Of a stretch of 48,297 nucleotides of DNA, positions 1-48,297 are shown in pieces; the stretch's first letter is position 1; every line of letters begins with the position of its first letter. This stretch comes from a virus, in IMG/VR virus record IMGVR_UViG_3300029955_000041, positions 1-48,297 of that record. The stretch is one strand, 5' to 3'. A program made the translations under genes and the position numbers. The notes under the pieces were generated by a model. It saw only the letters and a list, made by a program, of their open reading frames with translations. It did no database searches and was not told where the DNA came from.

Positions 1-145
1 AACCAAAGGGACCGGCAGCATTATTGGGCTGGGCGGCATTGGCGAAGATTTGGAGCAGCTTTACATTATTGAACTGGATAAGCGTATCTTCGACTATCCC
101 TATGACGCTATCGTAGTATCCGAACGGTACATTCAGCCCGCTTAA
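1..145 (+). CDS. 3' end of a small conserved-looking protein (partial)
   Basis: Open from the window edge (reading from base 2) to a TAA, giving the last 47 residues. The text starts with a Gly-rich GTGSIIGLGG stretch and ends in a beta-rich segment, which would suit a small SH3/KOW-like barrel, but I do not recognise a family. The next gene starts 4 nt later. Confidence 0.6.
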   Translation, partial: TKGTGSIIGLGGIGEDLEQLYIIELDKRIFDYPYDAIVVSERYIQPA

Positions 146-149
146 ACTT

Positions 150-338
150 ATGAAGGTAGATTCTAACCTATTTTTAGCTGAGTTGAAAAGCGGGGATGTC
201 ACTATCCTACAGCAAAGTGGTTCACATTTTTATCACTATCACGGATACCGTTGCCGTAAAAAGGATATTCGGCGCGTGGTTTCATTGGCGGTGGTTGCTG
301 TGATTGTTGATGCGTATAATGTAATGGTAAAGCCATGA
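150..338 (+). CDS. Small hypothetical protein, 62 aa
   Basis: Starts 4 nt after the preceding stop and ends in an ATGA overlap with the next gene, which supports translational coupling. A His/Tyr/Arg/Lys-rich middle is followed by a hydrophobic segment near residues 44-58. Function unknown. Confidence 0.6.
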   Translation: MKVDSNLFLAELKSGDVTILQQSGSHFYHYHGYRCRKKDIRRVVSLAVVAVIVDAYNVMVKP

Positions 339-514
339 CTATAGAGCATTTAAAATTTTTATGTGCATTGGTGCTTATAGGGTGGGCAACGGCCATTGTC
401 TTTGTTCTTTTCCCTTCAAAGCTAACTCTATGGACAGGTACAATAATGTTAATGGCTTCGATAGGATTGCTTTTATTTCTTATTTTTATGCAATTAGGCC
501 ATCATTTTCATTGA
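335..514 (+). CDS. Small membrane protein, 59 aa, two predicted TM helices
   Basis: Begins at an ATG that overlaps the upstream TGA by 4 nt. Two hydrophobic stretches (about residues 6-25 and 32-52) separated by a short Pro/Lys turn predict a hairpin membrane protein. It is one of three adjacent tiny genes with membrane segments or tight overlaps; role unknown. Confidence 0.6.
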   Translation: MTIEHLKFLCALVLIGWATAIVFVLFPSKLTLWTGTIMLMASIGLLLFLIFMQLGHHFH

Positions 515-515
515 T

Positions 516-695
516 ATGAAATACTTCTTTACACCGTTCGTGTTATTGTTATTTTTGCTACTTGCTATCGCGAGTGCGTTTTGGACACTGGTATGGGAAT
601 TTAACATTTATAAAACAGAGAACGAATGGAATCGTTCGCGGCCTAAGCTTTATCCCGGTGGGCATTGGTATAAGATTTCCGACTGGAGCCTGTGA
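516..695 (+). CDS. Small membrane-anchored protein, 59 aa
   Basis: Starts 1 nt after the previous stop. Residues 5-26 are a strongly hydrophobic N-terminal anchor, followed by a polar Trp/Tyr/Pro-rich tail with GGHWYKISDW. No lipobox. Coupled to the following GTG-start gene through a GTGA overlap. Confidence 0.6.
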   Translation: MKYFFTPFVLLLFLLLAIASAFWTLVWEFNIYKTENEWNRSRPKLYPGGHWYKISDWSL

Positions 696-787
696 AGCTA
701 TTATACAGCGAAACATGGTGGAATAAAAAGTTAGGTCGGGTAGTAATCGAATGGGAGGCTGAATTTGTTAGGGGTGCAAGGGTTTAA
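692..787 (+). CDS. Very small hypothetical protein, 31 aa, GTG start
   Basis: GTG overlaps the upstream TGA (GTGA), the same coupling seen for the neighbours. The product is short and amphipathic with two adjacent Trp. The start assignment rests on this overlap only. Confidence 0.4.
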   Translation: MKLLYSETWWNKKLGRVVIEWEAEFVRGARV

Positions 788-827
788 TTTTCTTGCCTTA
801 GTAGAAAACGCTGTTAATATTTATCTT

Positions 828-1019
828 ATGAACAAGGACATCCAAATCACCCTCAGCAAATACAGTGAAGGCTATTACAAGATTAAGGCGCTGAAAAACT
901 CTATCGTGGTTTATAGCACGAGCAGCGAGGCGCACCGTATTGACGATATTATTTCAGAAAAGCAGGCTAAAGCCCTAGTCATGTCTGTAAACTATACCGT
1001 GTCTGTTGTTCTCAAGTAA
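828..1019 (+). CDS. Hypothetical protein, 63 aa, leaderless
   Basis: I chose the ATG at 828 rather than an upstream TTG/ATG because TTGCCT (793-798), a 16-bp spacer and TAATAT (815-820) end 7 nt before it, the arrangement seen throughout this genome for leaderless genes. Mixed alpha/beta composition, no recognisable motif. Confidence 0.65.
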   Translation: MNKDIQITLSKYSEGYYKIKALKNSIVVYSTSSEAHRIDDIISEKQAKALVMSVNYTVSVVLK

Positions 1020-1023
1020 GCAT

Positions 1024-1071
1024 ATGAGTCTTCTGGATTTAATTAGACTAACTTATAAAGGAGCGCTATGA
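1024..1071 (+). CDS. Possible 15-aa leader peptide
   Basis: A short frame starts 4 nt after the previous stop and its CTATGA end overlaps the start of the next gene. The Shine-Dalgarno site of the next gene (AAAGGAG) lies inside it, so its translation could couple or gate the next gene. Short enough to be chance. Confidence 0.25.
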   Translation: MSLLDLIRLTYKGAL

Positions 1072-1289
1072 AAATCAAGGTCTATAAGAATGATTCAATT
1101 CGCCTTTTTAGTTCCGATGGGCGTTTTTTATCTGTTACGGTCGGCGCTGTGTTATATGCTTCCAAGGGGAGTATATTACAATTAACTGGACAAAACGAAA
1201 TTCAATTTACGGACCCTAATTACTGTTATAGAATTACTCGGACGAATGAGAATTTTGACGACCTGATTCACGTGGAGCTAGTCCTATGA
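1068..1289 (+). CDS. Hypothetical protein, 73 aa
   Basis: Has one of the few clear Shine-Dalgarno sites in this half (AAAGGAG, 5 nt before ATG), consistent with being internal to a transcript. Beta-rich sequence, no known motif. Ends in an ATGA overlap with the next gene. Confidence 0.7.
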   Translation: MKIKVYKNDSIRLFSSDGRFLSVTVGAVLYASKGSILQLTGQNEIQFTDPNYCYRITRTNENFDDLIHVELVL

Positions 1290-1504
1290 AAACACTTAAA
1301 ATAGAATTTAGCATTGGCGACACCGTGCGTATTAATGCACTTGGCCGCAGCGGTACAGTGAGCGCCCACTTTAACGATGGGCACGTTTTAGGGCCGACTT
1401 ATAGGGTGCGCTACTTCGTGGATGACAAGCCGCAGGATATTTACTTCTACGCTCACGAGCTAACGCCTACAGAGGAGCGGAAAAAGGAAATAGGTATTAA
1501 ATGA
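1286..1504 (+). CDS. Hypothetical protein, 72 aa, possible SH3-like barrel
   Basis: Starts by ATGA overlap. The text opens with IGDTVRINALGRSGTV then YRVRYFVDD, the pattern of a small SH3/KOW-type barrel (G-D-x-V...G-x-V) found in many short phage proteins. That is a structural guess, not a function. Confidence 0.65.
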   Translation: MKTLKIEFSIGDTVRINALGRSGTVSAHFNDGHVLGPTYRVRYFVDDKPQDIYFYAHELTPTEERKKEIGIK

Positions 1505-1564
1505 AACCTCTCACTAAAAACTAACCGTGCAATATTCCGATAAAGAACTAAATTAGGTTTTGAT

Positions 1565-1804
1565 ATGGTCCTTTTAAACTCCGAACAACTTAAAAAACTA
1601 ACTCCTGCTCGGTTTAGAGCGTACCGTAAGAGCGTTCGCGGCCACTTGCAAATTGCATCGTATTGTGATACGTGTGGTGAGCACTATTGTAAGAGTAATT
1701 TAGAGCGCTGGCCGCAGTTGGCTAGTATCATAAAAGCCTACGAAGACGAAATAATCCTAATCAAGAAAGTATCGAAAGGACGAAATGATTCTGCTAAATG
1801 CTGA
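1565..1804 (+). CDS. Tandem paralogue A, 79 aa, Cys/His cluster
   Basis: The first 25 residues (MVLLNSEQLKKLTPARF then RAYRKSVR) match the start of the next gene almost position by position, so the two are tandem duplicates. Unlike its partner it has a CDTCGEHYC cluster near residues 34-42 that could bind zinc. GTGCAA, 16 bp, TAAATT precede it by 10 nt. Confidence 0.65.
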   Translation: MVLLNSEQLKKLTPARFRAYRKSVRGHLQIASYCDTCGEHYCKSNLERWPQLASIIKAYEDEIILIKKVSKGRNDSAKC

Positions 1805-2147
1805 ACAACTTAAAAAACTAACTAACCAGCGTCTCCGAGCATATCGGAAAGCTGTTAGGAATCGTCTGTCGTTCTATACGAATGGTGCTGGCACTTGTAC
1901 TACGCCTCAAGAGAAACGTATCGACCAACTAAACGCCGCTATGGAGTTACTTATAAAAGAAACCACTGCTAGACGCCTACCTCGAAAAGGCACAAAGGCT
2001 GCAATTGAGTTTCTTTTTGATATATATGAAGGGTCTGGACATATTGTGCAACTCAGCACACGCCCCCTTTCACAGTGCGTCACAATGTCCCGCGTGTGCG
2101 AAAGAATGGGAACCCGAGGATGGGCAAATAAGAGAGATATTACCTGA
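1785..2147 (+). CDS. Tandem paralogue B, 120 aa
   Basis: Overlaps paralogue A by 20 nt and repeats its N-terminal block (MILLNAEQLKKLT, then RAYRKAVR), after which the two diverge. A Shine-Dalgarno-like AAAGGA lies 5 nt upstream of the ATG. The longer C-terminus includes two Cys and a basic region. Function unknown. Confidence 0.65.
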   Translation: MILLNAEQLKKLTNQRLRAYRKAVRNRLSFYTNGAGTCTTPQEKRIDQLNAAMELLIKETTARRLPRKGTKAAIEFLFDIYEGSGHIVQLSTRPLSQCVTMSRVCERMGTRGWANKRDIT

Positions 2148-2289
2148 GTAGGATAACAAGATGACGTTTTAATTAGTTTTATAAGTATTTATGGTAGGTT
2201 TTGGCCGACTTATAATTATAAAACTTTCTCCAAAGTCAAGATAAAAAATAAAACTTGCAGTACACCAAAACTCTACTACAGTACAACTC

Positions 2290-2550
2290 ATGGACATCAA
2301 CGAACTGCAATCCCTGTATAAAGACTGGCATTTCATTGAAATAACATCAAAGGAAAGGGTGGCCGAACTAATCAAAGATAGGCTCGCATCGCCCATGCCT
2401 ATCTTTGACACTGGATGGGTTCAGCTAGGAGTAATAGGCGAAACGCGCGGTGTGTACGTCTGCAAGAGCGAACTATTTAAACCCATTCTAAGGCGCTGGC
2501 GAATGGGCACAAAGCGAAATAAAAACGAAATTCCACTTGCAATTCACTAA
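2290..2550 (+). CDS. Hypothetical protein, 86 aa, leaderless
   Basis: TTGCAG (2255-2260), 16 bp, TACAGT (2277-2282), then 7 nt to ATG. The protein starts with a short amphipathic helix and ends in a basic tail (RRWRMGTKRNKN). A minus-strand frame over 2169-2411 has no such promoter and was not called. Confidence 0.65.
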   Translation: MDINELQSLYKDWHFIEITSKERVAELIKDRLASPMPIFDTGWVQLGVIGETRGVYVCKSELFKPILRRWRMGTKRNKNEIPLAIH

Positions 2551-2573
2551 ACCTCCGCTATAATTCCACACAT

Positions 2574-2762
2574 ATGACAACCCACACCTTAATCCTCGCG
2601 CTTTTTTTCATTTGGCTCTTTCCTACCCTCGGACTCGCCGCACCCGGCAAGGACAAAAAATATTCAGCCGCACTTAACTTTGGGGCCAGCGGGATTACGA
2701 TTGCTTTGTTTTATGGGTTCATTTGGGCGGTTTATGTGCTTGCTAAGTATCTGTTCTGGTAA
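2574..2762 (+). CDS. Small membrane protein, 62 aa, signal-like N-terminus
   Basis: TTGCAA (2537-2542), 16 bp, TATAAT (2559-2564), 9 nt, ATG. Residues 4-23 look like a signal peptide or first TM ending in GLAAPG. A second TM spans about residues 40-61. Could be a holin-type or phage envelope peptide; no direct evidence. Confidence 0.65.
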   Translation: MTTHTLILALFFIWLFPTLGLAAPGKDKKYSAALNFGASGITIALFYGFIWAVYVLAKYLFW

Positions 2763-2842
2763 AAGCGAGACAAACTGACTCAACTTAAATAAAATAGCGC
2801 CAACTTGTCCCACTAATACAAACCAAAAGTGCAGCAAATAAC

Positions 2843-2992
2843 ATGAAATCAATTCAATTCTATGTGCTGGCAATCCTAATCATGGAAGCTCCGCATATAA
2901 ATGAATCGGACGCCAAATATATCGGATGGGCTTTCATTGTGATGATTTGTTGTACGTTGTTGTTACAATTTATTACAAAAAAAGAACTCTAG
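2843..2992 (+). CDS. Small membrane protein, 49 aa
   Basis: Reads from ATG 2843 to TAG. Hydrophobic N-terminal segment, an acidic loop (HINESDAK), then a TM near residues 28-44 containing two Cys, and a Lys-rich end. No clear promoter; probably downstream of 2574. Confidence 0.5.
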   Translation: MKSIQFYVLAILIMEAPHINESDAKYIGWAFIVMICCTLLLQFITKKEL

Positions 2993-3005
2993 CGCCCCAA
3001 AATGG

Positions 3006-3033
3006 GAATCAAAAACGCGACAAATAAGATGAA
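3006..3033 (+). repeat. 28-bp direct repeat, copy 1
   Basis: Identical to 3193-3220 (begins GAATCAAAAACGCGACAAAT). It covers the start codon of the gene at 3029. Spacing between copies is 187 bp. Confidence 0.9.
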
Positions 3034-3214
3034 ATTTAAGCAACTCAAACATTTCATCAAGGGTATTGGCAGCGTTTTCAATCTGATGCCACAAGTCAGC
3101 CCCGAAGTCAAAGACATTCTAAATAAAACAAACTCACAAGCAATTGCGGACGATTGGAAGGCTGTTGGTGACGATATTCGCACTGTAATTACGAATCAAA
3201 AACGCGACAAATAA
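3029..3214 (+). CDS. Hypothetical protein, 61 aa
   Basis: The start at 3029 is preferred over ATG 3002 because a 28-bp direct repeat (3006-3033 and 3193-3220) carries the context ACAAATAAGATGAA at both copies, with the ATG in the same place. Lys-rich N-terminus, helical body, ends inside the second repeat copy. Confidence 0.5.
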   Translation: MKFKQLKHFIKGIGSVFNLMPQVSPEVKDILNKTNSQAIADDWKAVGDDIRTVITNQKRDK

Positions 3215-3220
3215 GATGAA
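3193..3220 (+). repeat. 28-bp direct repeat, copy 2
   Basis: Exact second copy of 3006-3033. It spans the end of one gene and places an ATG at 3216 in the same context as the ATG at 3029, which suggests a duplicated start region. Confidence 0.9.
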
Positions 3221-3287
3221 CTTTTTGTCTGTTTCTTGTATTTTTTTGAACTTTAACGCAACCACTGGCGACATTAATTACGAATAA
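3216..3287 (+). CDS. Possible 23-aa peptide from duplicated start
   Basis: Reads from the ATG within repeat copy 2 to TAA. The product is hydrophobic at first (NFLSVSCIFLNF). It may be a remnant of a larger gene whose start was duplicated. Confidence 0.25.
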   Translation: MNFLSVSCIFLNFNATTGDINYE

Positions 3288-3361
3288 TACAAAATTTGGA
3301 CAATTAATAAATGCGCCGAAAACCGTTGACATTAATTAAAAAACTTATATAGTCATCGTAT

Positions 3362-3679
3362 ATGACACTCTACGAATTCAGCATCGGCAAAGATGTGTGG
3401 GCAAACAGGTTTGCGACCGAGGAGGAAATGTGGGACTACTACGGATTCAGTACCTCCTACGAATCAACTGGTGTGCGCAAAATCACCGAAAACGGCATTT
3501 ATTATTGGGACACTCGGACTAAAACGTGGGTAGAAGTGTTTTACAATGAATGCAAATATAGGGAATTAGCCGACATTGTAAAGCAATACTTGACATTTGC
3601 CAGCACTGACGGCAAACTCGAACGGCGACCACTTCGCGCTAAACTCGCTGAACTCGTCGGTGTACAACTCAAGGATTAA
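3362..3679 (+). CDS. Hypothetical protein, 105 aa, leaderless
   Basis: TTGACA (3326-3331), 16 bp, TATAGT (3348-3353), 8 nt, ATG. Aromatic-rich N-terminal half (WDYYGFSTSY, IYYWDTRTKTW) and a Lys/Leu-rich helical C-terminus. Followed 3 nt later by the next gene, so probably the first gene of a two-gene unit with the tRNA behind. Confidence 0.75.
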   Translation: MTLYEFSIGKDVWANRFATEEEMWDYYGFSTSYESTGVRKITENGIYYWDTRTKTWVEVFYNECKYRELADIVKQYLTFASTDGKLERRPLRAKLAELVGVQLKD

Positions 3680-3682
3680 TAT

Positions 3683-3991
3683 ATGTTACAAATTGGCAAA
3701 ACCTATCTTGACACTTGGGGTCGCAAGCATGAGATTATGGGTCATACTCGAACTGGTCGTCACGGTCAAGAGGATAAAGATACAGTTTGGTCAATGAGCG
3801 ACCATTTCTTTATTGAGTCTGGCAAGTCAACGAGTTGCGGCTACGATTTGGTTGTGTTGAGTCCAGCTAAAGAGATTGAATTCTTTGAGAATCGTATCAA
3901 ACAAATCGAAAGCGTCAACTCTACTGATAGATTAGCACTCGTCAAGGATAATCTGGATAACATGCGGGAGCGCATAAATCAATTGAAGTAA
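3683..3991 (+). CDS. Hypothetical protein, 102 aa
   Basis: Three nucleotides after the previous stop. N-terminal part looks like a small beta barrel (IGKTYLDTWGRKHEIMG...), C-terminal 45 residues are a predicted coiled coil (EIEFFENRIKQIES...). It ends just before tRNA-Leu, which may share its transcript. Confidence 0.7.
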   Translation: MLQIGKTYLDTWGRKHEIMGHTRTGRHGQEDKDTVWSMSDHFFIESGKSTSCGYDLVVLSPAKEIEFFENRIKQIESVNSTDRLALVKDNLDNMRERINQLK

Positions 3992-3994
3992 AAT

Positions 3995-4079
3995 GCGGGT
4001 GTGGTGGAACTGGAATACACATTCGATTTAAGCTCGAATGCCGAAAGGATTGAGGGTTCGACTCCCTCCACCCGTACCA
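3995..4079 (+). tRNA. tRNA-Leu (anticodon UAA)
   Basis: 85 nt with acceptor GCGGGTG/CACCCGT, D-arm with GG, anticodon stem ATTCGA/TCGAAT around a loop TTTAAGC (anticodon TAA), a class II variable arm, T-arm GAGGG-TTCGACT-CCCTC, and an encoded CCA end. All features of a functional tRNA-Leu reading UUA. Confidence 0.95.
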
Positions 4080-4197
4080 ATTTAAAAATGTTACCGTTCG
4101 GTATTATTACAGCGGCGACAAGGTGAAAAACCAACAAAACTTCCCACTCAGTAACATTCAGTTGACATAAGTTAAAAATCCTGTAGTATCAAATAAT

Positions 4198-4398
4198 ATG
4201 ATTGGCAAAACCATAACCATCGTTCTTAAAAACGGATACAAATATCATGCGACCGTGTACGATGTAAATCAAACAGGAATTAGTGCGTCATATTCTTGTC
4301 AAAACGTTCGTACAAAGAAATGGGAGCACGCAAGCGACCGAGGGCTTTTTACGTGGGAGGGGATTCTTACTATTCGGATTTGGAAATCCGGTTTTTAA
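4198..4398 (+). CDS. Hypothetical protein, 66 aa, leaderless
   Basis: TTGACA (4162-4167), 16 b, TAGTAT (4184-4189), 8 nt, ATG. Beta-rich, with the look of an SH3/Sm-like small barrel (GKTITIVLKNGYKYHATVYDV). Its stop codon is the first base pair of a 33-bp direct repeat. Confidence 0.7.
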   Translation: MIGKTITIVLKNGYKYHATVYDVNQTGISASYSCQNVRTKKWEHASDRGLFTWEGILTIRIWKSGF

Positions 4399-4428
4399 TA
4401 CAAATCCAATTACTTTTAAATAATGAAA
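4396..4428 (+). repeat. 33-bp direct repeat, copy 1 (stop-to-start linker)
   Basis: Runs from the TAA of the gene at 4198 to just past the ATG at 4423. Matches 4591-4623 at 32 of 33 positions (T to C in the TTTTAAA run). Confidence 0.9.
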
Positions 4429-4593
4429 CCCAACCTCAAAGGCGCGACCGTTAAGCGCGGTGACAAAACCGCAACTATCCTTTCTGACTCATTGACATTC
4501 GGCAACCAAAATATTTGGGGCTGCTGTTTCCTTGATAGACCTTTGGATGGTTGTCGTTATTGGAACATTAGCGACCTTACCATTGTTGCTTAA
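4423..4593 (+). CDS. Hypothetical protein, 56 aa
   Basis: Lies exactly between the two copies of the linker repeat, so this gene plus one linker is the duplicated or inserted unit. Sequence has the GATVKRGDKTATI...CCFLDRPLDGCRYW pattern of a small beta protein with three Cys. Function unknown. Confidence 0.6.
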   Translation: MKPNLKGATVKRGDKTATILSDSLTFGNQNIWGCCFLDRPLDGCRYWNISDLTIVA

Positions 4594-4623
4594 TACAAAT
4601 CCAATTACTTTCAAATAATGAAA
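4591..4623 (+). repeat. 33-bp direct repeat, copy 2 (stop-to-start linker)
   Basis: Second copy of 4396-4428; again starts at a TAA stop and ends past the next ATG (4618). Confidence 0.9.
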
Positions 4624-4686
4624 ACCTTGGCGCTGGTTACGTTGGTTGGGATTATTGTTTTGGCTGCTGTGACGATTTGGTGTTGA
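4618..4686 (+). CDS. 22-aa single-pass membrane peptide
   Basis: MKT then an unbroken hydrophobic run to WC, essentially one TM helix. The TGA stop lies inside the TTGACA -35 box (4683-4688) of the next gene. The same start context as the gene at 4423 (repeat copy 2) supports translation. Confidence 0.45.
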   Translation: MKTLALVTLVGIIVLAAVTIWC

Positions 4687-4716
4687 CATAAATTAAAAAT
4701 CCCCTATAGTCAGGAC

Positions 4717-4857
4717 ATGAACAAGAGATTCCAAGTCATCAATCAAGACAGTGTGGTGGTCGCGAGCTTCGATACCATGCTCGAAGCTGACTCTTACGCC
4801 AATCAGCGTGAAGATTCAGAAGGTACTGAATACACGGTTTCGGATAGCCTTTCTTAA
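4717..4857 (+). CDS. Hypothetical protein, 46 aa, leaderless
   Basis: TTGACA (4683-4688), 16 bp, TATAGT (4705-4710), 6 nt, ATG. Short acidic protein. The next gene begins 1 nt after its stop. Confidence 0.65.
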   Translation: MNKRFQVINQDSVVVASFDTMLEADSYANQREDSEGTEYTVSDSLS

Positions 4858-4858
4858 T

Positions 4859-4993
4859 ATGTACTTCCATGCAACCAGCGACGACCTTCGAAGGATGGCA
4901 CACCTGATTAGCGAACTCCAAGCTCAGAGCATCACGTTCGACATTGTACGCGAGAGCAATGGGTATGTATTAACAATTAAATCATTTCATTAA
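4859..4993 (+). CDS. Hypothetical protein, 44 aa
   Basis: ATG 1 nt downstream of the previous stop, so part of the same leaderless transcript. Pattern HATSDDLRRMAHLISELQAQ then a beta hairpin resembles a tiny alpha/beta domain. No family recognised. Confidence 0.55.
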   Translation: MYFHATSDDLRRMAHLISELQAQSITFDIVRESNGYVLTIKSFH

Positions 4994-4995
4994 TT

Positions 4996-5062
4996 AGCGA
5001 TAGGCGCGAAACGTCTGGAAACTCAGCAATAAACTGAGTGGAGTTCGAAACTTCAATCGCGG
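4996..5062 (+). ncRNA. tRNA-like fold 1 (no recognisable anticodon)
   Basis: GCGAT (4997-5001) pairs with ATCGC (5056-5060); a hairpin CTCAG-CAATAAA-CTGAG (5022-5038) sits where the anticodon arm would be but lacks U33; TGGAG-TTCGAAA-CTTCA (5039-5055) is a good T-arm. The D-arm is weak and there is no CCA. A terminator for the minus-strand HNH gene could explain part of it. Confidence 0.35.
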
Positions 5063-5125
5063 TTGTAACCTAGTTACTGGACATCCCTGAATAAACAGGG
5101 CCGACGTTCGAAGCGTCTCCCGCGA
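5057..5125 (+). ncRNA. tRNA-like fold 2, sharing a strand with fold 1
   Basis: TCGCGG (5057-5062) pairs with CCGCGA (5120-5125) around GTAAC-CTA-GTTAC (5065-5077), CCCTG-AATAAA-CAGGG (5085-5100) and GACG-TTCGAAG-CGTC (5103-5117). The order matches a tRNA with the same AATAAA loop as fold 1. Most of it overlaps the 3' end of the HNH gene on the other strand, so it may be coincidence. Confidence 0.25.
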
Positions 5126-5618
5126 CCATCTTTCTTTGATTTAAAAACTCAACCAACTGTTCACGAGTAAATCCATTCTTGGCATAGTTAATGCTAAGGC
5201 ACACAAACTCAACATTGCCCCGCACATATCCTTTGGTAGCATTAATACAATCTAAGGATAATGTAGTAGGCGAACAATATTCTTCTCTGCCGCCTGTACT
5301 TCCTTTTGGTCGGTGATGAGTTGGTATTGGAAACGTCATTGGAATATTCATGTAAGGGCAGATTCCCTTTTGAGCTTCCCATAGTTGTTTTAGATAATGG
5401 GCGTCCAAATCAAAATCCTTTCTTTTTTGTGTTGCACGTTTGCGAGCGCCGTTTAGCACGTATCGGAACGGAGAGTACAAAGTAACACACTCTTGGGTAC
5501 AATAGAAATTATGTGCATTTCTTTTATTACTTTGGTTATAGGTCTTCCTTTCCTTTTGGAATGTACATCCACAGTTCCCACAGGTTAGGGTCACGAATTG
5601 TTTAGCGTTCTTTCTCAT
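5070..5618 (-). CDS. HNH homing endonuclease-like protein, 182 aa
   Basis: A DNA-cutting enzyme of the HNH type, probably free-standing and self-spreading. An N-terminal zinc-finger-like CGNCGC...YCTQEC region (residues about 12-45) precedes an HNH-like core where LSLDCIN and GNVEFVCLSINYAKNG match the usual LDHI...G....NLQ..C...N.AK pattern, with substitutions. The start at 5618 (MRKNAKQF) is chosen because ATGTAA lies 8 nt before it, like other leaderless starts; an in-frame ATG at 5672 would add 18 residues. Confidence 0.75.
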   Translation of the reverse strand: MRKNAKQFVTLTCGNCGCTFQKERKTYNQSNKRNAHNFYCTQECVTLYSPFRYVLNGARKRATQKRKDFDLDAHYLKQLWEAQKGICPYMNIPMTFPIPTHHRPKGSTGGREEYCSPTTLSLDCINATKGYVRGNVEFVCLSINYAKNGFTREQLVEFLNQRKMVAGDASNVGPVYSGMSSN

Positions 5619-5703
5619 ACATAAATTTACATTAAACAGTAGCGATTGGGAAAAGAAATAACTTGCCACCATATTTAATTCGTGGAGTGCTCGATAGGAA
5701 TCC

Positions 5704-5709
5704 GTGTAA
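5704..5709 (+). promoter_or_regulatory. GTGTAA late-type start motif
   Basis: GTGTAA followed by 9 nt and ATG 5719; the only plus-strand copy with this spacing outside the virion region. Confidence 0.5.
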
Positions 5710-5718
5710 AGACAAATA

Positions 5719-5862
5719 ATGATAACAGCGGGGTTAGTGGGGGTTGTTGACGTTTCAAATATACAGTTTGGACCATGGAACGCTGTGTTGTGGTTACTTG
5801 CAATAGTTTGTTTGGGGTTGGGGATTGCTTTTGTGTTAGCTGAGGATAGAGATATATTCTAA
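5719..5862 (+). CDS. Small membrane protein, 47 aa
   Basis: Found by reading past the GTGTAA motif (5704-5709), which sits 9 nt before ATG exactly as in front of many virion genes. A single TM helix spans about residues 23-41 (VLWLLAIVCLGLGIAFVLA), ending in an acidic tail. Size and shape would suit a holin-like or antiholin-like peptide, but nothing proves this. Confidence 0.55.
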   Translation: MITAGLVGVVDVSNIQFGPWNAVLWLLAIVCLGLGIAFVLAEDRDIF

Positions 5863-5905
5863 TAGATAGGAATATAAAGTTGGACAAATAAGACTATAGT
5901 GCTAT

Positions 5906-5918
5906 CCGGGCGGCCCGG
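5906..5918 (+). repeat. 13-bp boundary palindrome, site 1
   Basis: CCGGGCGGCCCGG, perfect. First copy in the window; marks the start of the cassette region. Confidence 0.97.
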
Positions 5919-5978
5919 TCGTGTAAGAAAGATATAAAAATCCCTTGCATTAGATTAAAAACCTGTCATATTAAAAAC

Positions 5979-6524
5979 ATGACGAACACAAAACGCATCC
6001 GCAATCCTTCCACCGCTCGCCTACATGTCGCCCTCGATGTCGTGGCTCAACTCCTTTCGAATGCTCTGAGAGCTTCTGGTGGGAGTATTTTCGGGATTAA
6101 CATTAAGTATAAAATCATGGACGCTCGCTCGTCTGAGAGCGGGAAGGATTTTCTTTCAACACTCGTGAAACCTAATCGGCGTTGCGAGGTTTGTGCAAAG
6201 GGAGCGCTCATTGTCGCGCATACGCTCCGTTTCAACGAGCTAACGATTGACGACCTCGGGGAAATGGAAGAATCTGCTAAAACACATCAACTGCCCGAAT
6301 TTCCCAAGCATATGATGGCCGAAATCGAAACGCTTTTCGAGGGGCGCGTTTTTGATTGGAACTTGCCCTTTTTCAGCGAGAAGAGTCTCAAAACCCTTAA
6401 CACGTACAACGAAAAAAATCTCAAGTGGCTCCCACCCTCTGACCGCTTGATTCACATCATGGGCCTACTTATCAAGAATCGCGGCCACTTCGTTCTCCTC
6501 GGCAAGCTGCCGAAAAAGAAGTAA
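5979..6524 (+). CDS. Hypothetical protein, 181 aa, CxxC
   Basis: TTGCAT (5945-5950), 16 bp, CATATT (5967-5972), 6 nt, ATG. A conserved-looking CEVCAKGALIVAHTLRFN segment near residues 70-87 resembles uncharacterised phage proteins with a C-x-x-C/GA motif; the rest is helical. A strong terminator follows. Confidence 0.75.
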   Translation: MTNTKRIRNPSTARLHVALDVVAQLLSNALRASGGSIFGINIKYKIMDARSSESGKDFLSTLVKPNRRCEVCAKGALIVAHTLRFNELTIDDLGEMEESAKTHQLPEFPKHMMAEIETLFEGRVFDWNLPFFSEKSLKTLNTYNEKNLKWLPPSDRLIHIMGLLIKNRGHFVLLGKLPKKK

Positions 6525-6540
6525 TCAACTTCAACTCCTA

Positions 6541-6576
6541 CAAAAGGGCGAGCAGCAATGCTCGTCCTTTTGTTTT
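6541..6576 (+). terminator. Rho-independent terminator
   Basis: 14-nt arms CAAAAGGgCGAGCA and TGCTCGtCCTTTTG around GCAA, followed by TTTT. Confidence 0.9.
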
Positions 6577-6578
6577 AT

Positions 6579-6591
6579 CCGGGCCGCCCGG
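6579..6591 (-). repeat. 13-bp boundary palindrome, site 2
   Basis: CCGGGCCGCCCGG on the plus strand (opposite central base). Starts 3 nt after the terminator T-run. Confidence 0.97.
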
Positions 6592-6595
6592 CTGC

Positions 6596-6632
6596 TTGGC
6601 ACGCAATGTGCTCTATAGCATCATCCGTGCCA
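6596..6632. promoter_or_regulatory. Facing pair of TTGGCACG motifs
   Basis: TTGGCACGCAATGTGCT (6596-6612) on plus faces TGGCACGGATGATGCT (6632-6617) on minus, 4 nt after site 2. Both keep the GG-N10-GC spacing of sigma-54 promoters and together form an imperfect inverted repeat that could equally be an operator. Confidence 0.6.
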
Positions 6633-6688
6633 TCGAATAATTAATAAAACCCCTTGCACTCCCCGCAATCTCTGGTATAGTCTCTTAT

Positions 6689-7384
6689 ATGTCACTAAAG
6701 CTTCTCACCATTAACGCGGACGCGAAAACTGTAAAGGGTATTAAGAAAGGATATTTGACTGGTATCCTGTACCTTGCTCCTTCGGACGAATCGGGTGCAA
6801 TGAATGTTTGCCCTCATGCATCGGTCGGTTGTCGGCTCGCTTGTCTCTATACTGCGGGGCGCGGGCGCTTCCAAGCAACGAAGGATGCGCGAATCAAGAA
6901 AACGCATTGGTTCAAAAATGACCGCGCGGGTTTCTTGGAACAATTAGAATGGGACATTGCCGCTCTGGTTCGCAAGGCAAAGCGGATGAATCTTATTCCC
7001 GCCGTTCGCTTGAATGGAACCAGTGACCTCCCATGGGAGAATTTCGGCATCATGTTTGCCTTTCCTGATGTTCAATTTTACGACTACACGAAAAACCCTA
7101 AGCGTGCAATCGCATACGCGCAGGGGAAAATGCCGTCGAATTATCATTTGACTTTTTCCCGTTCGGAAAATAACGGTGCGAAAGCGGAATTGATGGCTCA
7201 ACTTGGCGTAAACGTCGCCGCTGTCTTCTCCTCGAAAAATCTCCCCCCTACTTATTACGGCGTTCCAGTAGTTAACGGGGATGAAAGCGATTTGCGCTTT
7301 TTGGACAATCGCGGTTGTGTGGTCGGCCTCTATGCGAAAGGCAAAGCGAAAAAGGACGCGTCTGGATTCGTCATTGCAGCATAA
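6689..7384 (+). CDS. Gp88/DUF7227-like phage protein, 231 aa
   Basis: TTGCAC (6654-6659), 16 bp, TATAGT (6676-6681), 7 nt, ATG. The CPHASVGCRLACLYTAGRG block near residues 41-59 and the later D-x-P-W, YDYTKNPKR and SRSENN stretches match phage proteins called Gp88 or DUF7227. Function unknown; the invariant Cys residues suggest metal binding. Confidence 0.75.
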   Translation: MSLKLLTINADAKTVKGIKKGYLTGILYLAPSDESGAMNVCPHASVGCRLACLYTAGRGRFQATKDARIKKTHWFKNDRAGFLEQLEWDIAALVRKAKRMNLIPAVRLNGTSDLPWENFGIMFAFPDVQFYDYTKNPKRAIAYAQGKMPSNYHLTFSRSENNGAKAELMAQLGVNVAAVFSSKNLPPTYYGVPVVNGDESDLRFLDNRGCVVGLYAKGKAKKDASGFVIAA

Positions 7385-7460
7385 GGCGTGCCATATGTTT
7401 GAAATATGCGTCGGCGCGATTGTGTTTGTCCTATGGTATCTTCGAAATAAATAAAACAAC

Positions 7461-7477
7461 TTGGCACGGCGATTGCT
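7461..7477 (+). promoter_or_regulatory. Sigma-54-like element TTGGCACGGCGATTGCT
   Basis: Perfect -24/-12 look-alike (GG-N10-GC), 29 nt before site 3 and pointing to the next cassette. Confidence 0.55.
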
Positions 7478-7506
7478 TCAAATAAGCGGTCGCCGTTGCC
7501 TTGGGT

Positions 7507-7519
7507 CCGGGCCGCCCGG
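7507..7519 (-). repeat. 13-bp boundary palindrome, site 3
   Basis: CCGGGCCGCCCGG, perfect, 53 nt before the next start codon. Confidence 0.97.
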
Positions 7520-7571
7520 ATTTATTGAAAGTATTTGTTGACATATATGAAAGCGATGCTATAGTACGAAT

Positions 7572-7805
7572 ATGACCGAAGGCGTTATCTCCATCAATGC
7601 TAAGTGCTCTGATTTATTCAGCGCCACACTCACAGACAAGGGCGGAAACTTCAAAGGGGAGTATGACGGATGTGTTCCTTCGGTGATGCCCGGTAATCAT
7701 TACGGGGACTATGTTGAACTCCGTATCGACATCGCAACCGGAAAAATTCTTAATTGGAAGCGCCCCACTCAAAAACAACTCGACGATACATTCAAAAAAG
7801 ATTGA
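7572..7805 (+). CDS. Hypothetical protein, 77 aa, leaderless
   Basis: TTGACA (7538-7543), 16 bp, TATAGT (7560-7565), 6 nt, ATG. The C-terminal YVELRIDIATGKILNWKRP text is typical of small phage proteins of unknown role. Its TGA stop forms part of the next -35 box TTGACA (7802-7807). Confidence 0.7.
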   Translation: MTEGVISINAKCSDLFSATLTDKGGNFKGEYDGCVPSVMPGNHYGDYVELRIDIATGKILNWKRPTQKQLDDTFKKD

Positions 7806-7835
7806 CACTGAGAAAAATTCAGCTATCTTAAACCT

Positions 7836-8210
7836 ATGCTACTCAAAAAATTCACAACCGGCTATGTAACGCAAGTATTCGATACGGACAAAAGAGAGTT
7901 TATCTCGCAGGATTTTACGGCTGCGAACGGTGAAGTCGATTACGAGGACGAAGATGGGAACGCTATCGGTTGCGATTCGTTTCTCGACAAGGGGGGCGAT
8001 GAAGTCTATCTCCCATTTGAAATGAAGCAACCCTATGGTGCCACGGATGAAAGCGAAATGGATTTGCCAGCGAACAACCAAGAGGAATTGGTTAACAACC
8101 TTATCGGTGTCGCATGGCCCGTTCTGGACGCCAATGGTGGTGACAAAGGAGCCGTCAGGGACGCGTTTGATAACGCGGTCGATTCATGGGAGCCCGCACC
8201 GCAGGAATAA
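7836..8210 (+). CDS. Acidic hypothetical protein, 124 aa
   Basis: TTGACA (7802-7807), 16 bp, TATCTT (7824-7829), 6 nt, ATG. Very acidic (DYEDEDGN, ESEMD, NNQEEL), a composition common among DNA-mimic or inhibitor proteins, although nothing specific supports that role. Confidence 0.7.
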   Translation: MLLKKFTTGYVTQVFDTDKREFISQDFTAANGEVDYEDEDGNAIGCDSFLDKGGDEVYLPFEMKQPYGATDESEMDLPANNQEELVNNLIGVAWPVLDANGGDKGAVRDAFDNAVDSWEPAPQE

Positions 8211-8265
8211 ATACAAGTAAGACTAAATAGGAGCCACGCCAAATAGCGCGTGGTATCCTGTCCAG

Positions 8266-8278
8266 CCGGGCGGCCCGG
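8266..8278 (+). repeat. 13-bp boundary palindrome, site 4
   Basis: CCGGGCGGCCCGG, perfect. A reverse TGGTACG-N5-TGCT motif follows at 8284-8299 on the minus strand. Confidence 0.97.
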
Positions 8279-8365
8279 ACCATAGCATTTACCGTACCAT
8301 GCGAGGCTGAAAGATTTTGTAAAAAATTGTTGCGTTCCATCAAATATCCTGTATTATTCACGTAT

Positions 8366-8902
8366 ATGAAAGCTCATCCGGTCAAGTCTCTTATCGAATC
8401 CATCAAATCCCTCGCGAACACTGGCGCTCGCTTTGTCTCTCTCCGTTACACTTCCAAGGGAAGCGGCGAGACGGCGGTGCATAACGTCCTTTTGGGCGTC
8501 AACCTTGTTCGCGCGTACAAGCGCGATTTGGCAATCCTCCGCGCCAAGCTTCCCAAACTGACCGGCATCGACGCGCAAGCGTGCAGCGAAATGATTGCTT
8601 CCCTCGCGAAGTCGCTGGAAGTCGGCATCGGCAATAACCCCGCGTACACGCAGAAGGATACATACGTCACCATCGCGCCCGGTGTGAAGCTGGACCCTGA
8701 GAATGGTTCGCTGTACGTATACGGTTTCAGCGTTGGCAAGACTGTGCTGGTTCCCGGCGAACACAAGCATGTAAATTCCCAGCCGAAAACGCTGGCGAAA
8801 AAGAAGCTTGGCAAGCTTTTGAAGTCAACTAAATTCCGGCAGTATGCGGTTTCCGAATTGTCGGTCGCGAAGCTCGACGGTCGCAAGCTGGTTTTCGCCT
8901 AG
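8366..8902 (+). CDS. Hypothetical protein, 178 aa
   Basis: TTGCGT (8330-8335), 16 bp, TATTAT (8352-8357), 8 nt, ATG at 8366; this rules out the upstream in-frame ATG at 8327, which lies before the promoter. Text such as SLRYTSKGSGE and LLGVNLVRAYKRDLAIL recurs in uncharacterised phage proteins. Basic C-terminus. Ends before a strong terminator. Confidence 0.75.
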   Translation: MKAHPVKSLIESIKSLANTGARFVSLRYTSKGSGETAVHNVLLGVNLVRAYKRDLAILRAKLPKLTGIDAQACSEMIASLAKSLEVGIGNNPAYTQKDTYVTIAPGVKLDPENGSLYVYGFSVGKTVLVPGEHKHVNSQPKTLAKKKLGKLLKSTKFRQYAVSELSVAKLDGRKLVFA

Positions 8903-8922
8903 TCTTTCCTGCGGTTGTTTGG

Positions 8923-8962
8923 CAAAGTGGCACAGTAGCAAATACTGTGCCACTTTGTTTTT
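8923..8962 (+). terminator. Rho-independent terminator, 15-bp stem
   Basis: Arms CAAAGTGGCACAGTA / TACTGTGCCACTTTG, loop GCAAA, then TTTTT. The arms contain the TGGCAC word also seen beside the boundary sites. Confidence 0.95.
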
Positions 8963-8967
8963 ATATG

Positions 8968-8980
8968 CCGGGCGGCCCGG
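8968..8980 (+). repeat. 13-bp boundary palindrome, site 5
   Basis: CCGGGCGGCCCGG, perfect, 5 nt after the terminator T-run. Confidence 0.97.
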
Positions 8981-8999
8981 AAATACTTTGAGATTTATG

Positions 9000-9027
9000 T
9001 TGCATTTTTAAAGGCATCTGGTATCTT
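9000..9027 (+). promoter_or_regulatory. Promoter of the anticodon-less tRNA-like gene
   Basis: TTGCAT (9000-9005), 16 bp, TATCTT (9022-9027). Predicted start of RNA near 9034, 12 nt upstream of the acceptor stem. An in-frame ATG at 9034 also opens a 15-codon frame across the tRNA-like element. Confidence 0.75.
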
Positions 9028-9045
9028 ACTCACATGAATTTCAAC

Positions 9046-9102
9046 GGGTGCGTAACTCAATGGCAGAGTCTAGTTTTGTGAGTTCGATTCTCACCGCATC
9101 CA
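9046..9102 (+). tRNA. tRNA-like gene lacking the anticodon arm (57 nt)
   Basis: Acceptor stem GGGTGCG (9046-9052) / CGCATCC (9095-9101), D-arm ACTC-AATGGCA-GAGT (9055-9069) and T-arm GTGAG-TTCGATT-CTCAC (9078-9094) are all intact, with a consensus T-loop and the D-loop GG. Where the 17-nt anticodon arm and variable loop belong there are only 8 nt (CTAGTTTT). No CCA is encoded; an A discriminator follows. It cannot decode, so it is either a recent deletion or a tRNA mimic. Own promoter upstream. Confidence 0.8.
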
Positions 9103-9111
9103 CTTCTTTAT

Positions 9112-9330
9112 ATGTCTGTAAATCCTAAACTATCATTCCGACGCGCCAGAAACCATGCGCGATGCGAAAAGCGCAGGGATGCACGCCGTCAAGAGAAGAT
9201 AGACCGTCGCAATGGTAAGAACGGCAATGATGAATGTTATCATTGTGGAAGGAGGATGACATGGTGCTCTTGTTGTGAAATGTATTCTCGTAATTGTTGT
9301 GTAGATTATGGAACCTGTCAATGTTCGTAA
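9112..9330 (+). CDS. Small Cys-rich zinc-binding-like protein, 72 aa
   Basis: Basic N-terminal half (RRARNHARCEKRRDARRQEK) and a C-terminal half with YHCGRRMTWCSCCEMYSRNCC...CQC, eight or more Cys that suggest a compact zinc fold. The gene follows the tRNA-like element by 9 nt and probably shares its transcript. A nucleic-acid-binding role is likely but unproven. Confidence 0.65.
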   Translation: MSVNPKLSFRRARNHARCEKRRDARRQEKIDRRNGKNGNDECYHCGRRMTWCSCCEMYSRNCCVDYGTCQCS

Positions 9331-9345
9331 TAACAACGGCAGTAT

Positions 9346-9358
9346 CCGGGCGGCCCGG
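9346..9358 (+). repeat. 13-bp boundary palindrome, site 6
   Basis: CCGGGCGGCCCGG, perfect; followed by a minus-strand TGGCACGCTATCTGCT at 9379-9364. Confidence 0.97.
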
Positions 9359-9445
9359 CACTTAGCAGATAGCGTGCCATGCAGCCCACAAAGATTTTTG
9401 CAGAAAGTTGTTGCCTAATTCGTGGCGCGTGATATTCTCCTATCC

Positions 9446-9688
9446 ATGACAACGAACGATTTGAAAAAAGGCACCATGGTTCAACTTCGCAATGGCTGGA
9501 GGGCCAAGCTGGAAGATAATAAAAAGGGCAATACCCGCGTGGCTACCGTTTACGGATTCGAGACGGAAATTGGCAGCGTTTATGCTCACGACATTATGAC
9601 TGCCAAAATCGACGGCAAGACCGTTGCCATCGAGCACACTCCCGCGCAATTGAAGTGCAAGAATTTCAGCGATTCGTTTTTCGGCTAA
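9446..9688 (+). CDS. Hypothetical protein, 80 aa, KOW/SH3-like
   Basis: TTGCCT (9411-9416), 16 bp, TATTCT (9433-9438), 7 nt, ATG 9446; an in-frame ATG at 9422 lies within the promoter. LKKGTMVQLRNGWRAKLEDN...GSVYAHDI matches a common phage small-barrel protein of unknown function. Confidence 0.75.
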   Translation: MTTNDLKKGTMVQLRNGWRAKLEDNKKGNTRVATVYGFETEIGSVYAHDIMTAKIDGKTVAIEHTPAQLKCKNFSDSFFG

Positions 9689-9730
9689 AAAATATCTTGC
9701 CAAATCGCCGCTAACTGATACTCTCCTCTT

Positions 9731-10171
9731 ATGAAAAAAACGATTGAACTGTATGGCGCATCCCTAATGCTCGCCTTTACGGAAACCGATACGGAAGCTT
9801 TGAAGCGCGAAATTTACGGTCTGTATAATAGCGGCATCGTTTGCGAGCCGCCCGACGATTATGACCCTGAGACGGATACGCATGTCATCGTCACAACGAA
9901 CAAAGGGCGTTTACGTAAAGCGTTCCAAGCGCAGGCTGAAATCAAACTCCTACGCGATGCGGACTATCGCCGCAGTATCAAAGGCAAACCGGGCAGCGTG
10001 TTTCTGACAGACGCATCCGCGCTTGCGCCTAAGCTGGCGGTGGAGTTTCTCAAAAGCTTTGAGCGCGTGGAATCTGTTTACTCTGCCAATTACGGCAGAC
10101 AAGAAACCATGTCGCCCTACAAGCAAGGCGAGATTCACGATTTCGGATTTCATAATTTTGTTTCCGAATAA
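9731..10171 (+). CDS. Hypothetical protein, 146 aa
   Basis: TTGCCA (9697-9702), 16 bp, TACTCT (9719-9724), 6 nt, ATG. Alpha/beta sequence with an acidic PPDDYDPETD loop. No known family; second gene of its cassette but with its own promoter. Confidence 0.7.
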   Translation: MKKTIELYGASLMLAFTETDTEALKREIYGLYNSGIVCEPPDDYDPETDTHVIVTTNKGRLRKAFQAQAEIKLLRDADYRRSIKGKPGSVFLTDASALAPKLAVEFLKSFERVESVYSANYGRQETMSPYKQGEIHDFGFHNFVSE

Positions 10172-10211
10172 ACCTTTACAAATCACAAAAAACACCTAAT
10201 ATAAAACCAAT

Positions 10212-10442
10212 ATGGCAAACAAGCAAACCCGCTCCCTCATCAAACTCCAACTCTGCACAAAGGTTGGAAAAGGCATCAATACCGGGAACGATTCCGGTGA
10301 ATCCAATGCAATCTCCAACGAGGCGCTGACATTTCAGCCGCGTCCCAAGGTCAAGGGCCGCGCCGTTGACTCGCACGGCGAGCGCGAGAAGTCGGGCAAG
10401 AAGCCGTGGCGTGGACAGGGAAATCCCCTCGGGCGCGACTAA
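10212..10442 (+). CDS. Small basic hypothetical protein, 76 aa
   Basis: TTTACA then TAATAT lie upstream of ATG 10212. The product is polar, rich in Lys, Asn, Gly and Ser, and likely disordered or nucleic-acid binding. A GC hairpin terminator follows. Confidence 0.6.
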   Translation: MANKQTRSLIKLQLCTKVGKGINTGNDSGESNAISNEALTFQPRPKVKGRAVDSHGEREKSGKKPWRGQGNPLGRD

Positions 10443-10461
10443 TAGCAAATAGGATGAAACG

Positions 10462-10491
10462 GGGGCGGTGCAAATAGAAATGCACCGCCCC
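10462..10491 (+). terminator. GC-rich terminator hairpin
   Basis: GGGGCGGTGCA / TGCACCGCCCC around AATAGAAA; little T-run, so it may need a factor. Confidence 0.7.
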
Positions 10492-10506
10492 TAAATAATG
10501 CACAGA

Positions 10507-10519
10507 CCGGGCCGCCCGG
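10507..10519 (-). repeat. 13-bp boundary palindrome, site 7
   Basis: CCGGGCCGCCCGG, perfect. Confidence 0.97.
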
Positions 10520-10559
10520 AAGTTAAAGTGCGAGTTTAATTTCAACTTGCGACTTGAAC

Positions 10560-10605
10560 TTGGCACGAAAATTGTTGTGGACATTTTGGTTATATCTGAT
10601 ATATT
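10560..10605 (+). promoter_or_regulatory. Composite promoter: TTGGCACG motif abutting a sigma-70 promoter
   Basis: TTGGCACGAAAATTGTT (10560-10576) is followed at once by TGGACA (10578-10583), 16 bp and TATATT (10600-10605); ATG is 6 nt later. The same composite occurs at 12457, 14184 (minus), 20096 and 23622. Confidence 0.75.
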
Positions 10606-10611
10606 GTTCCT

Positions 10612-10752
10612 ATGAAGCGAGCCAAGCTTAAACCCCTTTCGACAAACGCCGAATTGATTTCATCGCGTCGTGCGCCAGTCCATAAGCCGACGCAAGGCCA
10701 CAAATGCCGCATGGCCTACAACCGCAAAGACCGCTCTTGGGCCAATGACTAA
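10612..10752 (+). CDS. Small basic protein, 46 aa, leaderless
   Basis: Begins 6 nt after TATATT. Composition Arg/Lys/His-rich (KRAKLK, SSRRAPVHK, HKCRMAYNRKDR). It overlaps the next gene by 8 nt. Possibly an RNA- or DNA-binding peptide. Confidence 0.55.
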   Translation: MKRAKLKPLSTNAELISSRRAPVHKPTQGHKCRMAYNRKDRSWAND

Positions 10753-11107
10753 GCTTTACCATAAGGACATATACTTGCCAGAAAAAGCCGTCGAATTGGC
10801 AACTGGCGTGTATGTTCTTTCTCTTACGAATCATGCAATGGGCGCATGTCGTAATGATAGGTACGGCGACATTATTCCTCCTACTCATTTAAGGGTAGAT
10901 AAGAGAAACATAATAGAGTTAGAAGTAAACATTTACGGTCAGCCTACAAAGGTAGTTTGTCGCCTACCTTATGATAGCAGGAATGATATTTGTATCGTGG
11001 CAGCAATGGAGCCGCGTTGTCTATCTGTTAGATGTAAAACACTATGGCTTAATCGTAAAGACGATACACATAGAACATTAGATAGGTCCAAATACGATTC
11101 TAAATAG
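10745..11107 (+). CDS. Hypothetical protein, 120 aa
   Basis: The ATG at 10745 overlaps the previous gene; an in-frame ATG 75 nt upstream lies inside that gene and was not used. Beta-rich sequence with scattered Cys and a Lys/Arg-rich end. No family recognised. Confidence 0.65.
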   Translation: MTKLYHKDIYLPEKAVELATGVYVLSLTNHAMGACRNDRYGDIIPPTHLRVDKRNIIELEVNIYGQPTKVVCRLPYDSRNDICIVAAMEPRCLSVRCKTLWLNRKDDTHRTLDRSKYDSK

Positions 11108-11117
11108 TGACGTTGGA

Positions 11118-11130
11118 CCGGGCGGCCCGG
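11118..11130 (+). repeat. 13-bp boundary palindrome, site 8
   Basis: CCGGGCGGCCCGG, perfect; minus-strand TGGCACGGTTCCTGCT follows at 11154-11139. Confidence 0.97.
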
Positions 11131-11204
11131 CGGGGTGTAGCAGGAACCGTGCCACGTAGCGTCTGGCTCTGCCATAAAAAGTTTCAATTAAAACGAAAAA
11201 TCTA

Positions 11205-11286
11205 TTGCCAATTAGAATAAACCTGCTAAAGTAATGACAGTTCGATAAACGAACTAAACAAAACAAAGCAAACTAAAATCCTATTA
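11205..11286 (+). promoter_or_regulatory. Promoter and 5' leader of the DUF932 gene
   Basis: TTGCCA (11205-11210), 16 bp, TAAAGT (11227-11232). Unlike its neighbours the gene has a leader of about 47 nt, with a hairpin AGTTCG-ATAAA-CGAACT and a 4-codon frame starting at 11234. This could carry translational control. Confidence 0.6.
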
Positions 11287-12356
11287 TGCACGGCATCGTC
11301 AAACCAATCGACAAAGTATTCTCCATCGTTTCCCCTGAGTGGCACGGCCTCGCGGACGTTGTTCCTTCGCTGGACCGCGAAACCATCAAATCTCTCCTAT
11401 TCCCCATCGTCACGGGTTCAATCGCTGTGACACTCGACGGCACCGCCGTTGTCATGGGCAATCACAAGGCGCTCGTGGCCGATATGCGTTCCCGCGTGGA
11501 AGACTTCGCGGGTACTGAGTGGGAAGCGGGCCTCGTTCCCCTTCACATCCCGAAGCAATCTTACCGCCCTATCGAAAACGGCGAATTGTGGGATGCGATG
11601 GTAAAGGCACTCCATGGCGTGGACGCTACCGTGTCATGCGTCGGCACCCTCGAAGCGGGCAAAAAGTTCTTCATTTCCGCTGACCTTAACGGGCACAATG
11701 AATTGAAGGGACCGCGTGCGGATAAGTTCCTTTGCAATCTCAACTTCATCACATCGCATGATGGCACCCTCGGCGTGCAAGCGTACGATTCAACCGTGCG
11801 TATCGTCTGCATGAATACCCTGCGCTGGTCCCTGAATGCGGCGGGGGAAGTCGGCTTCAAGGTGTATCACACCCAAAAAGCGGACGTTGCAATGGCGAAC
11901 CTTGGCAACCTCGTGAATCAAGTGCTCATCGGGCGTGCGGCTTTCACTGATGCCATGGGGTATTTGGATTCCGTTGCGTGCGATGCGGAAACTGCTCGCC
12001 TTGTGGCGCTTGGCTATCTCACGTCCCTGAATGCGGACAAGGGCAAGCTCTCCACGCGCACGCGGAATGCGGCTGATGAAATCGCGCTTCTCTTCGCACG
12101 CGGGCAAGGCAATCGTGGCGCAACGCTGTATGATTTGCTTAACGGCGCAACGGAATACTGGACAAGCGGGAGCGGCACGGGCAAGACTGGCGATGCGGCA
12201 AGCAAGGCGTATCGGGGTCAATTCGGGACCGCTGCGGACCACAAAAACGACTTCTGTAATCTCCTGCTGGGGGGAGCGGATGTCATCGCGAAGGCAAAGG
12301 AAGCGGGCAAGAAAGCGGATTCGCTCGTGATTCATGCGGATACCGCCATCGCATAA
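11286..12356 (+). CDS. DUF932 family protein, 356 aa
   Basis: Matches the DUF932 / phage-plasmid-like protein family by overall length and by the SPEWHGLADVV opening, the NFITSHDGTLGVQAYDSTVRIVCMNT block near residues 150-180 and the long helical C-terminus. Members are common in phages and plasmids; their biochemical role is unsettled. Largest gene of the cassette region, so probably abundant and important. Confidence 0.85.
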   Translation: MHGIVKPIDKVFSIVSPEWHGLADVVPSLDRETIKSLLFPIVTGSIAVTLDGTAVVMGNHKALVADMRSRVEDFAGTEWEAGLVPLHIPKQSYRPIENGELWDAMVKALHGVDATVSCVGTLEAGKKFFISADLNGHNELKGPRADKFLCNLNFITSHDGTLGVQAYDSTVRIVCMNTLRWSLNAAGEVGFKVYHTQKADVAMANLGNLVNQVLIGRAAFTDAMGYLDSVACDAETARLVALGYLTSLNADKGKLSTRTRNAADEIALLFARGQGNRGATLYDLLNGATEYWTSGSGTGKTGDAASKAYRGQFGTAADHKNDFCNLLLGGADVIAKAKEAGKKADSLVIHADTAIA

Positions 12357-12378
12357 CTGAGAAGTTCTCAGGTTTGGG

Positions 12379-12418
12379 AACCCCGTTCTTAGAAATAAGA
12401 ACGGGGTTTCTCATTTTT
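12379..12418 (+). terminator. Rho-independent terminator
   Basis: AACCCCGTTCTTA / TAAGAACGGGGTT with GAAA loop, then a T-rich stretch. Confidence 0.92.
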
Positions 12419-12427
12419 GAGAGGTCG

Positions 12428-12440
12428 CCGGGCCGCCCGG
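12428..12440 (-). repeat. 13-bp boundary palindrome, site 9
   Basis: CCGGGCCGCCCGG, perfect. Confidence 0.97.
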
Positions 12441-12456
12441 ACGTTTTATCAGTACG

Positions 12457-12501
12457 TGGCATGAAAGTTGTTATAGACATTTAGGATATATCTGATATAG
12501 T
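12457..12501 (+). promoter_or_regulatory. Composite promoter of the SprT-like gene
   Basis: TGGCATGAAAGTTGTT (12457-12472), TAGACA (12474-12479), 16 bp, TATAGT (12496-12501). Confidence 0.7.
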
Positions 12502-12508
12502 TTCGACC

Positions 12509-13006
12509 ATGGACGCCATTCCTACCCTCTACCGAATCACCGAGGAAACGCTTTGGCCGCTAATTGAAAAAGCTATTCTCAAGTACGAAATAGATTTCAG
12601 GATGCCCAAAATTGAATTTGGAATCCGTGGCAGGATAGCTGGACGTGCCTTTTTAGGACAGAATAGGATTCAGTTTAATGAACAACTGTTTTGTGAGAAC
12701 GTCCAGTATTTCAAACAAAACACTATCGGCCACGAGTTTGCACATTTAGTGGCATTCGAAGTTTATGGCTCGGAGGGTAGCGGGCACGGACCGCGCTGGA
12801 AACAAGTCATGCGCGATTTAGGTTTGGCTCCCAATCGTACACACGGATTGAATGTCACTCTCGCTCGTGCGACTCGTCAATTTCGTTATATTTGCGCCTG
12901 CCAGAAATTAACGCTTGGGGTTGTACGTCATCGTAGGTTTCAAATGGGTGTTGCCTATCGTTGCGGAAAGTGCAAAAAAACCCTTGCATTCCTGCACGAA
13001 ATCTAA
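12509..13006 (+). CDS. SprT-like zinc metalloprotein, 165 aa
   Basis: HEFAH (residues 75-79) is the HExxH metallopeptidase motif, followed by the SprT-type GHGPRWKQVM third-ligand region and a C-terminal zinc ribbon (CACQK ... CGKCKK). This is the full SprT/Spartan core without extra domains. Eukaryotic Spartan cleaves DNA-protein crosslinks; for phage versions the substrate is unknown. Leaderless, 7 nt behind TATAGT. Confidence 0.85.
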   Translation: MDAIPTLYRITEETLWPLIEKAILKYEIDFRMPKIEFGIRGRIAGRAFLGQNRIQFNEQLFCENVQYFKQNTIGHEFAHLVAFEVYGSEGSGHGPRWKQVMRDLGLAPNRTHGLNVTLARATRQFRYICACQKLTLGVVRHRRFQMGVAYRCGKCKKTLAFLHEI

Positions 13007-13018
13007 TACCTTTCAACC

Positions 13019-13183
13019 ATGCACTTAGTTATCATCATTCACGAAAAGTACGTTTCATATCGTCTCGGAATCGAAACCAGCGGAAGCATCCTGCATGATG
13101 GTACGTTGTCAACCTTGCGTGCGAAAATCAGATACATTTTGCACTTCGTTCCCCACACAACCGAAGAAATCATTTTCGATTAA
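13019..13183 (+). CDS. Hypothetical protein, 54 aa
   Basis: ATG 12 nt after the SprT stop; TTGCAT lies inside the SprT 3' end. Small alpha/beta protein (MHLVIIIHEKYVSYRL...). The next gene starts 1 nt after its stop. Confidence 0.55.
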   Translation: MHLVIIIHEKYVSYRLGIETSGSILHDGTLSTLRAKIRYILHFVPHTTEEIIFD

Positions 13184-13184
13184 C

Positions 13185-13394
13185 ATGGCTAAATCAATTC
13201 AATCCGGTAAATCCGCTGCCTTCAAAATCAAAGGCTACGGCGGGAAAGAATACACTGGACGCGGAATCGTTCAAGAATTTATCGAACGTGGCGGGGCGCT
13301 TGTGGAATTGACAAGCGATGATTTGGGCGGATTCGGAACCTATCGCAAAGGCGACGTTGTTCGGATTATGGATGACGAATTTATTTGCACCTAA
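13185..13394 (+). CDS. Hypothetical protein, 69 aa, SH3-like
   Basis: I use ATG 13185 because it follows the previous stop by 1 nt; the longer frame from 13095 would overlap the previous gene. GYGGKEYTGRGIVQEFIERGGALVEL...YRKGDVVRIMDDEF reads as a small beta barrel. Confidence 0.65.
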   Translation: MAKSIQSGKSAAFKIKGYGGKEYTGRGIVQEFIERGGALVELTSDDLGGFGTYRKGDVVRIMDDEFICT

Positions 13395-13543
13395 TGGACG
13401 CAATACAAAAGAAAAAGGGCGTGCCATTTAGTACGTCGCGCAGTCAGGAAAAGACGAATAAGAAGCGCACAAATAGCGCCCGCAGGCAAGACGGAAAGAA
13501 GAAGATAGAAATAGACTCATGGGAGCGACGGTATCGCTGGTAA
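13394..13543 (+). CDS. Small highly basic protein, 49 aa
   Basis: Starts in a TAATG overlap with the previous stop. Lys/Arg-rich throughout (QKKKG, KTNKKRTNSARRQDGKKK), so likely nucleic-acid binding. Stop is 7 nt before site 10. Confidence 0.55.
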   Translation: MDAIQKKKGVPFSTSRSQEKTNKKRTNSARRQDGKKKIEIDSWERRYRW

Positions 13544-13550
13544 CAGCAGG

Positions 13551-13563
13551 CCGGGCCGCCCGG
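13551..13563 (-). repeat. 13-bp boundary palindrome, site 10
   Basis: CCGGGCCGCCCGG, perfect; separates a plus-strand cassette from a minus-strand one (convergent). Confidence 0.97.
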
Positions 13564-13571
13564 ACTTGAGG

Positions 13572-13811
13572 TTATAAAATGCTGCGCGTGGGGAGACTCG
13601 AACTCCCTAAGCAAAGCTGCCAATCTCACGAATCGTTTGAAACTAGCATATCTTGTGCCCTCAATGACCCAACGTAAAAACTAAAATCAAAAGCGGCCTG
13701 TGCCTGTTACCGAGACATCTCACTAGGTTGACGCTTGGACATGACTTTTGCAGCGCCTTTGATTTTAATTCTTTCGTCCGATTTTATTAGGCTCATCGGG
13801 AACCTTTTACT
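13572..13811 (-). ncRNA. Structured RNA 1, about 240 nt, 3' tRNA T-arm
   Basis: On the minus strand TTGCGT (13845-13840), 16 bp and TAAGCT (13823-13818) place the 5' end near 13811. From there: short helix CCGAT/ATCGG, a 17-bp helix with one or two mismatches (13770-13754 with 13695-13679), a 58-nt insert, a D-loop-like stretch and a T-arm GGGAG-TTCGAGT-CTCCC (13607-13591) near the 3' end. I find no 5' strand matching the 3' acceptor. Homologous to RNA 2. Confidence 0.65.
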
Positions 13812-13817
13812 TTCTAA

Positions 13818-13845
13818 AGCTTAACAGTTTTTGCTGGCAACGCAA
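13818..13845 (-). promoter_or_regulatory. Promoter of structured RNA 1
   Basis: TTGCGT, exact 16-bp spacer, TAAGCT on the minus strand; no start codon follows. Confidence 0.65.
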
Positions 13846-13904
13846 GGATTATTTTATAAGTCTTTGAACTTTCTTGCGTTTATCTGCTCTTTCGCGAGCA
13901 TAAA

Positions 13905-14132
13905 TTATTTGATAGTTGCGAAGCTGCCGCCTTCAATGAAAAATGCTTCGTTGCGGTCGCTGTTCCATCCGATGAAGGTATAGTTGCGGCCCTCGTATTG
14001 CAAGACTTTTTTGCAAATCTTTTTAACATCGTCCCAGCCATTCGGAACGTCCAAATGCAAACGGTCGCGCTCGCCCGCGTGCGTAATGTGGCGAACGGGA
14101 ATCAATTTAGGAGCAATCTTTGCGGTAGCCAT
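13905..14132 (-). CDS. Hypothetical protein, 75 aa, leaderless
   Basis: On the minus strand TGGACT (14166-14161), 16 bp, TATTGT (14144-14139), 6 nt, ATG. Sequence ends in YTFIGWNSDRNEAFFIEG. No family recognised. RNA 1 lies 94 nt downstream with its own promoter. Confidence 0.7.
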   Translation of the reverse strand: MATAKIAPKLIPVRHITHAGERDRLHLDVPNGWDDVKKICKKVLQYEGRNYTFIGWNSDRNEAFFIEGGSFATIK

Positions 14133-14138
14133 GAGAGA

Positions 14139-14184
14139 ACAATATCAGATAATATGAAAAAGTCCACAACAATAATCGTGCCAA
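14139..14184 (-). promoter_or_regulatory. Composite promoter, minus strand
   Basis: TTGGCACGATTATTGTT (14184-14168), then TGGACT, 16 bp, TATTGT; the minus-strand twin of the element at 10560. Confidence 0.75.
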
Positions 14185-14196
14185 TAAGCCAGCAAA

Positions 14197-14209
14197 CCGG
14201 GCGGCCCGG
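14197..14209 (+). repeat. 13-bp boundary palindrome, site 11
   Basis: CCGGGCGGCCCGG, perfect, preceded by AATAAGCCAGCAAA, a flank shared with site 23. Confidence 0.97.
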
Positions 14210-14242
14210 ACTGTAAAAGCCCACATATGTAATTCATTTAAT

Positions 14243-14597
14243 TAAACCCGATAGGAATCGAACCTATATCACGGCCATCGTCATTGCCGTCATGGGCTTG
14301 CGCCGAACAATCTTTTCAGATTCGGATGTTGCCTTTACACTACGGGTTTAATCAATAAAGAACTGACTGGCGAGGGTGACAATCCAAATTTGAAACCACT
14401 ATCAAATTTCATGCGCTGTCACTAGGCAAACTTTATCGGCTGACAATTTACGAATCTGTTTGCTTTCTTCTTATGCCGTCTGTCGCTACAGCAGAGAAAG
14501 GCGTTCATTCGCGCTCTCCCCGCCAGTCAATTCTCTATTCCGATTTTAGGTCCAGTCGAAACCGGATTGCAAGGTCATCGGGAACTCGCTCTTAACT
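14243..14597 (-). ncRNA. Structured RNA 2, about 355 nt, tRNA-like 3' domain
   Basis: Minus-strand promoter TTGCAC, 16 bp, TACTCT puts the 5' end near 14597. Features in order: CCGAT/ATCGG helix with an inner hairpin TCCGG-TTTCGA-CTGGA; a 19-bp helix (14539-14521 with 14372-14354) with two G-U pairs; a long insert with a GTGACA...TGTCAC hairpin; then a 3' tRNA-like domain (14349-14243) with acceptor AAACCCG/CGGGTTT, D-arm with GG, a GNRA-capped hairpin instead of an anticodon arm, a GC variable arm and T-arm ATAGG-TTCGATT-CCTAT. Paralogue of RNA 1. Confidence 0.7.
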
Positions 14598-14603
14598 TCC
14601 TAA

Positions 14604-14631
14604 AGAGTATCAGATATTCCCTCGCGTGCAA
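14604..14631 (-). promoter_or_regulatory. Promoter of structured RNA 2
   Basis: TTGCAC (14631-14626), 16 bp, TACTCT (14609-14604) on the minus strand. Upstream lies TTGGCATG-N4-ATTGTT at 14659-14643. Confidence 0.75.
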
Positions 14632-14678
14632 CAAAAATCAAAAACAATAAACATGCCAATAAGACAACAATCGAAGAA

Positions 14679-14691
14679 CCGGGCGGCCCGG
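14679..14691 (+). repeat. 13-bp boundary palindrome, site 12
   Basis: CCGGGCGGCCCGG, perfect. Confidence 0.97.
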
Positions 14692-14702
14692 AGATTGTCC
14701 AA

Positions 14703-14735
14703 GGGGCGTGGCACCGAGGTTTATTGCCACGCCCC
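14703..14735. terminator. Terminator hairpin, probably for the minus strand
   Basis: GGGGCGTGGCA / TGCCACGCCCC, 11-bp stem, loop of 11 nt. Plus-strand side is followed by TTTCT, so it could act both ways. Confidence 0.75.
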
Positions 14736-14744
14736 TTTCTGCAC

Positions 14745-15000
14745 TTGGCGCAAGATTCCAAGATTTTCGCACCTAGCTTTTTTCTTATATCCCTTGCGCT
14801 CGCAAGGTTTAAGGTCGCTCTTCTTTCAGCCAGCGCGTTTTAGGATTTTGACGCGCTGTGAGCCTTTTACTTCTTTCGCTCCCTTAGATAGCTACTGCGC
14901 TCCGCAGACTATCCTACAGGGTGACATCTAGCCGAATGTTGATGGATACTCCATAGTTACATTTAAAAGTTGAATCTCAATTTATATTCTAAGTGCCAAC
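14745..15000 (-). ncRNA. Gene-free, hairpin-rich stretch (possible 3' UTR RNA)
   Basis: No coding frame is convincing here. Three stable hairpins occur: CCTTGC/GCAAGG (14792-14807), CAGCGCGT/ACGCGCTG (14831-14858) and GATAG..CTGCG/CGCAG..CTATC (14887-14913). It lies downstream of the minus-strand gene at 15022-15228 and ends at the terminator hairpin. A GAAGTAAAAGG word resembles the 5' ends of RNA 1 and RNA 2, but there is no T-arm. Confidence 0.4.
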
Positions 15001-15021
15001 AAGTAGGTTTAGTAGAGGAAG

Positions 15022-15228
15022 TTACTCACCCCCTTTCGCAAAATCAGTCAACTTAGACATGATAAACATACGGATGAAATCGTATCGCGCAATAATAATA
15101 TCGCGCTTTTCGCCTTCATATACTGCAAACCCCTTGGAGAAATTAACCGCATCACGCGCAGTAGCTAATGCAGTAGCGACTTCTTCGGGCGAAAGGGATT
15201 CGAGATATTCAACACTCAGAAGATTCAT
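15022..15228 (-). CDS. Hypothetical protein, 68 aa, leaderless
   Basis: Minus strand TTGCAA (15262-15257), 16 bp, TAGATT (15240-15235), 6 nt, ATG. Mostly helical, no known motif. Followed by the hairpin-rich stretch. Confidence 0.7.
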   Translation of the reverse strand: MNLLSVEYLESLSPEEVATALATARDAVNFSKGFAVYEGEKRDIIIARYDFIRMFIMSKLTDFAKGGE

Positions 15229-15282
15229 AAGAGCAATCTATCAGGACTTCCGAAGATTGCAACAAAAATCTTCACAAATCAT

Positions 15283-15299
15283 TTGGCACGTTCCATGCT
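15283..15299 (+). promoter_or_regulatory. TTGGCACGTTCCATGCT motif facing the boundary
   Basis: Sits 1 nt before site 13 and points into it, away from the adjacent minus-strand gene. Confidence 0.5.
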
Positions 15300-15300
15300 G

Positions 15301-15313
15301 CCGGGCGGCCCGG
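15301..15313 (+). repeat. 13-bp boundary palindrome, site 13
   Basis: CCGGGCGGCCCGG, perfect. Confidence 0.97.
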
Positions 15314-15325
15314 ACTGTATAAACG

Positions 15326-15360
15326 GAAACACCCCGCGCATGAGCAACGCGGGGTGTTTC
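15326..15360. terminator. Terminator hairpin
   Basis: GAAACACCCCGCG / CGCGGGGTGTTTC, 13-bp stem; ends the minus-strand HD gene and could also stop plus-strand readthrough. Confidence 0.85.
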
Positions 15361-15465
15361 ACTTTTATTTCAATATGTAAAATAAATTTTGCGTAGTTTT
15401 AGTTCTTCATGTTTTGGCTCCTCCATAGCCTTCTTATGAGTCTTTACCTTAGCGGGATTTCGTTA

Positions 15466-16032
15466 CTAGTCAATCTTTAATTCGGCGCACGCATCGTTAA
15501 CTTGCTGAGTTGCCCGAATCCATAGAGACATATTCCCCTGATAGAGAAACGGAAGTAATTCACGAATCTCCCGTAGATAGGTAACGGCAAACCCTTGCGG
15601 GTCATTCTTCACGATGTCAGCCGTATTCGATATACAGTCAGCGAGTTTCACGGTCTGAGATTCGGGCGCTGTCAGACCTAAACGCTCACATTCCTTTCGC
15701 TTGCGTGTGGCGCGATTCCATTGGGGGTATGCTGACTTCGTATATAAATCGGTCAGGTCCAGAACGAATCCAGAAACCCGAGAGCCGAATCTTTCCTGAA
15801 TCAGTCCGATGGAATAAAAGGGATTTTCTGGCGTGACATCTTCCGCAAGGTCATGGAGATGCGCGGCTGCGATGACCGCAACGTCATCAGTTACTTGTGA
15901 AACGATACGCGCGACTTCATCAGTATGGTGCCAATACTCGATTCCGGTCCATTTGCGAACCTGCTGAATCGAATCATGTGCTTCATGGGCGAGAGCTTTC
16001 GCGCCTTCGACAATGGAAAGATTTTGCGTCAT
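15466..16032 (-). CDS. HD-domain hydrolase resembling (p)ppGpp hydrolases, 188 aa
   Basis: YWHHTDEVARIV (His35-36), AAAHLHDLAEDV (HD 60-61, ED 64-65), FGSRVSGFVLDLTD and VKLADCISNTADI reproduce the order of motifs in SpoT/RelA hydrolase domains and small alarmone hydrolases (MESH1 type). The length fits a stand-alone hydrolase. It would be expected to remove pyrophosphate from (p)ppGpp or a related nucleotide. Leaderless: TTGACC (16066-16061), 16 bp, TAAATT, 6 nt, ATG on the minus strand. An acting specificity other than ppGpp is possible. Confidence 0.85.
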   Translation of the reverse strand: MTQNLSIVEGAKALAHEAHDSIQQVRKWTGIEYWHHTDEVARIVSQVTDDVAVIAAAHLHDLAEDVTPENPFYSIGLIQERFGSRVSGFVLDLTDLYTKSAYPQWNRATRKRKECERLGLTAPESQTVKLADCISNTADIVKNDPQGFAVTYLREIRELLPFLYQGNMSLWIRATQQVNDACAELKID

Positions 16033-16124
16033 GGGTAGAATTTAACAGAAAATTGTGAGCGGTCAAGGAAAAAATTAGAAAAATAACTTATCTAAAGGTT
16101 CTAAATACTAATATAATACTATCT

Positions 16125-16137
16125 ACGGGCCGCCCGG
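16125..16137 (-). repeat. 13-bp boundary palindrome, site 14 (one mismatch)
   Basis: ACGGGCCGCCCGG; first base differs from consensus. Confidence 0.9.
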
Positions 16138-16142
16138 TAAAA

Positions 16143-16179
16143 GCAAACAGCCACCCGAAAAGGTCGGATGGCTGTTTGC
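16143..16179 (-). terminator. Terminator hairpin
   Basis: GCAAACAGCCA / TGGCTGTTTGC, 11-bp stem downstream of the minus-strand gene at 16195. Confidence 0.8.
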
Positions 16180-16194
16180 GGGTTGCGTAGGAAA

Positions 16195-16515
16195 TTAGCA
16201 GAAGCGTTCGACAAAGAGTTTCGCTTCCAAGAGAGAGTTGGCAAGCTCCCTAGCTTTCGCGTCATATGCGTTGGATAGGTTGTACTGTTGAGCGAACGCG
16301 CGCACTCCTTTGATTGCGCCGATTTTCATTCCGGGGTTTGCTTTGAGATAGTCGCGCACGACTTTTTCCGCCTGCTTCTCGAACGGAAGAGGTTTGAGCT
16401 TGCGGGATTTGGGCGCGTTCGCGAGGGTGGAAACGAAAAGCTTGCGAAAAGTATAGGACTCGCACAGGATTTCATTTGCTTGGTCTTCAGTGAATGTAAG
16501 AGTGATGTCAGCCAT
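16195..16515 (-). CDS. Hypothetical protein, 106 aa
   Basis: Minus strand TGGACA, 16 bp, TATGTT, 6 nt, ATG 16515. Helical protein with a basic middle. No known family. Upstream block GGAAATTATATTAA is shared with two other cassettes. Confidence 0.7.
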   Translation of the reverse strand: MADITLTFTEDQANEILCESYTFRKLFVSTLANAPKSRKLKPLPFEKQAEKVVRDYLKANPGMKIGAIKGVRAFAQQYNLSNAYDAKARELANSLLEAKLFVERFC

Positions 16516-16577
16516 GAGAGAAACATATCAGAACTATCCCAAATGTCCACAAATTTGTTAATATAATTTCCATAGCG

Positions 16578-16590
16578 CCGGGCGGCCCGG
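16578..16590 (+). repeat. 13-bp boundary palindrome, site 15
   Basis: CCGGGCGGCCCGG, perfect; lies between divergent cassettes. Minus-strand TTGGCACGCTTTGTGCT follows at 16612-16596. Confidence 0.97.
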
Positions 16591-16667
16591 ACGATAGCAC
16601 AAAGCGTGCCAATTGGTTTTTAAAAGTATTTGTTGACTTGTGACACAAAAGCGCGTAGTGTTTGTGC

Positions 16668-16859
16668 ATGAAAATCTTTTCGCTCTTGTGGCTGTTCCCA
16701 TATGGTGCATTTTGCAGCGGTAACACGGAAGTTGCTTGCTTTCGTGGCCTGTATCTGGAGGATGCAATCGACGCTTTTCGTGCGCGGGTTCCCATGTTGG
16801 ACGATTTTGGATATTTGAAGGATGGGGAATTTTCTTGGGTGATTGCCGAAAGCTATTGA
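16668..16859 (+). CDS. Hypothetical protein, 63 aa, leaderless
   Basis: TTGACT (16633-16638), 17 bp, TAGTGT (16656-16661), 6 nt, ATG 16668. Pattern LEDAIDAFRARVPMLDDFGYLKDGEFSWVIAES is typical of small phage proteins that fold around a helix and a hairpin. The TGA stop is inside the next TTGACA. Confidence 0.65.
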   Translation: MKIFSLLWLFPYGAFCSGNTEVACFRGLYLEDAIDAFRARVPMLDDFGYLKDGEFSWVIAESY

Positions 16860-16889
16860 CAATCGCGCCATTTCTGATACATTCTCCTC

Positions 16890-17570
16890 ATGGCTAATTT
16901 CTATCAAGTCGGCGGTTGCGTGCGTGATTCCATTCTTGGCATCCGTTCAAAGGATATTGATTTTAGCGTAGAGGCTGAAAGCTACGCGGCTATGCGTGCG
17001 GCAATTGTGGAGCGTTGCGGCGGCGAGGATGCGATTAAGGTTGAACACGAGGAATTTGTGACAATCCGCGCCATTGACCCAAAACTTGGGGGCGTTGACT
17101 TCGTTTTGTGTCGCAAGGAAGGAACTTATTCGGACGGTAGGCGTCCCGATAGCGTAGAAGCTGGCACGTTGCTGGATGATTTGGCACGGCGCGATTTTAC
17201 GATGAATGCCATTGCACGCGCTGAGGATGGCACGCTCATTGACCCTTTCAACGGCCAAGCGGATATTGCTTGCAAGCTTATTCGTTGCGTGGGCGATGCA
17301 CGGCAGCGTTTTATGGAAGACCGTTTGCGTGTATTGCGTGCAATTCGTTTTTCCATTACAAAGGGTTTTACCCTGCAAATGGATACACGAGCGGCTATCA
17401 GCGAATTTAGCGATTTGCGCGGCGTTTCCGTTGAGCGCGTGCGTGAGGAGCTTTTGAAGTGTTTCGAGTGCAACACAATCGCCACCTTGCAAGCGTTGGA
17501 CGAATTTCCGCTTTTGAAGTTGACTTGTTTTTCTGGCAAGCTATTCTTGAAACCTACTATCAAACCATGA
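16890..17570 (+). CDS. CCA-adding enzyme / poly(A) polymerase head-domain protein, 226 aa
   Basis: GGCVRD (residues 8-13), KDIDF (21-25), LARRDFTMNAIA, DPFNGQADI and FMEDRLRVLRAIRF are the class II nucleotidyltransferase motifs A-D of tRNA nucleotidyltransferases, in order. Normal enzymes are about 370-450 aa; this one stops soon after the neck domain, so the body/tail that reads the T-arm is shortened. It could add CCA to phage tRNA-like RNAs that do not encode it. TTGACA (16856-16861), 16 bp, TACATT, 6 nt, ATG. Confidence 0.88.
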   Translation: MANFYQVGGCVRDSILGIRSKDIDFSVEAESYAAMRAAIVERCGGEDAIKVEHEEFVTIRAIDPKLGGVDFVLCRKEGTYSDGRRPDSVEAGTLLDDLARRDFTMNAIARAEDGTLIDPFNGQADIACKLIRCVGDARQRFMEDRLRVLRAIRFSITKGFTLQMDTRAAISEFSDLRGVSVERVREELLKCFECNTIATLQALDEFPLLKLTCFSGKLFLKPTIKP

Positions 17571-17785
17571 AATGGCAACCAATAGAAACCGCCCCTAAAG
17601 ACGGGACACTAATTTTAGGGTGTTCCGATGGTCCATGGGTAGAATCGTGGGAACAGAGTAGAGCGCCCCAAACTATTTCATTTCGTTCTTTCCATCCTAA
17701 TGCTCCCGGCAAATTACAATGGAGAGATAAAGTCGGCCACCCTGTTTTTTGTAAGTATTGGCAACCATTACCTAGCTATCCATGA
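17567..17785 (+). CDS. DUF551-like protein, 72 aa
   Basis: Starts in an ATGA overlap with the nucleotidyltransferase stop. WQPIETAPKDGTLILGCSDGPWVESW matches the DUF551 signature (W-x-P-I-E-T-A-P-K-D-G). Widespread in phages; function unknown. Confidence 0.8.
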   Translation: MKWQPIETAPKDGTLILGCSDGPWVESWEQSRAPQTISFRSFHPNAPGKLQWRDKVGHPVFCKYWQPLPSYP

Positions 17786-18003
17786 TAATCGAAATCGAAA
17801 TCAAATCCAACTATGGGCGCGAAGCTATCTATGCTATCAATCCCGTGCAAGCGCGTTCGCTTTCTCAGCTAACGGGCCAAAAGACATTAACGCGGGCGAA
17901 TGTTATAGCGTTACATGATTTGGGTTTTAAGTTTGAAGTAGCCGCGAATAAGATACCTTCGTGGATGCCAGATAGTGAGGTATTCGATACGCGTATAGTA
18001 TGA
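17782..18003 (+). CDS. Hypothetical protein, 73 aa
   Basis: ATGA overlap with DUF551. Sequence MIIEIEIKSNYGREAIYAINPVQARSLSQLTGQKTLT recurs in form in many small phage proteins. No known function. Ends with another ATGA overlap. Confidence 0.7.
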   Translation: MIIEIEIKSNYGREAIYAINPVQARSLSQLTGQKTLTRANVIALHDLGFKFEVAANKIPSWMPDSEVFDTRIV

Positions 18004-18059
18004 TACTTATCGCGATAGGTATAGTCGTCTATATTCTTTACCGAATGCGAAACTCATGA
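18000..18059 (+). CDS. 19-aa single-pass membrane peptide
   Basis: Reads MILIAIGIVVYILYRMRNS: one TM helix with a positive end, starting in an ATGA overlap. Tight coupling to the previous gene makes translation plausible despite its size. Confidence 0.45.
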   Translation: MILIAIGIVVYILYRMRNS

Positions 18060-18078
18060 TAGCCTAATAAGCTATTGA

Positions 18079-18091
18079 CCGGGCGGCCCGG
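18079..18091 (+). repeat. 13-bp boundary palindrome, site 16
   Basis: CCGGGCGGCCCGG, perfect; preceded by CTAATAAGCTAT. Confidence 0.97.
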
Positions 18092-18133
18092 TATTTCTAT
18101 TGACTTTTTCGTGGATTATGTCATATTTAACGC

Positions 18134-18430
18134 ATGTTCGGATTTGAAGACAGAGACCCCGATAAATTCGAGGCGTTTGAAAATTTGCCACCAGAATTTT
18201 GCGAGCGTGATTTTTTGTTAGCAGGTCGCTCAGTGTATGGAAATATAGCGGCATTCCGTGGGCGAGCAATCATATATGCATGGTGGTCGCCATACGGAGG
18301 AGAAGGTAATAGTATTAAAGCGTTACAGGAGATTCGTAAACATTATAACTATATAGAAGTGTTCGATGCTTGCAATGAATCGTATTGGAATCTTATGCTA
18401 GATAGAGGTCTGATTGAGGAAATGAACTAA
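18134..18430 (+). CDS. Hypothetical protein, 98 aa, leaderless
   Basis: TTGACT (18100-18105), 16 bp, CATATT (18122-18127), 6 nt, ATG. Aromatic-rich middle (AIIYAWWSPYGG) and a helical end. No family recognised. Confidence 0.7.
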   Translation: MFGFEDRDPDKFEAFENLPPEFCERDFLLAGRSVYGNIAAFRGRAIIYAWWSPYGGEGNSIKALQEIRKHYNYIEVFDACNESYWNLMLDRGLIEEMN

Positions 18431-18442
18431 TAAGGTATTAGT

Positions 18443-18455
18443 ACGGGCGGCCCGG
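18443..18455 (+). repeat. 13-bp boundary palindrome, site 17 (one mismatch)
   Basis: ACGGGCGGCCCGG; same first-base change as site 14. Confidence 0.9.
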
Positions 18456-18518
18456 ACGTATGGAAATTATATTGAAATTTCTGTTGCACTCTGCGGCATT
18501 TCTGATATGTTCTTTCTC

Positions 18519-18722
18519 ATGGCAACCAAATCCACTCCCGCAGTCCCGAAGGGCTTCATCGCCCTTGTCAACTCCACCCGTTCCAAGAATAGGCTCGCGA
18601 GCTTGTATCATTCGCTCCTCGGCGGCAAGTTCCGTGCCAGCAACCCGAAAACCATCCGTCGCCAGCGCCGTGCGCTTCGCGACCGTATCAGCACCGTGGG
18701 CCTTCCCATCCTCTTCTCGTAG
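18519..18722 (+). CDS. Small basic protein, 67 aa, leaderless
   Basis: TTGCAC (18484-18489), 16 bp, TATGTT (18506-18511), 7 nt, ATG 18519. Arg/Lys/Ser-rich; NPKTIRRQRRALRDR is strongly basic. Probably nucleic-acid binding. Confidence 0.6.
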   Translation: MATKSTPAVPKGFIALVNSTRSKNRLASLYHSLLGGKFRASNPKTIRRQRRALRDRISTVGLPILFS

Positions 18723-18730
18723 CCGTAACC

Positions 18731-18763
18731 GCGAGGGTGGCGCTGCTCATGCGTCACCCTCGC
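18731..18763 (+). terminator. Terminator hairpin
   Basis: GCGAGGGTG / CACCCTCGC with a 15-nt loop, directly after the gene at 18519. Confidence 0.7.
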
Positions 18764-18773
18764 AAACTCTATC

Positions 18774-18863
18774 ATGCACCCCGACTATATCAACCCCTAT
18801 TTCGCGCTTGCGATTTGTATTCTACTTATCGCATTTGTGGCAAGAAAAAAATATGACCGATAA
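18774..18863 (+). CDS. 29-aa single-pass membrane peptide
   Basis: MHPDYINPY then FALAICILLIAFVA then RKK: one TM helix with a basic cytoplasmic end. Overlaps the next gene by 11 nt. Confidence 0.45.
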   Translation: MHPDYINPYFALAICILLIAFVARKKYDR

Positions 18864-19011
18864 TGCTTTTTACATGGGTCCGAAAGTTTATTTCACTATC
18901 GACGGTGAGATACGTACCTTTACCGAAGCAAAGAAGCATCTTATCAATGAAGGTTTTACGCAAGATGAAGCTATCACCTATCTCAATAGCCTAATAGGAA
19001 ACGCCAAATAG
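18853..19011 (+). CDS. Hypothetical protein, 52 aa
   Basis: Overlaps the previous frame. Contains FTIDGEIRTFTEAKKHLINEGFTQDEAITYLNSL, a beta hairpin plus a helix-turn-helix-like tail. Function unknown. Confidence 0.55.
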   Translation: MTDNAFYMGPKVYFTIDGEIRTFTEAKKHLINEGFTQDEAITYLNSLIGNAK

Positions 19012-19026
19012 CCTAATAAGCTATCT

Positions 19027-19039
19027 CCGGGCCGCCCGG
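19027..19039 (-). repeat. 13-bp boundary palindrome, site 18
   Basis: CCGGGCCGCCCGG, perfect; preceded by CTAATAAGCTAT as at site 16. Convergent cassettes. Confidence 0.97.
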
Positions 19040-19042
19040 TTG

Positions 19043-19074
19043 CCAGACCACTCCGCGTTGGCGTGAGTGGCTGG
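19043..19074 (-). terminator. Terminator hairpin
   Basis: CCAG-CCACTC / GAGTGG-CTGG downstream of the minus-strand gene. Confidence 0.65.
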
Positions 19075-19083
19075 TGTTGAAAT

Positions 19084-19236
19084 TTATTCGCCCCCGAAAA
19101 ACTCAGGCGGTTCGCACTGGTCCTCCCATTCGCGAGGCTCGCAATCGTCGAGACAGGAATCCTCCATGTCATCGGGACGCTCATCCTCCGGGTCAGGCGC
19201 GTCCTCGAACGGGGTGAAAGAATGTTGATAGCTCAT
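19084..19236 (-). CDS. Small acidic protein, 50 aa
   Basis: Start at 19236 chosen because TTGCAA, 16 bp, TATCTT and 8 nt precede that ATG on the minus strand. Very acidic (EDAPDPEDERPDDMEDSCLDDCEP) with three Cys. Could be a DNA mimic; speculative. Confidence 0.6.
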   Translation of the reverse strand: MSYQHSFTPFEDAPDPEDERPDDMEDSCLDDCEPREWEDQCEPPEFFGGE

Positions 19237-19303
19237 ATAGGAGTAAGATATAATATCGCGGCGAAATTGCAACAACTATTTCAAAATATCTTTTGTGCTA
19301 ATA

Positions 19304-19319
19304 TGGCACACCACTTGCT
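19304..19319 (+). promoter_or_regulatory. Sigma-54-like element TGGCACACCACTTGCT
   Basis: Exact TGGCAC-N5-TTGCT match, 5 nt before site 19. Confidence 0.55.
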
Positions 19320-19324
19320 AACTG

Positions 19325-19337
19325 CCGGGCGGCCCGG
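19325..19337 (+). repeat. 13-bp boundary palindrome, site 19
   Basis: CCGGGCGGCCCGG, perfect. Confidence 0.97.
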
Positions 19338-19346
19338 AACCAACTC

Positions 19347-19377
19347 CGCGCACGTTGCGGAATTGCAGCCGTGCGCG
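19347..19377 (-). terminator. Terminator hairpin
   Basis: CGCGCACG / CGTGCGCG downstream of the minus-strand gene at 19396. Confidence 0.7.
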
Positions 19378-19395
19378 AAGTGGATGAGCTAAATT

Positions 19396-19590
19396 TTATG
19401 AGCGGTAATGGCCCTGATAAATCCGAGCGTGTTGCTCGCGATACATGGACTCGATTTCATCATCGGTCGGAATGTTGGGCGCAACGTCGCGATAGACTTC
19501 GCGCAAAACAGCTTCGCGCTCCTCATGGTCTATGTCGCCCGCGATGGCGTTTTGAGTGTTTTCGGTGAATTGGTAAAGTTCGTTGCTCAT
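19396..19590 (-). CDS. Hypothetical acidic protein, 64 aa
   Basis: Minus strand TTGATT, 16 bp, TATCTT, 6 nt, ATG. Charged helical protein (DHEEREAVLREVYRD). Upstream block GGAAATTATATTAA shared with 16515 and, on plus, 18461. Confidence 0.65.
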   Translation of the reverse strand: MSNELYQFTENTQNAIAGDIDHEEREAVLREVYRDVAPNIPTDDEIESMYREQHARIYQGHYRS

Positions 19591-19650
19591 GGGAACAAGA
19601 TAGCAGGGTAATAATGTAAATCAAGAGAAATCTTAATATAATTTCCAGAA

Positions 19651-19663
19651 CCGGGCGGCCCGG
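19651..19663 (+). repeat. 13-bp boundary palindrome, site 20
   Basis: CCGGGCGGCCCGG, perfect. Confidence 0.97.
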
Positions 19664-19674
19664 ATTGCAAGAAT

Positions 19675-19700
19675 GAGAATCCCTTTTCGGGGATTCTCAC
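19675..19700 (-). terminator. Terminator hairpin
   Basis: GAGAATCCC / GGGATTCTC downstream of the gene at 19709. Confidence 0.75.
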
Positions 19701-19708
19701 TCCTGAGA

Positions 19709-19981
19709 CTAGCGGCCTTCCGCCATGTCTAATTCGCGATAGTATGCGTCCATCGCGTTTTGTTCGGCACGGTCATACCGTTCCTCTCTGAGGGATTGGT
19801 AGATTTGTTCCGCAATGATTTCCTCGTCCTCGCGCGTTAGAGGAATATCGTTTCCATCTATGTCCTCAGCACCTTCCAAAAGGACTTCATTTGAATCAAC
19901 TTCGAAAAAGGCCGTAACGAGAATCCGCTTTTCATCGCGGAAGATATGGACTTGTGCGCTGTCACGATTGGTTTTGCTCAT
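19709..19981 (-). CDS. Hypothetical acidic protein, 90 aa
   Basis: Minus strand TTGCAT, 17 bp, TAGATT, 6 nt, ATG. Beta-rich start (VHIFRDEKRILVTAFFEVD) then an acidic helical half. No family recognised. Confidence 0.7.
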   Translation of the reverse strand: MSKTNRDSAQVHIFRDEKRILVTAFFEVDSNEVLLEGAEDIDGNDIPLTREDEEIIAEQIYQSLREERYDRAEQNAMDAYYRELDMAEGR

Positions 19982-25730: not shown

Positions 25731-26474
25731 ATGAAAAAATCAAAAGCCGTTGACGAAACTAAGCCACAGAAACCCTTCATCTACCAAAAAGACAAACTAG
25801 CGGCCCCTCTAAAAATAAGAGAGTTCCCTTGGAGCGAAAAGCAAGAAAAGTTTATAGCGCTCCTCGAAGATAAAAGTACCAAAGTCGTTATTTGTAAAGG
25901 CCCAGCGGGGACAGCAAAGACGATGCTATCGGTCTATACATCCCTTAAAGCATTAAACTCGCAAAAAATTGGCGAGATTATTTACATTCGAAACCCTGTA
26001 GAGAGTTCCAGTTTTTCTCTAGGATTTCTAAAGGGCGGTCTCGAAGATAAGCTAGCTCCTTATCTACAGCCTTTGATGGATAAGCTTCACGAATTAATCA
26101 GTGAGAGTGATATTAATCGTTTGATAAAAGAAGAACGTATTATTGGAACGCCCGTAGGTTTCCTTAGAGGCACCACCTTTAATGTCAACTACGTTATTGT
26201 CGATGAAGCTCAGAATTTGAAGTATGAAGATTTATTATTGATTATGACTCGTCTTGGTAAGTTCTCAAAACTTATTTTGTGTGGAGACACGATGCAAAGT
26301 GATATTCATAGTAGCGCTTTCGAATCCGTCTTCAAACTCTTTAACGATGAATGCTCACTAGAAAAAGGTATTCATACTTTTGAGTTTGGGTTAGAAGACA
26401 TTTTCAGAAATGAAATCCTTTCTTACATTATCGAAAAATTCTCTACACTAAGTAAAAAGACTCAAAAGGGTTAA
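25731..26474 (+). CDS. phoH: PhoH-like P-loop ATPase, 247 aa
   Basis: GPAGTAKT (residues 57-64) is the Walker A and VIVDEAQN (155-162) the Walker B of PhoH-family ATPases; ILCGDTMQSDI is the sensor-like motif after it. Length fits phage PhoH. Bacterial relatives bind RNA and have ATPase and helicase-like activity; the phage role is unclear. First gene of the virion half, preceded by GTGTAA at a distance and a CGAGG/CCTCG hairpin. Confidence 0.9.
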   Translation: MKKSKAVDETKPQKPFIYQKDKLAAPLKIREFPWSEKQEKFIALLEDKSTKVVICKGPAGTAKTMLSVYTSLKALNSQKIGEIIYIRNPVESSSFSLGFLKGGLEDKLAPYLQPLMDKLHELISESDINRLIKEERIIGTPVGFLRGTTFNVNYVIVDEAQNLKYEDLLLIMTRLGKFSKLILCGDTMQSDIHSSAFESVFKLFNDECSLEKGIHTFEFGLEDIFRNEILSYIIEKFSTLSKKTQKG

Positions 26475-26478
26475 AATC

Positions 26479-26484
26479 GTGTAA
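26479..26484 (+). promoter_or_regulatory. GTGTAA late-type motif
   Basis: Eight nt before ATG 26493. Confidence 0.6.
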
Positions 26485-26492
26485 AAATATAG

Positions 26493-26846
26493 ATGATTAC
26501 CATCTACAATCTTGAATCTTATATTCACTCAACTCTCACGAGTAGTGGATTAAGCGGTATCCAAGCTATCGTTGACCAGTTCTGCGCCAGTTCAGGAATC
26601 CATATTTCATTAGAAAACAAATGGGCTAGAGAGATGGCTAAACGTCATTTTTCGATAGGGGACTTTCCTATTTATAATTTAAGTTCGGGTTCGGGTATTG
26701 AGACTTTGGAATTTTATGATTCCGCGACTATCTTCAAAGGCTCCCGCGTTTCAGGACATTCTGGAAATGGTATTGTATTTTCCCTTCTGAATCCCGCGCA
26801 ACAGAATTCTTTAGTATCAGGTAATTTATCGGGCTTGATTCACTAA
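26493..26846 (+). CDS. Hypothetical protein, 117 aa
   Basis: Behind a GTGTAA motif. Ser/Gly-rich, beta-rich C-terminal half. Likely a minor virion or tail-associated protein by position. Confidence 0.7.
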   Translation: MITIYNLESYIHSTLTSSGLSGIQAIVDQFCASSGIHISLENKWAREMAKRHFSIGDFPIYNLSSGSGIETLEFYDSATIFKGSRVSGHSGNGIVFSLLNPAQQNSLVSGNLSGLIH

Positions 26847-26894
26847 TACTTCTCTTGATAGCAATATGAGGGTAATATAATTAAAGGATAAAGG

Positions 26895-27629
26895 ATGTCA
26901 GTATCAAAAATCAGTCAACTACCAATAGGAACAGTCATTCAAGATAGTGACTTGTTTCCTTTCGTGTCGTTGACGGGTGTTTCAGGATTCTCTGTCACTT
27001 GCCAAATAACGCGTGCGGGACTTCTATCGGGAGTTTATGTTTCCATTAATACTATCAGTGGAAATGTTAACGCTTTACAGAACGCTACAGGAAACTACTA
27101 TCCAACAAACAATCCAAGCGGATACGTTACGTCCACGACTTTTAATGCAACAGGCAACAACTTACAATCTGAGATTACAGCGCTACAGAGCTATACGGGT
27201 AGTTACTATCAAAATTCTAATCCTAGCGGGTTTCTTAACTCTGGATATTTTTATACAGGTGTTTCTTCTTCGGTCATCCCTAATATCTATCTAAGAACAC
27301 GCGAAATAAATCTAACTCAAACCGGACTATATCCTTTATATACAGTGCCATCAGGATTCATGTTCTGTCCTAATACGAAGGAAGTTATTTGCTCTGCTGG
27401 CTCACTTGTAGTCAACGCCGCTGTGGTAGGATTTGGCATCACTACAGGAACAACGTATTATGAAAGTGGTCAATTGACGGCAGTATCAGCGGGGGCTCGT
27501 CATATTTGGTCCTCACCAGATAACGCTCTTATAGGTGGACAAACATTAGCAGTATCAGTATTAAGCGGTTCTTCTGCAACGATACATAGCGGAATATTTA
27601 TGTTCCAAGGAGTTTTAATTTTAATTTAA
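26895..27629 (+). CDS. Tail fibre/structural-type protein, 244 aa
   Basis: N-terminal VSKISQLPIGTVIQDSDLFPFV is a common start of phage fibre or appendage proteins. Two imperfect repeats ATGNYYPTNNPSGYV and YTGSYYQNSNPSGFL near residues 64-115 suggest a trimeric fibre stalk; the C-terminus is a beta domain. AAAGGATAAAGG precedes the ATG as a possible Shine-Dalgarno. Confidence 0.75.
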   Translation: MSVSKISQLPIGTVIQDSDLFPFVSLTGVSGFSVTCQITRAGLLSGVYVSINTISGNVNALQNATGNYYPTNNPSGYVTSTTFNATGNNLQSEITALQSYTGSYYQNSNPSGFLNSGYFYTGVSSSVIPNIYLRTREINLTQTGLYPLYTVPSGFMFCPNTKEVICSAGSLVVNAAVVGFGITTGTTYYESGQLTAVSAGARHIWSSPDNALIGGQTLAVSVLSGSSATIHSGIFMFQGVLILI

Positions 27630-27630
27630 G

Positions 27631-27636
27631 GTGTAA
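27631..27636 (+). promoter_or_regulatory. GTGTAA late-type motif
   Basis: Eight nt before ATG 27645, 1 nt after the previous stop. Confidence 0.6.
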
Positions 27637-27644
27637 TTAAATAT

Positions 27645-29147
27645 ATGGGCCACGAAGCATTTACAGAAAGAAAAACAGAAAACTACAGAGGCTCGGCAAC
27701 GTTCTTTAGCGGTTTCGATACTTGGGAGCCTATCTATGTATTAGATGGTTCCATTTCAATAGGCGACACAACAGGAACGGATGCGTCTATAGACGGGGCT
27801 GGAAATATAATTGGGAACAGTGCTATTATAGGTGGGGAGATTGTAATAAGTGAGTATGGTATTACTATAGATAATCGTGGCGCTGGTATATCTGCATTTT
27901 TTAACACATTAGACGATGGCTCAGGTAACTCATATCTAGGCACAAATAACCCTGCTTATTTTGGTGATTATAGCCAAACGCAAATAAACACTAATGGTAT
28001 TATCTATGTATTAAGTGATAACATTTCAATAGGCGACAATTCAGGAAGTATTGCATATATTGATGGTGGAGGTAACTCAATGGTTACTTGTTTAAATGCC
28101 TCAGCAGGGGTATTTGCCGCTTACAATACTTTAGACGATGGTGAAGGTAACTCACATCTAGCCTTATGGAACCCTGCTTATTTTGGACTGTATAACCAAA
28201 CACAAATAAATCCCGAGGGTACTATCTATCTATTAAGTAATACCATTTCAATAGGCGACAATTTAGGAACTAATGCATATATTGATGGTGTTGGTAACTC
28301 AATGGTTCTTTCTTTAACTGCCTTAGAATATGTATCTACCACTTACAATACTTTAGACGATGGTGAAGGTAACTCAATTCTAGCCGTAGTTCACCCTGCT
28401 TATTTCGGTGCGGAGACCCAAACGCAAATAAATACTAATGGTCTTATCTATGTATTAAATGATGCTATTTCGATAGGAGACGCATCAGGAAGTGTCGCTT
28501 GGATAAACTATGATGGCTCGGCTAGCTTTAGTGGTGGTAATTTAATAATTGAAAGCGGTGGAGGTATTATTAGTTCCGATGCCGGGTCTTTCCATGGTGG
28601 TGCCATTACATTAGGCTCATCGGGGGGATATGCTGCATATATTGACACAAGCGGCCATGCTCGATTTTTTGGTTCACTTGAAACCACCTATAACATTTTA
28701 GATGATGGTACTGGAAATGCTCGTATTAATAATGGTCTCACTATTTATGGAGGCATTACAGTTTCATCCGGCGTGGCAGGTTTTGCAGGAGGAAGTTTTA
28801 TTGATGGTTCGGGTAATATTTCTGGAAAATCTATTTCTGCACCGTATATGATTGTTTCTTCGACGACTACTCTTACTGCTAGTTCTAATGTATTAACAGA
28901 AAATAGAATAGCCGCCAACACTTCTAGCAATGCCATCACAATCAATTTGCCACACAGCACTACTATAAATGCCGGGCAAACCGTAGATATTATTGATGCC
29001 ACGGGAACATGGGCGACACACAATCTCACTGTTGCGCCTTATTCCGGCGATAAAATCAATGGGTCTACAAGTAGTATCACTTATTCAACACCAGCCCATC
29101 TTATATTCGTGTATATCAATAGTACGTATGGATGGAGACAGAGTTAA
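27645..29147 (+). CDS. Repeat-containing tail fibre protein, 500 aa
   Basis: Three successive units of about 74 residues, each with TLDDGxGNS, PAYFG, TQIN-x-x-G, YVL/YLL and ISIGD, cover roughly residues 85-300 and predict a repetitive beta stalk. The C-terminal 90 residues (ITINLPHSTTINAGQTVDIIDATGTW...) match the beta-sandwich tip of phage receptor-binding proteins. Likely binds host receptor. The DNA of the repeats is also repetitive and so prone to recombination. Confidence 0.8.
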   Translation: MGHEAFTERKTENYRGSATFFSGFDTWEPIYVLDGSISIGDTTGTDASIDGAGNIIGNSAIIGGEIVISEYGITIDNRGAGISAFFNTLDDGSGNSYLGTNNPAYFGDYSQTQINTNGIIYVLSDNISIGDNSGSIAYIDGGGNSMVTCLNASAGVFAAYNTLDDGEGNSHLALWNPAYFGLYNQTQINPEGTIYLLSNTISIGDNLGTNAYIDGVGNSMVLSLTALEYVSTTYNTLDDGEGNSILAVVHPAYFGAETQTQINTNGLIYVLNDAISIGDASGSVAWINYDGSASFSGGNLIIESGGGIISSDAGSFHGGAITLGSSGGYAAYIDTSGHARFFGSLETTYNILDDGTGNARINNGLTIYGGITVSSGVAGFAGGSFIDGSGNISGKSISAPYMIVSSTTTLTASSNVLTENRIAANTSSNAITINLPHSTTINAGQTVDIIDATGTWATHNLTVAPYSGDKINGSTSSITYSTPAHLIFVYINSTYGWRQS

Positions 29148-29186
29148 TTTTCGGAAATCTTATTAGAAAGGAGAAAAGCAAAAATT

Positions 29187-29405
29187 ATGTCACTTCAAAT
29201 TACACCCAGCGGGGCAGCTAACTTAGCAGCATCGCAAATTGTTAACCAAGCCAACGGTTTCTTTGCTCAATTATCAGGTGCCCTTCAAAACGGTATTCCT
29301 GCTAGAGGAACGAATCCTGCGGTTGCGGCTGGCGATTTGGCGAATGCTCTCGGCGTTGCCAACCTAACGGCGTTACAAGCGTCTCTAAGCGGCTTTAGCT
29401 CCTAA
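29187..29405 (+). CDS. Hypothetical protein, 72 aa
   Basis: GAAAGGAG 12 nt before ATG is a Shine-Dalgarno. Ala/Gly/Asn-rich helical text (NLAASQIVNQANGFFAQLSGALQNG), which suits a small virion protein. Terminator follows. Confidence 0.65.
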   Translation: MSLQITPSGAANLAASQIVNQANGFFAQLSGALQNGIPARGTNPAVAAGDLANALGVANLTALQASLSGFSS

Positions 29406-29428
29406 CCTTAACCTTTAACAAAGAAAAC

Positions 29429-29454
29429 GGGGCGCTTTAAACAGCGCCCCTTTT
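29429..29454 (+). terminator. Rho-independent terminator
   Basis: GGGGCGCT / AGCGCCCC, loop TTAAAC, then TTTT. Confidence 0.92.
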
Positions 29455-29466
29455 CGTTTCTATTAA

Positions 29467-29772
29467 CTAGTTCTTTTTAATTTTATTTTTATCTAATCTT
29501 ACGCCACATTTCCATAGTAAGTTTGCAATATCTTCTGCTATAGCTGTAACCGCAGGTTCGTCCAAAACCCAGCACCCCGCATGAAGACCCTCATGTATTA
29601 AGACTTCCATTAGACGTTTTGTTTTTAAGTTAGGGTCGATTTCTAAAAGCCTTTCAACGGGGCGATTTGTAGGAGGATGACATTGGCCGTCGGTATCCGG
29701 GTCTGGCCTGACCCATCGAATTTTATATTTCTTGTCCCCGAACTTATGTGATTTAATTCGACGTAATGGCAT
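29467..29772 (-). CDS. Small HExxH-type protein, 101 aa
   Basis: VLIHEGLHAGCW near residues 57-68 is an HExxH motif (HEGLH) with flanking hydrophobic residues, as in short phage zinc-peptidase-like proteins. A third ligand could be the E in DEPAVTAIAED. Only minus-strand gene in the virion half. Confidence 0.7.
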   Translation of the reverse strand: MPLRRIKSHKFGDKKYKIRWVRPDPDTDGQCHPPTNRPVERLLEIDPNLKTKRLMEVLIHEGLHAGCWVLDEPAVTAIAEDIANLLWKCGVRLDKNKIKKN

Positions 29773-29852
29773 AGGCTTCTAAGTATTTCTACACCCATAA
29801 AAAAGTCTTTTTAGAATTTGTGGATAAAGTTTGCCTAACAGTAATAATAAAT

Positions 29853-30233
29853 ATGAACAACTTCTTACAATCTCTATCGTTGGGTTTAGGTTTGGGGTAT
29901 TTTATTTTTATATGGTTCGAGACTCATTTTGTCGTTGAATATTTTTGGTGGTTATCTGTCGTTAAGTTTAAAGAATGGGAGGTTTATAGTTCTACAGACT
30001 TACTTGCGAAGTATCCCTACTTCTTACGAGAAAAATATCCATGCTGGCTAACAAGATTATTAGGTTGCCCGTTTTGTTTTATTGGGTTTGTTTCTTTATG
30101 GGTTTGTTTAATAGAATTATTCATCAGGGGAATAAGCGATTTTGTTTATTATTTAACTGTTCCAGCGGTCGCCGCACTGTCGTTTTTAGTTATGGAATTG
30201 TTATATAAAAATATCTATTTAGAGAAAAAGTAG
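29853..30233 (+). CDS. Membrane protein, 126 aa
   Basis: The ATG at 29853 is preferred to 29820 because the extra residues are unlike a signal and no start signal precedes them. Three TM helices (about 5-25, 75-95, 100-120) with CWLTRLLGCPFCFIGF in the middle; CPFC is a CxxC. Similar phage proteins are annotated only as membrane proteins. Confidence 0.65.
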   Translation: MNNFLQSLSLGLGLGYFIFIWFETHFVVEYFWWLSVVKFKEWEVYSSTDLLAKYPYFLREKYPCWLTRLLGCPFCFIGFVSLWVCLIELFIRGISDFVYYLTVPAVAALSFLVMELLYKNIYLEKK

Positions 30234-30264
30234 TGTAACCCCATTCTAAAACGTATAATCTTAT

Positions 30265-30693
30265 ATGCCTAAATGTTATTGTGCTTCTTGTGGACAAGCT
30301 AATCAGTATAGCGATACAAAACCTATTTTTTGTGGGTATTGTGGAGCCTCATTGAGTTTGGATGCTTCGTCCGTTTCGCCTAGACCTTCCCAAACAGTTG
30401 CTTCTCGCAGACCTAATCGTGTGCCTATTGGAAGGCGTCCTATTATTAATGACTACGATGATGAAAAATTTGAGTCTGACGGAACCCTTCCTGATATTCG
30501 TAAGTTAGAAGTTGAAATCGAATTGCCCGAAGCTGCACCGAGGGAGACTATGGGGCAGATTTGGGGTTCGGGGGCTATTGGAGCAATCAGGCCGAAAGGT
30601 AAGAAGCAAAGTAGAGAAGAAGCATTACAAAATCTTACCAAAAGCATCTTTGAAAAAAAGATTGTCGATTTATCTCCTAATGCCAATGAGTAA
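30265..30693 (+). CDS. Zinc-ribbon hypothetical protein, 142 aa
   Basis: CYCASCGQ and FCGYCGA (residues 4-26) form a CxxC...CxxC zinc ribbon; the rest is polar and acidic with a helical C-terminus. TATAAT lies 6 nt before the ATG. May be a DNA-binding or packaging accessory; unknown. Confidence 0.7.
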   Translation: MPKCYCASCGQANQYSDTKPIFCGYCGASLSLDASSVSPRPSQTVASRRPNRVPIGRRPIINDYDDEKFESDGTLPDIRKLEVEIELPEAAPRETMGQIWGSGAIGAIRPKGKKQSREEALQNLTKSIFEKKIVDLSPNANE

Positions 30694-30781
30694 TAGTAAT
30701 TGGCGATATGAAGGTAGCGGAATCTACCTAATTACGAATTTAAAAATTTCGCAATCTTTGAAAGCTAAAAAACAAAATTAA
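30686..30781 (+). CDS. Very small hypothetical protein, 31 aa
   Basis: ATGAGTAA overlaps the previous TAA. Sequence SNSNWRYEGSGIYLITNLKIS reads as a short beta hairpin. The sigma-like gene follows 4 nt later. Confidence 0.45.
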   Translation: MSNSNWRYEGSGIYLITNLKISQSLKAKKQN

Positions 30782-30785
30782 TAAC

Positions 30786-31463
30786 ATGACAACTTTTGAA
30801 GATAATTATAAAGAAATTGAGCGTATCGTAGAAAAAAAGAGATACGAGTGGACACTTAAAGCCGACCTTATGCTTGATTTTGATGATGTGAAAAATATCA
30901 TAATAGCTCATATCTGGAAAAAATGGCACCTATATGACCAGTCTCAACCTCTTGGCGGCTGGACGGCAACTATCGTTAAGAATCAATTCTCTAATATCCT
31001 GCGTGATAGATACCTTTCTACAAGCTCACCATGTTCACGGTGCCCATGTAATATGGGGGGAAATACATGCTCTCTATATGGGGTGCAAAGCATTGAATGT
31101 AGCTTATATAAAACGTGGTATAATACAAAGAGATACTCCCATGACGTACGATTGCCAGTTCCAATTGAAAATCATTTGAACGACGTGCATAAAATGCCAG
31201 ATACGATATTCGATTTAGAAACAAGCATCAAATCTTTGCATTTTAGAATTCAAAAAGTGCTGACAAATAGCGAGTGGGAAATTTATCGTAGGTTGTATAT
31301 AGAGAATAAGGATGAAGAAGAGACCGCTAAGGAACTAGGGTTCAAGACTTCGGAAAAGGGACGCAAAATGGGATACAAAAGAATCCGTCAAGTCAAAACA
31401 ATTATCTTACAAAAAGCCAAAAAAATCCTTAGAGATGAAGGTGTAGAAGAATTCCATGAATAA
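30786..31463 (+). CDS. Sigma-70-like RNA polymerase sigma factor, 225 aa
   Basis: FDDVKNIIIAHIWKKWHLYDQSQPLGGWTATIVKNQFSNILRDR near residues 31-80 matches sigma region 2 (D-x-x-Q/N..A...W......G.W...I..N.....R), and the C-terminal WEIYRRLYIENKDEEETAKELGF...RQVKTIILQKAKKIL is a region 4 helix-turn-helix. Between them is an unusual Cys-rich insert (CSRCPCNMGGNTC...C) that could bind zinc. Phage-encoded sigma factors direct middle or late transcription; here the virion genes carry GTGTAA. Overlaps the next gene by 8 nt. Confidence 0.8.
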   Translation: MTTFEDNYKEIERIVEKKRYEWTLKADLMLDFDDVKNIIIAHIWKKWHLYDQSQPLGGWTATIVKNQFSNILRDRYLSTSSPCSRCPCNMGGNTCSLYGVQSIECSLYKTWYNTKRYSHDVRLPVPIENHLNDVHKMPDTIFDLETSIKSLHFRIQKVLTNSEWEIYRRLYIENKDEEETAKELGFKTSEKGRKMGYKRIRQVKTIILQKAKKILRDEGVEEFHE

Positions 31464-32607
31464 TGATTTCGATGGCGACCCATTTGCAGATGATAGCAGC
31501 GATGTAGAAACAACGTCGTTAGTATCATTAGCTGATGATGATATTCTTACCAACGAAGAAAAGAAAAAAGCAATTGAGTCTTGGAACTCGGGAGAGAAAA
31601 GTTTAAAGAAGATTATTGAAGCTTCTGTAGGCGTTGGAATGGATGGTCGAAGCAAAAAGGGAATAGCTGTTAAAAAGTATCTTGCGACACTTAAAGTAAA
31701 GCCCGTAGCTTCACAAGACTATCAAAAAAAGACTGATGCTTTCGTACTCACGGAAGCTAATAAAGAATACATTCGTGCTCATTCCTCTACAAGCAAGCCT
31801 CTTGAATTAGCACGCGAGTTATTCAACAATCAAAATCTTACAAATCTTTCAACTGAATCCCGTGCAGTAACAGATTTCTATAATAGCTTAGACCCGACTC
31901 TAAGATTCGTTAAAAACAATGATGAAGGTGCCCCTCAAGAATATCGCCCACCTAAGACACACGCTCAAGCTGTTGCGCGTGTTAACCGATACGTACTTGA
32001 AGGTTTAGACTTTAATAAAATGAGTCAAAAGGAAGAACATATGATGACAGCCCTCATTCGTCATCTTCATGTTCATCGTTTGGTTTATATGATGAACGAA
32101 TTTAACTCTTCTCGCGACCGTGAGTTATTTGAGTCGTCTTTGATTCGTTATATCTTTGACAAGCCAGATTTAACAGAAGAAGAACTCGATTCGTATATGA
32201 ACCTTTGCGCTGACATCGTTAATCACACGAGTATGCAGCGAGATTTGGAAGTCCTGAAAGAGACGAGAGACAATGCTATCGCTACCGATGGGAAGGTTTC
32301 AATGGCTATCGTTGAAGCTATTAATAATTGTTATAGTGCAATGGATTCTAATTTAAAGCGTCAACAAAAGAGTTTAGAAACTCTTCAAGGTAAACGCTCT
32401 GAACGACTAAAGAATAAAATTCGAGAAAATGCTAGTATTGTTCAGCTTGTTGAGCTATGGAAAAATGAAACTCGTAGATTACAGTTTATTCAACTCGCAG
32501 AAGTGAGGAAAGAAAAGTTACGTGATGAAGTTAAAAATTTGGATTCAATGGACGAACTAAGATTCCAGTTGTGGGGAATGGGACGAGATGAGGTTATAGA
32601 CTACTAA
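31456..32607 (+). CDS. Putative packaging or small-terminase-position protein, 383 aa
   Basis: Lies directly before the large terminase (1 nt gap). Long charged helices (LKRQQKSLETLQGKRSERLKNK), acidic N-terminus. Much larger than a usual small terminase (about 150-200 aa), so the label is by position only. Confidence 0.55.
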   Translation: MNNDFDGDPFADDSSDVETTSLVSLADDDILTNEEKKKAIESWNSGEKSLKKIIEASVGVGMDGRSKKGIAVKKYLATLKVKPVASQDYQKKTDAFVLTEANKEYIRAHSSTSKPLELARELFNNQNLTNLSTESRAVTDFYNSLDPTLRFVKNNDEGAPQEYRPPKTHAQAVARVNRYVLEGLDFNKMSQKEEHMMTALIRHLHVHRLVYMMNEFNSSRDRELFESSLIRYIFDKPDLTEEELDSYMNLCADIVNHTSMQRDLEVLKETRDNAIATDGKVSMAIVEAINNCYSAMDSNLKRQQKSLETLQGKRSERLKNKIRENASIVQLVELWKNETRRLQFIQLAEVRKEKLRDEVKNLDSMDELRFQLWGMGRDEVIDY

Positions 32608-32608
32608 T

Positions 32609-34471
32609 ATGTGGGATGAGGGAGCACAACAGAAAATCATTCCTGTCTATCAGGATTATAACGTAATTGCCAAAGGTTTAAAAGGCGACTTGGACGATAA
32701 GAACGCAAAGATAACTCTTATCCAATTTTTGCGTAGAAATTTAGGTTTTACTTTTGAATTAATTTCAGGGATGAGGCTCTTACCTCAACAGGAGATTGTA
32801 TTGAAATCTCTATTCGCTAGAGATACAGCGTTGATAGTCGCGGGCCGTGGATTTGGTAAGTCTACAATCATTGCTATGTTTTGTTGTCTATATCCAATTT
32901 TTTACCCGAACTCTAAAATCTGTTTAATCTCAGCTAACTTCCGTGGTGCTCGTCGTATTTTTGAAGCCGCTGAAAAGATGGTAAAAGGGCCGTTCGCTTA
33001 TATGCTTCAAGAATGTTTTCCAACTGAGCCTCGTAGATTAAATGACATTATTTCATGGAAACTAGAAAACGGTTCCGAAGTATTCGCTCTACCTCTTTCA
33101 AACGGAGAAGGTCTTCGAGGAACTCGTGCCTCGGCTGTATTCGTTGACGAAGGTTTGCTGATTAGTCAGGAAATTCAGGAAAATGTTATACGTCCCTTCT
33201 TGACGGCAAAGCAGAACTTCCTAGAAGAGGCTCAGATGAAGGAACGCGAAGACGAGCTTATCAAGGCTGGTCTTATCACTGAGACTGATAGAATTTCGTT
33301 CCCTAGGAATAAGTATCTTGTTTGTAGTTCCGCGTCATACGATTTCGACTATCTATATAAGACTTTTCAAAGTAATATTAAAATGATTACCGATGATAAA
33401 ATCGTCAGGACTAAAGATGATTCCACCTATGTAGTCATCCGTTCATCTTATGAATCACTTCCTAAAGACTCGTTCATTGATATGACGCAGATTAATGCTG
33501 CTAAAGCTGACGGTGGTGAAGAGACTGATTATTTCAAACGTGAATATCAGGCTAGGTTTACAGTAGGAGGCTCTAGTTATTTTAACATGAAAAAAGTGGC
33601 AGATTGCACCGTTAGGGCTGGAGAGTTTCCCACGACAATGTTGCGTGGTAGAAAAAACCACCAATACATTTTAACGATTGACCCAAGTTACTCTTCTTCA
33701 AAGAACTCTGACTTCTTTGCTATGGGTGTTTACGAACTTGTCCCGGATTCTCGTAGAATTATTCTTGTACACTCGTATGGTCGTGCCGGTATGACTCTGA
33801 ACGACCATTATAAGTATCTTGTATATCTCTTGACGCATTTTAATATTGTATGGTTAGGTATAGATGCCTCTGGTACGGAATTCATTGATTCATTTAACGA
33901 GTCTGTAATAGCTGCTGATAAAGGCATCAAACTTGGAACACTTACAGCCGATTTAAAGAGTGACGAGTATATTAAAGAATTGAGAATCCTAAAGAACGAA
34001 TATAATCAAACAACTCGTAATATCGTTTATCCGCAACCTTTCTCTGGAGACACAATCCGAAGAATGAATGAATATTTACAAGCAGGAATTAATGCAGAAA
34101 AGGTATGGTTTGCTTCCTTACTACAGGTAAACGAAAACGCTTTTAATAACGCAATGCGTCATAGACCCGATGCACAAATTACAAATAAGCACGGCAAGCC
34201 TATAGATACCGAAGAACAGATTTACGAACAAGACTCATGGATTCACGAAACTCAAAAACAATTATCTCTTATAGAAGTAAAGTCCACCGCTTTAGGAACG
34301 ATGCAGTTCGACCTGCCAAGTCATATTAAAAATAGTACCAAAGATGACCGCGCCCGCCGAGATAACTATACTTGTATGCTCATGGCTTATACAGCATCAA
34401 AGTATTATTTTGATATGCTTTTCACAGAAGTAGAAGAAATACAAAGTACGTTTGAACCATTCGCAATTTAA
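32609..34471 (+). CDS. terL: Terminase large subunit, 620 aa
   Basis: AGRGFGKST (residues 78-86) is Walker A, SAVFVDEG (175-182) Walker B. The C-terminal nuclease motifs TIDPSYSSSKNSDFFAMG and WLGIDASGTEF carry the metal-binding Asp residues of the RNase H-like fold. Full-length. It would cut concatemers and pump DNA into proheads via the portal encoded downstream. Confidence 0.95.
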   Translation: MWDEGAQQKIIPVYQDYNVIAKGLKGDLDDKNAKITLIQFLRRNLGFTFELISGMRLLPQQEIVLKSLFARDTALIVAGRGFGKSTIIAMFCCLYPIFYPNSKICLISANFRGARRIFEAAEKMVKGPFAYMLQECFPTEPRRLNDIISWKLENGSEVFALPLSNGEGLRGTRASAVFVDEGLLISQEIQENVIRPFLTAKQNFLEEAQMKEREDELIKAGLITETDRISFPRNKYLVCSSASYDFDYLYKTFQSNIKMITDDKIVRTKDDSTYVVIRSSYESLPKDSFIDMTQINAAKADGGEETDYFKREYQARFTVGGSSYFNMKKVADCTVRAGEFPTTMLRGRKNHQYILTIDPSYSSSKNSDFFAMGVYELVPDSRRIILVHSYGRAGMTLNDHYKYLVYLLTHFNIVWLGIDASGTEFIDSFNESVIAADKGIKLGTLTADLKSDEYIKELRILKNEYNQTTRNIVYPQPFSGDTIRRMNEYLQAGINAEKVWFASLLQVNENAFNNAMRHRPDAQITNKHGKPIDTEEQIYEQDSWIHETQKQLSLIEVKSTALGTMQFDLPSHIKNSTKDDRARRDNYTCMLMAYTASKYYFDMLFTEVEEIQSTFEPFAI

Positions 34472-34517
34472 ACTATGGATGTTTTAAAATATTGTATAAA
34501 AATAACGTTCCCTAAAG

Positions 34518-35435
34518 ATGAAATGCCTGCTGTGCGATAAAGAGTTTGAGTTAGATAAGCAACTTCATATTCATATTGCTCGGTTTCACAAAACGAGAAT
34601 CGAACAATACTATCGCCAATTCTATCCTAGATTTGACCTATTAACTAAGGATGGTATCAAGTTTAAAGATAAGGAATTCTATTTTGGTAGCTTATTCAAC
34701 GGACGCGATAATATGGTTAAATATCTTAAACGCAATCCTTCTGAAAGACTTAGAATAATTTTAAAGATTCTTTCCCTACGTAAGAAAATCAAGAAACTCA
34801 TCTACGCTCCTAGCTCTGTTGAGACACGGACATGCATGATTCCTTCTCCCGCTTTCGTTGAGTATTTAGGATTCGATTATAACGCATGCTGCGAAAAGGT
34901 CGGTTTGTTATCTCGCTATGATTATGAAGCGTCTATTTCCATAGGAGACGAAGCGGAATTTAACATCCTGATTGATACAAGAGAGCAAAAGCCTATTGAC
35001 TTTGGATGCGAAACAATTCCGTGCAAATTAGATTATGGGGATTATACCTCTAGGAGTCATTACAAAAAGGTATTTATAGAACGGAAAAGTCTAGCTGACC
35101 TTTGCGGCACGATGTCGCAAGGATATGATAGAGTAAAAAAAGAATTTGAACGTTGCAAAGAAATGAATGGGAATCTTGTCGTCTGCGTAGAAGCCCCTAT
35201 CTCAGCGCTCATGTCTTTCAAATCCCTGCCACGTAACAAAGCTATGAAGGCTTCTCCTGAATTTTTAGCGCACCGTATTCGTGAGATATGTCAAGAATTT
35301 CAATGTGTGCAGTTCTTATTCTTAAAATCCAGAGAAGAAATGCCGTCGGTTATTAAGAAATTATTGTTAATGGATAACGATTTGCGTACAATAGACTTGC
35401 AGTATCAATACGATTGTAAGAGATTAATAGCGTAA
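34518..35435 (+). CDS. C2H2 zinc finger plus ERCC4-type nuclease, 305 aa
   Basis: CLLCDKEFELDKQLHIHIARFH (residues 3-24) is a C2H2 finger. ILIDTREQKPID, KLDYGDYTS and FIERKSLADL in order match the ERCC4/XPF nuclease core (D-x-R-E, G-D-Y, E-R-K-x-x-x-D-L). The family cuts branched DNA. Its place between terminase and portal suggests a packaging or replication-fork role; substrate is unknown. Confidence 0.88.
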   Translation: MKCLLCDKEFELDKQLHIHIARFHKTRIEQYYRQFYPRFDLLTKDGIKFKDKEFYFGSLFNGRDNMVKYLKRNPSERLRIILKILSLRKKIKKLIYAPSSVETRTCMIPSPAFVEYLGFDYNACCEKVGLLSRYDYEASISIGDEAEFNILIDTREQKPIDFGCETIPCKLDYGDYTSRSHYKKVFIERKSLADLCGTMSQGYDRVKKEFERCKEMNGNLVVCVEAPISALMSFKSLPRNKAMKASPEFLAHRIREICQEFQCVQFLFLKSREEMPSVIKKLLLMDNDLRTIDLQYQYDCKRLIA

Positions 35436-35439
35436 ACCA

Positions 35440-35445
35440 GTGTAA
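35440..35445 (+). promoter_or_regulatory. GTGTAA late-type motif
   Basis: Twelve nt before ATG 35458. Confidence 0.5.
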
Positions 35446-35457
35446 AGAAAATATTAT

Positions 35458-37521
35458 ATGGCCCGAGCAACAGGAAAAAAGATTTCAACAAAGAGCGAAG
35501 CAATAGCCTCAGCAACTCCAAATACGCCAATTCCTTCGGATAATATAGGGGAATGGACGCCCCCAGTTTTTGCGGGCGAAGCTAAGGCTGACTTTTACGA
35601 AGGAGGAATTCAAGGTTTGCCAGCTAATGATACTCCTAAGAGACTCTTTGGAGGAGCTTTTTTTGACCGCCTCGCTTTACGTAGTTTCCTGAACATTCGC
35701 GCTGCGCCTAATCCGTTTTATGAAGGGCGTGCTTATTTTGAAGTTAGAGACGCTATCCTTTTATGTCAAAAAGCATACTGGAACTTTCCTCTTTTAAAGA
35801 ATACTATCGACGTTATGACCGAACTATCTAATAGTCGCGTCTATCTCGAAGGCGGAAATCAGAAAACAAGAGACTTTATTGGCGCATGGTGGGACCGTAT
35901 TGGATTTAGAACCTTTAAGGAAGAATTTTTCCGTGAATTTTGGCGCTCGGGAACGGTTCCTATTTATCGTTTCGACGGTGAGTACGACCCAAAAGATATT
36001 ACTCAAATGACTCAAGTTTTCGGTTCTATGAAGAGTTTGAAAGTACCAGTCAGATATATTATTCTAAATCCCGCGAGCATTCAAGTCGAGGCTAATATTT
36101 CATTCCTACGACCCATGTATTATAAGGTTCTTTCTAACTATGAACTAGCTAGAATTCGAAACCCAAAAACTCCAGAAGATAAACAAGTTCTCGACTCTCT
36201 TCTTCCAGAGAACCGTAAGCAAGTTCTTGAAGGCGTCACCCCGTCTCTTCTATTAGACCCTGACCGTTTAACAATGGTTTTTTATAAGAAGCAAGCGTAT
36301 GAACCTATGGCCGTTCCATTTGCATATCCCCTTCTTGAAGATATTGATGCTAAAATGGAGCTAAAACGTATCGACCGTAAAGTTGCACGCCAAGCAGATA
36401 GAATGCTTCTTTTAATTACCGCTGGTGCGAAACCAGACGATGGTGGTATTAATTATAAAACAATCCAAAGTCTTCAAACTTTATTCGCTAATGAAAGCGT
36501 CAATAGAACTCTTGTAGCTGATTATACTGTAAAAGCTGAATGGCAAATACCTGACATTAATAAAGTATTAGGACCACAGAAGTATGAGCAGCTTGATAAG
36601 GATATTTCCGCTGGTTTAAATGCTATTCTTTTTAGCGATAAAGAAAAATTTGCAAGTACGAGCATTAAGGTACAAATCTTTGTAGAACGACTAAAAGAAG
36701 CTCGCGCCTCTTTCCTAGAGAATTTCTTACAACCTGAAATCAAGAGAATATGCAAGACTCTTAATGCTAAAAACTATCCCGTCGCCCGTTTTGAAGAAAT
36801 TAATCTTCGTGACGATTTGCAGTTTAGTAGACTCTATACGCAACTTGCTCAACTCGGATTACTCACTCCCGGTGAGCTATTTGAAGCTCTTGATACAGGC
36901 AAAATTCCTATTGCTGAACAAAGTCTTATTGACCAACAGGAGTACAAAACCCATCGTGAAAACGGTCTATATCTTCCTCTCGTAGGAGCTAGTGTTCAAG
37001 ACCCCGGAATCGACGGCGCTACTATTCCCGCTCAGTTAGGAATTAAGCCTCCGTTCGGTGGAAAGCCTACCGCAGGGAAAAAGGGTAGTGGTTCTAAAGC
37101 TCCTACTGGTGCTGGTGGAGGTCGTCCGACTGGTTCTACTGCTCCTCAAACTATAAAGAAAGCTTCGCCTATTGGTACGCCTTCTAAAACTCTAAGCACA
37201 GCGAAACTGAAAGATGTATCTATCGCTGCCGATACTCTTATTCTAAGTTTAGAAAAGAAACTAAAGCGTAAACATAAACTAAAAGCTTTGAGCAACGAAC
37301 AACAGGAAATGGCTAGTTTGATAGCTCAGTCTATTATGGCTAATGAAGAAATTTCTAAATGGGAGACTAGTATCGCTTCTTATATCGAAGAGCCTAAAGC
37401 TATTGACCCAAAGATTGAGGTCGAGATAGATAATTTATCTTTAATCCATGATGTTGACCCTTTCTTAGCTTCGATTTTAAGACTTTCAAAATCAGATGAA
37501 GATTCCCCAGCGGAAGAATAA
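35458..37521 (+). CDS. Portal protein, 687 aa
   Basis: Follows TerL and the nuclease, and shows the portal layout: N-terminal disordered stretch, then long alpha/beta body with LLCQKAYWNFPLLKNTIDVMTELSNS and PVRYIILNPASIQVE, typical of phage portals. Gly/Ser/Pro-rich linker about residues 535-580 leads to a charged C-terminal tail. Expected to form the 12-subunit ring through which DNA passes. Confidence 0.85.
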   Translation: MARATGKKISTKSEAIASATPNTPIPSDNIGEWTPPVFAGEAKADFYEGGIQGLPANDTPKRLFGGAFFDRLALRSFLNIRAAPNPFYEGRAYFEVRDAILLCQKAYWNFPLLKNTIDVMTELSNSRVYLEGGNQKTRDFIGAWWDRIGFRTFKEEFFREFWRSGTVPIYRFDGEYDPKDITQMTQVFGSMKSLKVPVRYIILNPASIQVEANISFLRPMYYKVLSNYELARIRNPKTPEDKQVLDSLLPENRKQVLEGVTPSLLLDPDRLTMVFYKKQAYEPMAVPFAYPLLEDIDAKMELKRIDRKVARQADRMLLLITAGAKPDDGGINYKTIQSLQTLFANESVNRTLVADYTVKAEWQIPDINKVLGPQKYEQLDKDISAGLNAILFSDKEKFASTSIKVQIFVERLKEARASFLENFLQPEIKRICKTLNAKNYPVARFEEINLRDDLQFSRLYTQLAQLGLLTPGELFEALDTGKIPIAEQSLIDQQEYKTHRENGLYLPLVGASVQDPGIDGATIPAQLGIKPPFGGKPTAGKKGSGSKAPTGAGGGRPTGSTAPQTIKKASPIGTPSKTLSTAKLKDVSIAADTLILSLEKKLKRKHKLKALSNEQQEMASLIAQSIMANEEISKWETSIASYIEEPKAIDPKIEVEIDNLSLIHDVDPFLASILRLSKSDEDSPAEE

Positions 37522-37522
37522 G

Positions 37523-37528
37523 GTGTAA
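37523..37528 (+). promoter_or_regulatory. GTGTAA late-type motif
   Basis: Eight nt before ATG 37537. Confidence 0.6.
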
Positions 37529-37536
37529 AGCCGGTT

Positions 37537-37788
37537 ATGAAAGTGACCTTTTTAAATATTCTTTTTTGTGGATGTATTTTTTTATCTTCATGTGCAACCC
37601 CTGTAACTAAATATCGTGAGGCTGTTCAACAGGTAGACGACCGTGAGAGCGAAGCTGTTTATGCCACAAATGATAGTATTCATGCTGGGCGATTCGACCT
37701 TGCGGAAAAATACAGTGACCAGTCCGTTCGTTTGGTAACGCCTCCTATTAAGAGAATTCCTATACAGGGCTTTACAGTAAAACAATAA
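37537..37788 (+). CDS. Small lipoprotein, 83 aa
   Basis: Signal peptide ending in the lipobox FLSSC (Cys at about residue 19), then a short soluble part with a helical DDRESEAVYATNDS segment. Fits an outer-membrane spanin subunit or related envelope lipoprotein by context next to the lysozyme gene. Confidence 0.7.
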   Translation: MKVTFLNILFCGCIFLSSCATPVTKYREAVQQVDDRESEAVYATNDSIHAGRFDLAEKYSDQSVRLVTPPIKRIPIQGFTVKQ

Positions 37789-37789
37789 T

Positions 37790-38539
37790 ATGAGAAAACG
37801 CGCTCTTTCAATTTTTCTAGGATTATTGCTTATTTGCTCTTGTTCATTAGCGGTAACACACCACCGCGTAGTAAAGCATACAGTTAAACATGCTATAGTC
37901 AGAACGCTCGACCCTCTTCCTGAATCGACGCCTCAACCGACAGCGCCCCTACTTAGCGATACTAGTAGTTTTGGTTTAAACAGTGGCCCTATAGTAGTTC
38001 TTCCTGCTGAATTCGCTGGAAAACCTGTAGTCGTTGCTGATTCTCCTGAGTACAAGCAGCTTGTATCTGAAAATAGTGGCTTAAAGGTTCAGCTAGATAC
38101 AGAACAAAAGGAATTTATTGCTTATCGAGATAGCGTCGATAAGACCTTGGCGGCAAAGAATGTAGCTGAACAAAATATGGCTGTCGCCCTTGCGAAACAA
38201 GAAGCTAAAAGCTCTCATTTCAAACTTTTAGGATGGGAGTTTGGAGGAATCGGGTTGCTGGGATTATTGACTATTGCTGGAGTTGTCGTACTATGTGCTT
38301 TCAATCCTGCTATTATTGTGTCCGTTGTAAGTATAGGCGTCCATGTAATTCGTATAGTTGCAGGTGTTTTTGGTAAGACGTTACAAGGGTTTGAAAAAAT
38401 TACTCATTGGTTGTCCGATTTTGAAAAAGCTCACGAAGCGGGCACATTAAACCAAACACCTTTAGTTACAGCGCAAGCTCCCCCTGTGACTCATAACTAT
38501 TCTTCACCCGATTTAGCAGCATCAACGGAGGTAAAATAA
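37790..38539 (+). CDS. Envelope protein with lipobox-like signal, coiled coil and TM, 249 aa
   Basis: N-terminal signal with LLLICSCSL, then a helical coiled-coil region (about 87-140) and two close TM helices (about 150-190), then a polar tail. This would suit an inner-membrane protein bridging the envelope. Starts 1 nt after the previous stop, so co-transcribed. Confidence 0.65.
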   Translation: MRKRALSIFLGLLLICSCSLAVTHHRVVKHTVKHAIVRTLDPLPESTPQPTAPLLSDTSSFGLNSGPIVVLPAEFAGKPVVVADSPEYKQLVSENSGLKVQLDTEQKEFIAYRDSVDKTLAAKNVAEQNMAVALAKQEAKSSHFKLLGWEFGGIGLLGLLTIAGVVVLCAFNPAIIVSVVSIGVHVIRIVAGVFGKTLQGFEKITHWLSDFEKAHEAGTLNQTPLVTAQAPPVTHNYSSPDLAASTEVK

Positions 38540-38540
38540 C

Positions 38541-38888
38541 ATGAAGTTTCTAAAAGCAATCTGGCAACACGTATTCGTTAATTGGAAAGAGCTTTATATC
38601 GTTTTCCCTGTCACGATAATTTTTATTACTTTAACTAAGATGTATTACGCATATCAAACGGGTCATAATCCTACTATCGCAGAAGGGAGTTTAGATTGGT
38701 TGCCCGCTATGCAGCCTAGAATCGTAACGATTTCGATTTCGGTTGTTTTCACTTCTATAATTACGGAATGCGTACAAGGGTTTTGGCTTACAAAGGAAGA
38801 GGCGTTAGCTCATCCTTGGAATGCTATAGCCGCTAAAGCAGCGACTTGTTTTTTAATGTGGTTATTTATTCATACCCTATCTAACTAA
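38541..38888 (+). CDS. Membrane protein, 115 aa, holin candidate
   Basis: GGAGG Shine-Dalgarno 8-12 nt before ATG. Two to three TM helices (about 17-37, 60-80, 92-112). Sits just before the lysozyme gene and overlaps it by 1 nt, the usual place for a holin. Confidence 0.65.
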   Translation: MKFLKAIWQHVFVNWKELYIVFPVTIIFITLTKMYYAYQTGHNPTIAEGSLDWLPAMQPRIVTISISVVFTSIITECVQGFWLTKEEALAHPWNAIAAKAATCFLMWLFIHTLSN

Positions 38889-39808
38889 TGAATAAGGTTA
38901 GACTTTTAATTACTCTACTTATTTTGATTGGAATGAGTGGTTGCGGTAAGGCTAATTCTTCCGACGCTTATACTGCGCCCACTTATGTTATTGTAGAACC
39001 TACTCCTACGGCTATATTATCGACTCCTTCGTCTTTACCTAAGCCCGAATCCATAGCTACGCCAACACCTACGCCCTTCGTAGCTCCGACACCCTTTCCT
39101 GAACCTACAGTACCTCCTGCCCCTATCGCTTCACCTACTCCAATCATTAGCGCTTCAAAAATCATTATACCTGAACAGCCCGCTTTCACTATTTCTAATG
39201 AGGACGTTCCCGTACTAACTCCTCAAGGATTAGCTTTAATTGTTGATTCGGAAGTTGGTGGCGAGTCATATTATAAGAGGCATGATTTTCCAGAATATCC
39301 CGGTGGAGATAGCGGCGTCACATGGGGAATAGGTTACGACGCTCATCAAAACAAAGCTTACATCATATTATCTGATTGGAAGACTTTAGGAGAGGAAACC
39401 GCTCAAAGACTTGCAAAAACCCAACCTTATGTGGGCCAAACAGCTAAAAAATATTTACCAAAAGTAAAAGACATAGCAGTACCATGGGAGCCGTCTATTG
39501 ATGTTTTTCTTAAAGTCGATGTATCAAGGACTGACCTGATTTGTCAAAAGGCTTTTCCGGGTTTTGAGGATTTACGGCCAACCGCTCAAGACGCCATTCG
39601 CTCATTAGTCTTTAATCGCGGACCTTCAATGAGCGGTCCTAACAGAACTGAAATGCGCCACATGAGAGACTATGGCGTTCCTAACAAAGATTACCAATCT
39701 CTTGCTGCTGATGAAATTAAAATGATTAGAGTATGGAGAGGCACCGATATTTATGATGGAATGGTAGCAAGACGTAAAGCAGAATCTAAATTGTTCCTAA
39801 CTCCCTAA
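38888..39808 (+). CDS. Lipoprotein endolysin: Pro-rich linker plus lysozyme-like domain, 306 aa
   Basis: Signal with lipobox LIGMSGC (Cys about 19), a Pro/Thr/Ala linker (about 30-100), then a lysozyme-like domain: ALIVDSEVGGESYYKRH carries the expected catalytic Glu, PGGDSGVTWGIGYD the following Asp/Thr, and FNRGPSMSGPNRTEM plus IRVWRGT the C-terminal part of pesticin/T4-lysozyme-like enzymes. It should cleave peptidoglycan. Membrane anchoring by lipid is unusual for an endolysin. Confidence 0.8.
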   Translation: MNKVRLLITLLILIGMSGCGKANSSDAYTAPTYVIVEPTPTAILSTPSSLPKPESIATPTPTPFVAPTPFPEPTVPPAPIASPTPIISASKIIIPEQPAFTISNEDVPVLTPQGLALIVDSEVGGESYYKRHDFPEYPGGDSGVTWGIGYDAHQNKAYIILSDWKTLGEETAQRLAKTQPYVGQTAKKYLPKVKDIAVPWEPSIDVFLKVDVSRTDLICQKAFPGFEDLRPTAQDAIRSLVFNRGPSMSGPNRTEMRHMRDYGVPNKDYQSLAADEIKMIRVWRGTDIYDGMVARRKAESKLFLTP

Positions 39809-39813
39809 CCCCT

Positions 39814-39819
39814 GTGTAA
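39814..39819 (+). promoter_or_regulatory. GTGTAA late-type motif
   Basis: Nine nt before ATG 39829. Confidence 0.6.
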
Positions 39820-39828
39820 TACTCTCTT

Positions 39829-40293
39829 ATGAAGAAACAAGTCAACGTTAAACTAGAAAAAGATGGCACTATGCCTCCTAAAGATTTTGATAAGTTAAAA
39901 AAAACCATTAAGAAAACCGCAAAGGCTTGTTCTGACTATTTCGAAGAAATGGAAACAGCATTAGCTGATATGGATAGCGGTAGTCCTGATGGTGCTCGTC
40001 AGTCTGATTTACCGCCTAGTCTCGGGCCTTATATTGACCAAAAGCTCGCACTAGTTCATAGTCACATTAATTCTAATGCTGAATATATTCACGATAGAAT
40101 AAACCGTTTACAACAGGCTCTTTATAGCCATACAGAAAAAGGGCATTTGCCTCCTATCGAAGGTGCGGGACGAATGCAAAAAGCTCTTAAAGCTGTAGGT
40201 TTGGACGACGACTACCAAGTTCAAAAGAAGACTATTTATGCTGATGACGGGACTCCAGAAGGATTTTCATTCCTATTTAAAGTTAAGAAGTAA
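39829..40293 (+). CDS. Hypothetical protein, 154 aa
   Basis: Lys-rich helical N-terminus, a central acidic stretch, coiled coil (LVHSHINSNAEYIHDRINRLQQAL) and a short beta end. Its ATG-end overlaps the protease gene by 1 nt. Possibly a prohead core or internal protein. Confidence 0.65.
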   Translation: MKKQVNVKLEKDGTMPPKDFDKLKKTIKKTAKACSDYFEEMETALADMDSGSPDGARQSDLPPSLGPYIDQKLALVHSHINSNAEYIHDRINRLQQALYSHTEKGHLPPIEGAGRMQKALKAVGLDDDYQVQKKTIYADDGTPEGFSFLFKVKK

Positions 40294-41975
40294 TGCCTAA
40301 TTTAAAGAAATTTTCTGATTATAAGTATCACACTTCCTTTGTCGCAATTGCTCGTTGCGGTACAGACGAAGCGAAGAGTAAACTTTTGGCAACAGCTTCT
40401 ATTGATGATTTGAAAGTCATTATTCCTAAAGAAGCTTTAACTGATGGATTTGAAGACCTTCTTCCTATTGCTGCAAATGCTTGCGTTGCTAATTTCGGTA
40501 ACAAGCGTGGAGATATGATTTCAACAGCAACAGCTTTGAAAATTTATAAGAACTTCGCGAACAAATTTATTAACCTGGAGCACGACAGAAAAATGATTGT
40601 CGGCCATTTAGTAGGTGGTGGATTGAGCAAATTTGATTCTAATTATAGGTTAGGAACTGGCTCCGAACCTGTAAAAGAAGAATCTATAGCTTCTACGAAT
40701 GACCCTTTCAACATCAGCGTTGCGGGATATATCTATGCCGTCGCTAATCCAGAAGTCGCTAAAAGAATAGTTATGGCTAACGACCCCGAAGATGGTAGCT
40801 ATTTAAGTATAGCTCTTTCTTGGGAACTAGCTTTTGATGATTATAAGATTGCAATTGGGAATGCTAATCTTGGAGAAAGTGAAATTATTGACGACCCTAA
40901 AGAAATAGAAAGACTTTCTCCATATTTGAAGTGTAATAAAGGGACAGGCATTGCTGATGATGGTCGCCAAGTTTATCGTTTGATAGATGATGGAGTTGTT
41001 CCTTTAGGAGTAGCTTTGACTTTCTCACCAGCGGCAGATGTTACTGGTGTTTATACTTCAATAACAAAAAACGAAGCTGCTGCTAATGAAGCAGATGCAG
41101 AAAATAAAGAAATTGATGCTAAAACTAAAAAAATAGTTTCCCAAGCGTCCAACGCAGATGTAACAATTAATATACCGAAATCTATGAAGACCCTAAAAAC
41201 ACTTGCAGACTTACAAGCGCTAAATGATGAGAACAAAGTAGAATACTCATTTGCGAATACTAAGAACATCATCGAAGCTGAAATGGAACGCATTGCTCGC
41301 GAACACCAAACTAAGTTACAAGCCGAAGCAACCGAAAAGGCTGAACTAACTAAAAAGGCTACTGATGCACTAGCTAGTGTTGAAGAACTCAAGAAACAAG
41401 TTGAAACTCTAAAGACTACACAAGCGTCACAAGAAGCAACTAACCGATTTAACGACCGCATGAGTGGTCTTGACGAAGAATACGACCTTACCGACAAGCA
41501 ACGTAAGGCTATCGCTTCTCAGATTCGCTCTTTGGACGATACAGCTTTCGCAAGTTGGAAGACGGACGTATTTGAAGCTTTCGCAGCAAAGAAGAATGAC
41601 GGAGGAAACAGTCCCGTCAAGCAAATGAAGACTCCTCCTGATACTGATAAGAGTAAAGGAAAGAAAGCTAACGACGACGCAGACGATACCGACACCAAGT
41701 TTAAGAAGAGTGCCAAGGCAGCAGCAGCCGACGACGACGACGACGACGAGGACGAAGAAGATAAGATTGCTGATGCTGATGCAAAAAAGAAGAAGGCTAA
41801 GAAAGATGCTAAGGCTTCTGATACCGTTATCGAAGCTCTCGCAAACGCAAAGCTAAAGAGCCTAGCGGTCGCTAATACCCCCGATGCTCAAGAGTCCGTA
41901 ATGGACAAGTATCGTAAGGCTTTCTCAACTGAGAAAGATGGCGGATTGGAAATCGTACAAACTTCACGCCGATAA
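40293..41975 (+). CDS. Prohead protease fused to scaffold-like C-terminus, 560 aa
   Basis: Residues about 1-260 look like a phage prohead protease: FINLEHDRKMIVGHLV supplies the His, and YLSIALSWEL a Ser. From about 270 to 440 is a long coiled coil (AEATEKAELTKKATDALASVEELKKQ), then an acidic Asp-rich run and Lys-rich tail, as in scaffolds. Fusion would let one protein both direct shell assembly and then cut it. Catalytic residues are inferred, not certain. Confidence 0.75.
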   Translation: MPNLKKFSDYKYHTSFVAIARCGTDEAKSKLLATASIDDLKVIIPKEALTDGFEDLLPIAANACVANFGNKRGDMISTATALKIYKNFANKFINLEHDRKMIVGHLVGGGLSKFDSNYRLGTGSEPVKEESIASTNDPFNISVAGYIYAVANPEVAKRIVMANDPEDGSYLSIALSWELAFDDYKIAIGNANLGESEIIDDPKEIERLSPYLKCNKGTGIADDGRQVYRLIDDGVVPLGVALTFSPAADVTGVYTSITKNEAAANEADAENKEIDAKTKKIVSQASNADVTINIPKSMKTLKTLADLQALNDENKVEYSFANTKNIIEAEMERIAREHQTKLQAEATEKAELTKKATDALASVEELKKQVETLKTTQASQEATNRFNDRMSGLDEEYDLTDKQRKAIASQIRSLDDTAFASWKTDVFEAFAAKKNDGGNSPVKQMKTPPDTDKSKGKKANDDADDTDTKFKKSAKAAAADDDDDDEDEEDKIADADAKKKKAKKDAKASDTVIEALANAKLKSLAVANTPDAQESVMDKYRKAFSTEKDGGLEIVQTSRR

Positions 41976-41993
41976 TTAGAAGAAAATAATAAT

Positions 41994-42569
41994 ATGTTAC
42001 TAAAACCATTCAGAGACTACAGTGAACACGATGTCGTTAACCTATTTGCGGTTTCCGGCGTATCACAACTTGCAAAAGGAACTCTCGTAACCGTTGTAGG
42101 TTCGGGATTCGTAAACAACGCATCATGGGGTATTGCTTATAACATTAATCCTCTTACTAACAACGGTAACGTTTATACTCCCCGTTGGGAAGTTAAGGCA
42201 AAGGTCGCCGTTGCTGATAGTGGAAATGCAAGCGGACTCGCCCTAGGATTTACTCTATACGACGTACAGGAATATAACTTTCAAGGCGTATCTTTCCTAT
42301 ACGACCCAGTTCGTAAGGAAGAAGCTCAAGCGGTCGTAAGCGGTGAAGCAGTACCTATTGTTCGTAAGGGACTATTCCTCGTTGGAGGTTTCCCATCCGG
42401 TGTTGCTGCTCCTGTCGCAGGTTCTCTAGCTACATTAGGCGCAACGGGTTCTTGGAACGTTGTCGCTCAAGGAACCACTGGTGTAAAACCTTTCGGAGTT
42501 TTCCTAGGCGCTCCTGATGCTGACGGTTACTCATTGGTCGCTGTTGACTTCAACCACGCAACGTTCTAA
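41994..42569 (+). CDS. Head decoration/fibre-type structural protein, 191 aa
   Basis: Lies between protease-scaffold and major capsid genes, the usual decoration position. All-beta, Gly/Val-rich (LAKGTLVTVVGSGFV, VAVADSGNASGLALGFTLYD). AGAAGA precedes the ATG by about 10 nt, as for the capsid gene. Confidence 0.7.
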   Translation: MLLKPFRDYSEHDVVNLFAVSGVSQLAKGTLVTVVGSGFVNNASWGIAYNINPLTNNGNVYTPRWEVKAKVAVADSGNASGLALGFTLYDVQEYNFQGVSFLYDPVRKEEAQAVVSGEAVPIVRKGLFLVGGFPSGVAAPVAGSLATLGATGSWNVVAQGTTGVKPFGVFLGAPDADGYSLVAVDFNHATF

Positions 42570-42589
42570 TTTAGAAGACAATAATTAAT

Positions 42590-43729
42590 ATGAAAATCAA
42601 GTTTAAAGAAACTCCCGAACAGTTGGAACTTATTGCAGCGATGGGAAGCCGTAACAAGGCTGAATCTATTGCCGCTCAAGAAGCTTTTGCAACTCTTCTA
42701 GCTCCAACCATCGGTGCGGTTTATAACCAAGCTGATACAACGAAGCTTATCTATACGGACCTAACATTCCGTGAAGACGAAGACCCAACGTTCCCTCTTG
42801 AAATCTTTACGAATGTTCCAGACGGATACTTCACAATCTGGTCACAGGCTATGCCCGGTGGTCTTCCTACCAACACTGTTCATCAGCCAATTGATGAAGT
42901 TCGATTCACAATCTACAGGTTGGATTCGACAATCAGTTACCTAGCGAAGTATGCTCGTCAGACCCGTCTTCCTGTTATCGCTCGTGCTACTGAGCGTTTA
43001 ATGCAGGAAATTCTATACAAGACCCAGCAAAACGCTTGGTCCGTTGTATTCGCCGCTCTTGCTAACGCAAAGCACAACAACCGTGGTCAGGTTTTCGCAG
43101 CGCAAACTCCCGGTCAGTTCTCGCTTGATGACTATAACAAGCTTCTAACCTTCTTCCGTAGGTTGAACAAGTCATGGGTTGGTGGTACACCTATTGGTGG
43201 TGCTGCTCGTCCAACTGATATTGTTGTCAGTCCTGAAATGATGGAAAAGTTCCGCGCTATGGCGTATAACCCCATCAATACCAAGGGAGCTAACGGAGTA
43301 ACCCCAACGGGTGCTTCTACTGGAATTCCGCTTCCAGAAGACCAACGTTCAAAGTTGTTTTCTAGTGCTGGCGTTCCTGAGTTCTACGGCGTCAACGTCA
43401 TCGAACTATTAGAACTTGGTGCAACTCAACCTTATAACCAGTTGTTCTCTCAGTACATTCAGAACACGGTTCTACCTTATGCTGACCCTACTCAGTCCGG
43501 TTCAGCGGTTCAGTTCGACCCAAACAACAACGACCTAATCATGGTAGTTGATGCTTCACGAGACTTTGCGTACCGCGCAATTCAAACTGACGCAGACACG
43601 GGTAGCACATTTACCCTACAACCTGACGAACAGTTCGTTCAGCGTTCCGGTAAGATTGGATTCTACGGTGCCGTATCAGAAGGAAGAATGGTTTTGGACA
43701 CCCGCGGACTTGTAGGATACGTTATCTAA
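42590..43729 (+). CDS. Major capsid protein, 379 aa
   Basis: Follows protease and decoration genes and ends in a strong terminator. Length and text (PVIARATERLMQEILYKTQQNAWSVVFAALANA, then GFYGAVSEGRMVLDTRGLVGYVI) fit an HK97-fold capsid subunit of the group whose members lack the long N-terminal delta domain. Codon use is strongly biased to optimal-looking codons, as expected for the most abundant protein. Confidence 0.82.
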   Translation: MKIKFKETPEQLELIAAMGSRNKAESIAAQEAFATLLAPTIGAVYNQADTTKLIYTDLTFREDEDPTFPLEIFTNVPDGYFTIWSQAMPGGLPTNTVHQPIDEVRFTIYRLDSTISYLAKYARQTRLPVIARATERLMQEILYKTQQNAWSVVFAALANAKHNNRGQVFAAQTPGQFSLDDYNKLLTFFRRLNKSWVGGTPIGGAARPTDIVVSPEMMEKFRAMAYNPINTKGANGVTPTGASTGIPLPEDQRSKLFSSAGVPEFYGVNVIELLELGATQPYNQLFSQYIQNTVLPYADPTQSGSAVQFDPNNNDLIMVVDASRDFAYRAIQTDADTGSTFTLQPDEQFVQRSGKIGFYGAVSEGRMVLDTRGLVGYVI

Positions 43730-43763
43730 GAATAACTTACATTCTTTTTTAAACTCAAAAAGT

Positions 43764-43793
43764 AAAAAGTCAGGTAGAAATACCTGACTTTTT
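43764..43793 (+). terminator. Rho-independent terminator after the capsid gene
   Basis: AAAAAGTCAGGTA / TACCTGACTTTTT with GAAA loop. Confidence 0.95.
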
Positions 43794-43816
43794 ATTTGTC
43801 ATTTTTTAATAAGAGC

Positions 43817-43822
43817 GTGTAG
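43817..43822 (+). promoter_or_regulatory. GTGTAG late-type motif (variant)
   Basis: Ten nt before ATG 43833; last base differs from GTGTAA. Confidence 0.5.
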
Positions 43823-43832
43823 TATTAGATAT

Positions 43833-44732
43833 ATGGATAAAATAAAACGTTCTTACTGGTCTGACCAAGAAATAGCATTACTTATAAAATTGACGGCCTC
43901 GATGTCTTTTGAGGATATGGCTAAACAGTTCACTAACAGAACCCCCGTGAGTCTCCAAAAGAGAGCTGTAAAACTTGGGCTGAAAAGCGGATTCCGTCAT
44001 AAAAATCATTCACATAACATCAACTTTTGGGCCGAAAATACATTAGAGACGGCTTATTTTGCTGGAATATGCGCGGCAGACGCAAACCTAAGTAAAACCA
44101 AAAAGGTATTTCAATGGAACGTTAAAGCTTCCGATGCTTCTCAGCTAGACCTTTTGAAAGATGCGGTTTCTTTTACTGGAAAGGTAGCATATTACGAACG
44201 ATTAAAATATAAAAGTTCTGAAATTATGTCTGTTGCAACCCTATCTATTGCAGGGTGCCATCAATGGTATGAGGATTTAAAAAATATTTGGAGTATTACA
44301 CCTAACAAAACGTTCAGTTTACAACCTCCTAATATTACGAACGAAAATTTAATTTGGGCCTATATCGTAGGATTCGTAGATGGAGACGGTTGGATTATAC
44401 CTAAAACAAAAAGGAATACTATAAGGATTGGATTTGTTAATGCCTCGTTAGATATTTTAAATTGGATTAAAAAGCAAATAGATAACAGGTTCGAAATTTT
44501 TCAGATTAGTAATAATGGGGCTGTGTGTAGTGATGTAAAACTCGTAACCGGAGAGAAATATTACACCTATCACCTTGAAGGTATTAGAGCTATGGTCATA
44601 TTCGACTTTCTATCCCAAATCCGCGTTCCTAAGTTAGAAAGGAAATGGTCTAATCCCGAAGTTCTAAAAATTGTCTCCGCTTATAAAGAAAAATATCCCC
44701 AACACTTTTTAGCGTGTAAATCTATCATATGA
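43833..44732 (+). CDS. LAGLIDADG homing endonuclease, 299 aa
   Basis: N-terminal SANT/Myb-like helix-turn-helix (SYWSDQEIALLIKLTA... about 7-50), then two LAGLIDADG motifs: TAYFAGICAADANL (about 73-86) and AYIVGFVDGDGWI (about 184-196). Two motifs in one chain means a monomeric enzyme. It is free-standing, inserted between capsid terminator and a tail gene, with a late-type motif of its own and no intron or intein boundary that I can see. Confidence 0.9.
   Translation: MDKIKRSYWSDQEIALLIKLTASMSFEDMAKQFTNRTPVSLQKRAVKLGLKSGFRHKNHSHNINFWAENTLETAYFAGICAADANLSKTKKVFQWNVKASDASQLDLLKDAVSFTGKVAYYERLKYKSSEIMSVATLSIAGCHQWYEDLKNIWSITPNKTFSLQPPNITNENLIWAYIVGFVDGDGWIIPKTKRNTIRIGFVNASLDILNWIKKQIDNRFEIFQISNNGAVCSDVKLVTGEKYYTYHLEGIRAMVIFDFLSQIRVPKLERKWSNPEVLKIVSAYKEKYPQHFLACKSII
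44714..44719 (+). promoter_or_regulatory. GTGTAA late-type motif inside a coding region
   Basis: Nine nt before ATG 44729 and inside the last codons of the homing endonuclease gene. Confidence 0.6.
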
Positions 44733-45238
44733 GTTACATTTTAAAAGTTCTTCAAGACCGTATCGTTGACATCCCACTAGAGCGTAAAGCCCTCGAAGTT
44801 GAAATCTCTGGAATCCAAGATGCTGTTTCTAAATATACAGCAGCATATAACGCCCTTACTGGCAGCGTAACAAAATCTCAAAACGGTTTCACTACTGGAA
44901 CCATCCCTGCACAGGATGCTCTATTTTCAGGTTTAAACTCTGGACTAGCTATTCTTCTTTCTGACTCGCAAACCAGTATTTCGGGTGTCCTAGACACCGG
45001 AAACGCGTTACCCGCAAATGTACTTTCTGGATATTCCTTTAGTACATCTGGGCAGAGCAACATCGTCGGAACCATGCAAAACAACGGTGCAGTTTTCATC
45101 GTTCCAAGTGCAAGTAACCAATTCATTCCTACTGGTTATCACAATGGCTCTGGTATCGTATCTGGAGATTCTCATTTAACAGCAGCAAATATCAAGAGTG
45201 GCATCGTCATCTTCGGTATCACGGGCGTAGCTCCTTAA
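44729..45238 (+). CDS. Virion/tail structural protein, 169 aa
   Basis: Helical N-terminus (LKVLQDRIVDIPLERKALEVEIS) and a repetitive beta C-terminus with PTGYHNGSGIVSGDSHLTAANIKSGIVIFGITG, a motif typical of tail-associated phage proteins. Terminator follows. Confidence 0.7.
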   Translation: MSYILKVLQDRIVDIPLERKALEVEISGIQDAVSKYTAAYNALTGSVTKSQNGFTTGTIPAQDALFSGLNSGLAILLSDSQTSISGVLDTGNALPANVLSGYSFSTSGQSNIVGTMQNNGAVFIVPSASNQFIPTGYHNGSGIVSGDSHLTAANIKSGIVIFGITGVAP

Positions 45239-45261
45239 CAGACAAATAATCTTTAAAAATG

Positions 45262-45290
45262 AAAAAAGCCTGAGCAATCAGGCTTTTTTT
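45262..45290 (+). terminator. Rho-independent terminator
   Basis: AAAAAAGCCTGA / TCAGGCTTTTTT with loop GCAA. Confidence 0.95.
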
Positions 45291-45311
45291 ATTCCCCTAT
45301 ACAAATTCAGC

Positions 45312-45317
45312 GTGTAA
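45312..45317 (+). promoter_or_regulatory. GTGTAA motif with longer leader
   Basis: 21 nt before ATG 45339; here an AAGGAG Shine-Dalgarno lies between, so this transcript is not leaderless. Confidence 0.5.
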
Positions 45318-45338
45318 AGGGCCGCATAAGGAGCTATT

Positions 45339-45773
45339 ATGCCAAACGCAAAGGAAAAAGTAACACGAAAATACACTAAAAAAACAGTACCTAAACCAGC
45401 GGAAACACCCGCACTTCTTGATGTTTCTAAAAAGCTACAAGTCGATGGCAAGGACTATGAAAACGAACGCGCCCGCCCTCGTACATTAAACGAACTATGG
45501 GGATTTAAAAATGATAAGTTCGGTACGCTAGACGAAGAGATTTACAAAAAGAAACTTAGTATTATGAATAAGGCCGATTTGCAGATGGCCTGTATTAAAA
45601 TAGGGTTGATGCCTCACGACTCAAGACAAACGATGCTTGAGCGTCTACTAAAGCAATTCCGTCAACACGTTGCAGCAGCGAATACTAATAACGTTAAACC
45701 AATTCCTCTTCCTGAAATGAACGAGGAATTAAGAAGTATATTAGCGTCTTTGGGCGGTAACACTTTAATTTAA
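45339..45773 (+). CDS. Hypothetical protein with SAP-like helices, 144 aa
   Basis: Lys/Pro-rich disordered start, then KADLQMACIKIGLMPHDSRQTMLERLLKQF (about 85-115), which resembles a SAP helix-extended-helix DNA-binding motif. Position suggests head-completion or neck function. Confidence 0.65.
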   Translation: MPNAKEKVTRKYTKKTVPKPAETPALLDVSKKLQVDGKDYENERARPRTLNELWGFKNDKFGTLDEEIYKKKLSIMNKADLQMACIKIGLMPHDSRQTMLERLLKQFRQHVAAANTNNVKPIPLPEMNEELRSILASLGGNTLI

Positions 45774-45794
45774 CATCTTTCTTAGTTTAAGGAA

Positions 45795-45800
45795 GTGTAA
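45795..45800 (+). promoter_or_regulatory. GTGTAA late-type motif
   Basis: Eight nt before ATG 45809. Confidence 0.6.
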
Positions 45801-45808
45801 ATCATAGT

Positions 45809-46150
45809 ATGTCCTATTGTGATATTGACCTCCAGCAAGGAATTCCGTTTTCATTAGCTGTAAATGCTAGTGGCGTTTCGAACGCTCCTATCAATTTAAG
45901 TGGATTTAATGCACGCGGAGGCATTATATACAGTTTTTCCGATTCGGGGATTTACGAAAATTTTGGAGTTACAATGAATGAGCCTTTAGCGAGCGGCTCA
46001 TTAACTATCAGTTTGACTTCCGCTCAGACATCGGGGTTAGCCCCAACTCAGGCAATGTATCAGGTAGAGATTTTTACTAGTGGGAACGCTAATGTAATCA
46101 AACTTTTACAAGGCAAGGTAAACATCTATCCAGATATGTTTGCTCAATAA
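45809..46150 (+). CDS. Structural protein, beta-sandwich type, 113 aa
   Basis: LQQGIPFSLAVNASGVSNAPINLSGFNARGGIIYSFSDS...VKLLQGKVNIYPDMF has the form of phage Ig-like or baseplate/BppU-type domains. Likely part of head-tail or tail surface. Confidence 0.65.
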   Translation: MSYCDIDLQQGIPFSLAVNASGVSNAPINLSGFNARGGIIYSFSDSGIYENFGVTMNEPLASGSLTISLTSAQTSGLAPTQAMYQVEIFTSGNANVIKLLQGKVNIYPDMFAQ

Positions 46151-46167
46151 CAATGGACGGAACACTA

Positions 46168-46173
46168 GTGTAA
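46168..46173 (+). promoter_or_regulatory. GTGTAA late-type motif
   Basis: Nine nt before ATG 46183. Confidence 0.6.
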
Positions 46174-46182
46174 AACGTTAAT

Positions 46183-46701
46183 ATGAATATCGCTGATGTC
46201 GCAGATGAAATCTTTAGAGACTTGGGATGCCCAAACCATACAAGTATCTCGCCTATTACTTTTTGGCTCGTAAGAAATGTTGGAAAGTTAAATACGTTAT
46301 TGTACACAAACTATAGTGGCGTTAGTGGTGTTATTGTTCCTGAACTAGGAGCTTCGGAGGCAGCAATTTACAAAGATTTGTTTAAGGTTAACTATTGGCA
46401 ACGACAAGTTGACTCTAATGCTGGTGCTGCGGCGTGGGACGCTTCTGTTATTCAGGTTACAGAAGGAAATCGAACAATACGTGTGACAGATAGAAATAAT
46501 ATAGCAAACACCTTCCTAAAGTTAAAGACGGAAGCGCAAAAAGACCTTATGCAACTCATTGCTATGTATAAGATTAATGCGGCAACTCCTCAAGAAGTTT
46601 CAGACGGAACTGAACCCGGATTTGGATTTGGTATCGACGGTCCTTTGGAGGGATATGGATATGACGCTTCCACTTATCGAGGATTCTATGATTTGGAATA
46701 A
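46183..46701 (+). CDS. Head-tail connector-type protein, 172 aa
   Basis: N-terminal helical domain, then a loop-rich C-terminus with repeated Gly/Tyr (GFGFGIDGPLEGYGYDAS). The place between capsid and tail genes fits an adaptor ring protein. No decisive motif. Confidence 0.6.
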   Translation: MNIADVADEIFRDLGCPNHTSISPITFWLVRNVGKLNTLLYTNYSGVSGVIVPELGASEAAIYKDLFKVNYWQRQVDSNAGAAAWDASVIQVTEGNRTIRVTDRNNIANTFLKLKTEAQKDLMQLIAMYKINAATPQEVSDGTEPGFGFGIDGPLEGYGYDASTYRGFYDLE

Positions 46702-46704
46702 TTT

Positions 46705-47148
46705 ATGTTTACATTTTCTACAGGACAGCAATTTCAGATACAAAATCTTTTAAGGACTCCGTTTAACTTATTAGCTCGCCCTATTATCGTTTATAAAAGG
46801 CCGGAACAAGTCGTCGGTATTACACCATCTGGTTATAACTACGCTTATCCTCAAAGCGGTCCAAAATCTAATGTCCAATATATCGAAATTTCAGGAATGT
46901 GCTCGGGCACTATAGAGTACCTCAACTTAGAGACGGACCAAGTTCTTGATTTCGTGACAGCAGATACGCGTTATATTAAAGGAAAACAACTCGTTAGAGT
47001 TGGCGTACAAAACGATGGTATGCAACTATTTGAAGAGTGTATTAGGATTACGTTTGATAATAACGACCATTTGATTGTTGCTGGTCCGCAGCCGCGTGAT
47101 ATGTTTGGAGTTTACTCTTACGATTATTGGATGCAACAGGTAGACTAA
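46705..47148 (+). CDS. Head closure or neck protein, 147 aa
   Basis: 3 nt after the previous stop; all-beta protein (YIEISGMCSGTIEYLNLETDQVLDFV). Overlaps the next gene in a TAATG. Assigned by position. Confidence 0.55.
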   Translation: MFTFSTGQQFQIQNLLRTPFNLLARPIIVYKRPEQVVGITPSGYNYAYPQSGPKSNVQYIEISGMCSGTIEYLNLETDQVLDFVTADTRYIKGKQLVRVGVQNDGMQLFEECIRITFDNNDHLIVAGPQPRDMFGVYSYDYWMQQVD

Positions 47149-47741
47149 TGGCTACAATCAATAAAGCTTCTATAATGCAAAAAATCGCGAACTCTGTCTC
47201 TATAGAGAGCGAAATGCATAAACGCATCTATGCTCGTTTTCAAGAATCAAAGGATAAATTGATTGAAGAATTCGAAAGCCACCCCGTTACTGTAGAAATA
47301 AAGGGAGGAATCGACGCGATAAACAGTTCAGGCACGCTTGGGGGTTATGGTAATTTGTTTACATACATTGGATTCCCTGATGGTTCCGACCCTACAGAAA
47401 TTGTAAAAGAAATCCTAGAATCCGAAATTGTTCTTTTCAAAGTTAATAAAAGTGTTGTGGGTGAACGTGTTAAATACCAATATCGTGTTATCATCCCTGA
47501 AAAAACTCTACGCGATGAGACCTCGATGCCTTTCGAGACCGGGAATTCTTGGCTTTATGACATTGAGACTGGAATCAGCGGGTTCAGTAATTATGTTTAT
47601 GGAAGATTTAAGAGCCCAGACCCATCTAGGTCTGGTGGAGGTATTCAAAGTAAATATCCTCATTTAGGAGCGACCTTCATTCCGGTTCCATATATCAGAG
47701 ACTTAATAAGTAAATTCACAGAAAGAGTTGGAGCCCGATAA
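47148..47741 (+). CDS. Neck/tail completion-type protein, 197 aa
   Basis: The ATG at 47148 (TAATG overlap) is preferred to an in-frame ATG 21 nt upstream. Helical start, then a beta-rich domain with GGYGNLFTYIGFPDGSDPTEIVKEIL, a form seen in phage tail-completion proteins. Ends in another TAATG. Confidence 0.6.
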   Translation: MATINKASIMQKIANSVSIESEMHKRIYARFQESKDKLIEEFESHPVTVEIKGGIDAINSSGTLGGYGNLFTYIGFPDGSDPTEIVKEILESEIVLFKVNKSVVGERVKYQYRVIIPEKTLRDETSMPFETGNSWLYDIETGISGFSNYVYGRFKSPDPSRSGGGIQSKYPHLGATFIPVPYIRDLISKFTERVGAR

Positions 47742-48297
47742 TGATTCCTTTATTTGACCATAACGTTAAATCTTCTTTTGGAATATGGCTTGATAACTAT
47801 ATTACATCAAAGGGCCAAACCTTTGATAATTTTTCGTATCCTTTTTACAAAACTAATGATGATATAATTGTAGGTTTTGATGTATTCAAAAGTCCGCATT
47901 CTCAATGGGTGTACGATAGTTCTATATCTAATGCTACGATTTCGTCTGGCGTTTGGGGTGATGGTAATTTTATTCCTAAAGGAACAGGGCTATACCTAGA
48001 TTTTAACAACGGTAGGGTGTTAGCTAGCCAAGCGTATGCGTTAAATAACGTAAGTGGCGCTTATGCATACAAGGAAGTAAATATCTACTATACTTCTCGG
48101 GCGGATGAGGCTTTAGTATTTCAAAATAAGTTCGTTGTCAATCCCCGCTCTAATATTGATACCCCCGCTACTGGCGCTGTGGTGCAGACAATTCCGGCAA
48201 TTTTTATAAAATACGATGCTGGCAAAAATGAACCGTGGGCTTTTGGTGGTCAAGACATGACAGTATCCAAAATTAGAACTATCATATTTGCTGACTC
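47741..48297 (+). CDS. Structural protein, 5' part only
   Basis: Open to the window edge (185 codons). TAATG overlap with the previous gene. Aromatic, beta-rich text (SQWVYDSSISNATISSGVWGDGNFIPKGTGLYLDF) fits a tail protein. Incomplete. Confidence 0.6.
   Translation, partial: MIPLFDHNVKSSFGIWLDNYITSKGQTFDNFSYPFYKTNDDIIVGFDVFKSPHSQWVYDSSISNATISSGVWGDGNFIPKGTGLYLDFNNGRVLASQAYALNNVSGAYAYKEVNIYYTSRADEALVFQNKFVVNPRSNIDTPATGAVVQTIPAIFIKYDAGKNEPWAFGGQDMTVSKIRTIIFAD

Follow-up and report, generated by a model that had tools for sequence, protein, structure and literature searches.

The minus strand of a large uncultured phage carries two neighboring structured RNAs with tRNA-like features at their 3′ ends, and the question that this locus raises is what kind of RNA they are. 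The window analyzed here is the whole 48,297-base IMG/VR virus record IMGVR_UViG_3300029955_000041, which encodes portal, PhoH and baseplate-like proteins; when the portal protein was used to seek a cultured relative, no closer one was found. We checked the sequences and coordinates that an initial annotation had given for RNA 1 (13572–13812, minus strand) and RNA 2 (14243–14598, minus strand), and they were correct. Both RNAs proved to be structured as it had proposed, with fold z-scores of −3.65 for RNA 1 (0 of 200 shuffles) and −2.96 for RNA 2, and to be paralogous in their 5′ part.

The alignment of the two 5′ blocks begins at the proposed start and extends through GTTCCCGATGA..TAAAATCGGA..GAATT, covering the first 46 nt of RNA 1 and the first 70 nt of RNA 2. 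The alignment scored 34.5, against a mean of 20.6 and a maximum of 34 in shuffles, and none of 500 shuffled pairs reached it, so that the shared 5′ end is significant. Within this block each RNA forms a motif hairpin, CCGAU-GAGCCUAAUAAA-AUCGG in RNA 1 (13778–13803, minus strand) and GUUCCCGAU..CCUAA..AUCGG in RNA 2 (14540–14585, minus strand), and the two are homologous to one another and to a copy in another phage, L002 (0 of 1000 shuffles). A further common block that had been proposed, GTCARCC..TAGTGA, was weak. A different block, inside RNA 2, is similar to the 3′ portion of RNA 1 (0 of 500 shuffles with stiff gaps, 3 of 500 with looser gaps), which suggests a rearrangement and is only a lead.

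Upstream of RNA 2 we observed a candidate third paralogue that the first reading had overlooked. RNA 3 (~14690–14872, minus strand; fold z −4.0) consists of a AAGTAAAAGG box at 14872–14863, an 8-bp hairpin at 14858–14831 with CCTAAA in its loop, and a strong 3′ hairpin. There are two exact copies of AAGTAAAAGG in the window, at 14872 and at the 5′ terminus of RNA 1, and no more than 4 nt after each comes a hairpin with CCTAA in the loop. The stems of these hairpins differ: that of RNA 1 is CCGAT/ATCGG, and that of RNA 3 is an unrelated one of 8 bp, CAGCGCGT/ACGCGCTG. With 0–1 mismatch allowed, the combination of box and hairpin had 0 matches in 40 shuffled windows, a figure that is optimistic because the scan was designed after the site was seen. 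No exact copy of the 5′ leader and hairpin occurred in 2.26 Mb of other loci, and RNA 3 contained no T arm. By its box and loop, RNA 3 is probably a third paralogue of RNA 1 and RNA 2.

Past the motif hairpin, each of the two main RNAs is closed by a long helix whose 5′ arm begins 0–4 nt downstream of that hairpin in RNA 1 and RNA 2 alike. In RNA 1 the arms lie at 13754–13773 and 13676–13695 (20 bp), and in RNA 2 at 14518–14539 and 14354–14375 (22 bp), all on the minus strand. These are uninterrupted pairs, whereas the longest helices in shuffles had 15 and 16, respectively, and none of 150 shuffles matched them. The initial annotation had taken the two helices as covariation. They are indeed both present and in the same place, but helices of unrelated sequence show shared architecture only, and the inserts that they close also differ between the RNAs. 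For conservation of the hairpin, the box and loop of RNA 3, retained on another stem, speak more strongly than do the long helices, which have only their layout in common. Because close relatives of the whole RNAs were not found, the structure of the middle part rests on one or two sequences.

The 3′ end of RNA 2 is a member of the tRNA family. Its last 107 nt (14243–14349, minus strand), which begin 4 nt after the 3′ arm of the long helix, matched the Rfam tRNA family RF00005 with 41.0 bits against a gathering cut-off of 29. The 7-bp acceptor, a D arm with GG and a 5-bp T arm with UUCGAUU are intact as in that family, and the cloverleaf lies within 0.8 kcal/mol of the free minimum. Unlike a member of the family, the module has a 37-nt insert in the variable region and a defective anticodon stem, and it is joined to a structured RNA of ~245 nt; ARAGORN rejected it as a tRNA. 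At the position of the anticodon arm, the initial annotation had seen a GNRA hairpin in place of an anticodon. This is one of two readings, because the tRNA model takes CUGAAAA (GAA), U33 included, for the anticodon loop, the stem of which has an A·A mismatch, and a GAAA tetraloop is the alternative fold. The acceptor, D and T arms thus stand, while the statement that there is no anticodon is arguable. Read from the sequence, the acceptor can be extended by about four pairs into its flanks, and such an extension may hinder RNase P.

Much less of a tRNA was present in RNA 1. Both RNAs have 5-bp T arms with canonical loops, of which the window holds four in total against 0.1 expected, and the T-arm search placed that of RNA 1, which is perfect, together with an acceptor-like 3′ strand CACGCGC, at 13584–13607 (minus strand). 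There is no D arm, the end did not match the RF00005 model, and a search for a 5′ acceptor partner with 6 of 7 pairs found none. An acceptor made with the RNA's own 5′ end was rejected, since it gave only an A-T rich 6-bp helix that was off the acceptor position. The 3′ end also had a weak BLAST similarity to the ends of phage tRNA-Pro genes (E 0.4). Of the tRNA-like 3′ ends that had been claimed for the pair, then, RNA 2 has a full tRNA-family module and RNA 1 only a T arm and an acceptor-like 3′ strand. The absence of acceptor pairing between the 5′ and 3′ ends was borne out in both, the acceptor of RNA 2 closing only its own tRNA-like module and the partner in RNA 1 being absent.

A pattern scan of viral contigs found the 5′ motif in L002, a 123.8-kb phage contig, where it lies inside an odd 86-nt tRNA-like RNA between the tRNA-Cys and tRNA-Ser genes of a tRNA array. 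Beyond the searched pattern, RNA 1 has GCCTAATnAAATCGGrCG in common with this copy, and RNA 2 a GACC..GGUU segment. The copy's alignment scores of 35 with RNA 1 and 36.5 with RNA 2 compare with shuffle maxima of 26 and 33 (0 of 1000). The 86-nt RNA has 8-bp matching ends, GGATGATG/CATCATCC, and a weak resemblance to tRNA-Sec (19.1 bits, with a cut-off of 47). In a second contig, L178, which was selected by the last and looser pattern scan and also encodes a CCA enzyme, the motif fills the 46-nt gap from tRNA-Trp to tRNA-Met in an array of 12 tRNAs. This copy is probable and not proven, because a model from which L178 had been left out gave it 17.8 bits (E 0.029). Since the 5′ hairpin is also seen next to tRNA genes in one other phage and possibly in a second, the RNAs look like a small unrecognized family tied to phage tRNA clusters.

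All other matches of the degenerate pattern in IMG/VR were rejected as lying in protein-like or unrelated contexts, and the 38 matches from a scan of genome contigs were chance-like. The model R1 scored 70.8, 63.1 and 53.3 bits on the three sequences from which it was built and had no convincing match elsewhere among the phage contigs on which it was run. Run on whole contigs of CCA-enzyme phages, models R1 and R2 gave only chance matches beyond the known copies, and BLAST queries of cultured phages, made with the motif and with the complete elements, returned nothing informative beyond the T arms.

The surroundings of the RNAs in the record are organized as cassettes. We counted 26 near-identical 13-nt palindromes, CCGGGCSGCCCGG, between 5906 and 23517 of the window at cassette boundaries, against 0.39 expected; their possible roles are in recombination, termination or protein binding, and a scan of viral contigs with the flanking motif found no other contig with such an array. 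RNA 2 alone occupies the cassette at 14197–14679, where no ORF exceeds 40 aa, and RNA 1 lies in the next cassette after a 75-aa ORF. The plus-strand ORFs that overlap RNA 2 and RNA 3 are non-coding by score. A gene for an HD_4-domain phosphohydrolase (15466–16032, minus strand), whose substrates are possibly alarmones, adjoins the RNA cassettes. The record also has a gene for a CCA-adding enzyme (tRNA nucleotidyltransferase) at 16890–17570 on the plus strand (PHROG 24229, E 1e-47; Pfam PolyA_pol, E 1e-23).

Both RNAs had been credited with promoters of their own. A generic sigma-70 scan missed both of them and called 3 promoters against 3.0 in shuffles. The proposal has support for RNA 2 only, in the likeness of its upstream region to the promoter modules of neighboring protein cassettes (82% over 38 nt and 75% over 32 nt). 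The candidate promoter, TTGTTG-N17-GATACT at 14606–14634 (minus strand), belongs to this module type, with repeat families D2/D3 shared with the regions upstream of ORFs 14132 and 15228. The promoter of RNA 1 is weak, and no terminator-like site was called at the ends of the RNAs.

Other tRNA-like RNAs occur on the record and in related phages, the loci of which we collected through matches to the CCA enzyme. At 9046–9102 on the plus strand is a 57-nt tRNA-like RNA (RF00005, 41.3 bits) with no anticodon arm and with G3:U70 and A73, the alanine identity; a descriptor search for this type of RNA had 0 matches in 1.57 Mb of shuffled sequence. It ends 9 nt ahead of a 72-aa Cys-rich basic ORF (9112–9330). 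Across the related loci and the window, 49 T arms lay outside ARAGORN calls, compared with 3–6 in shuffles of the relatives. A long structured stretch replaces the anticodon arm in two tRNA-family matches, L142 101–213 (minus strand, 113 nt, 58.1 bits) and L143 101–214 (minus strand, 114 nt, 54.5 bits), and two matches in CCA-enzyme phages are too short for a normal anticodon arm (L052 11320–11382, 63 nt, 41.7 bits; L126 15477–15533, 57 nt, 36 bits). In L074 a pistol ribozyme match (16818–16871) precedes, by ~650 nt, a tRNA-like element of 172 nt (17529–17700) whose 7-bp acceptor is perfect. In L123 a GOLLD RNA match (487–954) encloses a tRNA-family match (554–618) within a tRNA array. Genes like tmRNA, with matching ends and T arms, were seen in L106 near 18856 and in L078 near 1278 (plus strand).

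The initial annotation knew of no named family that fits these RNAs. This remains true of the whole RNAs, which matched no tmRNA or other family in Rfam at E≤10 or with ARAGORN, while the 3′ module of RNA 2 does match a named family, that of the tRNAs. Readings as a group I intron or a retron were rejected, as there was no Rfam match. Published work places GOLLD and ROOL in the vicinity of tRNA islands and describes tRNAs that sometimes lie in the GOLLD linker (PMC12286853). RNA 1 and RNA 2 fit the same habitat, that of structured phage RNAs beside tRNAs, but GOLLD and ROOL are much larger and have a different structure, and neither gave an Rfam match in the window, whereas L123 gives GOLLD.

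The resemblance to tmRNA that had been noted lies in the order of parts, a 5′ domain followed by a long closing helix with its insert and a 3′ T arm, and RNA 1 has in addition a short frame, MSKRQPSEMSR, that ends in a stop. The resemblance fails on the lack of acceptor pairing across the ends and of any tmRNA match. Moreover, position 3:70 of RNA 2 is A:U and not G:U, RNA 2 has no frame comparable to that of RNA 1, the two have no tag frame in common, and recognizable tmRNAs are present in related phages. A translation-rescue RNA of this sort is already largely refuted, and we regard it as very improbable. Bacterial Y RNAs of the YrlA type also combine a long stem with a tRNA-like domain, and the long helices might on that basis bind a Ro60 protein. 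The modules of YrlA come in a different order, no Rfam match was obtained at E≤10, and no TROVE/Ro gene (PF05731) is on the record, itself a fragment, so that we give this reading hardly any credence.

The main rival reading is that RNA 2 is an ordinary diverged tRNA gene, with anticodon GAA and a long variable region, behind a structured leader, that RNA 1 is a more decayed copy, and that the tRNA part has no role in a non-coding RNA. The tRNA model does align an anticodon loop in RNA 2, and imperfect tRNAs abound in large phages, as the T arms beyond ARAGORN calls indicate. A decaying gene would not be expected to keep its acceptor, D and T arms intact, a 37-nt insert is unusual for a GAA tRNA, and the anticodon stem is mismatched and has a more stable tetraloop alternative. 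Together with the rejection by ARAGORN and the retention of the 5′ block between paralogues and across phages, these points make a plain tRNA origin a serious but rather unlikely account. Alternatively, tRNA mimics with an altered anticodon or none could serve as a decoy or sink, either for host defense or stress nucleases that target tRNAs or for tRNA-modifying enzymes. The 57-nt RNA without an anticodon arm and the replaced arms in L142 and L143 would agree with this, as would the proposal that loop changes let phage tRNAs evade anticodon nucleases (PMC10264068). Bait for an anticodon nuclease should nevertheless retain an anticodon loop, RNA 1 does not have a full elbow, and the 5′ motif and long helix are left unexplained; we therefore consider a decoy role unlikely.

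The explanation that we prefer, tentatively and at somewhat less than even confidence, is that RNA 1 and RNA 2, and probably RNA 3 as their sibling, are phage non-coding RNA genes assembled from tRNA parts together with modules that move along with the tRNA clusters of phages. Each RNA opens with the conserved hairpin, followed by the long helix that closes a variable insert, and RNA 1 and RNA 2 finish in a tRNA elbow module. RNase P, 3′-end nucleases and CCA-adding enzymes read a tRNA by its acceptor, D and T arms, and it is these parts that RNA 2 keeps intact. Elbow and acceptor may thus be read by enzymes that ignore the anticodon, namely host RNase P, 3′-trimming nucleases and the phage CCA enzyme, and these would set or protect the 3′ end of the RNA. 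In RNA 1, with only part of the tRNA module, protection might come from structure alone. The specific function would reside in the 5′ hairpin and insert, which might bind a tRNA-handling factor of the host or the phage in the course of infection. What the sequence establishes is the anatomy, the homology of the 5′ motif among RNA 1, RNA 2 and the L002 gene, the place of the RNA 2 module in the tRNA family and the gene for the CCA enzyme; for both RNAs we infer transcription, processing, function and targets. Plant-virus tRNA-like structures and the tRNA-like 3′ processing signal of MALAT1 likewise use a 3′ module for end formation and not for decoding; the analogy is only to the proposed mechanism, as they have no sequence or lineage in common with the phage RNAs.

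A broader generalization, which we put forward as speculative and on balance doubtful, is that these are a new class of phage RNA, made by the fusion of tRNA elbow modules that have no working anticodon to a conserved 5′ hairpin that accompanies tRNA clusters in phages not otherwise related. Such RNAs would be matured by tRNA-processing enzymes and may serve as stable regulatory or counter-defense RNAs. Large phages carry kilobases of tRNA clusters, alongside which lie structured RNAs of unknown function such as GOLLD and ROOL. A smaller family, with a motif in common with tRNA-like genes and an end made of a tRNA module, would provide a testable handle on the non-decoding RNAs in these clusters, and would point to a body of tRNA-derived phage RNA that escapes standard tRNA finders and Rfam.
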